From Oceaniferula marina (lineage in GTDB: Bacteria; Verrucomicrobiota; Verrucomicrobiia; Verrucomicrobiales; Akkermansiaceae), in the NCBI RefSeq assembly GCF_013391475.1, contig NZ_JACBAZ010000016.1, forward strand, positions 1 through 45,421: DNA of 45,421 nucleotides, given 5' to 3'. The translations under genes were made by a program, and so were the position numbers. The notes beneath the pieces were generated by a model. It was not told the DNA's origin and did not search any database. It was given only the letters and a program-made list of their open reading frames with translations. This document shows, in pieces, positions 1 to 45,421 of this stretch; the stretch's first letter is position 1; every line of letters begins with the position of its first letter.

Positions 1-17
1 CCGGGCCTGTCGCTACG

Positions 18-140
18 CTCCAGCCCCTCCATTCCACCTCTCCAGCTACGGAGAACCAAGCAAAACCAAGCCCAAGGTTAGATCAGCGAATCATCAACAA
101 AACTCACTTTTTACTGGCAACAAAAAGGAGACCACCTCAC
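18..140 (+). repeat. Dispersed leader repeat, unoccupied copy
   Basis: Positions 18-118 align without gaps to the reverse complement of 20457-20497 joined to 20702-20761. My hand count is 86 of 101 identical. Weaker similarity (about 15 of 22) continues to about 140, close to the start codon at 160. The second copy lies at the same kind of place, just upstream of the sulfatase that starts at 20418. It is interrupted by a 201-bp insertion, whereas this copy is not. It may be a shared promoter/leader or the edge of a larger mobile segment; the sequence alone does not decide. Confidence 0.8.
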
Positions 141-159
141 ATTAAGTTTTTTCTCACAA

Positions 160-1005
160 ATGGAGCATGCCATTTTCAAGCTAAAAGCTGCACGAATTAA
201 GGTGGACCACACCAAAATATCCGTCATCGACCCCGAAGTTGCGCTACTTCTAGTTGCTGAATTTTCGCGTTATAGAAAGCACTCCCCTAATTTATCTTTG
301 CTTGGACAGTTTGGGAAAAAAATGAACGATGATGTAGTTAATGTTCTAGCGGGAGTTGGTTACCTCAACAGATTTTATCCTGGATTTGCTACAGCTGAAG
401 GTGGAAAGGTAAGAGCGGGAAGTCGAATATACATTGGGCACAGATCTGGGAAAAAAGTAACTGCCAAAGATGTTCATATACTAGTCAATGAGTTCGAAGA
501 ATTTTACAATATGGATCATTTGTCACGAGTGGCCAACAAGCGTTTGAGAAGCAGTCTTATTGAGCTAATGGATAATGCTGTCAGCCATGCTTATGAAAGA
601 ACCGGACACCAAAGGTGGGTCGAGGGAATTAAGTGGTGGATGATGGGATACAAGGATTTGGAAAGTGGCGAAACTTATTTTGCTCTTATGGATCAAGGCA
701 TCGGAATGCCAGCAACTCTAAAGGGGAGATTTATGGACAAAGGAATTCTGATTCCCCGAAATGAAGAGGAATTGGTGGTGACAGCTTTCCGCCAAAGCAT
801 GTCGAGGACGGGCAAGAAAAACCGAGGTTTAGGGCTCCCTCGCCTCCGAGAGTTTGCTGAAGCTTCTGACAATGGAGAGTTGTTTGTGCAAACGCACCAT
901 GTCAGGTGTTGGTTTAACAGGAGTAGAGGGATTAGATCAGAAAGGTCTGACATACGACTTGCAGGGACGCTTATTGTGTGGAAAGCTACAGTATCACTTA
1001 AATGA
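160..1005 (+). CDS. GHKL-type ATP-binding protein
   Basis: This is a probable Bergerat-fold ATPase of the histidine kinase / anti-sigma factor superfamily. The C-terminal half shows the family motifs in order: N-box ELMDNAVSHA (about residues 135-144), G1 box DQGIGMP (about 178-184) and a glycine-rich lid GKKNRGLGL (about 218-226). There is no visible histidine phosphoacceptor domain, receiver domain or membrane segment. The N-terminal ~120 residues match nothing I recognise. Its stop overlaps the start of the next gene (ATGA), and that gene encodes a STAS-like DUF4325 protein. The pair therefore resembles a kinase/anti-sigma plus STAS partner switch, which is an inference from domain types. 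The gene is clearly AT-richer than the trp and Tex regions, which suggests acquisition by transfer. The ATG at 160 is the first in frame; no strong ribosome binding site is visible near it. Confidence 0.8.
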   Translation: MEHAIFKLKAARIKVDHTKISVIDPEVALLLVAEFSRYRKHSPNLSLLGQFGKKMNDDVVNVLAGVGYLNRFYPGFATAEGGKVRAGSRIYIGHRSGKKVTAKDVHILVNEFEEFYNMDHLSRVANKRLRSSLIELMDNAVSHAYERTGHQRWVEGIKWWMMGYKDLESGETYFALMDQGIGMPATLKGRFMDKGILIPRNEEELVVTAFRQSMSRTGKKNRGLGLPRLREFAEASDNGELFVQTHHVRCWFNRSRGIRSERSDIRLAGTLIVWKATVSLK

Positions 1006-1328
1006 CAAAGAACCCAAAATGCGTTATTAATCTTGTTGAAGATTTTAGCCCTTATCCTGGTGGCAGATACGAGGATAATGGGCCGTTCTCTGGTGAGAAA
1101 TTTAGAACCGATATTTTGGAGCCAGCTATGGCATCCAGTGTAGTCATAACGGTTGATTTAGACGGAGCGGCAGCGATAGCACCTTCTTTCTTGGATGAAT
1201 CTTTTGGTGTTATTATGGAGAGAATAGGCAAGGATAAATTTGATAAAAAATTTATAATTTTGCTAACCGATGACCCTGATGCCATTGATGATTTAAACGA
1301 GATTAGACACCGAAGGTTTAAGAAATGA
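1002..1328 (+). CDS. STAS-like DUF4325 protein
   Basis: This small protein (108 aa) resembles the DUF4325 STAS-like family. The core segment DLDGAAAIAPSFLDESFG (about residues 52-69) has the family pattern of a beta strand with acidic residues, a short loop containing serine, and an FxDExFG-like helix start. DUF4325 proteins are often found beside ATP-binding GHKL proteins, as here, and are thought to act as a phospho- or nucleotide-controlled switch partner. It overlaps both neighbours by four bases (ATGA at 1002-1005 and at 1325-1328), so the three genes are probably translationally coupled. The sequence is strongly AT-rich near 1200-1260. No signal peptide or membrane segment is visible. 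The family call is from memory of the pattern and was not checked with a profile search. Confidence 0.7.
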   Translation: MTKNPKCVINLVEDFSPYPGGRYEDNGPFSGEKFRTDILEPAMASSVVITVDLDGAAAIAPSFLDESFGVIMERIGKDKFDKKFIILLTDDPDAIDDLNEIRHRRFKK

Positions 1329-1858
1329 TTGCCCAAATTGATTTTACTCAAATCACGCTCCCCCAATGGGCTATCGGTATTTCTTTGCTGTCGCTGACTG
1401 TCTCGGGGATTACATTTGTTTTTGGCCGGGATATTCGTGGTCAATATAAAAACAGAAACGCCGTAGATGTAGGAGAATTTTTAATTCGATTGGAGCGCTA
1501 TTGGACTGCTGTTGAGAAGCTGCATGATCATGGATTTAAACACCAAAGTGGTCAGATTGAAACTAATGCAAAAAAATCTAGGGAGGCCTTCGGAAGATAT
1601 AAAAAAGAAGCTGGCCGCTTGAGATTGCAGGTTCAGTCTATGCTACCTGAAGATCAGGCCAATTGTCTGGCTCATGTGCATTCAACCTGGAGTGATGCTC
1701 TCTATACCGATCAGTCTCTTTGTGACCGAAAAGATCAGACAAAAAATCCTGGGGAATTGGAGCTGATGGAGAAAACTCACAATGATCTCGATCTACATGT
1801 AAGAAGAATACGGGTAAAATGCCAGAAGCGTGAAGTCGCAGTGAAGCTTACTGATTGA
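1325..1858 (+). CDS. Single-pass membrane protein, unknown function
   Basis: I do not recognise this 177-aa protein. It has one hydrophobic segment near the N-terminus (about residues 14-36, from AIGISLLSLTVSGITFVFG), followed by a long charged helical region with many Glu, Lys and Arg and no cysteine-rich motif. It is the last gene of a three-gene cassette and overlaps the DUF4325 gene by ATGA. A membrane-anchored helical protein after a GHKL ATPase and a STAS-like protein could be the output or sensor of the module, but that is inference. Base composition is low in GC, like its two partners. The gene ends at TGA 1856-1858, and nothing clearly coding follows for 540 bp. Confidence 0.6.
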   Translation: MIAQIDFTQITLPQWAIGISLLSLTVSGITFVFGRDIRGQYKNRNAVDVGEFLIRLERYWTAVEKLHDHGFKHQSGQIETNAKKSREAFGRYKKEAGRLRLQVQSMLPEDQANCLAHVHSTWSDALYTDQSLCDRKDQTKNPGELELMEKTHNDLDLHVRRIRVKCQKREVAVKLTD

Positions 1859-2402
1859 TTTTGTTAGCAAAATATCTATCTGGAGGTTTCTTTGCTGTGG
1901 TAGGGTTGCCCTGTGAGCAAGGGAGAGCAACAGATGATGTTTTTTTGGGGAGGTCACGGCGGCCAGTGCCGTGCGTACTGTGGTGACGGCGAAGCGTCCT
2001 GTGCTGGAAGGTTGGATGGACGTGCCAGCAATACAAAGTGGTGTTTGCTCTGGTCTGCTGAACGAGTACAAACACCGGAGGAAAAAAAGGTGGGGCACTC
2101 CGAAGAATGAGTTATACCATTTAAACAGTGGGGCTGTCGGACTTACAAGTTTGATTCTTTTATGCTAAGCTCGCTGCGTGCCAGCCAAATTCGTTAATAT
2201 CGATCGCTTGAGTCCCATGCTGCTGCCTTGTGATTTAACAGCAAACGCCCATGGTGGTCTACAGGCATTCTGCGTCTGGGCATGTTCATTTTGCGTCACC
2301 CATGGAGGACACGCCATCGCTGCCGCCGAAACACAAACACACGCTCGATCGGCCCAGTGAACTCAGGGCAAACCAGCTTCCATTCCAGGCTCTCCGGCCC
2401 TC
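1859..2402. other. Intergenic stretch without a recognisable gene
   Basis: Several short open frames exist on both strands, but none has a family signature, a good start context or an extent beyond about 100 codons. One forward frame around 1955-2165 (including VLEGWMDVPAIQSG) and one reverse frame just beyond the sulfatase stop (including LEWKLVCPEFTGP) read somewhat like protein and could be gene remnants. I cannot name either. A TTA followed by TACCATTT at 2112-2122 resembles the end of the mobile element at 45283. No tRNA-like or rRNA-like sequence was seen. Confidence 0.5.
2115..2141 (+). repeat. Possible solitary end of MITE-like element
   Basis: Eleven bases (TTATACCATTT, 2112-2122) are identical to those at 45280-45290, where the partial element at the window end begins. 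TGTCGGA follows at the same spacing in both. My hand comparison gives about 22 of 30 matches. The central hairpin block typical of this element is not found downstream, so this would be only a terminus or a diverged remnant. Chance similarity is possible. Confidence 0.3.
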
Positions 2403-3782
2403 CTAGCGCAGAGGGTTCAACACCTTTACTCCCTCCGTGTCCTTTTGGCTTTCGCACCACTCGAGCAATTGTACTCTCATTGATTTCATCACATGTGCGT
2501 ATTCCGGATGGGAAGCCAAATTATTTAATTCAAATGGATCCTTCCGGTAGTCATAGAGTTCTTCTTGAGGCCGCTTGAGGTAGCGTCGAACCAGCTGTGC
2601 CGCATGTGGATCTTTCTCCGCCTTCTTGAGCCAAGAATCCCAATGGGGTAAATAATGCGGTCCGGACTTACAGCCGGTAATATGAGTCGTGAAGGGCGTT
2701 TCGGGTGAAAGATTGACAATATAACGGAAATGTTCGGTCCTGAGCGTTCGCGCCGGGCATGCGTTGGCAATTCCTGGGCCTCCGTTATCATTTCCAGTGT
2801 GCGTTCCAAACACTCCTTCACGATGGCTGGTCCGCTGACCGCGCAACATCGGCAAAAAACTCTTGCCGTCGATCCCTGCGGGTATCTCTTCACCCGCCGC
2901 ATTCAAACAGGTGGGCAACAAGTCAGCTAAACTCACCATGCCCCCGGCAATCGAGCCCGGATCGATCTCTCCCGGCCAACGGGCAATCAAGGGGACACGG
3001 AGTCCACCATCGTACACACACCATTTCGAAAAGGGCCAATTGGACCCCTGATCCGTCGTGTAAATCAACAGGGTCTCGTCTTTCCAACCTTTTTGATCCA
3101 CCACATTGATGACAGAACCCAGCATTTGGTCCATCAGAGTCACATCACTGTAATACCTCGCCCGATCTTCCCGGGTTTCCGGCGTATCTACAAAATTGGG
3201 CGGCAGTTTGATTTTCGATGGATCATAAATCTCGTTTTTTACCCAGGGCGTGTGCGGTGGATGGGAGCATACCACAAGAAACAAGGGCTGCTTCCGCTTA
3301 TAATTCATCAGAAAGGATGCCGCCGCTGTCTCGTCCTTCCGAATATGCTGATATGGGAAACGCTTTCTCGGATTATGATGAAATTTGCCAAAATGCGCGG
3401 TGTAATAGCCCGCCTTCTTGAAATACTCAGGCATGGTCATGATCCCCGATTGAATCGGAGTGCCAAATTTATGTCCACCATTCCGATGGGGCATCAGGCC
3501 CGTCTGAATAACGCAACGTGACGGACTACACAAGGGAGTGGCCGCATAAGCATGGGTCAACTTCATTCCCTCAGCAGCCAGTTGATTGATACTCGGCGTC
3601 TTGATATACCCATCCCCATAGGCACCGGAATCATTCCACCCATGGTCATCAGAAATGAACAGGATGATGTGCGGACGTTGCTCCGACTGCGCCAAACCCG
3701 ACATGGCACACAAACATACTACCGTCCTTATCAGCCAATTGTTTAACAAATGGAACCCCTTCCGGTTTAAGTTCTTCGACAT
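2403..3782 (-). CDS. Secreted sulfatase (Cys-type, heparan N-sulfatase-like)
   Basis: This is a type I sulfatase of the alkaline phosphatase superfamily, expected to hydrolyse sulfate esters or N-sulfates outside the cytoplasm. From the chosen start it is 459 aa. There is an N-terminal hydrophobic signal (about residues 12-31, WLIRTVVCLCAMSGLAQ), a metal-binding pair in FISDDHGWND (DD at 45-46) and the formylglycine motif CSPSR with Cys85. The C-terminal part carries the usual YDYRKDPFELNNLA segment. A longer frame runs up to 3857, but the ATG at 3782 puts a signal peptide at the N-terminus and leaves room for a promoter. The gene is divergent from a XylR-type regulator at 3884, which suggests that the regulator controls it in response to a sugar. 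The substrate is unknown. The short C-terminal tail lacks the lysine run seen in three other sulfatases of the window. Confidence 0.88.
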   Translation of the reverse strand: MSKNLNRKGFHLLNNWLIRTVVCLCAMSGLAQSEQRPHIILFISDDHGWNDSGAYGDGYIKTPSINQLAAEGMKLTHAYAATPLCSPSRCVIQTGLMPHRNGGHKFGTPIQSGIMTMPEYFKKAGYYTAHFGKFHHNPRKRFPYQHIRKDETAAASFLMNYKRKQPLFLVVCSHPPHTPWVKNEIYDPSKIKLPPNFVDTPETREDRARYYSDVTLMDQMLGSVINVVDQKGWKDETLLIYTTDQGSNWPFSKWCVYDGGLRVPLIARWPGEIDPGSIAGGMVSLADLLPTCLNAAGEEIPAGIDGKSFLPMLRGQRTSHREGVFGTHTGNDNGGPGIANACPARTLRTEHFRYIVNLSPETPFTTHITGCKSGPHYLPHWDSWLKKAEKDPHAAQLVRRYLKRPQEELYDYRKDPFELNNLASHPEYAHVMKSMRVQLLEWCESQKDTEGVKVLNPLR

Positions 3783-3883
3783 ATTATTTAGCCCTATACG
3801 ACGTAAAAAAAACGTTCTTGCATCTGGCCTGCCTCCCATCCAATGATGGCCTACCATCTGTATGATCCCATCATGGTAAGTTC
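3783..3883. promoter_or_regulatory. Divergent promoter region with inverted repeat
   Basis: This 101-bp gap separates the divergent sulfatase and XylR-type regulator genes, so it should hold both promoters. An inverted repeat TACCAT (3852-3857) and ATGGTA (3873-3878) lies just before the regulator start at 3884. Overlapping ATGATGG / CCATCAT blocks extend it. Its size and place fit an operator for the regulator, but no binding site for this family member is known to me, so this is inference. Confidence 0.4.
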
Positions 3884-5044
3884 ATGAACCGATTACCCGA
3901 AGTAAGACTTCTACTAGAAACCTCGTTGGAATACGGGCGCAGCCTGCTGCGCGGGTGCGCCTTATACGCCAGGCACTATGGCCCCTGGTCATTACATGTA
4001 GAACCTGGGCATTTTCGCGAAACCCCCAAACTAACAAATTCATCTACGCCTGGAGGGATCATCGCACGCATTCATTCCGCATCAGATGCCAAAGCCATCC
4101 TGAAGTCAAAAAAGCCAGCCGTCCTTCTCGAACCATCCAACTCTGATCCAGAGCTGACGAGCATCTACGAGAAATTTCACGAAATCAGAACGGATTCCAA
4201 AAACATCGCCGATATGGCTGCGGATCATCTTATCAGCCAAGGCCTGATGCAATTTGCTTTTTACGGTCAAAACAACTGCCCCTGGTCACAGGGGCGGCAG
4301 GAAGTCTTCACATCCTATCTTGAATCACAATCTCTCTCCTGCTCCGTCTTCAATGAAGACCATGACAAAACAAATAATCAGCGACTGAAACAATGGCTAT
4401 TGTCATTGCCTCATCCCACCGGCCTCATGGCTTGTAATGATATTTTGGGGCAGCAAGTCCTCAAAGCCTGTGCCGAAGCCAACCTGTCAGTCCCCGACCA
4501 AATATCTGTCATCGGCGTGGATAATGACGAACTGGTATGCGAGCTCTCCTCCCCCCCTCTGACCAGTATCGTTCTAGACACCAAAAATGCCGGTTACGAG
4601 GCAGCCAAACTCATCGATCAGCTGATGAGCGGCCATCTGCCGGAAAACAAACAAATCATCCCGGTTAAGGCCATCCGGGTAGAAGTTCGCAGATCCAGCG
4701 AGCCGGTGATCCAGGACGACCCACTCGTAGCAACAGCCATACGCTATATCAAAGACCACATCGCCCGCTTGGACGGGGTTCCGAACGTGTGTTCCCATGT
4801 CGGGGTTTCTCGCAGGACATTGGAACGTGCCTTCAATAGAAACCTGGATCACGGCATCTATGAGGAAATCAATCAACACCGCCTGACCCGAGCCAAAAAC
4901 CTATTAGAAAAAACCGATTTGAAAATCCATCAAGTCGCCAAGGCTTCCGGTTTTGCTCACGTTCAACCGATGTCGCGCCTTTTCCACCTGAGAGAAAAAT
5001 GCACGCCCTTGGAATACCGAGAAAAACACAGCTCCCAAAGCTAA
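3884..5044 (+). CDS. XylR-type transcriptional regulator (LacI-like sensor plus AraC HTH)
   Basis: This is a 386-aa one-component regulator. Residues 1 to about 275 form a periplasmic-binding-protein-like sugar sensor of the LacI/GalR type, with the typical GLMACNDILGQQVL and ISVIGVDNDELVCELSSPPL segments. Residues about 285-386 form an AraC-type double helix-turn-helix, with VGVSRRTLERAF and IHQVAKASGFAHVQPMSRLF as the two recognition units. The same layout is found in E. coli XylR and is common in Verrucomicrobiota and Planctomycetota. It lies back to back with a sulfatase gene and probably controls it, and perhaps its own expression, through the inverted repeat upstream. The ligand would be a mono- or oligosaccharide; nothing in the sequence says which. 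No gene follows on the same strand, so it is a single-gene unit. Confidence 0.88.
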   Translation: MNRLPEVRLLLETSLEYGRSLLRGCALYARHYGPWSLHVEPGHFRETPKLTNSSTPGGIIARIHSASDAKAILKSKKPAVLLEPSNSDPELTSIYEKFHEIRTDSKNIADMAADHLISQGLMQFAFYGQNNCPWSQGRQEVFTSYLESQSLSCSVFNEDHDKTNNQRLKQWLLSLPHPTGLMACNDILGQQVLKACAEANLSVPDQISVIGVDNDELVCELSSPPLTSIVLDTKNAGYEAAKLIDQLMSGHLPENKQIIPVKAIRVEVRRSSEPVIQDDPLVATAIRYIKDHIARLDGVPNVCSHVGVSRRTLERAFNRNLDHGIYEEINQHRLTRAKNLLEKTDLKIHQVAKASGFAHVQPMSRLFHLREKCTPLEYREKHSSQS

Positions 5045-5053
5045 CAGATCACA

Positions 5054-5782
5054 TCAAGGGGTCACAGGTTTCGGCTTAACCAGCTCCGGCCGGCGCACAC
5101 AGACAAATGCCTGGTGGCGTCGATACCGGGGAATCTTGGAATCCGTGGTAAGTTTGATAACCCCCATCGAAGGGCTACTGACATCTGTCGGAGTGACTGA
5201 AATCTCGTATTCGCGCCCTTCGGTGATGGTTTTCAAGGTGTAGGGGAATTGTTGATTGCTCCCCTCCAGCTCGAGGATCTTGATCGGCTGATCATGTGGA
5301 ATGGTGATCTTGAAAGTTTTGGCCGTTTTCTCACCGTTCTGCTCCCAGAACAAAGTTTTAGGCTCCACCTTAAACAACTCGGGGATGGTAATCGCCGAGG
5401 TCAGCACCGACGAGGGCGCTTCAGCAGGGTCATCCTTGGTCCAGAGCAATAAGGTTTTTTCCTGGAGCCCCTGGAAATTCTTCAATTCAAAATCAACGGT
5501 GATCTGCCCCTTCTCTCCTGGCTTGTAGGTCATCTTGCCCAGAGGCTTGGTCACCCGGGCACTGATACAGGAGCAAGCAGAGTCGTAACGTGCAATGGTG
5601 ATCGTTCGTTTGGTCTTGTTCTCAAATTCAAAGGGAATCGACACCAGTTTATCTTCCGGCTTCACCGTGACCGCAATCCGGTTCTGAACAAAACTGAAGC
5701 CCCGGTCAGCGAGTGAGACAGAGGAACAAAGACAAAAGGCCAGACAAGCCATCAGGGCGGTAGCGATCGTAGAGGTGCGCAT
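5054..5782 (-). CDS. Secreted DUF1573 protein
   Basis: This 242-aa protein has a signal peptide (residues 1 to about 25, ending SVSLADR) and one or two Ig-like beta-sandwich units of the DUF1573 type. The family hallmark is visible in the first unit: FEFENKTKRTITIARYDSACSCISA, with a CSC motif after the strand, followed by PGEKGQITVDFELKNFQG. DUF1573 proteins are common in Bacteroidota and Verrucomicrobiota envelopes and have no settled function. The frame also has a TTG at 5788, but the ATG at 5782 gives the better signal peptide. It lies about 110 bp downstream of the sigma/anti-sigma operon on the same strand and could be co-transcribed with it. It ends ten bases from the convergent XylR-type regulator. 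Confidence 0.8.
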   Translation of the reverse strand: MRTSTIATALMACLAFCLCSSVSLADRGFSFVQNRIAVTVKPEDKLVSIPFEFENKTKRTITIARYDSACSCISARVTKPLGKMTYKPGEKGQITVDFELKNFQGLQEKTLLLWTKDDPAEAPSSVLTSAITIPELFKVEPKTLFWEQNGEKTAKTFKITIPHDQPIKILELEGSNQQFPYTLKTITEGREYEISVTPTDVSSPSMGVIKLTTDSKIPRYRRHQAFVCVRRPELVKPKPVTP

Positions 5783-5899
5783 AATCAAGGGTCAAAGAGG
5801 TGATGAAGCGGTGCACTCACCATGAAGGAGAAACAAAAAAAAGCAAACCCTGAGTGACTAGGGCAATCAAACTAAACAGTTAGAACCCCGAGATCATAC

Positions 5900-6448
5900 C
5901 TAAAGCGTTTTTTTCAATTCCAACAGTTCCACCGCGATGATCAAGGTGCCTCCGCGCCACTTCGGGCCGAGAATCAGCAAGGGGCGCCCCTTGTGCAACA
6001 CCGGATCACTTTTCATCACCTTGCGTCGGTGCTGCCAGAATTCAAGGTCGAGCCTCAACCCTCCATCCGGTGAGCGTCCACGGGATTCGTAGCTGAGCAA
6101 AATCTCCTCGGAGGGTTTCAACGGAGACAACCAGTTTTCGTAACTCCGAAAAACCGACTGGGTATCCTTGCCGAGCAGGCGATAGTGCTTGAATCGAAGT
6201 TTCTCAACACTCTGCAAGCGTTTGACAACCTCGGCACCCGGCTCGGGGGCCTTTTTTGCCTGCTCTCCCAGACGTGACAACTCGGCATCCGTTCCGATAT
6301 ACAAGGTTGCCATGATCCGTCCGACCCGCTCCTTCCCGCGATCCGCACCCCCGTCTTGAGCAGCAGATTCATCTGCAGCGGCAAGTCCCATACCTGAAAC
6401 CAGAATCAGGCAGCACTGGAGGAACACAGGTATCGTCATCACTTTCAT
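5900..6448 (-). CDS. Secreted protein of sigma/anti-sigma operon, unknown function
   Basis: I recognise no named family. The 182-aa product starts with a signal peptide (about residues 1-25, VMTIPVFLQCCLILVSGMG) and continues as a soluble domain with repeated basic-acidic helices and a C-terminal beta-rich segment (GRPLLILGPKWRGGTLIIAVELLEL). The frame has a TTG at 6457, but the ATG at 6448 is preferred. It follows the anti-sigma gene after nine bases, so the two are almost certainly co-transcribed. Third genes of this kind beside ECF sigma/anti-sigma pairs are often targets or modulators of the pair; that is inference here. The two adjacent cysteines lie within the hydrophobic signal stretch and do not form a good lipobox. 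Confidence 0.65.
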   Translation of the reverse strand: MKVMTIPVFLQCCLILVSGMGLAAADESAAQDGGADRGKERVGRIMATLYIGTDAELSRLGEQAKKAPEPGAEVVKRLQSVEKLRFKHYRLLGKDTQSVFRSYENWLSPLKPSEEILLSYESRGRSPDGGLRLDLEFWQHRRKVMKSDPVLHKGRPLLILGPKWRGGTLIIAVELLELKKTL

Positions 6449-6457
6449 ACGGGTCAA

Positions 6458-7066
6458 TTAAAACGTCCGATTCTCATCCTGATTGTGGATCATCATCGCT
6501 CCGGACGAGGACATCGCCGGACCACCTGCCATTTCAAGATCGTCAGGAATGTCATTCAAGCCTTTGAGCACAATGACGGTGGCGCCTCCATCTTCCGAGT
6601 TGAACATATCCGCACTGACGTCCCCATCCGGGGTGTACACGGTGCTATCCTGAACCACGGCAACGGTCTCCACCCCTCCATCGACTCGCTCGGTTCCCAC
6701 CTGGGTGCCAAGATAAAAACAAACGCCCATGGCGACCAAAGCCATCGGTATGGCCACCGGTGCGGTCAACCAATGCCAAAACCCGCGCAGAGACACACCT
6801 TCGGTATCCTCGATGGCTTGCCGGCTGCTCTGCTGATCGTCTTCGATCGCCTGAAGGATTTTCTGATTAAAAAACTCAGGGTATGGCGGCTCTTCGCTTG
6901 ATGGCACATGACTGCGGATCTCAGCGGAGATGCGTTGTATGGCAGCGCGCTCGGCGAGAAGCTCCGGGTGTTCCCGGGCATACGCTTCAACAGAGCGTAG
7001 ATCCTCGCCTTTCAGCTCCCCATCCATCCACTGGGTGAGGGTGATGTCATCAGGTTTCGTTTTCAT
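6458..7066 (-). CDS. Anti-sigma factor, membrane-anchored
   Basis: This 202-aa protein has the shape of an ECF anti-sigma factor. It has a short cytoplasmic N-terminal domain beginning TLTQWMDGELKGEDLRSVEAY (residues 9-29), typical of anti-sigma domains that lack zinc ligands, then one membrane span (about residues 102-124, LTAPVAIPMALVAMGVCFYLG). An acidic, low-complexity extracytoplasmic tail follows, with VIVLKGLNDIPDD near the end. No HxxxCxxC zinc motif is present. It lies 22 bases after the ECF sigma gene and directly before a secreted protein gene, and it presumably holds that sigma factor inactive until an envelope signal arrives. The start ATG at 7066 is the first suitable one. Confidence 0.8.
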   Translation of the reverse strand: MKTKPDDITLTQWMDGELKGEDLRSVEAYAREHPELLAERAAIQRISAEIRSHVPSSEEPPYPEFFNQKILQAIEDDQQSSRQAIEDTEGVSLRGFWHWLTAPVAIPMALVAMGVCFYLGTQVGTERVDGGVETVAVVQDSTVYTPDGDVSADMFNSEDGGATVIVLKGLNDIPDDLEMAGGPAMSSSGAMMIHNQDENRTF

Positions 7067-7088
7067 ATCAGGAATCAGCTTGGTGGTT

Positions 7089-7913
7089 TTAGGCCTCGGG
7101 AGAGAGAAGTTGTTTTAGTTTTTTACGTGCGTAGTGCAAGCGGCTCATGATCGTTCCCATCGAGCTGCCAGTGGCTTCGGCAATCTCCTTATAATCGAGC
7201 CCCTGGACTTCGCGTAAGAGGATCACCTCGCGGTGGTCCGGTGAAAGGTTGCCAATCGCAGCGTGGATGTGTTGTCGGAGTTCTTCGCGCTGCATCGCTT
7301 CGTCCGGACGCTCTGCCAGACTGGGCGAGGTTGCAGCCCCCGGATCGATCCGACTCGCATCAAGAACCTCGTCATTGAGCTCACCTTCACTTTCGATACG
7401 TCGTTTGCGCAACCAGTCATACACCACATTGTGGCTGATCCGGAACAACCAGGTGGAAAAGCGGGCCCTGGCCTCGAATTTGGGCAAGGCACGCCATGCC
7501 TTGATGAAGGCCTCTTGGGAGAGGTCCCAGGCATCGGCATCATTTTTGACCATATTGCGGATCATGGCATAGATTTTCCCCCGGTGTTTGCTGACGAGTT
7601 GGTCAAATGCCCGCATATCGCCCTGCTGGGCTTTACGGACCAATTCAACGTCCTCACTGGCGCTGGCTTCGTTCGCTTGTTTTTCACTGTTCGGCGTCTC
7701 GGTGTTCAACCTTTTGGCATCCGTCTCGGTGCCACCGGTCGACTTGGAACCCTGATCACCGCCACCCGCACGACCTCCCCCACCAAAATCAGTGGATGCG
7801 GACGACAGAGGGGCGCGCAACGCTCCTTGTAACCCCTTGGACGCCAGATGTCGCAGAATATTCACAAAAAAATCAATCAGTCTGCCGGAACCACCCGGCA
7901 CGAACACGATCAT
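7089..7913 (-). CDS. RNA polymerase ECF sigma factor
   Basis: This is an ECF-type sigma-70 factor. Region 2 is visible as LVRKAQQGDMRAFDQLVSKH followed by DAWDLSQEAFIKAWRALPKF and WLFRISHNVVYDWLRKRR. Region 4 follows as LSPDHREVILLREVQGLDYK and the helix-turn-helix segment IAEATGSSMGTIMSRLHYARKKLK. The core starts near residue 88 of the longest frame. The first ~87 residues are a glycine- and serine-rich extension not found in ordinary ECF factors. Either the true start is an internal GTG/TTG codon or the extension is real; no ribosome binding site decides. An anti-sigma gene and a secreted protein gene follow within one operon. A 13-bp tandem repeat lies 50 bp upstream, in the promoter region. 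Confidence 0.87.
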   Translation of the reverse strand: MIVFVPGGSGRLIDFFVNILRHLASKGLQGALRAPLSSASTDFGGGGRAGGGDQGSKSTGGTETDAKRLNTETPNSEKQANEASASEDVELVRKAQQGDMRAFDQLVSKHRGKIYAMIRNMVKNDADAWDLSQEAFIKAWRALPKFEARARFSTWLFRISHNVVYDWLRKRRIESEGELNDEVLDASRIDPGAATSPSLAERPDEAMQREELRQHIHAAIGNLSPDHREVILLREVQGLDYKEIAEATGSSMGTIMSRLHYARKKLKQLLSPEA

Positions 7914-7962
7914 GTCGAATTGCCCAGCTCATGGCAAGAACGGGTTTACCCCTACAAAAGGG

Positions 7963-8020
7963 TCTGGCCAAAGGTTCTGGCCAAAGGTTCTGGCCAAAGG
8001 TTCTGGCCAAAGGTTCTGGC
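7963..8020. repeat. 13-bp tandem repeat, 4.5 copies
   Basis: The unit TCTGGCCAAAGGT starts at 7963, 7976, 7989 and 8002, with a six-base partial copy at 8015-8020. The copies are identical. The unit contains the palindrome TGGCCA. Its length is not a multiple of three and it lies between genes, so it is non-coding. It sits between the stop of the YchJ-like gene and the start of the ECF sigma gene, both on the minus strand, and so within the likely sigma promoter region. Confidence 0.95.
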
Positions 8021-8027
8021 TCGGTAG

Positions 8028-8049
8028 GGAGGATTGGCCTCAATCCTCC
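8028..8049 (-). terminator. Hairpin after YchJ-like gene
   Basis: A perfect 9-bp stem (GGAGGATTG at 8028-8036 and its complement at 8041-8049) encloses a 4-base loop. It starts nine bases beyond the stop of the minus-strand gene that ends at 8058, the usual place for a terminator. There is no T-run after the stem on either strand, so it may act as a 3' end stabiliser or a factor-dependent stop rather than a classic intrinsic terminator. Confidence 0.45.
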
Positions 8050-8057
8050 ACGATGGT

Positions 8058-8555
8058 CTAGCTGTCCCCGAGTGCCACGCCGTCCAGATATTTCCAGGCA
8101 CCTTTATAGCGACGGAAGCGCGAGCGTTCGTGTAATTCGTGAGGTTCCCCCTGGACAAAGCACTTGGCAATAAACTCGACCTTTCCCACCTTGTCTTTCG
8201 TTCCCCCTTTCGAAGTATCCACAATGGTCAGGAATTGCCAACTGATGTTATGCACCGATTTCGCCAGTTCCTTTTTCAACCCAGGCTCCCGGCTGTCAGG
8301 GTGGGTGGTCTCCACCAAATAATCCACCAAACGGAAAAAATAGGCACTGTAGCGTGAACGCATCAGCTCCTCGGCAGTCCGGGCCTTCGCCTTGCCGTGA
8401 TGCAGCGGCATACAACAAATATAATAGCTGTTGCCACTTTTACACGGACACAGCGACTCCGACCGCGTCTTCGGGGCATCATCGTTTTCAATCTCGCGCT
8501 GGTCGATATCAGCATCCGGAACATCTTCGGGCTTGTCAGCTGCAAATTCACTCAT
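8058..8555 (-). CDS. YchJ-family protein with SEC-C metal-binding motif
   Basis: This 165-aa protein matches the UPF0225/YchJ family. It has a SEC-C-type zinc motif CPCKSGNSYYICC (about residues 36-48), then PLHHGKAKARTAEELMRSRYSAY and a compact NTF2-like domain ending in RFRRYKGAWKYLDG. YchJ family members are small cytoplasmic proteins of unclear role, and the SEC-C motif resembles the zinc tail of SecA. The first ~30 residues are acidic and variable. The gene stands alone. Downstream are a hairpin and a 13-bp tandem array, and the upstream neighbour is divergent. The start ATG at 8555 is the only good one. Confidence 0.85.
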   Translation of the reverse strand: MSEFAADKPEDVPDADIDQREIENDDAPKTRSESLCPCKSGNSYYICCMPLHHGKAKARTAEELMRSRYSAYFFRLVDYLVETTHPDSREPGLKKELAKSVHNISWQFLTIVDTSKGGTKDKVGKVEFIAKCFVQGEPHELHERSRFRRYKGAWKYLDGVALGDS

Positions 8556-8747
8556 GCCCAGACGCTAGGCCGACAATGATTTGATTCCAATGAAAATCGC
8601 CACACTTGCTTCCTCCGTAAATAGCTCGCTTCAAAATACCGTCCTTGTGCCAATACCTGATCCCATCCTCCGAGATTGGCCGATGGTGGGCAGGACATGC
8701 CATATTCACCTTTACCAGCTAACAACAAACCCACACGTTCGGTCCGT

Positions 8748-9482
8748 ATGAAACGGATATTCCTCACGATGCTGAGTTTGCTTTCTTGTCTGGCCCTCAG
8801 CCCGTCAACAGCAGCGCGCACCTTCACCAATACCGAGGGAAAAACCATCAATGCGGAACTCATCGACGTAGCTGAGGACTCGGTCACTTTGAAACTGAGC
8901 AACGGTAAAAAAGCCAAGGTGCCACTCTCCTCACTTTCCGAAGCCGATCAGGAATTTGCCAAATCCTGGCAGGAAAAAAATAAAAACAAGATTTCGGAAA
9001 GTGACGTCAAGCTCACCATCACCAAGGAGTTCGAATGGATCAAACGGCCTAAAACCGAAAGATCGGAACGCAGCAAAAAGAAATCCAGCGAAACCGAAAC
9101 CTATTTCACCTGCCATATCAGCAACTACTCCAAGAAAACCATCCACGCACTCGAAGCCACTTATACCATCTATCAACGCGTCAGCGAGCGAGGCGAAGGA
9201 GAACCCGTCACCGTCGTCAAAGAAATCAAAAAATCGGTCCCCTTGAAAACCCTCGAAGCCAAAAAAGAAGTCCAACTCGACAGCGAAAAGGTCAGATGTG
9301 TCAATATGTTGAATAAACCGGCAGAGGGACCTGACACCTCCAAGCGGGAAACCATCACCGGCTTTGTCATCAAGCTCTCAAGCAATGGCACCACCTTCAT
9401 GACCCGCAGCCACCCCGAAAACTTCCTCAAAAAGCTGGAGGAAGAGGAGGAAAGGCTTGAAAGGGAAAAAGACCGGGAGTGA
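8748..9482 (+). CDS. Secreted SHD1-domain protein
   Basis: This 244-aa protein has a signal peptide (residues 1 to about 23, FLTMLSLLSCLALSPSTAA) followed directly by an SLA1 homology domain 1-like (SHD1) unit. That unit is recognisable from RTFTNTEGKTINAELIDVAE, then SVTLKLSNGKKAKVPLSSLS and EADQEFAKSW. Such domains are frequent in secreted proteins of Planctomycetota and Verrucomicrobiota. The remainder (about residues 90-230) looks like a beta-sandwich similar to FxLYD-type folds, with a charged coiled tail (KKLEEEEERLEREK). A longer frame from 8676 exists, but the ATG at 8748 places the signal peptide correctly. It converges with tex across 46 bp. Its function is unknown. Confidence 0.75.
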   Translation: MKRIFLTMLSLLSCLALSPSTAARTFTNTEGKTINAELIDVAEDSVTLKLSNGKKAKVPLSSLSEADQEFAKSWQEKNKNKISESDVKLTITKEFEWIKRPKTERSERSKKKSSETETYFTCHISNYSKKTIHALEATYTIYQRVSERGEGEPVTVVKEIKKSVPLKTLEAKKEVQLDSEKVRCVNMLNKPAEGPDTSKRETITGFVIKLSSNGTTFMTRSHPENFLKKLEEEEERLEREKDRE

Positions 9483-9528
9483 TAGCTTCTCTTTGCGTAT
9501 CCGGGCGGCGATGGCAGCAGCATTTCTG

Positions 9529-11886
9529 CTACTTGCCATTCTTCAGCGCCTGATCGAACCAGTTGCCGCCAAAGGAATCGTTGTGATTGCGGCCGCCACC
9601 GTTCTGGCGTCGCGGCCCACCACCACCATTTCCTCCGCGTCCACCGTTTCCGCCACGCGGGCCACGGCCTCCGTTGGAGTCACGGCGTGCCCCTTGACTT
9701 GCAGGCTCCGGGTTGCTGCGCATCGAAAGTGAAATCCGGTTCCGATTCAAATCCACCTCCATCACGGTAACCTGCACCTTCTGGCCCACCTTGACCACGT
9801 CCGCAGGATCGGAGACATACTGGTCGGCGAGTTGGGAAATATGCACCAAGCCATCCTGATGCACCCCGACGTCCACAAAGGCTCCGAAGTTGGTGACATT
9901 GGTCACGATACCCGGGAGCTTGATCCCCTGGGTTAGATCAGAAGGCTTGTTCACCCCCTCGGCAAAGGTAAAGAGCTCGAATTGCTTCCGCGGATCCCGC
10001 CCCGGCTTGGCCAACTCAGCGACGATGTCCTTGAGGGTTGGCAAACCAACTTCCTCACTGACGTATTGTTGCAGGTTGATGCGTTTGCGGGCCTCGGCAT
10101 CACGGATCAGAGTCGGCACATCCACACCAAGGTCGGAGGCCATTTGCTCTACCAGCGCATAACGCTCGGGGTGCACCGCCGAGGAATCCAAGGGATGCTC
10201 TCCACCACGAATACGAAGGAATCCAGCAGCTTGTTCAAAGGCAACGGCACCGAGTCGTGGCACCTTTTTCAATTCGGCTCGGGTTTTAAACGGCCCGTTT
10301 TCCGTGCGGTAGGCAACGATATTCGATGCGATACCGGTATTCAGTCCGGCAACATAACCGAGCAACTGGCGGGAGGCGGTATTTACCTCCACACCCACGC
10401 CGTTCACACAACTCACCACAGTATCATCGAGGCCATTCTTCAGCAGGTTTTGGTCAACGTCATGTTGGTACTGGCCCACCCCGATGCTTTTCGGATCGAG
10501 CTTCACAAGCTCTGCCAAAGGATCCATCAATCGACGACCAATCGAGACCGCACCACGCACGGTGATGTCCTTGTCCGGAAACTCCTCACGAGCCACTTCA
10601 CTGGCCGAATAAATCGAAGCTCCAGATTCATTGACCACGACAATCGCCACTGACTTCGGTAGTCCGGCGGCCCGAACCACGGCTTCGGTTTCGCGCGAGG
10701 CCGTACCGTTACCGATGGCAACCGCTTCGATTTGGTATTTCTCTACGATTTTTTGCAGAATCGAGGTCGCCTCCATGGCCTGCGTATGACTGGTCGTAAA
10801 ATGCAGGACGGTATCGGCGAGTAAATTCCCCTGGGCATCAAGTACCACGGTCTTACAACCGGTGCGGAAAGCGGGGTCGATTGCCACCATCGGCCGCTGA
10901 CCGAGTGGTGATGCCAGCAACAACTCGCGCAGGTTCTCAGCAAACACCCGGACCGCCTCGGCATCAGCCTCTTTTTTCGCTTTCATCCGGCATTCGGTTT
11001 CGAGCGAAAGGCTCAGCAAGCGCTTATAAGTATCGATGATCGCAAGATCAAGCTGCTCGGCACAGGGGCCGGTTCCTGACGCCCCGAAACGTCCACGGAT
11101 CATATCGACTGCCCGCTCCTCGTCCGCCTGAATCCGCATAAACAAAAAACCTTCCTTCTCACCACGACGCATCGCCAGCATCCGGTGGGATGGCACGCTG
11201 TCGAAGGGCTCACTCCATTCAAAGTAATCTTTGAACTTCTGGGCATCCGGCTCGTTTTCCTTGCCATACATGATTTTTGAGCTCACCACACCATCGCGCT
11301 CGATCAGTTCACGCAGTTCGGTCCGGCAATCGGCATCGTCGCTGAATCGCTCAGCCAGAATATCACGCGCACCAGCCAAGGCATCCACTCCGAGCGGCAC
11401 GGCCTTGTCCTTGTCCTCATTTTTAATCACATACTGCTCCGCCTCGGCAGTGGGGTCGGCTGAAGCATTCTCACGGTTCTCCCAGATGTAATCGGCCAGC
11501 GGCTCAAGCCCCCGCTCCTTGGCCATGGTGGCACGGGTTCGGCGCTTCGGGCGGAAGGGAGCAAACACGTCCTCGAGTCGGGTCATGGTCTCAGCCGCCA
11601 GCACCTTCTTTTTCAGATCGGGGGTCAGCAACTTACGCTCGTCGAGGCTTTTGACAATGGCTTCACGACGCTTTTCGAGATCGGCGAGCTGGGTCAGACG
11701 GTCACGCACATTCATGATCTGCACTTCATCCATACCACCGGTCGCCTCTTTCCGGTACCGGGCGATAAAAGGAACCGTAGCTCCTTCGGCAAACATCTTG
11801 GCAGTGGCTGATACCTGAGCGGGATTCAGGGATAGCTCGGAAGAAATACGGGAAACAAAAACGTGTGAGGAATCAATGCTGCTCAT
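9529..11886 (-). CDS. tex: Tex-family S1 RNA-binding transcription accessory protein
   Basis: This 785-aa protein has the full-length Tex architecture. It starts with helical HTH-like N-terminal domains with the signature ATVPFIARYRKEATGGMDE (about residues 33-52). Next come a YqgF-like RNase H fold (MVAIDPAFRTGCKTVVLDAQ), then tandem helix-hairpin-helix motifs after the conserved IGVGQYQHDVDQNLL. A C-terminal S1 domain (GIVTNVTNFGAFVDVGVHQD) ends it. Tex binds nucleic acid and acts in transcription and RNA metabolism in many bacteria; E. coli Tex (YhgF) is about 773 aa. The last ~45 residues form an extra arginine- and glycine-rich tail, as in RNA-binding RGG segments. It is monocistronic and convergent with the SHD1 gene. 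Confidence 0.96.
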   Translation of the reverse strand: MSSIDSSHVFVSRISSELSLNPAQVSATAKMFAEGATVPFIARYRKEATGGMDEVQIMNVRDRLTQLADLEKRREAIVKSLDERKLLTPDLKKKVLAAETMTRLEDVFAPFRPKRRTRATMAKERGLEPLADYIWENRENASADPTAEAEQYVIKNEDKDKAVPLGVDALAGARDILAERFSDDADCRTELRELIERDGVVSSKIMYGKENEPDAQKFKDYFEWSEPFDSVPSHRMLAMRRGEKEGFLFMRIQADEERAVDMIRGRFGASGTGPCAEQLDLAIIDTYKRLLSLSLETECRMKAKKEADAEAVRVFAENLRELLLASPLGQRPMVAIDPAFRTGCKTVVLDAQGNLLADTVLHFTTSHTQAMEATSILQKIVEKYQIEAVAIGNGTASRETEAVVRAAGLPKSVAIVVVNESGASIYSASEVAREEFPDKDITVRGAVSIGRRLMDPLAELVKLDPKSIGVGQYQHDVDQNLLKNGLDDTVVSCVNGVGVEVNTASRQLLGYVAGLNTGIASNIVAYRTENGPFKTRAELKKVPRLGAVAFEQAAGFLRIRGGEHPLDSSAVHPERYALVEQMASDLGVDVPTLIRDAEARKRINLQQYVSEEVGLPTLKDIVAELAKPGRDPRKQFELFTFAEGVNKPSDLTQGIKLPGIVTNVTNFGAFVDVGVHQDGLVHISQLADQYVSDPADVVKVGQKVQVTVMEVDLNRNRISLSMRSNPEPASQGARRDSNGGRGPRGGNGGRGGNGGGGPRRQNGGGRNHNDSFGGNWFDQALKNGK

Positions 11887-12102
11887 GAGCCGCGCAGTGT
11901 GCCTATTTCCAGCCTCGTGAAAAGCGAAAATACCGGGGAAATGAGGTAAGCTGAAATCAGGCAGACAGGGCGAATCTGATCTGCTGATGAGTCCTCAATT
12001 TTTAACCTCAAAAAATGACCGATCACACAAAAGCTCCTCGCATAGAGGCATGCCTTGAGGTGTCGCCAAGAGTAGCGAACCGGCCTGCCGTTTGATTTGA
12101 GG

Positions 12103-12939
12103 CTATTTTCGCTGACGACGAAATAAGACCATACCACCGAGTGCCAGAAGGCTCACCGTTGTGGGTTCGGGGATGGTGGCTGCAGCATATTGTGCTGCAA
12201 TTTCGCTGGGTGAGAGCGTGCGATTCCAAATCGCTATTTCATCGGCAGATCCAATCAAATAGCGGGTGCCTGATAACTCTTTGCCAAAGCGGGCAGCGTC
12301 ATCAATGGTAATGCTGTCCCAAGATCCGCTGGAGGTGCCGCCGACGTCCACACCATCGACATAGAGCTCAACCACGCCGTCGCTCGAGCCTGTGTTCCGG
12401 TTCCAGGTGACGGCCAAATGGTGCCAAGCATCGGCAGAAAATGAACCCGTCGCAGCCTCAACTTGTTGGTTGTCTATTTTGATGCCAAAACTTCCGTTCC
12501 CTCGCAGAAAGGTGCCGATCATCCCATCGCCGGAACCGGTGAATGAACCACTGCCGCCAGTGGTCCGCCCCATCATTCCCGTTGCGGTTCCCAATGAAGA
12601 ACTGACGCGAATCCAGTAACTGACCGAACCGCTGTCGCTGTTCCAACCGGTGACAACGTCAGTGAGAGTGTCTGCAGGCTGTCCCCCAAAATTTGCCCAG
12701 GTATTGCCAGCATCAAATCCGGCGAATGTGGTCGAGTTGAGTACGGGAGCGGGGCTTGACTGATTATAGTCAACGCCGTTTGGGGTTAGGCTATCTCCCT
12801 TTTCACCGATCAGGGTATCGAGCCGATAATACTCCATCGGATTTTGACCGCTGATGACCGAGGCATAAGAAGCCGCCTGGGCCACGGGTGGGAGTGCGAT
12901 CGTGAGGAAGCAAAGCAGAAGTTGGCCATTTGTTTTCAT
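12103..12939 (-). CDS. LamG-domain PEP-CTERM protein
   Basis: This 278-aa exported protein carries a signal peptide (about residues 1-23) and a LamG/concanavalin-like jelly-roll domain. Visible elements are GSVSYWIRVSSS, WHHLAVTWNRNTGSSDG and VVELYVDGVDVGG. The C-terminal sorting signal is IPEPTTVSLLALGGMVLF plus RRQRK. PEP-CTERM tails are recognised by exosortase, which anchors or releases proteins in exopolysaccharide-producing Gram-negative bacteria; no exosortase is in this window. The protein probably binds carbohydrate at the cell surface. It is a single gene with no close operon partner. About 120 bp on its upstream side (12940-13059) contain no gene and presumably its promoter. Confidence 0.87.
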   Translation of the reverse strand: MKTNGQLLLCFLTIALPPVAQAASYASVISGQNPMEYYRLDTLIGEKGDSLTPNGVDYNQSSPAPVLNSTTFAGFDAGNTWANFGGQPADTLTDVVTGWNSDSGSVSYWIRVSSSLGTATGMMGRTTGGSGSFTGSGDGMIGTFLRGNGSFGIKIDNQQVEAATGSFSADAWHHLAVTWNRNTGSSDGVVELYVDGVDVGGTSSGSWDSITIDDAARFGKELSGTRYLIGSADEIAIWNRTLSPSEIAAQYAAATIPEPTTVSLLALGGMVLFRRQRK

Positions 12940-13059
12940 ACGCTACATCTAACATTAAAAAATACCTGAAGAGAGGGGATCTAGCATGTCATATTCCTCA
13001 ACCGAGGCAAGATTATTTTCAGACAGGATTCGGCAGATCATGAGCCGTGCAAGGGGACC

Positions 13060-14934
13060 CTAGATCTCTGACGCATTTTTTTGTCTGGCAATATCCTTGG
13101 CACTGACAATGCCGAGCAAACGATGCCCGTCGAGCACGCTGACCACCGGCACGTGCTGGATTTTTTTCAGCTGCATCAGCTTCTGGGTGACACGTATCGA
13201 GTCCTTCGGATGCACGCGGATTTCCAAGTGTTCCTTCTGCGGCTCAAGCTCCCCGGACAGGGAGTCGCTCAGGAGTTTGCCACTTCCGGCTTCCTGCAAT
13301 TGTCGATGCGTGATCATCCCCTGCAGCAATCCCTCCGCATCCACCACCGGGTAATGACTGTGGCGAAACCCCGATCGGTGGATCGCCTCCAAATTCTCAC
13401 CCGCGGTTTTGCTTAATTGAACGGAAACCACATCGTGACTCATGATCGCAGAGACCGGCAGGTTACGGTAATCCTGCGTCCCCCGGTAAGACGACATCCG
13501 CTTGAGCGAGATGCCATCGTCATGCAGCAAGGCATCGTAAATCGGCATCGGACGCAGTTGGCGGGCAATCGCCCAGGAAAGCACGTTGCCGCCCATCAAG
13601 GGGAGGATCAACGAGTAGTTTCCAGTCATTTCAAAAATAATAATCAACGAAGTAAATGGACAGCGGATCACCGAACCAAACATCGCCCCCATGCCCAATA
13701 ACACACAGCCCCCGATGATTTGTGATTCATCCACCCCGCCGAGCATCGGCCAGAAACGACTCAGTTCGACCAACAACACGCCGGCCACCCCGCCCAGCAT
13801 CCCCCCAATAAACAAGGTCGGAGAAAATAAGCCTCCACTACCACCGCTGGCGTAGTTCACCACCACAGCGATGATCTTGAAGGTCAGTAAGGTCACCAAT
13901 ATTCCAACCACCAGTTGATTCTCAAAGGCCGCTTCCAAAGAATCATAACCAATGCTGAACACCCCATTCTGGGCACTTCCCATGGCTCCGGTCAGCGACC
14001 AGGTTAGCAAACCAAACACCCCACACAGCAAGCCACCCAATGCCGGCGCGTACCAAGAGCGTAGCCAGGTTCTGTTTTTCACCCAACGCCGCAACGAAAG
14101 CACCGACCCGACAAAAAGATGCCCCAGACACCCCGCCACCAACCCCAAGGGCAAAGCCACCAACATCCAACCCGCGGTATCGTAGTGCCTCGACAAGTGA
14201 TGGGCAATCACCGGCTCTTCTCCAAGCAAGGTCCTCGACACTACCGAGGCAATCACCACCGCCACGATGATTCCACCTATCGCCTTGGTCGAAAAGTTAT
14301 CCAACAACTCTTCAAATACGAAGGTAATCGCAGACAGTGGTGCGTTGAATGCCGCACCAATCCCGGCAGCCATGCCCACCGGAATCATCGCCCTAATCCG
14401 CTCAGGGTCCTTGAAAAAAAATCGACCCAGGCGCGAAGCAATTGCGGAAGAGGCATGCACAATCGGGCCCTCCCGCCCGAGAGCATTACCCAAACCAACA
14501 TAAACCGTGCCCAACACCACCCGCCACAAACCCGTGGTCGCCGGAATAAACCCACCCCGGTTGTAATACGCATCCTTGGTCTGCGGGATGCCACTGCCCA
14601 CCGCTCCTGGGACCACAAAGCGAATCGCCAAACCACAAATCAAGCCACCCATCGCCGGCGCGGCCAACATGATGGCCACAAATTTCCAGGTCTCCACCTG
14701 CCCGGTAGCCGCAGTCCACACCGCATGAAAGGTATGCTCAATTCCAAGGTGAAACACAACGGCCATCAAGCCACAAAGCAAACCACAAAACACACAGGCG
14801 ACCAGGAAGCGTTCCCGGTCGTTAAACCGGCGACGCATCCAATCAGACCAACGGTGACGGCGGCGAGTCATGAGTGCGCTGGTTTCATAGTCGCTGGCGC
14901 AAAAAGGTCGAGTCATGATTGCAGCTCTACCCAT
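13060..14934 (-). CDS. ClC-family chloride transporter with CBS pair
   Basis: This is a ClC chloride channel/antiporter of 624 aa from the chosen start. The selectivity-filter motifs are present: GSGIPQ, GREGPIVH (with the gating glutamate) and the GIGAAFNAPLSAITFVFEE helix. The EE pair at the end of that helix corresponds to the proton-path glutamate of E. coli ClcA, so the protein is more likely a proton/chloride exchanger than a channel (inference from the family). About ten hydrophobic helices precede two CBS domains (about residues 485-540 and 555-615; ISAIMSHDVVSVQL and HVPVVSVLDGHRLLGIVSA), which usually sense nucleotides. The frame opens up to 15135, but that part overlaps the divergent gene at 14980. 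The ATGs at 14934, 14916 and 14871 are all possible. Confidence 0.92.
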   Translation of the reverse strand: MGRAAIMTRPFCASDYETSALMTRRRHRWSDWMRRRFNDRERFLVACVFCGLLCGLMAVVFHLGIEHTFHAVWTAATGQVETWKFVAIMLAAPAMGGLICGLAIRFVVPGAVGSGIPQTKDAYYNRGGFIPATTGLWRVVLGTVYVGLGNALGREGPIVHASSAIASRLGRFFFKDPERIRAMIPVGMAAGIGAAFNAPLSAITFVFEELLDNFSTKAIGGIIVAVVIASVVSRTLLGEEPVIAHHLSRHYDTAGWMLVALPLGLVAGCLGHLFVGSVLSLRRWVKNRTWLRSWYAPALGGLLCGVFGLLTWSLTGAMGSAQNGVFSIGYDSLEAAFENQLVVGILVTLLTFKIIAVVVNYASGGSGGLFSPTLFIGGMLGGVAGVLLVELSRFWPMLGGVDESQIIGGCVLLGMGAMFGSVIRCPFTSLIIIFEMTGNYSLILPLMGGNVLSWAIARQLRPMPIYDALLHDDGISLKRMSSYRGTQDYRNLPVSAIMSHDVVSVQLSKTAGENLEAIHRSGFRHSHYPVVDAEGLLQGMITHRQLQEAGSGKLLSDSLSGELEPQKEHLEIRVHPKDSIRVTQKLMQLKKIQHVPVVSVLDGHRLLGIVSAKDIARQKNASEI

Positions 14935-14979
14935 ATTTTTAGTTCGCAAATGTGAATGATTCCATGTTAGTTTACACCT

Positions 14980-15426
14980 ATGGATAGCAGAGACCCGTCT
15001 CCCACTGCCGACGCTCCCGAAACTACGGAATTGAGCAACGAGGACAACGGCTTTGAAAACGAACTCTGCATCCACTGCGCCCAGCCCAACGCCCCGCAAG
15101 TGAAGTTCTGTCGCCACTGCAGGGCACCCATCCACCCCCTGTCGGCGATCTGCCCCTACGAAAGGGTTATGGCCACGGGATTCGTCTGGCGGGCTGCCGT
15201 CGAACGACCCAAGCTTTGTGTCCTCGCCGGGGTGTGGCTTTATTTCCTGATCACGATCGCTGGCGGCGTCACCGTTCTCTGGTGGGCCTACCGCTACTGC
15301 GACACCTCGTCGCTGCTCGGGTGGATGGAAATTGGCAGCGTCATCCTCGGCTCCGGCATCATCAGCCTCCTCGGCATCGGTATGCTTGCCCGGGTCACTC
15401 AGGCGTTTTTTACCAAACGGACGTAG
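14980..15426 (+). CDS. Zinc-ribbon two-span membrane protein
   Basis: This 148-aa protein has a cytoplasmic N-terminus with a CIHC (about residues 30-33) and CRHC (about 44-47) pair, which forms a zinc-ribbon. It then has two hydrophobic segments (about residues 84-107, WLYFLITIAGGVTVLWWAY, and about 117-140, IGSVILGSGIISLLGIGML). I recognise no named family. It is divergent from the ClC gene with only about 45 bp between starts, so they may share a control region. The C-terminus (ARVTQAFFTKRT) is short and basic. A role as a small membrane adaptor is possible but not shown. Confidence 0.7.
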   Translation: MDSRDPSPTADAPETTELSNEDNGFENELCIHCAQPNAPQVKFCRHCRAPIHPLSAICPYERVMATGFVWRAAVERPKLCVLAGVWLYFLITIAGGVTVLWWAYRYCDTSSLLGWMEIGSVILGSGIISLLGIGMLARVTQAFFTKRT

Positions 15427-15548
15427 TCATCCAACCTTATCCGTCCGAATCAAGGTTCACACTGGCTGCCTAACATTATTTCTGATAGATGTAAATGCGC
15501 GCCTTTGGATCCTTCCATTGATCGTTCGCATCGCTCACGGTGTTAAGC

Positions 15549-15627
15549 CGCCCTTTCAGGGCTCGTCATTATTGCCACACCCACCCGGGGCGGTGCCCCG
15601 GGCTGGGATAAGACGCCCCTTCAGGGC
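15549..15627. repeat. Left REP cluster
   Basis: Two 14-bp palindromic blocks (15549-15562 and 15614-15627) flank a hairpin with an 8-bp stem CCCGGGGC and loop GGT (15584-15602). The same block-hairpin-block pattern recurs to the right of the transposase at 16381-16461. This cluster lies just before the 7-bp tandem array. Confidence 0.8.
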
Positions 15628-15644
15628 TAACAAAACGGCCTACT

Positions 15645-15794
15645 CACCCGACACCCGACACCCGACACCCGACACCCGACACCCGACACCCGACACCCGA
15701 CACCCGACACCCGACACCCGACACCCGACACCCGACACCCGACACCCGACACCCGACACCCGACACCCGACACCCGACACCCGACACCCGACAC
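15645..15794. repeat. 7-bp minisatellite, about 21 copies
   Basis: The heptamer CACCCGA is repeated head to tail without interruption for about 150 bp. Seven is not a multiple of three, so the array reads through all frames of either strand as a repeating peptide, and the open frames across it are artefacts. It sits between the left REP cluster and a second GC-rich hairpin upstream of the transposase. Copy number is likely to vary between strains. Confidence 0.97.
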
Positions 15795-15857
15795 AACACT
15801 CAACACTCAACATTTCCACACGCTTGCATTGAGCAGCAAAGGTGCGACCTAACGTAG

Positions 15858-15912
15858 CCCAGGGCAACGCCCTGGGACAATCCCGAATCAACCACCCAGC
15901 CCTGAAAGGGCG
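15858..15912. repeat. REP hairpin and 14-bp block before transposase
   Basis: A hairpin with stem CCCAGGGC and loop AAC (15858-15876) is followed by the 14-bp block GCCCTGAAAGGGCG (15899-15912), in the opposite orientation to the other four blocks. The block ends 13 bp before the transposase start codon, so it overlaps the likely promoter or leader of the gene. Confidence 0.75.
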
Positions 15913-15925
15913 AACAAACACCCAC

Positions 15926-16378
15926 ATGCCTCAATCCCTATCCAACATCTATATCCACCTGATTTTTTCAACCAAGTCACGGCACCCATTGATATCCAGA
16001 GACATTGCCCCCGATCTCCACGCCTACATGGCCACGATTCTCAACAAACTCAATGGTCCAGCCATCCTAATCAACTCCATGCCTGATCATATCCACATTC
16101 TCTTCAAACTAAACCGAACGATATCCGTGGCCAAAGCCGTCGAAGAAGTTAAAAAAGGCTCCTCGAAATGGATCAAAACCCAAGGACCTCAATATGAGAA
16201 ATTTGCCTGGCAGGCTGGCTACGGCACCTTTTCCGTCAGTGAATCCCATGCCGGTAAGGTCGCCAACTACATCCGTAACCAAGAGGAACACCACCGCCAC
16301 ACATCCTTCCAGGACGAATACCGAAGTTTTCTGGCAAAGCACAACATGGATTACAACGAACCATATGTTTGGGATTAA
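15926..16378 (+). CDS. IS200-like REP-associated tyrosine transposase
   Basis: This is a 150-aa Y1 transposase of the IS200/IS605 superfamily, TnpA_REP type. Visible are the N-terminal IYIHLIFSTKSRHPLI, the HUH metal motif in MPDHIHILF (about residues 53-61), and the region FAWQAGYGTFSVSES with a tyrosine. The characteristic end VANYIRNQEEHH leads to YRSFLAKHNMDYNEPYVWD. These enzymes cut and join single-stranded DNA at palindromes. The catalytic tyrosine is expected on the helix containing VANYIRNQ. A longer frame begins at 15842, but the ATG at 15926 fits the family length and leaves the REP block outside the gene. The stop is two bases before another 14-bp REP block. The gene appears intact. 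Confidence 0.93.
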   Translation: MPQSLSNIYIHLIFSTKSRHPLISRDIAPDLHAYMATILNKLNGPAILINSMPDHIHILFKLNRTISVAKAVEEVKKGSSKWIKTQGPQYEKFAWQAGYGTFSVSESHAGKVANYIRNQEEHHRHTSFQDEYRSFLAKHNMDYNEPYVWD

Positions 16379-16380
16379 AG

Positions 16381-16461
16381 CGCCCTTTCAGGGCTCTTTA
16401 TACCCCCTCATGCCCCCCCCGGGGTGACGCCCCGGGCTATAATAGCACGCCCTTTCAGGGC
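16381..16461. repeat. Right REP cluster
   Basis: A 14-bp block (16381-16394), a hairpin with 7-bp stem CCCGGGG (16418-16436) and a further 14-bp block (16448-16461) mirror the pattern left of the transposase. The first block begins two bases after the transposase stop codon. Confidence 0.8.
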
Positions 16462-16536
16462 GCGATCTGGCATGTGAGACATCCAGCACGATCTTCCCCT
16501 CCAACAGAAAGGCTGCCATCGCCCCGCGCAGAACAA

Positions 16537-16684
16537 GAAATCCGACACGATTTCTTCAATGGAACAGGAAATCCGACACGATTTCTTCAATGGAACAGGA
16601 AATCCGACACGATTTCTTCAATGGAACAGGAAATCCGACACGATTTCTTCAATGGAACAGGAAATCCGACACGATTTCCTGTTG
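16537..16684. repeat. 31-bp tandem array upstream of trpE
   Basis: Identical 31-bp units start at 16537, 16568, 16599 and 16630, and a partial fifth starts at 16661. Each unit holds an inverted repeat GAAATC / GATTTC around the loop CGACAC. In the last partial unit the stem extends to nine base pairs (CAGGAAATC and its complement, about 16658-16681). The array ends about 35 bp before the trpE start. There are no spacers, so it is not a CRISPR array. Confidence 0.95.
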
Positions 16685-16717
16685 CACCCGTCGCGATAAC
16701 AGCCATGATTTGCGGCG

Positions 16718-18217
16718 TTGAACACGCCACCTGTCAAACCCGCACTCGATGACTTCCGCCCATTGGCGGAACAAGGAAATGTTGTCCCCGTCTACGCCCA
16801 ACTGGCCGCCGACTTCGAAACGCCACTCTCCGCCTACGTCAAAATCAGCGGCGAAGGTGAAGCCTTTCTCTTTGAAAGTGCCGAAAGCGCCGGCGACAGC
16901 GGACGTTACTCCATCCTCGGCAGCAACCCGCGGGCCGTCATCAAGGCCCACGACCACAACATCACCTTCACCGAAAAGGGTGAAACCCGGCAGTGGACCG
17001 CAGAAAAAGACATCCTCACCGAGCTGGAATCCCTGATGGCGCGCTACCAACCCGCCAGCCACGGCCACGCCCCTCCTTTCTATGGCGGAGCCGTCGGATA
17101 CCTCTCCTACGATGCCGTCCGCCAGTTCGAACCCAGCATCGCCCCTGCATCCAAAGACGAACTCGGCCTACCCGACGCCCTGTTCATCATCGCAGACACC
17201 CTGCTTATTTTCGACCACCTACAGCGCCGACTGATTGTTGTCGCCAACGCCTTTATCGATGAGTTTGAAACCGCGGATGCCGCCCATGCCGACGCCGTGC
17301 AGCGTATCCAGTCGATGATTGAACAACTCGATGAGCCACTGCACATCGCCCCGCTCAACGGCCTGGCCGAATACGCAACACCGCAGGCATCCAGCAACAC
17401 CACTCAGGACGAATACGAATCCATGGTGGTCAAGGCCAAGGAATACATCGCCGCCGGTGATGCCTTCCAAATCGTGCCGAGTCAACGCTTCGAAACCGAC
17501 TACTCCGGTTCACCGGTTGACCTCTACCGCGCCCTGCGACACGTCAACCCATCCCCCTACATGTTCATCCTCCAGCTCGAGGGATTTGCCCTGGTCGGAA
17601 GCTCACCGGAAGTCCATGTCCGCGCGATCAACGGACGTATCGATATCCGCCCGATCGCCGGTACCCGCTGGAGAGGTAAAACCCAGGAAGAAGATGATGC
17701 GCTGGCCGCCGACCTACTCGCCGACCAAAAAGAATGCGCCGAACACCTGATGCTTGTCGACCTCGCACGAAACGATGTCGGCCGCATCTCCAAACACGGC
17801 AGCGTTGTGGTGGATGACTTCATGATTGTCGAACGCTACAGCCATGTCATGCATATTGTCTCCAACGTGCACGGGGAACTCGACGACAACCACAGCGCCT
17901 ACGACGTCCTGCGCGCCACCTTCCCTGCCGGTACCGTCAGTGGAGCCCCGAAAATCCGAGCGATGCAAATCATCAACGAACTGGAAAAAAGCAAACGTTG
18001 CTCCTACTCGGGAGCGGTTGGCTACTTTGGCTGGGACGGCGGACATGACTCCTGCATCACTCTGCGCACCTGCCTGCTCAAGGATGGAAAAGCCTACGTC
18101 CAGGCTGGCGCCGGTGTGGTTGCCGATTCCAATCCGACTTACGAATACAACGAAACCGTCAACAAATCCATGGCCATCCTTCGCGCCATCGGCCTTGCCA
18201 AAACCATTGGAGAATAA
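16718..18217 (+). CDS. trpE: Anthranilate synthase component I
   Basis: This 499-aa enzyme converts chorismate, with ammonia from the TrpG subunit, to anthranilate, the first step of tryptophan synthesis. The N-terminal domain has FLFESAESAGDSGRYSILG, the region that in TrpE forms the tryptophan feedback site (LLES-type motif). The chorismate-binding domain is complete: PSPYMFILQLEGFALVGSSP, then RPIAGTRWRG, HLMLVDLARNDVGRIS, and FPAGTVSGAPKIRAMQII. The only in-frame start is TTG at 16718, because a stop codon lies twelve bases upstream; the ATG at 16705 is in another frame. A 31-bp hairpin array precedes the gene. trpG follows after 62 bp, and no other trp gene is nearby. Confidence 0.96.
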   Translation: MNTPPVKPALDDFRPLAEQGNVVPVYAQLAADFETPLSAYVKISGEGEAFLFESAESAGDSGRYSILGSNPRAVIKAHDHNITFTEKGETRQWTAEKDILTELESLMARYQPASHGHAPPFYGGAVGYLSYDAVRQFEPSIAPASKDELGLPDALFIIADTLLIFDHLQRRLIVVANAFIDEFETADAAHADAVQRIQSMIEQLDEPLHIAPLNGLAEYATPQASSNTTQDEYESMVVKAKEYIAAGDAFQIVPSQRFETDYSGSPVDLYRALRHVNPSPYMFILQLEGFALVGSSPEVHVRAINGRIDIRPIAGTRWRGKTQEEDDALAADLLADQKECAEHLMLVDLARNDVGRISKHGSVVVDDFMIVERYSHVMHIVSNVHGELDDNHSAYDVLRATFPAGTVSGAPKIRAMQIINELEKSKRCSYSGAVGYFGWDGGHDSCITLRTCLLKDGKAYVQAGAGVVADSNPTYEYNETVNKSMAILRAIGLAKTIGE

Positions 18218-18279
18218 CGCCGCCCCAGCGGTACGTGAATCCTATTTCCAAATAACTGATAACCGATAACTATCTCCCC

Positions 18280-18843
18280 ATGCTCCTCGTCATCGATAAC
18301 TACGACTCCTTCACCTACAACCTCGTTCAGTACTTCGGCGAGTTGGGCGCGGAAATGAAAGTCGTTCGCAACGACGCCATCAGTGTGGATGAAATCCGCC
18401 AACTGACGCCGAGCCACATCTGCATTTCTCCCGGCCCCTGCACGCCAAACGAAGCTGGCATCAGCTGCGACGTCATCCGGGAGTTTGGCAGCAGCACGCC
18501 AATCTTCGGCGTCTGCCTCGGCCATCAGTCGATTGGCCAGGTCTTTGGCGGCGATGTCATCCGCGCCAGCAAACTGATGCACGGGAAAACATCGCCCATC
18601 ATCCACGGCGGCAAGAGTGTCTTTGCCGGGCTACCCAGCCCGCTGACCGCGACCCGCTACCACTCCCTGATCGTGAAACGGGAAACCCTTCCCGACTGCC
18701 TGGAAATCACGGCGGAAACAGAAAATGGCACCATCATGGGGCTGATGCACAAGGAGTTCCCAATCCACGGCGTCCAGTTCCACCCCGAAAGCATCCTGAC
18801 GGAAGACGGCATGAAAATGCTGGAAAACTTCCTAAAAGCGTAA
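18280..18843 (+). CDS. trpG: Anthranilate/aminodeoxychorismate synthase glutaminase
   Basis: This 187-aa class I glutamine amidotransferase subunit releases ammonia from glutamine for TrpE. The catalytic triad is visible as Cys79 in [11 protein letters not shown] and His/Glu in VQFHPESI (about residues 166-173). The N-terminus [20 protein letters not shown] and the oxyanion segment [11 protein letters not shown] are typical. It lies 62 bp after trpE on the same strand and is probably co-transcribed. With no pabA/pabB gene in view, it may also serve folate synthesis, as TrpG/PabA does in several bacteria; that is family knowledge, not shown here. Confidence 0.95.
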
Positions 18844-18866
18844 GCTTTGACGATGGCTTTAAGCAA

Positions 18867-18888
18867 GCCCTGCACGAGGGCGTTATTT
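18867..18888 (+). terminator. Possible terminator between trpG and convergent sulfatase
   Basis: A 5-bp GC stem (GCCCT at 18867-18871 and AGGGC at 18877-18881, loop GCACG) is followed by GTTATTT. It lies 24 bp after the trpG stop, in the short gap between convergent genes. The stem is short and the T-run is broken, so the call is weak. Confidence 0.4.
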
Positions 18889-20418
18889 GGTTAATCTTGG
18901 TGCAGAATAACCCTGCTCTCGAATACCTTTTAACAAGCCAGTTAGTTCCTTGACCTTTTCCGGGTATTTATCTGCGATGTTGTGCCGCTGCCCGATATCA
19001 TCTTTCAGATTGTAAAGTTCCACGGCTTGTTGATCATCCGGTTTATATCCGTGTTTCTTTTCCCATTCGGCATTGCGTCCCGACAAGTAGCCATTTTTTG
19101 CAACAATAAGAACCCAGTCGTGATGACGGATTGCGTATTGATTGGCACGTGTGTTGTGTACATGAGAATACCTAACATTTTTTGTATCTCCTTTGAGCAA
19201 GGGAAGAAGGTCGTGAGAATCTTCCGCCGCATTTTCGTTGGGGAGCTCGAATCCAACAACCGAGGCCAGTGTCGCCATAATATCAATCTGGGACACTAAC
19301 GCTGTGCTCGTCGTGCCAGCCTTGGCAACACCCGGATACTTGATGATAAATGGTACGTGATGCCCACCTTCATAAATATCGCGCTTGAGCCCTCTCAATG
19401 GCTTGGACGACCAGTGGTCGTATTTTTGATCTCGAGCATAGGCGTATTTTTCCGGTCCGTTATCTGCAGAAAAAATAACAATGGTATTGTCTGACTGGCC
19501 GCTCTCCTGAACGGCGGCCAACAACCGTCCGACCGAATCATCTGTCTCAAAAACAAAATCACCGTACGGGCCGGCTTTGGATTTACCATCGAACTCATCA
19601 TTGGGAATAATCGGGGCATGAGGCGATGGATAGGCAAAGTAGAGGAAAAACGGCTTATCTGTTTTTGCTTGTGCTTTAATATAAGCAACCCCCTTTTGGG
19701 TTGTGACAGGGATATTTTCATAAGGATCCCAATCTGAACACATTGGGCCGGGACGGCATTCCCAGCTTCCCTCCTTGATTTTTTTCCACTTGCCCGTGTT
19801 CATGAGCGTATCAGGGGCTTTAACAAGTTTGTCATTCTCAATCCACGCATAGGGAGGAAAATTGATGACCGTGTCTCCAAAGTAATAATCAAACCCATGA
19901 TCGAGCGGACCATTCGGGATTGGTTGAGTCCAATCGTATGCCTCAGGTCCGTACGTTTTACGTTTCCGCTTATCGTTAGGGTCGACTCGTTTTTTTGCAT
20001 CCGGTTTGCGAATCGCATCCCAGTTCCACCCCAAATGCCACTTTCCAATCGCGGCGGTATCGTAGCCTTTCTGCTTGAGCATTTCCGGCAGAGTCAGGCG
20101 CTCGGGTTTAAACACGCTATTTCCCATTGCTCCGACAATGCCATGGAAGTCGCGCCAGTGGTGGCGACCTGTCAATAAAGCGTAACGTGACGGCGTGCAA
20201 ATTCCAGACGAAGAATGCCCATCTGTGAAACGTATGCCTTCGCTGGCAAGACGATCGAGATGAGGTGTTGGAATCTTACTCTCTGCGTTATAACACTGAA
20301 GATCTCCAAAACCTAAATCATCCGCATAAATGATCAGGATATTGGGCGCTTTACCAGCTGCTCCAACCGATAAGGATAAAGCCGCGAACAGAGTCGTTAT
20401 TTTAATTATGAACTTCAT
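18883..20418 (-). CDS. Secreted arylsulfatase (Cys-type)
   Basis: This 511-aa type I sulfatase has a signal peptide (residues 1 to about 22). The metal-binding segment is NILIIYADDLGFGDLQCYN (DD at 33-34), and the formylglycine motif is CTPSR with Cys74, followed by LLTGRHHWR. Further family elements are AIGKWHLGW, FLYFAYPSPHAPI and IFSADNGPEKY. It resembles the arylsulfatase A / N-acetylgalactosamine-6-sulfatase group; the substrate cannot be told. It is single in its transcription unit: the upstream 400 bp contain a dispersed leader repeat and a MITE-like insertion that separate it from the next sulfatase. It ends convergently with trpG. Confidence 0.92.
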   Translation of the reverse strand: MKFIIKITTLFAALSLSVGAAGKAPNILIIYADDLGFGDLQCYNAESKIPTPHLDRLASEGIRFTDGHSSSGICTPSRYALLTGRHHWRDFHGIVGAMGNSVFKPERLTLPEMLKQKGYDTAAIGKWHLGWNWDAIRKPDAKKRVDPNDKRKRKTYGPEAYDWTQPIPNGPLDHGFDYYFGDTVINFPPYAWIENDKLVKAPDTLMNTGKWKKIKEGSWECRPGPMCSDWDPYENIPVTTQKGVAYIKAQAKTDKPFFLYFAYPSPHAPIIPNDEFDGKSKAGPYGDFVFETDDSVGRLLAAVQESGQSDNTIVIFSADNGPEKYAYARDQKYDHWSSKPLRGLKRDIYEGGHHVPFIIKYPGVAKAGTTSTALVSQIDIMATLASVVGFELPNENAAEDSHDLLPLLKGDTKNVRYSHVHNTRANQYAIRHHDWVLIVAKNGYLSGRNAEWEKKHGYKPDDQQAVELYNLKDDIGQRHNIADKYPEKVKELTGLLKGIREQGYSAPRLTK

Positions 20419-20434
20419 AAGGTATGAAGCATCT

Positions 20435-20761
20435 ATGACGTGACCTCTCTTTTGTAGCCAGTAAAAAGTGAGTTTTATTGATGACTCAGCTATCTAATAC
20501 CAAGTAGTAAAACAGACGGGACGATAGCCGAGAGGAATGAGTTCTTTGGCAAGGCGCGACGAAGGAATGGTGCGGGCACCATGACTAAGGAGAAACAAAG
20601 CCAAAGGAGTCATTCATCCGGAACGCTCATGGATCACGCAGTGCTCTTCCAAATACCTCAACAATGATCAATCGTCCCGTCTGTTTTACGGAGTGGTATA
20701 ACCTTGGGTTTGATTTTACTTTGCTCTCCGTAACTGGGGAGCTGGCATGGAGGGGCTGGAG
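20435..20761 (-). repeat. Dispersed leader repeat, interrupted copy
   Basis: Read on the minus strand, this is the second copy of the segment at 18-140, split by a 201-bp insertion. Positions 20702-20761 match 77-18 and 20457-20497 match 118-78 of the first copy, joined exactly at the duplicated TAA. The part near 20435-20456 is less similar and ends about 17 bases before the sulfatase start codon. It therefore includes the sulfatase leader and probably its promoter. Confidence 0.8.
20498..20698. mobile_element. MITE-like element with 28-bp terminal inverted repeats
   Basis: The 201-bp element begins TACCA and ends TGGTA. The terminal 28 bases are inverted repeats with 24 matches (the four mismatches lie at positions 6-9). 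It is flanked by TAA on both sides (20495-20497 and 20699-20701), and the paralogous segment at 18-118 has a single TAA at that point, so the insertion and a 3-bp duplication are directly visible. Inside are a second inverted repeat (around 20534-20549 and 20601-20616) and a central hairpin ATGGTGC / GCACCAT (20567-20582). It encodes no protein. A relative starts at 45283. A transposase elsewhere would be needed to move it. Confidence 0.85.
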
Positions 20762-20820
20762 GGTTGCTTCTCCTACGGATAGATCGAGAATGGCCGTGCT
20801 CACATCTAAGTCACCCCAGT

Positions 20821-22443
20821 TCATTTCGTTTTTTTGTTCTTCTTTCGAGATGGCTTGGGATACACCTTGTCCTGCTGCGACCACTCCTGCCAAAGTTTCG
20901 CCATCTGCTTGAGGCGTTCCGGATGCTTGCCCGCCAAATTGTGTAGCTCTGTACGATCTTCACGCAGATTGTAGAGTTCCCACTTCTTCAGATCCGGCCC
21001 CGAAGCAGCGGCCACACCGCGTCCGACCAATTTCCACTCACCGTCGATGATAAAGGCATTGTTCTCGTGCTCAGAGAACATCGGCGCGGTACGTTTAAGC
21101 GACTCCCCCGAAAATGATGGAGCCAGTGAGATTCCGCGTAACGTTGGCAGCTTGTTGCCATTATAGCTTTTCGGGTATGGGGTTCCACTTACCTCCAACA
21201 AGGTCGGCACGACATCAATCACCTGTGCCGTTTCTCGATACCAATCAGATTGAGTTTTGATCCCCTTGGGCCAGTGCATAAAAAAGGGAGTCGCTGCACC
21301 ACCCTCATGAGTGAAATGCTTGTAGAGCCGAAAAGGTGTGCTTGAGACGTTGGCCCAGGCGGCACCGTAGTTGTTGTTGTGCTCAAGATTACGTTTCTGC
21401 GGATCAAGAATATGGCCTCTCCCGAGAACGGCCCCCTCAGCGCAGGCACCATTATCCGACATAAACAGAATGAGGGTGTTCTCATATTGCCCTTGCTTTT
21501 GAAGGGCCATTTTTAATTTGCCAATATTCTGGTCAATGCGGTCAATCATTGCGGCATAAACCGCCATACGCAGGTCCAATTCTTTCTGTTTCTCAGGCGA
21601 GAACGATTCCCAAGAGGGAACTCTCGCATCGCGCGGACTCAATGCATGCTTCGATTCCAACAAACCAAGCTCGAGCTGCCTCTTGTATCGCTGCTGACGC
21701 AACGCATCCCATCCAGCCATGTATTTTCCGCGGTATCGATCAATATCCTCTTCATGTGCCTGATGAGGCCAATGAGGTGCAGTGTAAGCCAAATAGAGAA
21801 AAAAGGGTTTCTCTTTTTTTCCTTCTTCAATGAAACGGATGGCATAATCGGTAAAGGCATCCGTGGTGTAATAGGGACGATCGGTGGTGCTGGTCAGTTC
21901 TGTGAGTGCTTCATTGCCAAGGCTGATATCACGCGGAGCCAAAGGCTTGAATAAACGGGTTGCTCCTGAGATACAACCGTAGAACTTTTCAAAGCCACGC
22001 TGCAACGGCCAACGCGAACGGTCATGATGGCCCAAGTGCCATTTACCGGTCAGATAAGTTTGATACCCGGATGCCTGCAGCATTTCGCCCAGCGTGACAC
22101 ATTGACGATTTAAAAATCCACGGTAGTTAGGGAAGGCCTCCCCCTTGTCATGATACATCGATTGAGGTGGGTTGGTCATATGTCCAATGCCAGTCAAATG
22201 AGGGTGTAGTCCGGTCATGAGCGATGCCCGGGTCGGACAGCAACGCGATGCATTATAAAAATGCGAAAATCGCACACCTCCCATCGCCAAGGAATCCAAA
22301 TGAGGCGTTTGGATCTCACCACCATAAGACCCGATGTCTGAAAAGCCCATATCATCGACTAGAATAACAATGATGTTAGGCCGATCAGCAGCACTGAGAA
22401 AGCCGCAGGAAAGAATCCCTAAGCATAGGAGAAGGTATTTCAT
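20821..22443 (-). CDS. Secreted arylsulfatase, second gene of operon
   Basis: This 540-aa sulfatase has a signal peptide (residues 1-19), the metal site VILVDDMGFSDIGSYGG (DD at 30-31) and the formylglycine motif CCPTR, in which Cys68 is the predicted modified residue and the second cysteine is the variable position. LMTGLHPHLTGIGHM, YLTGKWHLGHHDRSRWPL and LFMSDNGACAEG are also typical of arylsulfatases. The tail KPSRKKNKKTK is strongly basic. Its ATG is separated from the TAA of the preceding sulfatase by only CCT, so the two are surely one transcript. Promoter signals should lie upstream of 23811. Its substrate is unknown. Confidence 0.92.
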   Translation of the reverse strand: MKYLLLCLGILSCGFLSAADRPNIIVILVDDMGFSDIGSYGGEIQTPHLDSLAMGGVRFSHFYNASRCCPTRASLMTGLHPHLTGIGHMTNPPQSMYHDKGEAFPNYRGFLNRQCVTLGEMLQASGYQTYLTGKWHLGHHDRSRWPLQRGFEKFYGCISGATRLFKPLAPRDISLGNEALTELTSTTDRPYYTTDAFTDYAIRFIEEGKKEKPFFLYLAYTAPHWPHQAHEEDIDRYRGKYMAGWDALRQQRYKRQLELGLLESKHALSPRDARVPSWESFSPEKQKELDLRMAVYAAMIDRIDQNIGKLKMALQKQGQYENTLILFMSDNGACAEGAVLGRGHILDPQKRNLEHNNNYGAAWANVSSTPFRLYKHFTHEGGAATPFFMHWPKGIKTQSDWYRETAQVIDVVPTLLEVSGTPYPKSYNGNKLPTLRGISLAPSFSGESLKRTAPMFSEHENNAFIIDGEWKLVGRGVAAASGPDLKKWELYNLREDRTELHNLAGKHPERLKQMAKLWQEWSQQDKVYPKPSRKKNKKTK

Positions 22444-22446
22444 AGG

Positions 22447-23811
22447 TTATTTTTTCTTGTTTGTCTTTCGTTTCTTTTTACCGCGGGTTTGGCGTTCATT
22501 GGCCGCCAACTCAGTCGCTTGCCCCAGATCACCTTGGCTGTTCATCCAGGTTTCCAGCTGAGTACGCAAGGCCGCAATCAACGGGGCGTTCTCTGGGTTC
22601 GACGCAATATTGTTCATTTCAAACGGATCCTTGGTCAAATCGTAGAGTTCGAGCGCCGGACGTTTTTTGTAACGTGCCACCGTGGTTGCGGCATGAGCAT
22701 CACCTGCAGCAGCCCGCGCTTCCCACGATTTGAACTCCTTCGTTTTCATGCAGGTATTCGAGAACTCTGCTTCAGGGCTAAGGTTCACAATCAACTTGTG
22801 GCTCTTCGATCGCACCGAGCGAATGCCATAATAATCCGATCCACTATGAATACCACGTGTGGTCATGATGCCATACACGTAATCTTTGTGCTCATTGCTC
22901 TCTCCCTTAAGTAGCGGTAATAAGCTTTGACCGTCGAGCGTGGCAGGTCGGCTCCCGCCGGCAGCATCGATAAAGGTCGGCGTAAAATCAACAAACTCCA
23001 CCAAAGCATCACTGCTCGTGCCCGCCTCCACCACGCCCGGCCAGCGACAAACCAAACCACTTTGCAAACCGGAGTCGTAACAAGTCCATTTGGCAAAAGG
23101 CAGGCTGTTCCCCTGTTCACTGGTCACCATGACCAAGGTGTTTTCTGTGAGGCCATGCTGATCGAGCAATGCAAGAATCTGTCCAACCTGGCTATCGTAG
23201 TAGGTAATTTCCGCCAGATATTTGGCGAAGCCTTTACGCGTTTCAGGCGTGTCGACATAATACGGGGGCAGCTTGATTTGATCAACAGGGTATCGGGAGG
23301 CATCCCCCTTATCCCAAGGTGTGTGGGGCTCATTCGAACAAGCAAAGAGACAAAAGGGCTTACCGGAGGATTTTGAATCGCGCATCAACTCATCGATCGC
23401 CTTCATGTCCGGATTTTTCTTACCCGAGTATTCGAAAGGAAACACTTCCTTCGGCGCGATATGGGTCTTGCCACTCAATGCCACGCGATACCCCAAGGGC
23501 TTGAGGTAATGAACGATGCTCTTGGTTCCGGATTTAGCAAAGGTGTGGTTAGGGTATGCACCACTCTTAACCGGATAGAGACCCGTGTAGATATTGTGTC
23601 GCGTCGGGGAGCACATCGGGGCGGCTTGAAAACATTGGGTGAAGCGTTTTCCCTGCTTCGCCAGGGCATCAATATGCGGCGTGTGGGCCTGACCACCATA
23701 ACACCCCAGATCGCGGTGAGTTAAGTCATCCGCCATGATATACACGATGTTGGGTTTCGATTCAGCCCCTAATAGCGGCAAACAGAGAAGGAGAAATAAA
23801 ATGACAGGCAT
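22447..23811 (-). CDS. Secreted sulfatase, first gene of operon
   Basis: This 454-aa Cys-type sulfatase has a short signal peptide (about residues 1-16, ILFLLLCLPLLGAES), the metal site NIVYIMADDLTHRDLGCYGG (DD at 28-29) and CSPTR with Cys67. It also carries VALSGKTHIAPKEVFPF and the usual C-terminal LYDLTKDPFEMNNIAS. Its length and segments are close to the sulfatases at 2403 and 38570, which look like one subgroup (heparan N-sulfatase-like). It ends with a long basic tail (TRGKKKRKTNKKK). The downstream arylsulfatase starts three bases after its stop. Paired sulfatases often act on one substrate in sequence, but nothing here identifies it. Confidence 0.9.
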   Translation of the reverse strand: MPVILFLLLCLPLLGAESKPNIVYIMADDLTHRDLGCYGGQAHTPHIDALAKQGKRFTQCFQAAPMCSPTRHNIYTGLYPVKSGAYPNHTFAKSGTKSIVHYLKPLGYRVALSGKTHIAPKEVFPFEYSGKKNPDMKAIDELMRDSKSSGKPFCLFACSNEPHTPWDKGDASRYPVDQIKLPPYYVDTPETRKGFAKYLAEITYYDSQVGQILALLDQHGLTENTLVMVTSEQGNSLPFAKWTCYDSGLQSGLVCRWPGVVEAGTSSDALVEFVDFTPTFIDAAGGSRPATLDGQSLLPLLKGESNEHKDYVYGIMTTRGIHSGSDYYGIRSVRSKSHKLIVNLSPEAEFSNTCMKTKEFKSWEARAAAGDAHAATTVARYKKRPALELYDLTKDPFEMNNIASNPENAPLIAALRTQLETWMNSQGDLGQATELAANERQTRGKKKRKTNKKK

Positions 23812-24128
23812 TTCGAAAAAGAATAGTAGTTGAGTCGGCTGGACGTAAAAGCAAAGGGATCAAAACTACCAACCGATACCAAACTGCCTATTCTCACCCG
23901 GCTCTGCAAGCTCATACCTTCAAAGCGCCGACACAAAAAAAGATCACATACCATGCCCAAATGGATTCAAGCCCCCATAGAACCTAACATAAAACCATCG
24001 TGGAATTACGGCACGCGCAATTTCCCATTCACGGGGTGTCGCGCCACCCCGTGCCCCCACCAAGCATGGTCTGGAGGTATGGAAAAGATGTATCCTCTTA
24101 GATAAGGAGATCGTCCACTTACGCTGAC
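23812..24128. other. Intergenic region with GC-rich palindrome
   Basis: There is no credible gene. A perfect 9-bp stem CACGGGGTG (24030-24038) and its complement (24045-24053) enclose TCGCGC. It resembles the GC-rich REP hairpins near the transposase at 15.5-16.5 kb in composition, but is not the same sequence. No T-run follows on either strand. The part next to 23811 should contain the promoter of the two-sulfatase operon. Confidence 0.5.
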
Positions 24129-26297
24129 TCAAGGCGCCACCGAAAAGGTAGTCAGAACAGCGCTATGATCTGATGGCCAGGTATTGTTCAGCGCCGGTGT
24201 GATATCACTTCCCCATGCGCCCACAGTCACTTCAACCTCGGTGGTAAACACTTCGGAGGCCGTCGCATTCAAATCATTTCCTTTATAGTAAATAAAGTCG
24301 ATTCGATCCTGTGGCTCACTTCCACCATGCAGTGGTGACCATGTGTCCGCCGGGTCGATGGCCGGGTTTGGGTGAACCATACGATAGGAGTCCAGCAAGC
24401 CGGCATTGACACAGGCGAGGCTAGTTGGCCAAGCAACATATCCGACGCCGCCATGCCATGATGCGGTCGCACTCGTCCAGTCAAGATGTGACGGAGCATT
24501 AAAGTCGCCGGTCAATAAAACAGGCACAGTGTCCGCATGATTCAGATGGTTGTTCATCCCTGAGATAATCGTGGCAATCTCTTCATCGCGTTGGGATTTT
24601 TTCTCTTCCGTAAGGACTTTCTGAGCTGTCGATCCATTCAGGTGGGCCTCATAGGGCCCATAGTAGACATAATCCAAATGGCAGTTATACAGAATAACTT
24701 CTTGAGCGGCATCGGATGTCAGCTTCACCTTGATACCATTGGCAATTCCGGCGGTAAACTCACTGGTGATAGGGTAACGACTGATAATGCCACTATCACC
24801 AGCTCCAGCCGGGCTATAGTGCCAGCCAAGAAGCTCTGCAATTTTTTTCGCCTGATAAGCATTGGTTCCACTGACGTTATCAACGGTTTCCTGCGTCCCA
24901 ATCAAATCGGCACCCGATAAGATGATCGCTTCGACACCTTTGCGGTGGCCAAAGTTGATTTTGCCAAGCCCATGCCAGAGGTTGAAGGATAAGACTTTGA
25001 GTTCCGTAACCACTTCTGCACCTGCGGCAAAAACCTCAATATGCATGGTGGCATCCGCATTTTTACCGCCAAGATCGGTGGCCTTCACGACAAAGGTGTT
25101 CGCTCCCACATCAGCACTGCCGGGCGTTCCTGTTAGTGAGCCATCGGCGGCCACACTCAACCATGACGGACCACTGACCAGAGAATAGCTTAAGGTATCA
25201 CCAAGGTCTGGATCTGATGCATAAGCGCTGATCAATCCTGTATAGCTTTGCCCAACCACTCCGTGGATGCGCTTGAATGGAGATTGAACCCACTCCGGTC
25301 TGGCTGGACCAGGGCTGCCCACCACTGAAAATGAGATAGGCCCCTCGATCACCGTGTAGCCATCATTAGCGAGGAAATAGGCTTCGTAAGTGCCAACCTG
25401 CAGTCCTGGGTTAGTAAAATCAACAGAGCCTGAGGTTCCGCTGGTATAACTCCACAGCAGTGAAGTCGTACCCTGTGCCGGAGTTTGCCCGGGGTAATAA
25501 ATACCTATCCAGTCCGTACTGTTGCCCGGACCGTCTGCATAACTAACGGTGATGGTTTCATCAACATCATAAGAACTTTTATCTGTATAAAGTGAATCAC
25601 CTCCGGCGACGTCTACCGAAAATGCCACAGGGCCATCGAGCACCGTATAGCCGTTATTCTCGAGAAAATAAGCGACATAATTTCCTTCTGCCAACCCGGG
25701 GTTGTTAAAGGTGACCGAGCCCGAGGTCACCCCACCACCCGTGGATTGCGTGCCATTGGTATACGCCCAGAGGGTAGAGGGCGTCCCTTGTGCAGGAGTC
25801 TGCCCCGGTAAATAGATACCCACCCAATCAGCATCATTCCCCGGCCCACCTGTAAAATTGACCGTGACAGATTCATCGACGTCGTAAGAATCTTGACTAA
25901 GGCTGACGGCCGGATTTCCGCCTCCTGCCTGAGAAACGGTAAAATTGATCGGGCCTGATAGTACCGTATCGCTGTCATTGCTCAGGTAATACGCACTGTA
26001 GGTTCCTTGTGAAAGTGACAGGCCGGTAAAAGTCACGGATCCACTTTTAGGGCCACGTTTTTTGGATTGTTGAGTCCCGCCGATATAAAGCCAGTCTTCG
26101 GCGTTTGTCCTGTTTGGTGTCACGCCATCAGAGCAAATCGCAACCCAGTCTTTACCTGATCCGGAGCCTCCGGACCATGAGGCGACCACATCGTCGGCGC
26201 TCGTGTAACTTGTAGTATCGAGAGAGAAACTTAACGCGGCTACAGCAGGAAAAGTAATAACTCCCATGCATAGAACGGTAGTGTATATTTTTTTCAT
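24129..26297 (-). CDS. Secreted EEP-domain hydrolase with SKICH-like repeats
   Basis: This 722-aa exported protein has a signal peptide (about residues 1-20) and then three homologous beta-sandwich units of about 95 residues each (about 20-115, 120-220 and 225-315). They carry the recurring pattern SYDVDE..V..F..GPGN..DWVGIYLPGQTP and end in EGNYVAYFLENNGYTVLDGP. A putative-Ig domain follows (DPDLGDTLSYSLVSGPSWLS, about 335-415). The C-terminal 300 residues form an endonuclease/exonuclease/phosphatase fold: LSFNLWHG, GTQET, LYNCHLDY, LLTGDFNAPSH, DRIDFIYY and WPSDHSAV. It may cleave phosphodiesters of nucleic acids, lipids or phosphosugars. An in-frame ATG at 26312 is also possible. It is monocistronic and divergent from the propeller gene at 26613. 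Confidence 0.85.
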   Translation of the reverse strand: MKKIYTTVLCMGVITFPAVAALSFSLDTTSYTSADDVVASWSGGSGSGKDWVAICSDGVTPNRTNAEDWLYIGGTQQSKKRGPKSGSVTFTGLSLSQGTYSAYYLSNDSDTVLSGPINFTVSQAGGGNPAVSLSQDSYDVDESVTVNFTGGPGNDADWVGIYLPGQTPAQGTPSTLWAYTNGTQSTGGGVTSGSVTFNNPGLAEGNYVAYFLENNGYTVLDGPVAFSVDVAGGDSLYTDKSSYDVDETITVSYADGPGNSTDWIGIYYPGQTPAQGTTSLLWSYTSGTSGSVDFTNPGLQVGTYEAYFLANDGYTVIEGPISFSVVGSPGPARPEWVQSPFKRIHGVVGQSYTGLISAYASDPDLGDTLSYSLVSGPSWLSVAADGSLTGTPGSADVGANTFVVKATDLGGKNADATMHIEVFAAGAEVVTELKVLSFNLWHGLGKINFGHRKGVEAIILSGADLIGTQETVDNVSGTNAYQAKKIAELLGWHYSPAGAGDSGIISRYPITSEFTAGIANGIKVKLTSDAAQEVILYNCHLDYVYYGPYEAHLNGSTAQKVLTEEKKSQRDEEIATIISGMNNHLNHADTVPVLLTGDFNAPSHLDWTSATASWHGGVGYVAWPTSLACVNAGLLDSYRMVHPNPAIDPADTWSPLHGGSEPQDRIDFIYYKGNDLNATASEVFTTEVEVTVGAWGSDITPALNNTWPSDHSAVLTTFSVAP

Positions 26298-26612
26298 AAC
26301 ACTAAAGAGCATACCTCATTTCAAATGACTGCCTATGGGCCATATCGTCAATCAAGGGGCAATTTGAATAGATTCTCACAGCATGCCTAATCGCTATCTA
26401 TACCCTCGAACACCTACTCCCGTCCTCCATCTGTGCAGGGAGAATCACAACAGCATTGTGGCTCTATACCTCTTAGCCTCGGTGCTTTCCCCTTGCCAGA
26501 CCCCTGAGCTCTCGCCATTTTCTCTCCGCATTCATCCTCCGGATTCCCGTATGGACCTCACTCCCCATCACAAGATTCCCGGTCATCACACACAACAAAT
26601 CACTTTCCCGTC
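26298..26612. promoter_or_regulatory. Divergent intergenic region
   Basis: These 315 bases separate the divergent genes at 26297 and 26613 and so must carry two promoters. The forward 77-codon frame across it is rich in proline and histidine, has no signature and is probably spurious. I see no clear operator, riboswitch or repeat. Confidence 0.4.
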
Positions 26613-29600
26613 GTGAAAAACAATAGATCCAAGCTTTCCTTATTCACTCAATGGCTGGCTGCAGCCATTGCCTCGGCCTCTCTTTGCCACGCAGAGTCAG
26701 AAAAGGAATCAACCAACCAAAAAGACCGAGGCGCACTGGAAGAATACAACCAGGAACTCCGCGACCGGGGATGGCACCGCAAGGAGGCCAATGCCCTCAC
26801 CGATGCTCTGGCAGATACGTTTGGCGACGACCTTTTGCTTCCACTTCCGGCTCCGGACCAGTTTGTTACCAAGCTCTTTGCAGGGTACCAAGCGGACTAC
26901 GCCAAGTTTGAAAAGGATTTCCCAAATGCCTCCATCCCCCTCCCGAAGGGATCACCATCCAAAGCAGGCGTCTGGTCGCGGATTTACATGAATCCGACAG
27001 GAGGACGTATCTATGACCTGGAACTGAATCCAAAAAATCCGGATGAAATTTACGCCAACCCGGATGGCGATGGTATTTATTTCACCAAAAACGGAGGGAA
27101 AAACTGGCACGTCATCACAGATACGATCCCAACCCGCCTGCACCGGAACTGTGCAGAAAACATCATCGTCGACCCCCGGGACTTCCGGCATGTCTTCTCC
27201 ATTTCCCACTACGGACGGATGTATGAAACCAAAGACCAGGGCGCCACTTGGTCACTGGTGATCAATACCGCCAATCAACAAGGCAACGTGCCACAATTCA
27301 AGTGGGTCGAAGCCTTCCGCGATAGAAAAAACAAGCTGGTCATCATCGGGGTGGTCACAAAAGGATCGGGAAGGAATGGTGGGTGGAAACCGGGCGTCTA
27401 CCGCACCGAGAATACAGGCAAAACCTGGCAGCGTATCGCTGTTGAGGGCGACAAACTACAAGAGATGGCCTTTCACAAAAAGAACCCGGACATCGTCTAT
27501 TTGGCGGGCAGATCGAAGTTGTTCATTTCGAAGAATGCAGGGAAGTCATTTTCACTCCTCAAGGATTTTAAAACTGGTGACCGCCCGATGTTTATCACGA
27601 CTCTCTATGGGGCTGACGCCGATGGCCTCTACGTCGCCGTTTCGACCGGTCGGGACACACAGGTTCACTTTTCAAAAAACAAGGGGAGAAACTGGCAACT
27701 CCGGCAGGATTCCGCCAAGAAAGTCGGCCATGAAAAGGGTATTTTTGGCAACGATGGAAGCAGCGGATGGACGAGCTTTTTCGAAGTGGATCCCTTTGAT
27801 CCAAAGCACCTGATGGCATCGAGCGTCGGCAACTGCGAATCGTTCGACGGTGGTGTGACCTGGAACTATTTCTCCTGGGGCAAGCGCGCGAATGCGATCA
27901 TGCCCGATGGCTCGGTGATCCCGTCCCCCCATGCCGGCCACAATGCCGACAACCACGTTCTTAAGTTCCATCCGGCCAAGCGAGGGTTCAGGGTCAAGGG
28001 ATGTGATGGTGGAATCATGGCAAAGTGGGAGGATAAAGCGGCCAACTGGACCAACATCTCCGGTGACATGCCGGCCTTCCTCTGGTTCTCCATCATCGTC
28101 AACGAGTTTGGCGACCGCTACATCGCCGGGAATACCCAAGACCTGAATGTGCAAACCTACCGCTACGGCGTCTGGGAAAATGAGATCGGCTACGAAGGGG
28201 ATGCCATTTTTATCAACCCGTACTCGAATGTTACCTATTACCCATGCTCCCCAACGGAGAAAGGTGAGGGACTGAATTTTCTGGAACCCGGGAACTGGAA
28301 AATGCACTCGTGGAACATGCCGAAATCAACGGTCAACTACAGCAACCCGGACCAGTTTTTTGTCGCCTTTGGCCGCAGGGAAACGTCCAAATCCAAGCAG
28401 CTTCCGAAGTTCCTTTATCAAAGCAACAACCGGGGCGTCAGCTATGACCGGGTTCCGAACCTGGACAAGCCGGTCTTCGCCATGAATGTATCACGCACCG
28501 ATGCTCCCATCCTCACCATTTTTACAGCCACCTCCGTCATGGCTACTTCCGATTGGGGACAAAACTGGCAAACCCATCCGTATCCCAAAACCTTCAAGGC
28601 CTCCGGAGGCACCCGAAAAGTCAGTGGAGCAGTTGATCCAAACAACCCAAAAAGACTTTGGCTGGGGGGAAAAGACGGCAAGGTCTTTTTCAGCAACAAC
28701 GGAGGCGCAAGCTGGCAGGATCTTTCCGGCACCCTGCCAAAAGGAGAAGTCAGTGAGCTCATTCTGCACGAAGGCACGGGCGGCGACCTTTACGCACTCA
28801 TCAATGGATATGGTGTGTTCTATAAAGCCGCAGACTCCAATGATTGGAGCTTCTGGATGGATGGTTTCGACCTGAGGGACTTCAAGGAAATCCGTATCGA
28901 CTACCCTCAGCAGAAGATGGTGGCCGCCAGCTACGGACGCGGAGCCTGGGAAGCCCCTTTGATGACCCCCTGCGAACGATTTTACCCCAAGGGCTTCGCC
29001 ATCAAACAGCTCAACGAGTTAGCTGACATCAAGGTGTTCGGTATCGATAGCCCACTGGTCACGCCCGACTACTACAACTACCACTGGACCATCAATGGAA
29101 AGCCTCAGGGGAGTAACACGCCGATGTTGGTCAGCAAAAACTGCAAACCAGGCGACACGGTGGAGCTGACGCTGAAACCGAAACATACCACGGGTATTGA
29201 AACACGCTCCAAAGCGCTGAAAGCAATCGCTCTGAAAGACAATTTTGGAGAGGGTAAGGCGAAGCCCGTTGCGATCGACAAATCCTACATCGATCTGGGT
29301 ATGCTTGAGTTGTTCGGAGCAAAACAAGACCTTACCTTTGAAGCCACGGTCAAACTCAGCCAAGCGGGTGTCGTCGCCGGCAACCGCAGGAAGTTTTTCA
29401 GAGATGCCAAGGGATGGTATCTCGACGTCAACAAGGACGGGGAGCTCTCCTTGCATTTATCCCCACGCCAAAACGGTAATTTCAGCCGCACGTACAAACG
29501 GCCGAAAGATCAGGCCCTGGTGATCACATCTCCCAAAAAGAGCGTCCCCTTCGAGGAGTCGGTCCAACTTGCCTTTTCCATCAGTGCGCAGGGCCTGGCA

Positions 29601-29903
29601 ACATTGTTCGTCAATGGTGATTCCGTTGGCCAAGCTGAAATCGATCCAGCCGACCGAGACTACTCACTGAACAGCGTGCTCAGCACCACCGTCTTTGCCG
29701 ACCCCTTCGGTAAACATGGCTCCTCCGGTGAAATCGAAAACATTCGGGTATGGCACAAACTTCTCACCGGTGAGGAATTGAAAGCCAATCGTATCAAACT
29801 CAGCAGCCCGGATGGGCTCGTATATTTCATCCTCTTCAACGACGCAGACCCGGTTGAAATGCTGACCCGGAAACCAGTAGTCATCAAACCCGATACCATG
29901 TAA
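26613..29903 (+). CDS. Secreted Asp-box propeller protein with LamG-like end
   Basis: This 1096-aa exported protein starts at GTG and has a signal peptide (about residues 8-27, LFTQWLAAAIASASLCHAES). Residues about 110-790 hold at least nine Asp-box/BNR-like repeats, for example TKNGGKNW, TKDQGATW, TENTGKTW, SKNAGKSF, SKNKGRNW, SFDGGVTW, TSDWGQNW and SNNGGASW. This indicates one or two beta-propellers of the sialidase/sortilin (VPS10) class. After an Ig-like segment (about 815-880), residues about 890-1090 look like a LamG jelly roll (LGMLELFGAKQDLTFEATVK through GEIENIRVWHKLLTGEELKA). Catalytic sialidase residues cannot be assigned, and xyloglucanase- or binding-type propellers are equally possible. 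It is followed after 12 bp by a gene starting with TTG. Confidence 0.8.
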   Translation: MKNNRSKLSLFTQWLAAAIASASLCHAESEKESTNQKDRGALEEYNQELRDRGWHRKEANALTDALADTFGDDLLLPLPAPDQFVTKLFAGYQADYAKFEKDFPNASIPLPKGSPSKAGVWSRIYMNPTGGRIYDLELNPKNPDEIYANPDGDGIYFTKNGGKNWHVITDTIPTRLHRNCAENIIVDPRDFRHVFSISHYGRMYETKDQGATWSLVINTANQQGNVPQFKWVEAFRDRKNKLVIIGVVTKGSGRNGGWKPGVYRTENTGKTWQRIAVEGDKLQEMAFHKKNPDIVYLAGRSKLFISKNAGKSFSLLKDFKTGDRPMFITTLYGADADGLYVAVSTGRDTQVHFSKNKGRNWQLRQDSAKKVGHEKGIFGNDGSSGWTSFFEVDPFDPKHLMASSVGNCESFDGGVTWNYFSWGKRANAIMPDGSVIPSPHAGHNADNHVLKFHPAKRGFRVKGCDGGIMAKWEDKAANWTNISGDMPAFLWFSIIVNEFGDRYIAGNTQDLNVQTYRYGVWENEIGYEGDAIFINPYSNVTYYPCSPTEKGEGLNFLEPGNWKMHSWNMPKSTVNYSNPDQFFVAFGRRETSKSKQLPKFLYQSNNRGVSYDRVPNLDKPVFAMNVSRTDAPILTIFTATSVMATSDWGQNWQTHPYPKTFKASGGTRKVSGAVDPNNPKRLWLGGKDGKVFFSNNGGASWQDLSGTLPKGEVSELILHEGTGGDLYALINGYGVFYKAADSNDWSFWMDGFDLRDFKEIRIDYPQQKMVAASYGRGAWEAPLMTPCERFYPKGFAIKQLNELADIKVFGIDSPLVTPDYYNYHWTINGKPQGSNTPMLVSKNCKPGDTVELTLKPKHTTGIETRSKALKAIALKDNFGEGKAKPVAIDKSYIDLGMLELFGAKQDLTFEATVKLSQAGVVAGNRRKFFRDAKGWYLDVNKDGELSLHLSPRQNGNFSRTYKRPKDQALVITSPKKSVPFEESVQLAFSISAQGLATLFVNGDSVGQAEIDPADRDYSLNSVLSTTVFADPFGKHGSSGEIENIRVWHKLLTGEELKANRIKLSSPDGLVYFILFNDADPVEMLTRKPVVIKPDTM

Positions 29904-29915
29904 ACCTCCGCAACC

Positions 29916-31187
29916 TTGAAACTCGAAACCATACAAGCCGCCCTGCCTGATTCAGGCCTCAGACAGGGTGCCAACTGGCTGTTTTCACCCAAACCGCTGG
30001 AGCTGGACAAGCGTACCGCCAAATCCCTGACCCGGCTCGGACACCCACTCGCCCAGTTTCAACGGGCCTCGGACTCTGTCTATCAACGCAGTGCCAAAGG
30101 TAAACTTCCCCCCTGGATCTCCGAGCTTCTGGATGCTGGCAAACCCGAATGGATCACCAGCGCCCAACGTTCACCAGAACTGCGCAACACCCTCCCCCGG
30201 GTCATCCGACCCGACCTCATCCTCACCGGCGATGAAACCCATAGCTCCTTCGCCCTGACCGAGCTCGACTCCGTCCCAGGCGGCATGGGCATCACCCTCT
30301 GGCTATCCCAATTTTACAGCCAACATGGATATGATGTCTTAGGAGGAGAAATGGGCATCCGTGAAGGCTTTCAATCCTTGTTTCCAGACACAGGCGGACG
30401 TGTGCTGGTCAGCGAAGAATCCGCCGACTACCTGCCGGAAATGGAATGGCTGGCTTCGCAATGCCAAAACCTCAACACCCAAAGTGCGGAACAAGACAAG
30501 GGAGAACACTCTGCCGCCTATCGATTTTTTGAGTGGTTCGATTGGCAAAATATCCCCGCAGCTCAACAACTTGCGGCTTCTCCAAAGCTAAGCTCCCCCT
30601 GCAAACCCCACCTCGAAGAGAAACTCTGGCTCGCCCTGCTGCACACTCCATCATTACGAAAAATCTGGCAACAGGAGCTTCGTGCCAATCACCTCCAACG
30701 GCTGCTCGAGATCATCCCGCAAGGATGGGTCGTCGACCCCTCCCCTCTCCCACCGCATGCTTCGCTTCCAGGGCTCAATGTCCACTCCTGGGAAGACGTT
30801 GCCAATTTCAGCCAAAAAGAACGGCAGTTGGTTCTCAAAGTCAGCGGCTTCTCCGAACTCGCCTGGGGGTCACGCGGCGTCCACATCGGTCACGATATGC
30901 CATCCAACGAATGGCAGGAACAAGTGCGGCAAGCAACGGCATCCATCCATCAACAACCGTGGATGATGCAACGCTACCACGCCGGGAAAATCATCGAGCA
31001 CCCGTACTTCGACCCCGAGACCGGCCAGGAACGCATCATGCAGGGACGCGCCCGGCTTTGCCCATATTTTTTCACCGACCTGGCAGGCAAAACCACCTTT
31101 GCAGGCTGCCTCGCGACCATCGTTCCCGCCGACAAAAAGAAAATCCACGGTATGAAGGATGGTATTCTGGTGCCTTGTATGGTGTGA
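29916..31187 (+). CDS. Conserved-looking cytosolic protein, possible permuted ATP-grasp
   Basis: This 423-aa protein has no signal peptide or membrane span. I do not firmly recognise it. The segment ALTELDSVPGGMGITLWLSQ (about residues 112-131) and the C-terminal HGMKDGILVPCMV are reminiscent of circularly permuted ATP-grasp or glutathionylspermidine-synthase-like proteins, where an acidic residue followed by xxPGGxG contacts ATP. LVLKVSGFSELAWGSRGVHI (about 307-326) could be a phosphate-binding strand-loop. This is a weak motif-level resemblance only. The start is TTG at 29916; no ATG lies in a better place. Twelve bases separate it from the propeller gene, so the two are likely one operon, although one product is exported and the other is not. 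Confidence 0.6.
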   Translation: MKLETIQAALPDSGLRQGANWLFSPKPLELDKRTAKSLTRLGHPLAQFQRASDSVYQRSAKGKLPPWISELLDAGKPEWITSAQRSPELRNTLPRVIRPDLILTGDETHSSFALTELDSVPGGMGITLWLSQFYSQHGYDVLGGEMGIREGFQSLFPDTGGRVLVSEESADYLPEMEWLASQCQNLNTQSAEQDKGEHSAAYRFFEWFDWQNIPAAQQLAASPKLSSPCKPHLEEKLWLALLHTPSLRKIWQQELRANHLQRLLEIIPQGWVVDPSPLPPHASLPGLNVHSWEDVANFSQKERQLVLKVSGFSELAWGSRGVHIGHDMPSNEWQEQVRQATASIHQQPWMMQRYHAGKIIEHPYFDPETGQERIMQGRARLCPYFFTDLAGKTTFAGCLATIVPADKKKIHGMKDGILVPCMV

Positions 31188-31213
31188 GCCGATACGCATT
31201 AACAGGCTCAACC

Positions 31214-33034
31214 CTACTCCTGTAATTCCACACGGAAAAAATTGCGGTCTTGATCCGTATCATAGAGCCAGCGGAAGGTGTATTTGCCATCGCCTGCGGG
31301 AGTGGCATCAATCAATGACAGCCGCGTGGGTGACCATGTTTGTAAATCACCTGAGGCAAAGGGGTTGATGGTCAGGTCGTCGGTGTTGACGATGGAGGTG
31401 TAGGTAAAGACGATTTCTTCTGAGCCGAACCCCTCGGAGGAAAGATCTGCTACGACAGCCGAAGGAGTCGGCGTATCGCTTGGAGAAAGCGCATCGGTTC
31501 CGAGCAAATATTCCAGCCCGTTGGAAATACCATCTCCATCGGCATCTGCCTTGGGATCGGCTAATTCGGGAGCAACGGCCTCGGGGTAGGTGGTGGTATC
31601 GATTCTCTCACTGGGGGTGCCAAGTTTCCCTGATAATTGACTCAAGATGGTTGGGTTCTGAGCTGAGACATCCTCCACTTCGTAACGATAGGACGAAAGG
31701 TCATACAAGTCCTTGTCTGATCCTGTGTTGATTAAGCGCCACTCTAACGATCTTACTGTGGTAAGACTTCCAAAACGAGAATAGGCATACTCTTTTCCGG
31801 GTGCATACGGGTTACGAATCATGGGCAATAACGATTTTCCACTGATTCCGGATGGTGTCGTCAAACCACACATGTCAGCGATGGTGGGGTAAATATCAAT
31901 GGTTTCCACAACCCCCTCTGCTTGGATACCGTGGAAGACATCAGGGCTGATATGGGAAGGAGCCTTGATGATAAGCGGTGACTCCAGAGAGCGCTCCAGC
32001 ACCTTGTGCTTACCAATCAAACCATAATCATCCAAGCACCACCCGTGGTCACCCCAAAGAACCACGATGGTATTGTCTGCCAAGCCCAATGCCTCCAATT
32101 CATTGAGGACTTTACCGACTTGAGCGTCGACATAAGAAACACAGGCAAAATAAGCATGGCGAAGCTGATCGCGGTCGCTTCGGTTCGTGTAAGAGTTGAT
32201 TTCGCTCGAATTGGTCGTCGTGGAAGCATTGGCCCCTGTCGGTTTGCCGGCCGGGCTCGCCGCAGGAAGCATTGCAGGATCATAGAGATCATAATACGCC
32301 TTGGGTGCATTAAACGGGAGGTGGGGTTTCATAAACCCCAGAGCCAGGCAGAACCTTGTGCCGTCATCTTTGAACTCACGTAGTTTCTCAATAGCCCCCT
32401 GTGCAATCTGGCCATCGGGGTAGGCCTCATCCGGAAGCGAGTTTCCCTGCTGATCCACACCGATCTCATAGGCCGGAGTAGTGACTTTGACGCGCCCGGT
32501 GCCATCGGCATAAGCAAAAAGTGGATAGCGTTGGGCGCCCCATTTGTTGTGATCCCAAAGGATTTCATTCCACGAATGACGCATGTCAGGGTTGGTTGCC
32601 TTGGTGCGGCCAATGTCATAGGTGCCTGAGTTATTGGACCACTGATAGCCGTCTGGCTCGTGAGTGAGTTTACCCATCGACACCGTATGCCACCCATTGC
32701 GTCGGAGTAGGTCCACCCAGCTTTCGGGTGCGCTTGGATACGATGTGGGCATTTTGCTAAAAGCTCCATTATCGTCGGTTGCTGACGTTGGTGTCAGACC
32801 GCTCATCAAGGCATAACGAGAGGCTCCACAAGTTGGAACCGCCACGTAATGGTTGCGGAAGAGTCGGCCCTGACTCGCCAGCGTATCGATATGGGGAGTC
32901 ACCATGTGACTTTCTCCATAGCAATTGAGCTCTGGCCGTAAATCATCGACCGCAATAAACAACACATTCGGAGGATCCGCTGCTACCAGAGCAGATGTTG
33001 TGATAATCAATGAGATTGCTGAAAGAATGTTCAT
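31214..33034 (-). CDS. Sulfatase with CxAxR motif and C-terminal extension
   Basis: This 606-aa exported sulfatase resembles the iduronate-2-sulfatase group. It has a signal peptide (residues 1-19), the metal site NVLFIAVDDLRPELNCYGE (DD at 30-31) and PTCGASRYALMSG, in which Cys69 is the predicted formylglycine but the usual proline is alanine (CGASR). MGKLTHEPDGYQWSN and VVLWGDHGWCLDDYG are further family elements. After about residue 485 a non-sulfatase tail follows: DADGDGISNGLEYLLGTDA, a thrombospondin type 3-like calcium loop, then a beta-rich domain ending FRWLYDTDQDRNFFRVELQE. Similar tails are common on secreted Verrucomicrobiota proteins. Its start overlaps the stop of the preceding gene by ATGA, so translation is probably coupled. 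Confidence 0.9.
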   Translation of the reverse strand: MNILSAISLIITTSALVAADPPNVLFIAVDDLRPELNCYGESHMVTPHIDTLASQGRLFRNHYVAVPTCGASRYALMSGLTPTSATDDNGAFSKMPTSYPSAPESWVDLLRRNGWHTVSMGKLTHEPDGYQWSNNSGTYDIGRTKATNPDMRHSWNEILWDHNKWGAQRYPLFAYADGTGRVKVTTPAYEIGVDQQGNSLPDEAYPDGQIAQGAIEKLREFKDDGTRFCLALGFMKPHLPFNAPKAYYDLYDPAMLPAASPAGKPTGANASTTTNSSEINSYTNRSDRDQLRHAYFACVSYVDAQVGKVLNELEALGLADNTIVVLWGDHGWCLDDYGLIGKHKVLERSLESPLIIKAPSHISPDVFHGIQAEGVVETIDIYPTIADMCGLTTPSGISGKSLLPMIRNPYAPGKEYAYSRFGSLTTVRSLEWRLINTGSDKDLYDLSSYRYEVEDVSAQNPTILSQLSGKLGTPSERIDTTTYPEAVAPELADPKADADGDGISNGLEYLLGTDALSPSDTPTPSAVVADLSSEGFGSEEIVFTYTSIVNTDDLTINPFASGDLQTWSPTRLSLIDATPAGDGKYTFRWLYDTDQDRNFFRVELQE

Positions 33035-35268
33035 GGTTTGATGAGATAGAGTTCAAATCCGTTCAAAAACAAAAACTGATCTGAACCGTTACTGAGTGAA
33101 GCATCGAAATCGAGAACCAAAGGGCCGGAGCCATCATGGGAAAAAGAACATCCGATGCGGGGAACCTGTGCGTTGCTGATAAAGGTGGTATTGAGTCCGT
33201 CTGAGCCAAGGGTCGTGGGTTGAACCGAGTGCAGAGTAGCTCCTCCTTTGCTAACAGAAATAGTATTGGGTGTCTCAGTCGATGAGCCTTGGGCAAAGGC
33301 GAAGCCTGCTCCCGTGTAGGAATCCAGATGATAGGAGCGGAAAAAGTAATCGCCGGCAGGAAGGTTAGCCATGGTCACCCGGATGCTGCCTTTACGTGTT
33401 GCGATAAAATCCGAGACAAGAAAGGAGCAAGAAACATCGCCCCCGGGGATAGCACGTGTGCTGTCGGAGTTAGCACCCCGGAATTCAAGCTTTTCGCTGT
33501 CAGGTTGGCTGACGGTAACGGTGTAGGAGCCGATGGTTTTCGCGTAACTGTTGGCATTGGAAGCCTGATCCGTAGAACCCGCAATCGTTCGGAAAAGCGA
33601 CTGGGATGGGGAGGCGTAAGCATCGCTGCGGTTGAAATCGACCCCAAAGAGACGATCTGCAGAACCTGCTTCAGGGGAATTGGGGTCGGTGCCTGCGGTG
33701 ATTTCATCATCGTCATCCACCCCGTCGCCATCGGTGTCCGCCAAGACGGGGGATGTTTCATCACCGGTGTTGGCAACACCATCCGCACCAAGGTATTCTT
33801 CCAGATTGCTCAGTGCATCGCTATCCGCTGATGAGGCTGCATCATCGACATCCGGGTCGAAACCAAACAAAAATTCGTAAGTGTCGGGCATTCCATCTTC
33901 ATCGCTGTCTTCGGAGCCGGGTTCTGGTTCCGGGGCGGAACTGACTTGGTATCGGGCATTGGAATAGGTGGCTTGATCGAGGTTGAGGCTGCCTCCAAAT
34001 GATCCCCCCATGGTTGTGAAGGTAAAGTTTGAGGTGGTCAGATTGTTTTTTGTGTAAACCTGCTCATAAGCGCTTTCATTTCTGGTTAAACGAGAGACAA
34101 TATCAACGCTGGTTGCGGAATCCCGTGTAATCGACATACTATAAATGTAATCTTCAGTATGACTGCCGCGGAAGACGCCTTCGTTGGTTTTATCCGCATT
34201 TAAATCCACGGCGTCCCCACCGGTGGAGATAAAGGCACCATTGGTTCGCATTTGATAAAGTTCCGATCCTGGCACGATGAAGTAACCTGCCGACCAATTT
34301 TCTCCGCTACTGGGAGTGGCATCAAACTGTCCACCATCATTGTAAACGCCCAGGCGAAAATCCCCGTGACCTGCATCCACCCCTCCTGTTAAGTTGATGG
34401 TGGCTGAAACGGTCAGCATTTCCCCTACTTCAAGAGTGACAGGCGTGTCAAATTTTCCCGCATACCAGAGACCATCCGCATTGTCTGCTGAGCCATCGCC
34501 AAAAGTGGGGTGTTCTGTGTTTAAATCAGAACTGACGGTGGTGATGTTATTCCAAGTCTTCCAGTGGGAGATTGGGCTGCTCTCTGGAGTGTATTCGATT
34601 TGGATATTGCTATAAAATGCCTCTTGGTTATCGAAGCCATCGGTGTGTAGGAGAGCGACGGTGTCGAAGAAATAGTCGGCAGCGGAAGACGGGGTGTAGC
34701 TTCCGCTTGCAGTGGAGCTAAAGGGAGAAGCTCCACCTGTTTGAGTGATTGAGGCAGTAATTGTTAGGTCGTCGCCATCACGCACGATGGAGAGAGAATA
34801 CGAAACGGGGCTATTGGGCACATAGGTTCCTGTGGTCGAGTGGTTTTGAATCTCACTGACGGTTCCGGTAAAAGGGTGGGTTTGTGTGGTTGGAGATATC
34901 TTTTGAATCCCATCTTGGTTATAGTAAGCGATACCCAAATAGCCATCACCGGTGCCTGATGCCGGCAGGGGGTCGGGAGCATCGTAGATCCCGAATCTGA
35001 ACGATGAAGAGTTAAGAGAACCATTCACTGTCATGGTTCCAGTTAAGGTAAGCCGATCTCCATCCAATAATGTCACCGGAGTGATCGGGGCGACCAGGGA
35101 TGATTTTTTTGCGTTGGTAATACTTGGGCTGGCAGTATCGGCGTTGTTCAGCGTTGCATTGGAATAACCATCAAAAATTTTGACCCAGTCCGTTACGCTG
35201 ACCGGTAATGCCATGGTGGTGGTGGCTAATAATGCACTGATGAGGCAAACGGTTTTGATGGGATGCAT
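33031..35268 (-). CDS. Large secreted multidomain protein coupled to sulfatase
   Basis: This 745-aa exported protein has a signal peptide (about residues 1-20) and four parts. Residues about 25-228 form a beta-rich unit. Residues about 232-447 are highly similar to the whole mature part of the neighbouring PEP-CTERM protein (NADGLWYAGKF, ENWSAGYFIVPG, FTTMGGSFGGSLNLDQ). Acidic thrombospondin type 3-like calcium loops follow (DSDEDGMPDTYEF, DTDGDGVDDDDEITAGTDP, about 452-540). Last is a beta-sandwich of about 200 residues ending FLFLNGFELYLIKP. There is no PEP-CTERM or catalytic motif. It may be a surface carbohydrate-binding or adhesion protein. It lies upstream of the CGASR sulfatase, overlaps it by four bases, and is about 80 bp downstream of its PEP-CTERM paralogue. 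Confidence 0.75.
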   Translation of the reverse strand: MHPIKTVCLISALLATTTMALPVSVTDWVKIFDGYSNATLNNADTASPSITNAKKSSLVAPITPVTLLDGDRLTLTGTMTVNGSLNSSSFRFGIYDAPDPLPASGTGDGYLGIAYYNQDGIQKISPTTQTHPFTGTVSEIQNHSTTGTYVPNSPVSYSLSIVRDGDDLTITASITQTGGASPFSSTASGSYTPSSAADYFFDTVALLHTDGFDNQEAFYSNIQIEYTPESSPISHWKTWNNITTVSSDLNTEHPTFGDGSADNADGLWYAGKFDTPVTLEVGEMLTVSATINLTGGVDAGHGDFRLGVYNDGGQFDATPSSGENWSAGYFIVPGSELYQMRTNGAFISTGGDAVDLNADKTNEGVFRGSHTEDYIYSMSITRDSATSVDIVSRLTRNESAYEQVYTKNNLTTSNFTFTTMGGSFGGSLNLDQATYSNARYQVSSAPEPEPGSEDSDEDGMPDTYEFLFGFDPDVDDAASSADSDALSNLEEYLGADGVANTGDETSPVLADTDGDGVDDDDEITAGTDPNSPEAGSADRLFGVDFNRSDAYASPSQSLFRTIAGSTDQASNANSYAKTIGSYTVTVSQPDSEKLEFRGANSDSTRAIPGGDVSCSFLVSDFIATRKGSIRVTMANLPAGDYFFRSYHLDSYTGAGFAFAQGSSTETPNTISVSKGGATLHSVQPTTLGSDGLNTTFISNAQVPRIGCSFSHDGSGPLVLDFDASLSNGSDQFLFLNGFELYLIKP

Positions 35269-35347
35269 GTGAAAAAGGGTGGAAGATGAAAAAAGGTATC
35301 ATACTCGCGTAGGATACCTTTTGATGAATATGAGATACCAAGAGGAA

Positions 35348-36127
35348 TTATTTACGACGTCGCATCATCAATGCGACTCCACCAAAACTCAGAAGCGCAG
35401 CTGCGCTTGGCTCAGGAACGCTTGTCACTTCGTATTGGGCATTGGAGTAAGAACCCTGATCAAGATTGAGGTTGCCTCCAAAAGATCCACCCATGGCAGT
35501 GAAGGTGAAATTTGAAGTTGCCCGGTCGTTTTCTGTATAGAGTTTCTCATATATACTGTCGTTTCTCGTTAAACTTGAAACGATATCGACGGTCGTTGCT
35601 GAGTCTCGCGTAATGGACATGCTAAACACGTAATCTTCAACATGGTTTCCTCTAAAAAGTCCGTTGTTTATTTTCGTGGCATTAAGGTCGACTGCATTTG
35701 TTGCCGTGGAAATAAATGCTCCGTTGGTGCGTATCTGAAATAGATCTGTCCCTGGAACCAGCATGTAACCTGCAGACCAGTTCTCCCCGCTATTCGCATC
35801 AAACTGTCCACCATCGTTAAAGATTCCCAAGCGGAAGTCATTATCCCCGGTATCATGATTTCCTCCCGTTAAATTGATGATGGCTGAAACCGTGAGGGTG
35901 TCTCCAATGCCGAGTGTTACCGCCGATCCAAACTTACCCGCATACCATAAGCCATCGGCATTGTTGGATGTTCCATTGCCAAACGTAGGACTGTCAGTAT
36001 TCAGGCCCGAACTGACGGTCGTATCATTATTCCAAGTCTTCCAGTTTGTCACCGAAGTGGCGGCCTGAACTGCAGCCGAAGTAACGAGCGCAGCACACGT
36101 TGTCATGAATAGATGCTTTGTTTTCAT
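35348..36127 (-). CDS. PEP-CTERM surface protein, paralogue of neighbour domain
   Basis: This 259-aa protein has a signal peptide (about residues 1-22, ending AAVQAATS) and a single beta-rich domain. It closes with VPEPSAAALLSFGGVALM followed by MRRRK, a PEP-CTERM sorting signal for exosortase. The mature domain is clearly paralogous to residues 232-447 of the next protein downstream; long runs such as NADGLWYAGKF and SMSITRDSAT are shared. The ATG at 36157 is in frame, but the ATG at 36127 starts a normal signal peptide. The same-strand genes at 33031 and 31214 may be co-transcribed with it. I do not recognise the domain family; a carbohydrate-binding role is a guess. Confidence 0.82.
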   Translation of the reverse strand: MKTKHLFMTTCAALVTSAAVQAATSVTNWKTWNNDTTVSSGLNTDSPTFGNGTSNNADGLWYAGKFGSAVTLGIGDTLTVSAIINLTGGNHDTGDNDFRLGIFNDGGQFDANSGENWSAGYMLVPGTDLFQIRTNGAFISTATNAVDLNATKINNGLFRGNHVEDYVFSMSITRDSATTVDIVSSLTRNDSIYEKLYTENDRATSNFTFTAMGGSFGGNLNLDQGSYSNAQYEVTSVPEPSAAALLSFGGVALMMRRRK

Positions 36128-36235
36128 TGTGTTTTTATATCTGGGGTTCATGGGCACTTAAGCCGATTCACCGGCACCGCCGGAAAAAATCCTCGATGCC
36201 TCATTAAGTAATGCGGCCATTTTTACTATGTGACG

Positions 36236-36261
36236 AAAAAAAACGTAACATGCGTTTTTTT
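36236..36261 (-). terminator. Possible terminator after FecR/LamG gene
   Basis: A run of eight A, then CG, a 7-base loop TAACATG, CG and seven T can form a stem of about nine base pairs, and on either strand it presents a T-run. It overlaps the stop codon of the minus-strand gene ending at 36260 and lies before the PEP-CTERM gene. The stem is A-T rich, so its strength is doubtful. Confidence 0.4.
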
Positions 36262-37837
36262 AATCGAGAAAGAAATCCAAGTGATTGGTCTTCATCAATT
36301 GCTGAATCTGCTTTTCGCTAAGAATACCGCGAAAAAGATAGAGTTCATCCATGTCTGCATCCAAGGTCCGACTATCGGCACCAGGACCGAGGCTCGCACC
36401 AAACCTTACAGGGAGTGCAGACTTTGTGAAATTATCCGTCTTCATCTTACACAGCTCATCTGGCTTGCTGACGGCTTGCCGCTTACCATTGAGATAGTGG
36501 TAAATTTCCGGAAACCCATCATCATCGACACGACCAGTATAAACAACTGCGATGTGAACCCATTCCTGTTGCATGGTGTCTTGCGCCTGAATCGTTTCAA
36601 ATGGGCGCTCCATGAGTGATGTTTTAAGCCTGCCTTCGTCACTGAAGCTGATCTGCCATAACTTGCCCTTCTTACGCACCCCCCATGCGCAGTATGGCGT
36701 GATATTGTGACGCTCACAATTTTTCCGGTGTCGAATCCATGCCGCTACGCTTCTCGGTGCATTTTCGCCAATACCAGCAAAAGCGGACGCGGCATAGACG
36801 CCGTCCCCATGCAATGCCAAGGCCGAGCCAAAACGACCTGCTGTTTCATACTTGGGTGCATCAATGCGCTTCGTCCGGGAATGCAAGCGCTGTAAGCTTG
36901 CTCCAAACCCCGCAGCACCAGGAATGGTCCCATCCGCCGCAAACCTCCCCTGGTTTTGATGATCAAACGACCAATGCAGATAGGGCATGGAATCGGTGAA
37001 TGTTCTCCTAAACAAACTGGGCTCAGCCTTGATCGATTCACCCTGGCCATAAATATTAAAGGCCATCGCCTGATTCTGCTTCAACTCGATCTGTTCCATT
37101 GCCTGTAGCGCAGGCTCCACTCGAACCTTCCCTTGATTCACATGCACTTGAAGCTTTTCGTCACCATCAAATCTCAAACCAAATTCTGTTCCTAAATCGA
37201 TGATTTGGGCACGGTCCGTTGTCACCGTAAATCCATGCCCCGCTTCCGGCACCCGAAACCAAGCGGCGCCCCGTTGCATGGAAAGTTCAGTCTTGGCAAT
37301 CAGCTTAAGATCCGAGGGCCCTTCAATCAGCGCCTCAACACCCGATGGAAATAAAAATTTAACCAGCCCCTGCTCGATCTGAATCGAGTCACCTGGAAGC
37401 AATTGCCCGTTCGGGCGCATTTCCCCGTCGCTTGTCGTAACAGTACACAGGGCATCTCCCGATTGTTCCATCAGGACCCATGTAGGTTCCTGCACTTGTC
37501 GATTGCTAACGTGAAAGAGAAAAAAACCAAAGCTGAGTAAGAGAATCGCAGCCAGTCCCACCACCAAGGATGTCACGGCCATTTTACGCCTTTCCATTCC
37601 CAAACGAACCGCGCTTACAGGGATACTCCCTAAATCATCCCTGATCTGAACATCCCTCTTCAGCAAAGCAACCAATTCCATGTGCTGGAAATACAAACTC
37701 CGGACATCGGGATTACTTTTGATGTTTTCCTTAAGCCACATCAGATCGCGATCCGAGATCACACCATCCTCTAGATCCTGAATGATCTTTTCCACTTGAT
37801 CCAAACTAATCAATCGAGGTTGTTGTTGATTGCTCAT
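36260..37837 (-). CDS. FecR-type anti-sigma protein with LamG domain
   Basis: This 525-aa membrane protein has an N-terminal cytoplasmic helical part (LDQVEKIIQDLEDGVISDRD, about residues 12-31) that should bind the sigma factor. One membrane span follows (about residues 84-108, VTSLVVGLAAILLLSFGFFLF). Then comes a FecR domain with GDSIQIEQGLVKFLFPSGVE and the signature FTVTTDRAQIIDLGTEFGLR. A LamG-like domain (about 310-520; SVAAWIRHRKN, WVHIAVVYTG, MDELYLFRGILSEKQIQQL) is last. FecR/LamG fusions beside ECF sigma factors are frequent in Verrucomicrobiota and Planctomycetota. The LamG part may sense a surface polysaccharide. The start at 37837 is fixed by the ATGA overlap with the sigma gene, although the frame opens further upstream. 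Confidence 0.88.
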   Translation of the reverse strand: MSNQQQPRLISLDQVEKIIQDLEDGVISDRDLMWLKENIKSNPDVRSLYFQHMELVALLKRDVQIRDDLGSIPVSAVRLGMERRKMAVTSLVVGLAAILLLSFGFFLFHVSNRQVQEPTWVLMEQSGDALCTVTTSDGEMRPNGQLLPGDSIQIEQGLVKFLFPSGVEALIEGPSDLKLIAKTELSMQRGAAWFRVPEAGHGFTVTTDRAQIIDLGTEFGLRFDGDEKLQVHVNQGKVRVEPALQAMEQIELKQNQAMAFNIYGQGESIKAEPSLFRRTFTDSMPYLHWSFDHQNQGRFAADGTIPGAAGFGASLQRLHSRTKRIDAPKYETAGRFGSALALHGDGVYAASAFAGIGENAPRSVAAWIRHRKNCERHNITPYCAWGVRKKGKLWQISFSDEGRLKTSLMERPFETIQAQDTMQQEWVHIAVVYTGRVDDDGFPEIYHYLNGKRQAVSKPDELCKMKTDNFTKSALPVRFGASLGPGADSRTLDADMDELYLFRGILSEKQIQQLMKTNHLDFFLD

Positions 37838-38373
37838 GCAGAGTGATTGGCTTGTTGGGATTTCTTCTGCACACATTTCCTCAAAGCAATACGGATGCGA
37901 TACAGGGCAGCACGAATCGCCTGCTCACTACGTCCTGATGCCTGGGCATACTTGCTCAGTCCGGATTTTTTCCAATACCGATGAATGATGAGTTCCTGAT
38001 CTTTGGCTTGTAATAAACTAATGCATTCATTGAGATGCGTTAGTTTTTTATTCGAGGCTGCCATATTCGCCTCTAGAGCTTCCTCTTGAATAGCCTCACA
38101 AACTTCTTCCTCAAAAACCACCCAACGATCGCGCTTGCGCTTCCTCTGATGTGTCATGACATGAAAGCGAGCCGTGGTGAGCGACCAGGCTTTGAAATTG
38201 GTTCCGAGCTCAAAGCTGTCACGTTTCGACCATAAAATTTCATTCACCTCCTGCACCACATCCTCGGTCTCGGAAGAGCCCGGCATCAACGATACCACAA
38301 AGGCATGAATCAAATCCTGGTGACTCACCAGCAATTTAACAAAAGCATCTTCTTTGATCGGGGCATCCGCCAT
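37834..38373 (-). CDS. ECF sigma factor, Gemmata/Verrucomicrobium type
   Basis: This 179-aa sigma-70 factor has region 2 as FVKLLVSHQDLIHAFVVSLM followed by DVVQEVNEILWSKRDSFELG and FKAWSLTTARFHVMTHQRKR. Region 4 is LIIHRYWKKSGLSKYAQASG followed by RSEQAIRAALYRIRIALRKC. This is the pattern of the expanded ECF subfamily of Planctomycetota and Verrucomicrobiota, whose genes are normally followed by FecR- and LamG-containing anti-sigma proteins. That is the case here, with an ATGA overlap. It probably controls genes for surface polysaccharide binding and breakdown, perhaps the adjacent PEP-CTERM and sulfatase genes, but no promoter motif was established. Intergenic space to the divergent sulfatase at 38570 is 196 bp. 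Confidence 0.9.
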   Translation of the reverse strand: MADAPIKEDAFVKLLVSHQDLIHAFVVSLMPGSSETEDVVQEVNEILWSKRDSFELGTNFKAWSLTTARFHVMTHQRKRKRDRWVVFEEEVCEAIQEEALEANMAASNKKLTHLNECISLLQAKDQELIIHRYWKKSGLSKYAQASGRSEQAIRAALYRIRIALRKCVQKKSQQANHSA

Positions 38374-38569
38374 AACTCATTCGTTCCTTACATAGCATAT
38401 GACAAACAGGATGAAATGTGACGCCCTTTTTTCCCTTTTTTTCAAGAACTCGTCATCTCTTCCTCCCCGCAGCCTCTAGCATCTTAAGCCACATCGCTTT
38501 ATCCACTACCGAACACGCTCGGTCCACCAGGGTGAAATAATATCTGACACCACACCGTAGCGTATCGTC

Positions 38570-39994
38570 ATGATCCGACTCCTCACCATCATAGCCGCCA
38601 TGATGTGCTCCAGCCTTCTGGCCATGGGCAAGACCAGTGACACCCGACCCAACATTGTCTTCTGCATTGCCGATGACTGGGGCTGGCCGCACTCACCACT
38701 CTATGGCGACCAAGTTGTCAAGACTCCGACCTTGCAGCGCATCGCCGCCAATGGGGTGCTTTTCAACCATGCCTTTGTTTCCTCACCATCCTGCACTCCC
38801 TCTCGCAATGCCGCACTCACCGGCCAATACCACTGGCGCTTGACATCCGGAGCCAATCTCTGGAGCCACTTTCCCAAAGGTGTGCAAACCTTCCCACTCA
38901 TTCTCACCCAACACGGCTACCACGTCGGGTCATTCCGTAAGGCTTTTGGGCCGGGAGTCGACCGCTCACCATCCGTCTCCGGTAAAAAATACGCCTCCGT
39001 GGATGCCTTTTTCAAGGCGCGCCCGAAAGACAAACCCTTCTGCTTTTGGTTTGGCTCGTCCGACCCGCACCGCAGCTATAAAGTCGGTTCCGGTATCAAA
39101 AGCGGAATGGATCCTGCTAAAGTGCAACTCCCCCCCTACTATCCAGATCACCCGAGTGTCCGCAGTGACATCTGCGATTATTATTTCGAAGTGCAACGCT
39201 TCGATCGCGAAGTCGGGGAACTGCTCGACCGCTTAAAACAATCCGGGGAGCTCGACAACACACTGGTTGTCATGACCGGAGACCACGGTTGGCCATTCCC
39301 TCGAGGGAAAAGCAACCTCTACGACATCGGAGCCCGGGTTCCGCTCGCCATGCAATGGGGAGACAAACTCGGAGGCAAACGCCGCATCGATGACTTTGTC
39401 AGTTTTGTCGATTTTGCCCCCACCTTTCTTGAGCTCGCCGGAGTTGACCGGCCCGACGACATGAGCGGCCGCAGCTTACTCCCCCTGCTGCTCAGCCAAA
39501 AATCAGGACAGGTTGAGCCGTCCCGTAGCCATGTCATCTACGGCAAGGAGCGTCATGTCCCCTGCCAGGAAAAAGGAACGATCGCAGCCCCCTGCCGGGC
39601 CATTCGCAACCACAAATTCCTCTACATCCACAATTTCTTCCCGGACCGCTGGCCCGTCGGGGCCCCCGAAGCCGAATTCCGATCCAACTGGGCCGACTGC
39701 GATAACGGGCCAAGCAAATCGTACATTCTCGACCACCGGGTCGAGCTGCAAAGCATCCAGGCCTACGAACTTTGTTTTGCCAAGCGACCACAGGACGAGC
39801 TCTACGATGTAAAAAATGACCCATGGCAGATTCACAATCTGGCTGCAGATCCAAAACATGCCGAGACACTCAAACAACTTCGTACCCAACTCATGCAAGA
39901 GCTGCAAACCACTGGCGATCTCCGAGTGCAGGGTAAAGGAGACATCTATGAGTCATTCCCCTACACCGGTAAAAATAAACGGTCGAAAAAATAA
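38570..39994 (+). CDS. Secreted sulfatase (Cys-type, heparan N-sulfatase-like)
   Basis: This 474-aa sulfatase has a signal peptide (about residues 1-20), the metal site NIVFCIADDWGWPHSPLYGD (DD at 35-36) and CTPSR with Cys75. It also shows FRKAFGPGVDRSPSVSGKKY, VVMTGDHGWPFPRGKSNLYD and the C-terminal DELYDVKNDPWQIHNLAADP. It belongs to the same subgroup as the sulfatases at 2403 and 22447. The last residues (GKNKRSKK) are basic. It is divergent from the sigma/FecR pair with 196 bp between, so it could be a target of that sigma factor. A GC-rich hairpin follows 30 bp after the stop. Confidence 0.92.
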   Translation: MIRLLTIIAAMMCSSLLAMGKTSDTRPNIVFCIADDWGWPHSPLYGDQVVKTPTLQRIAANGVLFNHAFVSSPSCTPSRNAALTGQYHWRLTSGANLWSHFPKGVQTFPLILTQHGYHVGSFRKAFGPGVDRSPSVSGKKYASVDAFFKARPKDKPFCFWFGSSDPHRSYKVGSGIKSGMDPAKVQLPPYYPDHPSVRSDICDYYFEVQRFDREVGELLDRLKQSGELDNTLVVMTGDHGWPFPRGKSNLYDIGARVPLAMQWGDKLGGKRRIDDFVSFVDFAPTFLELAGVDRPDDMSGRSLLPLLLSQKSGQVEPSRSHVIYGKERHVPCQEKGTIAAPCRAIRNHKFLYIHNFFPDRWPVGAPEAEFRSNWADCDNGPSKSYILDHRVELQSIQAYELCFAKRPQDELYDVKNDPWQIHNLAADPKHAETLKQLRTQLMQELQTTGDLRVQGKGDIYESFPYTGKNKRSKK

Positions 39995-40023
39995 GCGACC
40001 CCAAACCCAAAGGGACTAACAGA

Positions 40024-40047
40024 ATCTACCCCCCTCGCGGGGTAGAT
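40024..40047 (+). terminator. Hairpin after sulfatase gene
   Basis: ATCTACCCC (40024-40032) pairs with its complement (40039-40047) to give a 9-bp stem around a 6-base loop. It lies 30 bp beyond the sulfatase stop codon and before the promoter of the next gene. No T-run follows, so an intrinsic terminator is possible but not classic. Confidence 0.45.
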
Positions 40048-40070
40048 CGGCACGCCGGCTCAGCGTCATA

Positions 40071-40099
40071 TTGACTTCTTCCATGCTTTTGCTAGGGTA
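40071..40099 (+). promoter_or_regulatory. Candidate sigma-70 promoter for cardiolipin synthase
   Basis: TTGACT at 40071-40076 is followed, after 16 bp, by TAGGGT at 40093-40098. The first is a near-perfect -35 box and the second a moderate -10 box. The expected transcription start is about ten bases before the ATG at 40116, giving a very short leader. The upstream hairpin at 40024-40047 would isolate it from the sulfatase. Confidence 0.5.
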
Positions 40100-40115
40100 T
40101 CGTTCCCCTCGCATC

Positions 40116-41573
40116 ATGGACCCTCTGATCGAACACATCCAATGGCTTTGGCCCTATGTCCTGACCGCCTTGCACTTCGCCGGCGCTCTGGCGGTGACCC
40201 TGCATGCCGTTCTTCGCAAACATGATGTTCGTTCCGCCATCGGCTGGATCGGCCTGGCCTGGCTATCACCGGTGATCGGATCCGTTGCTTATCTGCTGTT
40301 GGGCATCAACCGGATTCAGCGCAAAGGTGTCTCACTCGGACTTTATGACGCCTGGGATCACGCAATCAAACAACATCTCACCGATGAAGATGCCGAGCGG
40401 ATCCACGATCTGCACCAATACCACCCGACCTTCATCAGCTTGGCCAAACTCGGCACCGACGTAACGGGCAACACCCCGCTACTAGGTAATCAAATCACCC
40501 CGCTGGTCAATGGTGACAATGCTTACCCCGAAATGCTCAAGGCCATCCGCGAAGCCAAGGTATCGGTCGCCCTGAACAGCTATATTTTCGATAGCGATCG
40601 TATCGGTGAGCAATTTCTCGAAGCCCTCAAAGAGGCTCAAGACCGCCAGGTCGATGTCCGGGTCATGATCGATGGCGTCGGCGCCCGCTACAGTAAACCC
40701 AGCATGGTGGACCGGTTGAAAAAGGAAGGCATCCGCGTGGCCGCCTTCCTTCCCTCACGCGCCCCCATGCTCCCCTATGCCAATCTGCGCAATCACCGGA
40801 AAATCCTCGTCACCGACGGAACCACGGGGTTTACCGGTGGCACCAACATCCGCGAAGGTCACTGCCTGAAACTGCAGCCCTCATTTCCCGTCGCCTGCCT
40901 GCATTTTAAAATTGAAGGCCCGGTCGTCGCGGAGTTGCAAGAAACCTTTGCCATCGACTGGGCATTCACCACCGGGGAATCTCTCGTCGGCCCTACCTGG
41001 TTCCCCCCGCTACAACGCTGCGGCCCGGTCTTCGCCCGTGGTGTCCCCGATGGGCCGGATGAAGATCTCGACAAAATCAACGAGCTGATCCTCGGTGCTC
41101 TCGCCGTGGCCAGCCAACGGGTCCGGATCATCACCCCCTATTTCCTACCTGAAGAATCCATCCTCAAAGCTCTCGCCGTCACCGCCATGCGAGGTGTGGA
41201 AGTCGATATCATCCTGCCATCCAAAAACAACATTGCCATCATGAACTGGGCGGTGATCCCACAGCTTCCACAGTTGATTGAAAAAGGATGCCGGGTTTAC
41301 ATGTCCCCCGCTCCATTCGATCACACCAAACTGTTTGTCGTCGACGGTGTCTGGTCACTGATCGGATCAACCAACTGGGACGCCCGCAGCATGCGCCTCA
41401 ACTTCGAATACAACATCGAATGTTACGATGATGCCCTCGCCGAACAACTCGATAGCATCATCGATGAAAAATTGGCCGCATCACGCTTGTTAAATGCTGA
41501 TGCGCTACGCTCGCGCTCACTTCCCATTCAGCTCAGAGACGGCACAGCGAGACTGCTCTCGCCCTACCTGTAG
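40116..41573 (+). CDS. cls: Cardiolipin synthase (PLD family)
   Basis: This 485-aa membrane enzyme condenses phosphatidylglycerol to cardiolipin. Two N-terminal membrane segments (about residues 12-28, YVLTALHFAGALAVTLH, and about 42-62, IGWIGLAWLSPVIGSVAYLL) are followed by two phospholipase D HKD motifs. These are NHRKILVTD (about residue 225), followed by TGFTGGTNI, and DHTKLFVVD (about residue 401), followed by SLIGSTNWD. Both motifs are intact. Codons upstream to TTG 40071 are open, but the promoter-like TTGACT lies exactly there, so the ATG at 40116 is preferred. It stands alone, with 160 bp to the next gene. Assignment to ClsA/B/C subtypes is not attempted. Confidence 0.92.
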   Translation: MDPLIEHIQWLWPYVLTALHFAGALAVTLHAVLRKHDVRSAIGWIGLAWLSPVIGSVAYLLLGINRIQRKGVSLGLYDAWDHAIKQHLTDEDAERIHDLHQYHPTFISLAKLGTDVTGNTPLLGNQITPLVNGDNAYPEMLKAIREAKVSVALNSYIFDSDRIGEQFLEALKEAQDRQVDVRVMIDGVGARYSKPSMVDRLKKEGIRVAAFLPSRAPMLPYANLRNHRKILVTDGTTGFTGGTNIREGHCLKLQPSFPVACLHFKIEGPVVAELQETFAIDWAFTTGESLVGPTWFPPLQRCGPVFARGVPDGPDEDLDKINELILGALAVASQRVRIITPYFLPEESILKALAVTAMRGVEVDIILPSKNNIAIMNWAVIPQLPQLIEKGCRVYMSPAPFDHTKLFVVDGVWSLIGSTNWDARSMRLNFEYNIECYDDALAEQLDSIIDEKLAASRLLNADALRSRSLPIQLRDGTARLLSPYL

Positions 41574-41733
41574 GCATGAGCCCATCCTCCGCCACCGAAA
41601 CCCGCCCTTTGCAGGAAAAACACCCTTGATGACTAACCGCGGATGGCTTGGAATCGTGTTGACGTCAATAGCTGCATCGTGCTTCCATGGAACGACACCT
41701 TCCACCAAGGATTCACCACGTTTCCCAACAACC

Positions 41734-42249
41734 ATGAAAACATTACTCTTCTCGCTCACCCTGCTGCCCATACTGCTGCATACCAGCCTGATCGCTGCCG
41801 ATTCACCACCCAAGATGGCCGTCATCGGTGAAATTGAATCCCTCACCTTGGAAAAAGAAAAAGTTCAATTCCAGGCCCGCATCGATACCGGCGCCCAAAC
41901 ATCCTCCATCAGCGCGATCAATATCCAACAATACGAACGCGATGGTAAAAAATGGGTCCGCTTCGAGATCAATGGCGGACCAGACGATCAAGCCATCAAA
42001 ATGGAGCGACCGCTCTCCCGAATCGTCCAAATCAAACGCCACGGAGCCGACGCCGTAGAACGCCCGGTCGTCTACCTCATTGTCTCCATCGGCAATATCA
42101 AATGCCGCTGCGAATTCTCCCTGACCGACCGCAGCAAGTATGAGTTCCCGGTGCTGATCGGGCGTAACTTCCTCAGTGGCCGTGCCATGGTCGATGTCAG
42201 TCGCAAGCACCTCGCCCACCCCATCAGCAAGGAAGAATCCAAAAAATAA
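41734..42249 (+). CDS. Retropepsin-like 'ATP-dependent zinc protease' family protein
   Basis: This 171-aa exported protein has a signal peptide (about residues 1-22, LLFSLTLLPILLHTSLIAAD) and the pepsin-like motif RIDTGAQTSSISA (DTGA at about residues 52-55), with VLIGRNFLSGRAMVDVS near the end. It matches the PF05618-type family, named zinc protease but retropepsin-like in fold. An in-frame ATG at 41628 (MTNRGWLGIVLTSI) would add a second hydrophobic stretch, but the ATG at 41734 gives a clean signal peptide. It is the first gene of a conserved triad with an inactive transglutaminase-7TM protein and a RimK-like ligase. Its stop is four bases before the next start. It may trim glutamyl or other peptide tags added by the ligase, which is inference from domain types. 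Confidence 0.87.
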   Translation: MKTLLFSLTLLPILLHTSLIAADSPPKMAVIGEIESLTLEKEKVQFQARIDTGAQTSSISAINIQQYERDGKKWVRFEINGGPDDQAIKMERPLSRIVQIKRHGADAVERPVVYLIVSIGNIKCRCEFSLTDRSKYEFPVLIGRNFLSGRAMVDVSRKHLAHPISKEESKK

Positions 42250-42253
42250 AACT

Positions 42254-43792
42254 ATGAAAACCAAAACCCAGCTCAGGGTCATCATCATCCTCCTGATCAC
42301 CATCGGCCTCGGAGCTGCGATCTATAAAATCCAGGTGCTCGGGTTCTCCTTATCGCCACAGGCAAAAGTAGATACCTGGACCATTGAGGCCAAAGTTACC
42401 TTCACCGCCAACGGTGGCCCGGTCACCGTCAGGCTGAATGAGGCCGATAACACCGCTAATATGGCCGTGCTCAACCACGAAAGCGTAGGCAGTGATTTCA
42501 AACGGCAAATCGAAACCCTCGAAAAAGGCGAACGCAATTTGGTCTGGAGTAAAGATGATGCCAAAGGCGAGCAAGTGCTCTACTACCGCGTCTCCGCCTA
42601 CCGCAAAGATAACAGCTCTCATGCCAAGGCCATTCCTGCTGAAGATGCCGATGCCAGCGACATCATTTTTTCCGGGGCTGCCAAAGAAGCCGCCAAACTC
42701 ATGGTCGACCGCGCCAAGCAACAAGGCAAGGGCACTCCCCTGGCGGTCACCCAATCCATCATCAAGCAACTCAATCTCTCGGATAAAGCCCACCTCGAAA
42801 TGCTCCGAAAAAACAAGAGTGGCACCGGCTCGCACCTCGATCTCGTCAGGGATATGCTCACCAAAGCCGGTGTCCATGCGGCCAAGGTCAAGGTGCTCTT
42901 CCTCGATGATGACAACCGGAAACAAAAACTCAGCAGCCTGCTCGAGATCTTCGACGGCAAGAGCTGGCAACTAATCGACCCCAAAACTGCCAGTGTCAAA
43001 ACCGAAGACAACTACATCCTCTGGCAAACCGGAGAAGGCGCCACCTTCGAAGTCGAGGGAGGTAAAAACTCCTCTCTTAGCTTCTCGGTGAATGCCGGAC
43101 GGATGATGGCCGGACGGGCCGCCGTGATGGCAGGCAAAAACAGCGGAGCTGCATTGATCGATTTCTCAATCTACTCACTGCCACTCGCCGAGCAAAACAC
43201 CTTCAAGCTTCTGCTCCTGATCCCTCTCGGAGCCCTTGTGGTGGTGATCCTGCGTAATTTGGTTGGCATCCAGACCTCCGGCACCTTTATGCCTATTCTC
43301 ATCGCGCTCACCTTCTTACAAACCTCGCTAACCTGGGGGCTCATTCTCTTTCTCGTGGTCGTCAGCGTCGGTCTGGTGATGCGCTCCTATCTCAGCCACC
43401 TGAATCTCCTTCTGGTGCCTCGTATTTCCGCGGTGCTGGTCTTCGTGATCGTCATCTTTGTCGCCATCTCGGTCTTCTCCATCAAAATGGATTTTGAACA
43501 GGGTCTGCGCGTCACCTTTTTCCCGATGATCATCATTTCCTGGACCATCGAACGCATGTCTGTGCTATGGGAAGAAGAAGGACCACGCGATGTCCTGATC
43601 CAAGGGGGCGGTAGTTTGTTTACCGCCTGCATCATCTACCTCGTGATGACCAATAAATTCCTCGGCCACCTGACCTATTCCTTCCCCGAGCTACTGCTTG
43701 TCCTCTTGGCTGTGATTCTGATCATTGGCAGCTATTCAGGATACCGACTCAGCGAGTTGCGCCGCTTCGAACCCATGACCAAGGAGCATTAA
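42254..43792 (+). CDS. Inactive transglutaminase-7TM membrane protein
   Basis: This 512-aa membrane protein has one N-terminal span (about residues 8-27, VIIILLITIGLGAAIYKI), a long periplasmic domain related to transglutaminases but lacking a clear Cys-His-Asp triad, and a C-terminal block of about seven spans from residue 313 on. The latter includes LLLLIPLGALVVVILRNLVG and ELLLVLLAVILIIGSYSGYR. It corresponds to the family described as inactive transglutaminase fused to seven transmembrane helices. Tightly packed genes on both sides (retropepsin-like protein four bases upstream, RimK-like ligase one base downstream) are the standard partners. It is likely the membrane hub of a peptide-modification system; the substrate is unknown. 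Confidence 0.92.
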   Translation: MKTKTQLRVIIILLITIGLGAAIYKIQVLGFSLSPQAKVDTWTIEAKVTFTANGGPVTVRLNEADNTANMAVLNHESVGSDFKRQIETLEKGERNLVWSKDDAKGEQVLYYRVSAYRKDNSSHAKAIPAEDADASDIIFSGAAKEAAKLMVDRAKQQGKGTPLAVTQSIIKQLNLSDKAHLEMLRKNKSGTGSHLDLVRDMLTKAGVHAAKVKVLFLDDDNRKQKLSSLLEIFDGKSWQLIDPKTASVKTEDNYILWQTGEGATFEVEGGKNSSLSFSVNAGRMMAGRAAVMAGKNSGAALIDFSIYSLPLAEQNTFKLLLLIPLGALVVVILRNLVGIQTSGTFMPILIALTFLQTSLTWGLILFLVVVSVGLVMRSYLSHLNLLLVPRISAVLVFVIVIFVAISVFSIKMDFEQGLRVTFFPMIIISWTIERMSVLWEEEGPRDVLIQGGGSLFTACIIYLVMTNKFLGHLTYSFPELLLVLLAVILIIGSYSGYRLSELRRFEPMTKEH

Positions 43793-43793
43793 G

Positions 43794-44738
43794 ATGTTAA
43801 CCACACCAGCCAAACTCCGCAAAGCAGGGATCATCGGCATGAACCACCGCAACGTGGTCTGCATCGCCCGTAACAACCCGCGCAAACTCTACCCAAGAGT
43901 CGACAACAAACTACTGACCAAGGTGCTTGCTCGGGAAGCCGGTATTGCCGTGCCCCAACTCATCGGCGTCGTCAAAACCCAGGGACACGTCAGAGAACTC
44001 AAAGAGTTTTTAAGGGATGAATCCTCCTTTGTCATGAAACCTGCCAAAGGCAGCGGAGGAAAGGGCATCCTGGTCATTGTCGGTCGCGATGGTGATGATT
44101 ACATCAAACCCAGTGGCGAACGGGTCAGCCACCTCGAAGTCTGCAAACATGCCTCCAACACCCTGAGCGGTCTGTTCAGTCTGGGCGGTGCCAATGATGT
44201 CGCCATGATCGAGGAACTCGTCAATTTCGATGCCGCCTTCGATGGCTACTCCTATCAGGGGGTTCCCGACATCAGAATCATCCTCTACAAAGGCTACCCG
44301 GTCATGGCCATGACCCGCCTGTCCACTCATGACTCCGACGGTAAAGCCAACCTGCACCAAGGAGCCGTCGGTCTCGGCATCGACATCGGCAGCGGCAAAG
44401 CTTTAAAAGCAGTCCAACACGGGCAAATCATCCGCAATCACCCGGATACCGGCAAGGACTTACACGCTTTCCACGTGCCCGCCTGGAAAGACTTCCTCCT
44501 GCTCGCCAGCCAATGCTACGAAATCACCGAGCTCGGCTACCTCGGCGCCGATATCGTCCTCGATGCCGACAAAGGTCCACTGATCCTCGAACTCAATGCG
44601 CGACCGGGGCTCGCCATCCAAATGGCCAATGGCATCGGTATGCAAACCCGCTTCGATGCCGTGGAGCCGGAAATCTCCAAGCAACGCGACTACAAGGAAC
44701 GTGTCACCTTCTCAATGGAACACTTCGGCATACTGTAA
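43794..44738 (+). CDS. Alpha-L-glutamate ligase-like ATP-grasp protein (RimK-related)
   Basis: This 314-aa cytoplasmic enzyme of the ATP-grasp fold is related to RimK. Visible are FVMKPAKGSGGKGILVI (phosphate-binding loop, about residues 78-94), the central MIEELVNFDAAF, and the metal/ATP site LILELNARPGLAIQMANGIG near the C-terminus. Such ligases form amide bonds between a carboxylate and an amino acid, usually glutamate. It starts one base after the stop of the 7TM protein, so the triad is surely co-transcribed. The conserved triad is known from comparative studies of ATP-grasp amidoligases, but its biological product is, to my knowledge, not settled. It ends seven bases from a convergent gene. 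Confidence 0.92.
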   Translation: MLTTPAKLRKAGIIGMNHRNVVCIARNNPRKLYPRVDNKLLTKVLAREAGIAVPQLIGVVKTQGHVRELKEFLRDESSFVMKPAKGSGGKGILVIVGRDGDDYIKPSGERVSHLEVCKHASNTLSGLFSLGGANDVAMIEELVNFDAAFDGYSYQGVPDIRIILYKGYPVMAMTRLSTHDSDGKANLHQGAVGLGIDIGSGKALKAVQHGQIIRNHPDTGKDLHAFHVPAWKDFLLLASQCYEITELGYLGADIVLDADKGPLILELNARPGLAIQMANGIGMQTRFDAVEPEISKQRDYKERVTFSMEHFGIL

Positions 44739-44744
44739 TCGAGC

Positions 44745-45251
44745 TCATGCACAGCGGTCACCGACCGATGACGGCTGCCTTGTTTTGGGTATCACCCGAA
44801 ACAAAAAATAGTAGCTAAGAAACAAACTGACATCCATCGGTATCCACCAAACCGGTGGCACCAGGTACGCACCGACGATATCCGCCTTCCATGGGTAAAG
44901 CCATGCGATCCCGCCAGACACAGCATCGCAGGCCAAGTGCAATCCATAAGCAGACGAGCACCAGACAAGCTTCGACCAGGTGAGCCATCGTTGCCAGGGG
45001 AGCCTGGGCACCCACTTGCTAACAAGCAGAAAGACCAACACGGCAAGCCACGCAAAAATCGAGTGAGACCAACTGGAATACCGATCTTCCAATGACATGT
45101 GCGGATTCAACAAGTCAGGAGCCGCACCGAAGAGCCCGATCACCAACAAGTCCTTATAGCTCCCTCTCGAGCCACCTTCTTTTCCTCGATAAAGGTTCAA
45201 AAAAATCCCCGCTGTTACAGCGGGGATAAGTGCATGCGTCACCGTGTTCAT
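44745..45251 (-). CDS. YdjM-like membrane-bound metal-dependent hydrolase family protein
   Basis: This 168-aa protein matches the DUF457/YdjM family. It has an N-terminal THALIPAVTAGIFL segment, an acidic-proline FGAAPDLLNPHMS motif, SWSHSIFAWLAVLVFLLVSK, and a second histidine in GLHLACDAVSGGIAWLYPW. About four hydrophobic segments are visible. The conserved H and D residues are thought to bind metal at the membrane. YdjM of E. coli is LexA-regulated; I found no SOS box that I could defend here. It is convergent with the RimK-like ligase and is followed upstream by the partial MITE-like element at 45283. Confidence 0.87.
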   Translation of the reverse strand: MNTVTHALIPAVTAGIFLNLYRGKEGGSRGSYKDLLVIGLFGAAPDLLNPHMSLEDRYSSWSHSIFAWLAVLVFLLVSKWVPRLPWQRWLTWSKLVWCSSAYGLHLACDAVSGGIAWLYPWKADIVGAYLVPPVWWIPMDVSLFLSYYFLFRVIPKTRQPSSVGDRCA

Positions 45252-45282
45252 ACCGTGGAAACATCATCAGTAGATGCTCTTA

Positions 45283-45421
45283 TACCATTTGAGTGGTTCG
45301 TTTGTCGGAATGGCGGTGTTCGTTTGGCCTTGAGTTCAAGGCGTGACAAAGGAATGTAGCGAGCTACATGACTGAGGAAAAACGCCGAAATCAAGCCAAA
45401 GAAATACCGCTTTTCATTCCC
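45283..45421. mobile_element. MITE-like element, cut by the window end
   Basis: It begins TACCA directly after TTA, as the element at 20498 begins TACCA after TAA. It contains the same central block: CAAGGCG, then GAC, AAGGA, hairpin, GACT and AGGA. The hairpin here is ATGTAGC / GCTACAT (45354-45369), against ATGGTGC / GCACCAT in the other copy. A long imperfect inverted repeat pairs 45308-45343 with 45372-45420. The other terminus must lie beyond 45421. No protein is encoded. Confidence 0.7.

Follow-up and report, generated by a model that had tools for sequence, protein, structure and literature searches.

The window analysed here comprises 45,421 nucleotides from Oceaniferula marina, a member of the Akkermansiaceae whose genome is available as 88 contigs totaling 5.07 Mb. 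Four sulfatase genes were identified among the nine ORFs scanned (2403–3857, 18883–20418, 20821–22443 and 22447–23811), three of which are consecutive around a short repeat element at 20498–20698. The window opens with a 139-bp stretch, considered below, that is adjoined by a HATPase_c-domain gene and then a DUF4325 (STAS-like) gene (160–1328). An Rfam match to the Acido-Lenti-1 RNA lies at 15584–15628 (38.9 bits; threshold 37) and is followed by a short run of CACCCGA repeats. The repeat element itself contains no entry of 80 aa or more in the ORF list. Its boundaries, terminal inverted repeats (TIRs) and flanking triplets are as follows:

20498–20698, + strand: MITE of subfamily F1, 201 bp, with at least 41 matches at 95–100% in its own genome and TIRs agreeing at 24 of 28 positions
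20498–20525, + strand: left TIR, beginning TACCAAGTAG, located by repeat search
20671–20698, − strand: right TIR, beginning TACCACTCCG on the − strand, located by repeat search
20495–20497, no strand: left TAA target duplication, from the sequence and the class statistics of the own copies
20699–20701, no strand: right TAA target duplication, from the same evidence

Independent repeat finding returned the TIR pair as 29 nt at 86%. As a short, non-coding sequence with TIRs, the element satisfies one defining criterion of a MITE; another, the presence of multiple dispersed copies, is satisfied by at least 109 related arms in the same genome (see below). The whole element also folds more stably than 200 of 200 shuffles, whether treated as RNA (z −7.7) or as DNA (z −6.2).

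Copies of the element are abundant in the O. marina genome. The 201-bp query matched over nearly its full length (40 of 99 first-look candidates scored), with most of the listed copies near identical, and a pattern built on the TIR core occurred 72 and 82 times, as compared with once each for the reversed pattern. Among 57 full-length candidates, 38 carried an exact 3-bp duplication, each of the form TNA, versus 1 of 171 control 3-mers taken further out; these candidates were located by their ends, and some may pair the ends of different copies mistakenly. TNA was present on both sides of 44 candidates, and the middle base was identical in 38 of these, where 37% would be expected from base frequencies, an agreement that identifies a true duplication and not a fixed sequence at the element ends. 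In the draft genome G052, 11 of 14 copies counted by eye had a target duplication, the element edge having been moved one base inward after inspection. The MITE inserts precisely, with duplication of a 3-bp TNA target, and adjacent or nested copies are visible in the O. marina genome.

An empty counterpart of the insertion site is preserved at the start of the window, and the sequences concerned are:

1–139, + strand: end of an IS3-family element, containing the empty site at 18–118; five identical copies occur at contig ends
20436–20497, − strand: left half of a decayed IS3-family end, the host site (84% over 129 positions across the joint)
20702–20764, − strand: right half of the same decayed IS3-family relic (84% over the same 129 positions across the joint)

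When the flanks were joined through a single TAA and aligned without gaps to the reverse complement of 18–118, 86 of 101 positions agreed; a gapped alignment over a longer stretch gave 108 of 129. In contig C15, a copy of the 139-bp stretch runs into an IS3-family transposase (NF033516, 257.9 bits; cut-off 160), from which we conclude that the window starts with the end of an IS3-family element. On this sequence evidence, the host site of the MITE is the decayed remnant of an end of this kind. The initial annotation had described a MITE-like insertion of 201 bp with a 3-bp target duplication, 24/28 TIRs and TAA on either side, and was right in each detail; its hand count of 86 of 101 with a single TAA at the joint was reproduced on recounting, and the many copies, the adjacent and nested copies and the empty site all agree with the insertion it inferred. 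Neither outcome that would have refuted it was encountered, as the copies have TACCA/TGGTA ends and the 3-bp repeat is exact in the 38 candidates given above. Its treatment of 18–118 as a paralogue lacking the element stands with regard to the empty site and fails with regard to simple paralogy, since the 139-bp stretch is an IS3-family end; the empty-site argument therefore holds and gains a cause. The MITE reading was likewise correct and incomplete, having missed both the IS3-family nature of the empty site and the conserved, structured arm described next. Derivation of the MITE itself from the IS3 family was rejected, as the resident IS3-family end begins TGAGGTGG and the MITE begins TACCA.

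Turning to the interior of the element, one segment stands out:

20533–20619, + strand: conserved arm, consisting of a helix with tandem G-A steps, an apical hairpin and an outer stem (arm model R1, 72.9 bits, E 8e-20)

The arm is about 88 nt long, with its core about 55 bp from the left end of the element. Its helix has three tandem G-A/A-G steps, with one Watson–Crick pair in one interval and two in the other, and is closed by a variable apical hairpin and extended by a long variable outer stem. The arm of the present element is one of 40 seeds of model R1. Across the seeds, 91.2% of cells at 19 base-paired positions were paired, compared with 65.1% in shuffles and 24–49% when the partner was slid, and 207 cells showed double changes, against 62.8 in shuffles. 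The seeds had been chosen by letter pattern, and arms found by the model therefore weigh more. In 17 such arms that were not seeds and that fitted this layout on alignment, 90.4% of cells were paired (58.8% in shuffles, 32–36% slid) with 108 double changes (35.2 in shuffles). The three G-A steps read GA on both strands in 15, 13 and, for the innermost, 7 of these 17 arms, and 90 of 102 step cells were purine–purine; the pairs between the steps switch among G-C, C-G and A-T, as at one place with eight G-C, seven C-G and one A-T. Fourteen further model-found arms had been set aside; folded with no structure imposed, they gave the same layout, and 18 of 23 predicted pairs were kept while both sides changed.

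Several features of these alignments limit their weight. The alignment of non-seed arms (A3) comprises 15 of 30 R1 loci and two arms from O. marina; one poorly aligned locus (L292) was kept, and one seed-like locus (L271) was left out together with 14 that differ in spacing or letters (11 of family f26, two of f19 and one of f7). The hairpin filter applied to the seeds favours paired apical stems and did not act on the outer stem. Conservation of the G-A steps among seeds is biased by the search pattern and regular expression; the later sets are free of the expression, but the model that found them was trained on the seeds. The shuffles keep sequence relatedness, and the covariation statistics are not tree-aware. 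With these reservations, comparative sequence evidence shows that the base pairs of the arm are under selection, and that its place relative to the element ends is nearly fixed. Wobble pairs are also unevenly distributed: G-U outnumbered A-C by 54 to 14 (30 to 14 without one mostly G-U pair; about 68 to 58 in shuffles), and by 27 to 7 in the outer stem. This excess favours folding of the strand that carries the G-A steps, whether as single-stranded DNA or as RNA; both kinds of nucleic acid accommodate tandem G-A steps stably.

The arm occupies a regular position between dissimilar ends. An inverted repeat starting 44–64 bp to the left of the core was found at 61 of 71 testable cores (median 55), ten of 81 having been excluded as too near the end of the available DNA. 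With all distances counted, an inverted repeat passed the score at 66 of the 71; at five of these it began less than 44 bp away, and some of the five may be the arm's own stem; in control flanks of other loci, some from the same genome, the figure was 6 of 64. With the arm and its distance unchanged, the terminal sequences, compared as 18-mers taken at a fixed offset, fall into about 23 clusters with less than 70% identity between them (two of the clusters share TACCA); the terminal repeats are not conserved from one element to another. A second, inverted arm 15–17 nt away was present at 17 of 52 loci scanned (46 of the 80 public-genome pattern loci and 6 of the 30 R1 loci). In 15 of 16 two-armed elements, both arms were equidistant from their respective ends within 2 nt, by a method that allowed differences of up to 12, and the two arms were separated by 16–17 nt; one further locus, L156, was left out of this measurement for its masked letters. 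The outer stem of the second arm covaries as well (87.4% versus 57.9%; six of the 16 are close relatives), and one two-armed element folds at z −11.9. Short forms, which make up 35 of 66, have room for a single arm, so two arms are not required.

Within the O. marina genome, model R1 detected at least 109 arms (E ≤ 0.001; 150 of 1092 candidates were scored). The elements have TACCA ends, are mostly flanked by TNA triplets and fall into four or more subfamilies. One of these arms lies at the right edge of the window, within a second MITE:

45283–45421, + strand: MITE of subfamily F2 (TACCATTTGAGTGG...), truncated by the contig end and preceded by TTA at 45280–45282
45320–45406, + strand: arm of the F2 element, not a model seed (R1 68.2 bits, E 2.1e-18)

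A complete F2 copy with TAA on both sides is present in contig C8 of the same genome, and the contig may have broken at this edge because of the repeat.

The arm is not confined to O. marina. A search with the element in 58 genomes, including its own, gave matches in 10; where the matched genome belongs to another family of the order, some of the matches are restricted to the interior of the element and the ends differ. A pattern for the inner core occurred in 8 of 288 genomes of the order, again including its own (control, zero), and in at least 80 stretches of public genomes. The latter derive from at least 38 assemblies, labelled as Verrucomicrobiota (20), Acidobacteriota (6), Bacteroidota (4), Myxococcota (3), Elusimicrobiota (2), Omnitrophota (1) and Proteobacteria (1), with one unassigned. 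These labels were taken from record titles and the taxonomy of one genus; most of the assemblies are metagenome bins, for which single labels may be wrong, and one carrier record, Rubritalea profundi, is a named strain. Subject to such errors of labelling, the same arm appears to be carried by MITEs with dissimilar ends in assemblies assigned to six or more phyla. Within the phylum, where stricter filters were applied at the cost of weak matches, R1 detected arms in 37 of 387 genomes (26 of the 311 good ones); as a negative control, 29 transposase loci gave no R1 match. Viral contigs gave no matches, and on plasmids the TIR probes matched at chance level only and two whole elements not at all. 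In some Verrucomicrobiota (family f26), arm-like hairpins are without clear terminal repeats, which counts against the reading proposed below.

The initial annotation had also suggested looking for a full-length partner carrying a transposase between TACCA/TGGTA ends; such a partner was sought and did not emerge. In a non-exhaustive search, no transposase with matching ends was found in the genomes of O. marina, Rubritalea profundi, G052 or the one-contig genome G151. The first and third of these are drafts in which a partner may be collapsed or missing, and strongly diverged ends would have escaped detection; in O. marina, 100 of the 154 TIR-core places were listed and 54 ends were not, and in G151 one end type only was used. 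Stretches around unpaired ends in O. marina proved to be truncated, diverged or composite MITEs. In R. profundi, an inward-facing pair of ends 1.26 kb apart encloses one notable ORF, which matches HTH_3 and not a transposase. Near the unpaired ends of G052, nine of the ORFs of at least 130 aa were scanned and matched FecR, a sigma factor, carbonic anhydrase or nothing, and the six ends of one type in G151 all belong to 216-bp MITEs.

A search by protein family was similarly unproductive. Places encoding PF01609 in ten carriers (30 of 39 listed places, with one terminal sequence per genome) included none with that sequence at both ends, and one place (L214) resembling the tested MITE terminal sequence. 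Of the two PF01609 places in O. marina, the first has different ends and the second is a fragment in which no clear repeat is seen; PF13340, a family matched in 1 of 16 genomes overall, gave no match there. Members of the IS5 family (IS1031 and IS427 groups) generate TNA or TA-centred target duplications; of two features that would mark a derivative of the IS1031 group, the TNA duplication is present, and no related transposase with the ends of the MITE was found in O. marina. The closest likeness was found in carrier G302, where an element encoding PF01609 and PF13340 with ends AGAGCCTATCCGAATAACC resembles the local MITE ends AGAGCCTGTCTGAAAATT, although mainly the outermost bases agree. No gene recurred near the arms, in stretches of 8 kb or shorter, with at most 5 of 38 assemblies sharing one family. 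As no transposase with matching ends was found in the four genomes, mobilization in trans is inferred and not demonstrated.

We propose that the element at 20498–20698 is a non-autonomous DNA transposon, a MITE of an Akkermansiaceae bacterium, whose arm fold is under selection and which is moved in trans, an explanation that we consider, taken as a whole, probably correct. The enzyme would be a DDE-type transposase that makes staggered cuts, 3 nt apart, at TNA. Folded within a single strand, the arm could form a binding structure that aids mobilization or replication, and would be retained as the terminal repeats adapt to different transposases. The role of the arm is inferred and not shown, and we lean only slightly toward its use in transposition as single-stranded DNA or a cruciform. 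A more speculative extension, which we advance tentatively and consider less likely than not, is that the folded arm, and not the ends or the enzyme, defines a transposable-element superfamily: the arm would be a heritable core that spreads between phyla and repeatedly adopts terminal repeats for different resident transposases, with the two-armed, mirror-symmetric form as the complete design and one-armed forms as reductions. Such elements would live on the enzymes of other elements, as SINEs do.

The main alternative is that the arm is an RNA module, either a small RNA or an mRNA-processing structure, produced by read-through from neighboring genes, with the element serving as a vehicle and selection acting on the transcript. 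The strand-biased wobble pairs, the conserved purine-rich helix and the very stable fold would suit such a module, and a pair of inverted arms would supply a sense copy whichever way the element lies. Transcription of other bacterial MITEs, with effects on neighboring mRNA through folding, has been reported (PMC3733652). However, a simple scan found no promoter- or terminator-like site in the element. Rfam 15 gave nothing above threshold on the element (window searched at gathering thresholds, element at E up to 10, eight loci at E up to 1), and the weak matches for the element and the eight loci were to animal or plant RNA families only. Among 37 copies in O. marina, compared with mechanical ORFs after removal of one foreign locus, 9 and 8 were in tandem in the two orientations, 18 lay between convergent genes and 2 between divergent genes, with two copies falling within mechanical ORFs; this lack of orientation preference speaks against a sense-strand role in mRNA. 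A role as a transcription terminator was considered, as 18 of the 37 copies are convergently placed, and rejected: the simple scan found no terminator-like site, and tolerance of insertion accounts for where the copies lie. The bias in wobble pairs is compatible with a transposition structure as well as with an RNA, and the data do not show transposition rather than RNA action. A role in transposition is favoured by the mirror symmetry of the two-armed forms and by the fixed distance from the ends, the latter being unexpected for a passenger RNA; we accordingly think it unlikely that the arm works as RNA, and rank the RNA module as a doubtful but live reading.

A second alternative, a REPIN-like element moved by a hairpin-recognizing tyrosine (HUH) transposase of the RAYT or TIRYT type, is improbable. 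IS200/IS605-type enzymes are not known to make a target duplication, whereas the duplication here is genuine by the agreement of the TNA middle base in 38 of 44 copies, and the absence of a recurrent neighbor gene in stretches of 8 kb or shorter is a further point against this reading. The hairpins, the inverted doublets and the failure to find an autonomous copy would be in keeping with such a system; REPINs are described as inverted doublets forming hairpins (PMC3116915), and RAYT-like genes with inverted repeats are described from groups that include Acidobacteria (PMC3733652). Membership of the REPIN/RAYT class proper, defined by a GTAG/CGTC-tagged hairpin without target duplication, was rejected given the TNA duplication. 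Least credible is an ordinary MITE whose fold is a by-product of long inverted repeats without a function of its own, for although any inverted-repeat element folds and the listed copies within one genome are mostly near identical, covariation across dissimilar ends needs selection on the arm, the G-A steps are retained amid changing pairs, and the terminal repeats are not conserved across elements.

The preferred reading, a MITE with a selected arm moved in trans, places the element close to several known systems. The bcr1 repeats of Bacillus cereus have a conserved secondary structure. They belong to the same 100–400 bp class with tens to 130 copies but are associated with a TTTAT motif and described as confined to the B. 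cereus group (PMC6542083); the likeness was drawn without sequence comparison. The bacterial MITEs RUP, NEMIS, ERIC, Nezha and MITEAba12 are likewise short, gene-less and dispersed, with inverted repeats and target duplication (PMC3733652; PMC6382973). MITEAba12 is tied to a resident ISAba12 with the same ends and to one bacterial family (PMC6382973); here, in contrast, one internal fold is common to elements with dissimilar ends in assemblies labelled as several phyla, and the partner was not found. REPINs and RAYT/TIRYT repeats also consist of inverted doublets with hairpins, and their movement is believed to occur in trans (PMC3116915; PMC3733652). The constituent REPs are described as 20–40 bp sequences with GTAG or CGTC tags (PMC3733652), unlike the present MITE, with its TNA duplication and TIRs of about 20–30 bp. 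A literature search, with most subscription journals outside its reach, did not find the two core strings, and the entries listed for MITEs with RNA structure, for Verrucomicrobia or Akkermansia and for tandem G-A motifs included no description of this arm.

MITEs are usually read as worn-down insertion sequences that retain only their ends; in the present elements the inside is conserved and the ends are free to change, which reverses that picture. That the fold is kept across phyla despite differing ends suggests that the fold itself matters to the parasite, and a conserved inside suggests that the fold is read by a protein or process still to be identified. Model R1 provides a usable probe for repeats of a class seldom noticed in environmental bacteria, and arm-bearing repeats may explain some contig breaks in environmental assemblies.

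Two further observations concern the surroundings of individual copies. Two loci of family f26 (L289 and L297) place arm-like hairpins without clear TIRs near tRNA-Glu and tRNA-Thr genes. At three loci in the O. marina genome (L025, L211 and L353), MITE copies lie directly against the ends of a different insertion sequence, representing further nesting; at L211, the TCATTGGCGTCAAAATAAG ends of that insertion sequence flank a PF01609 gene.
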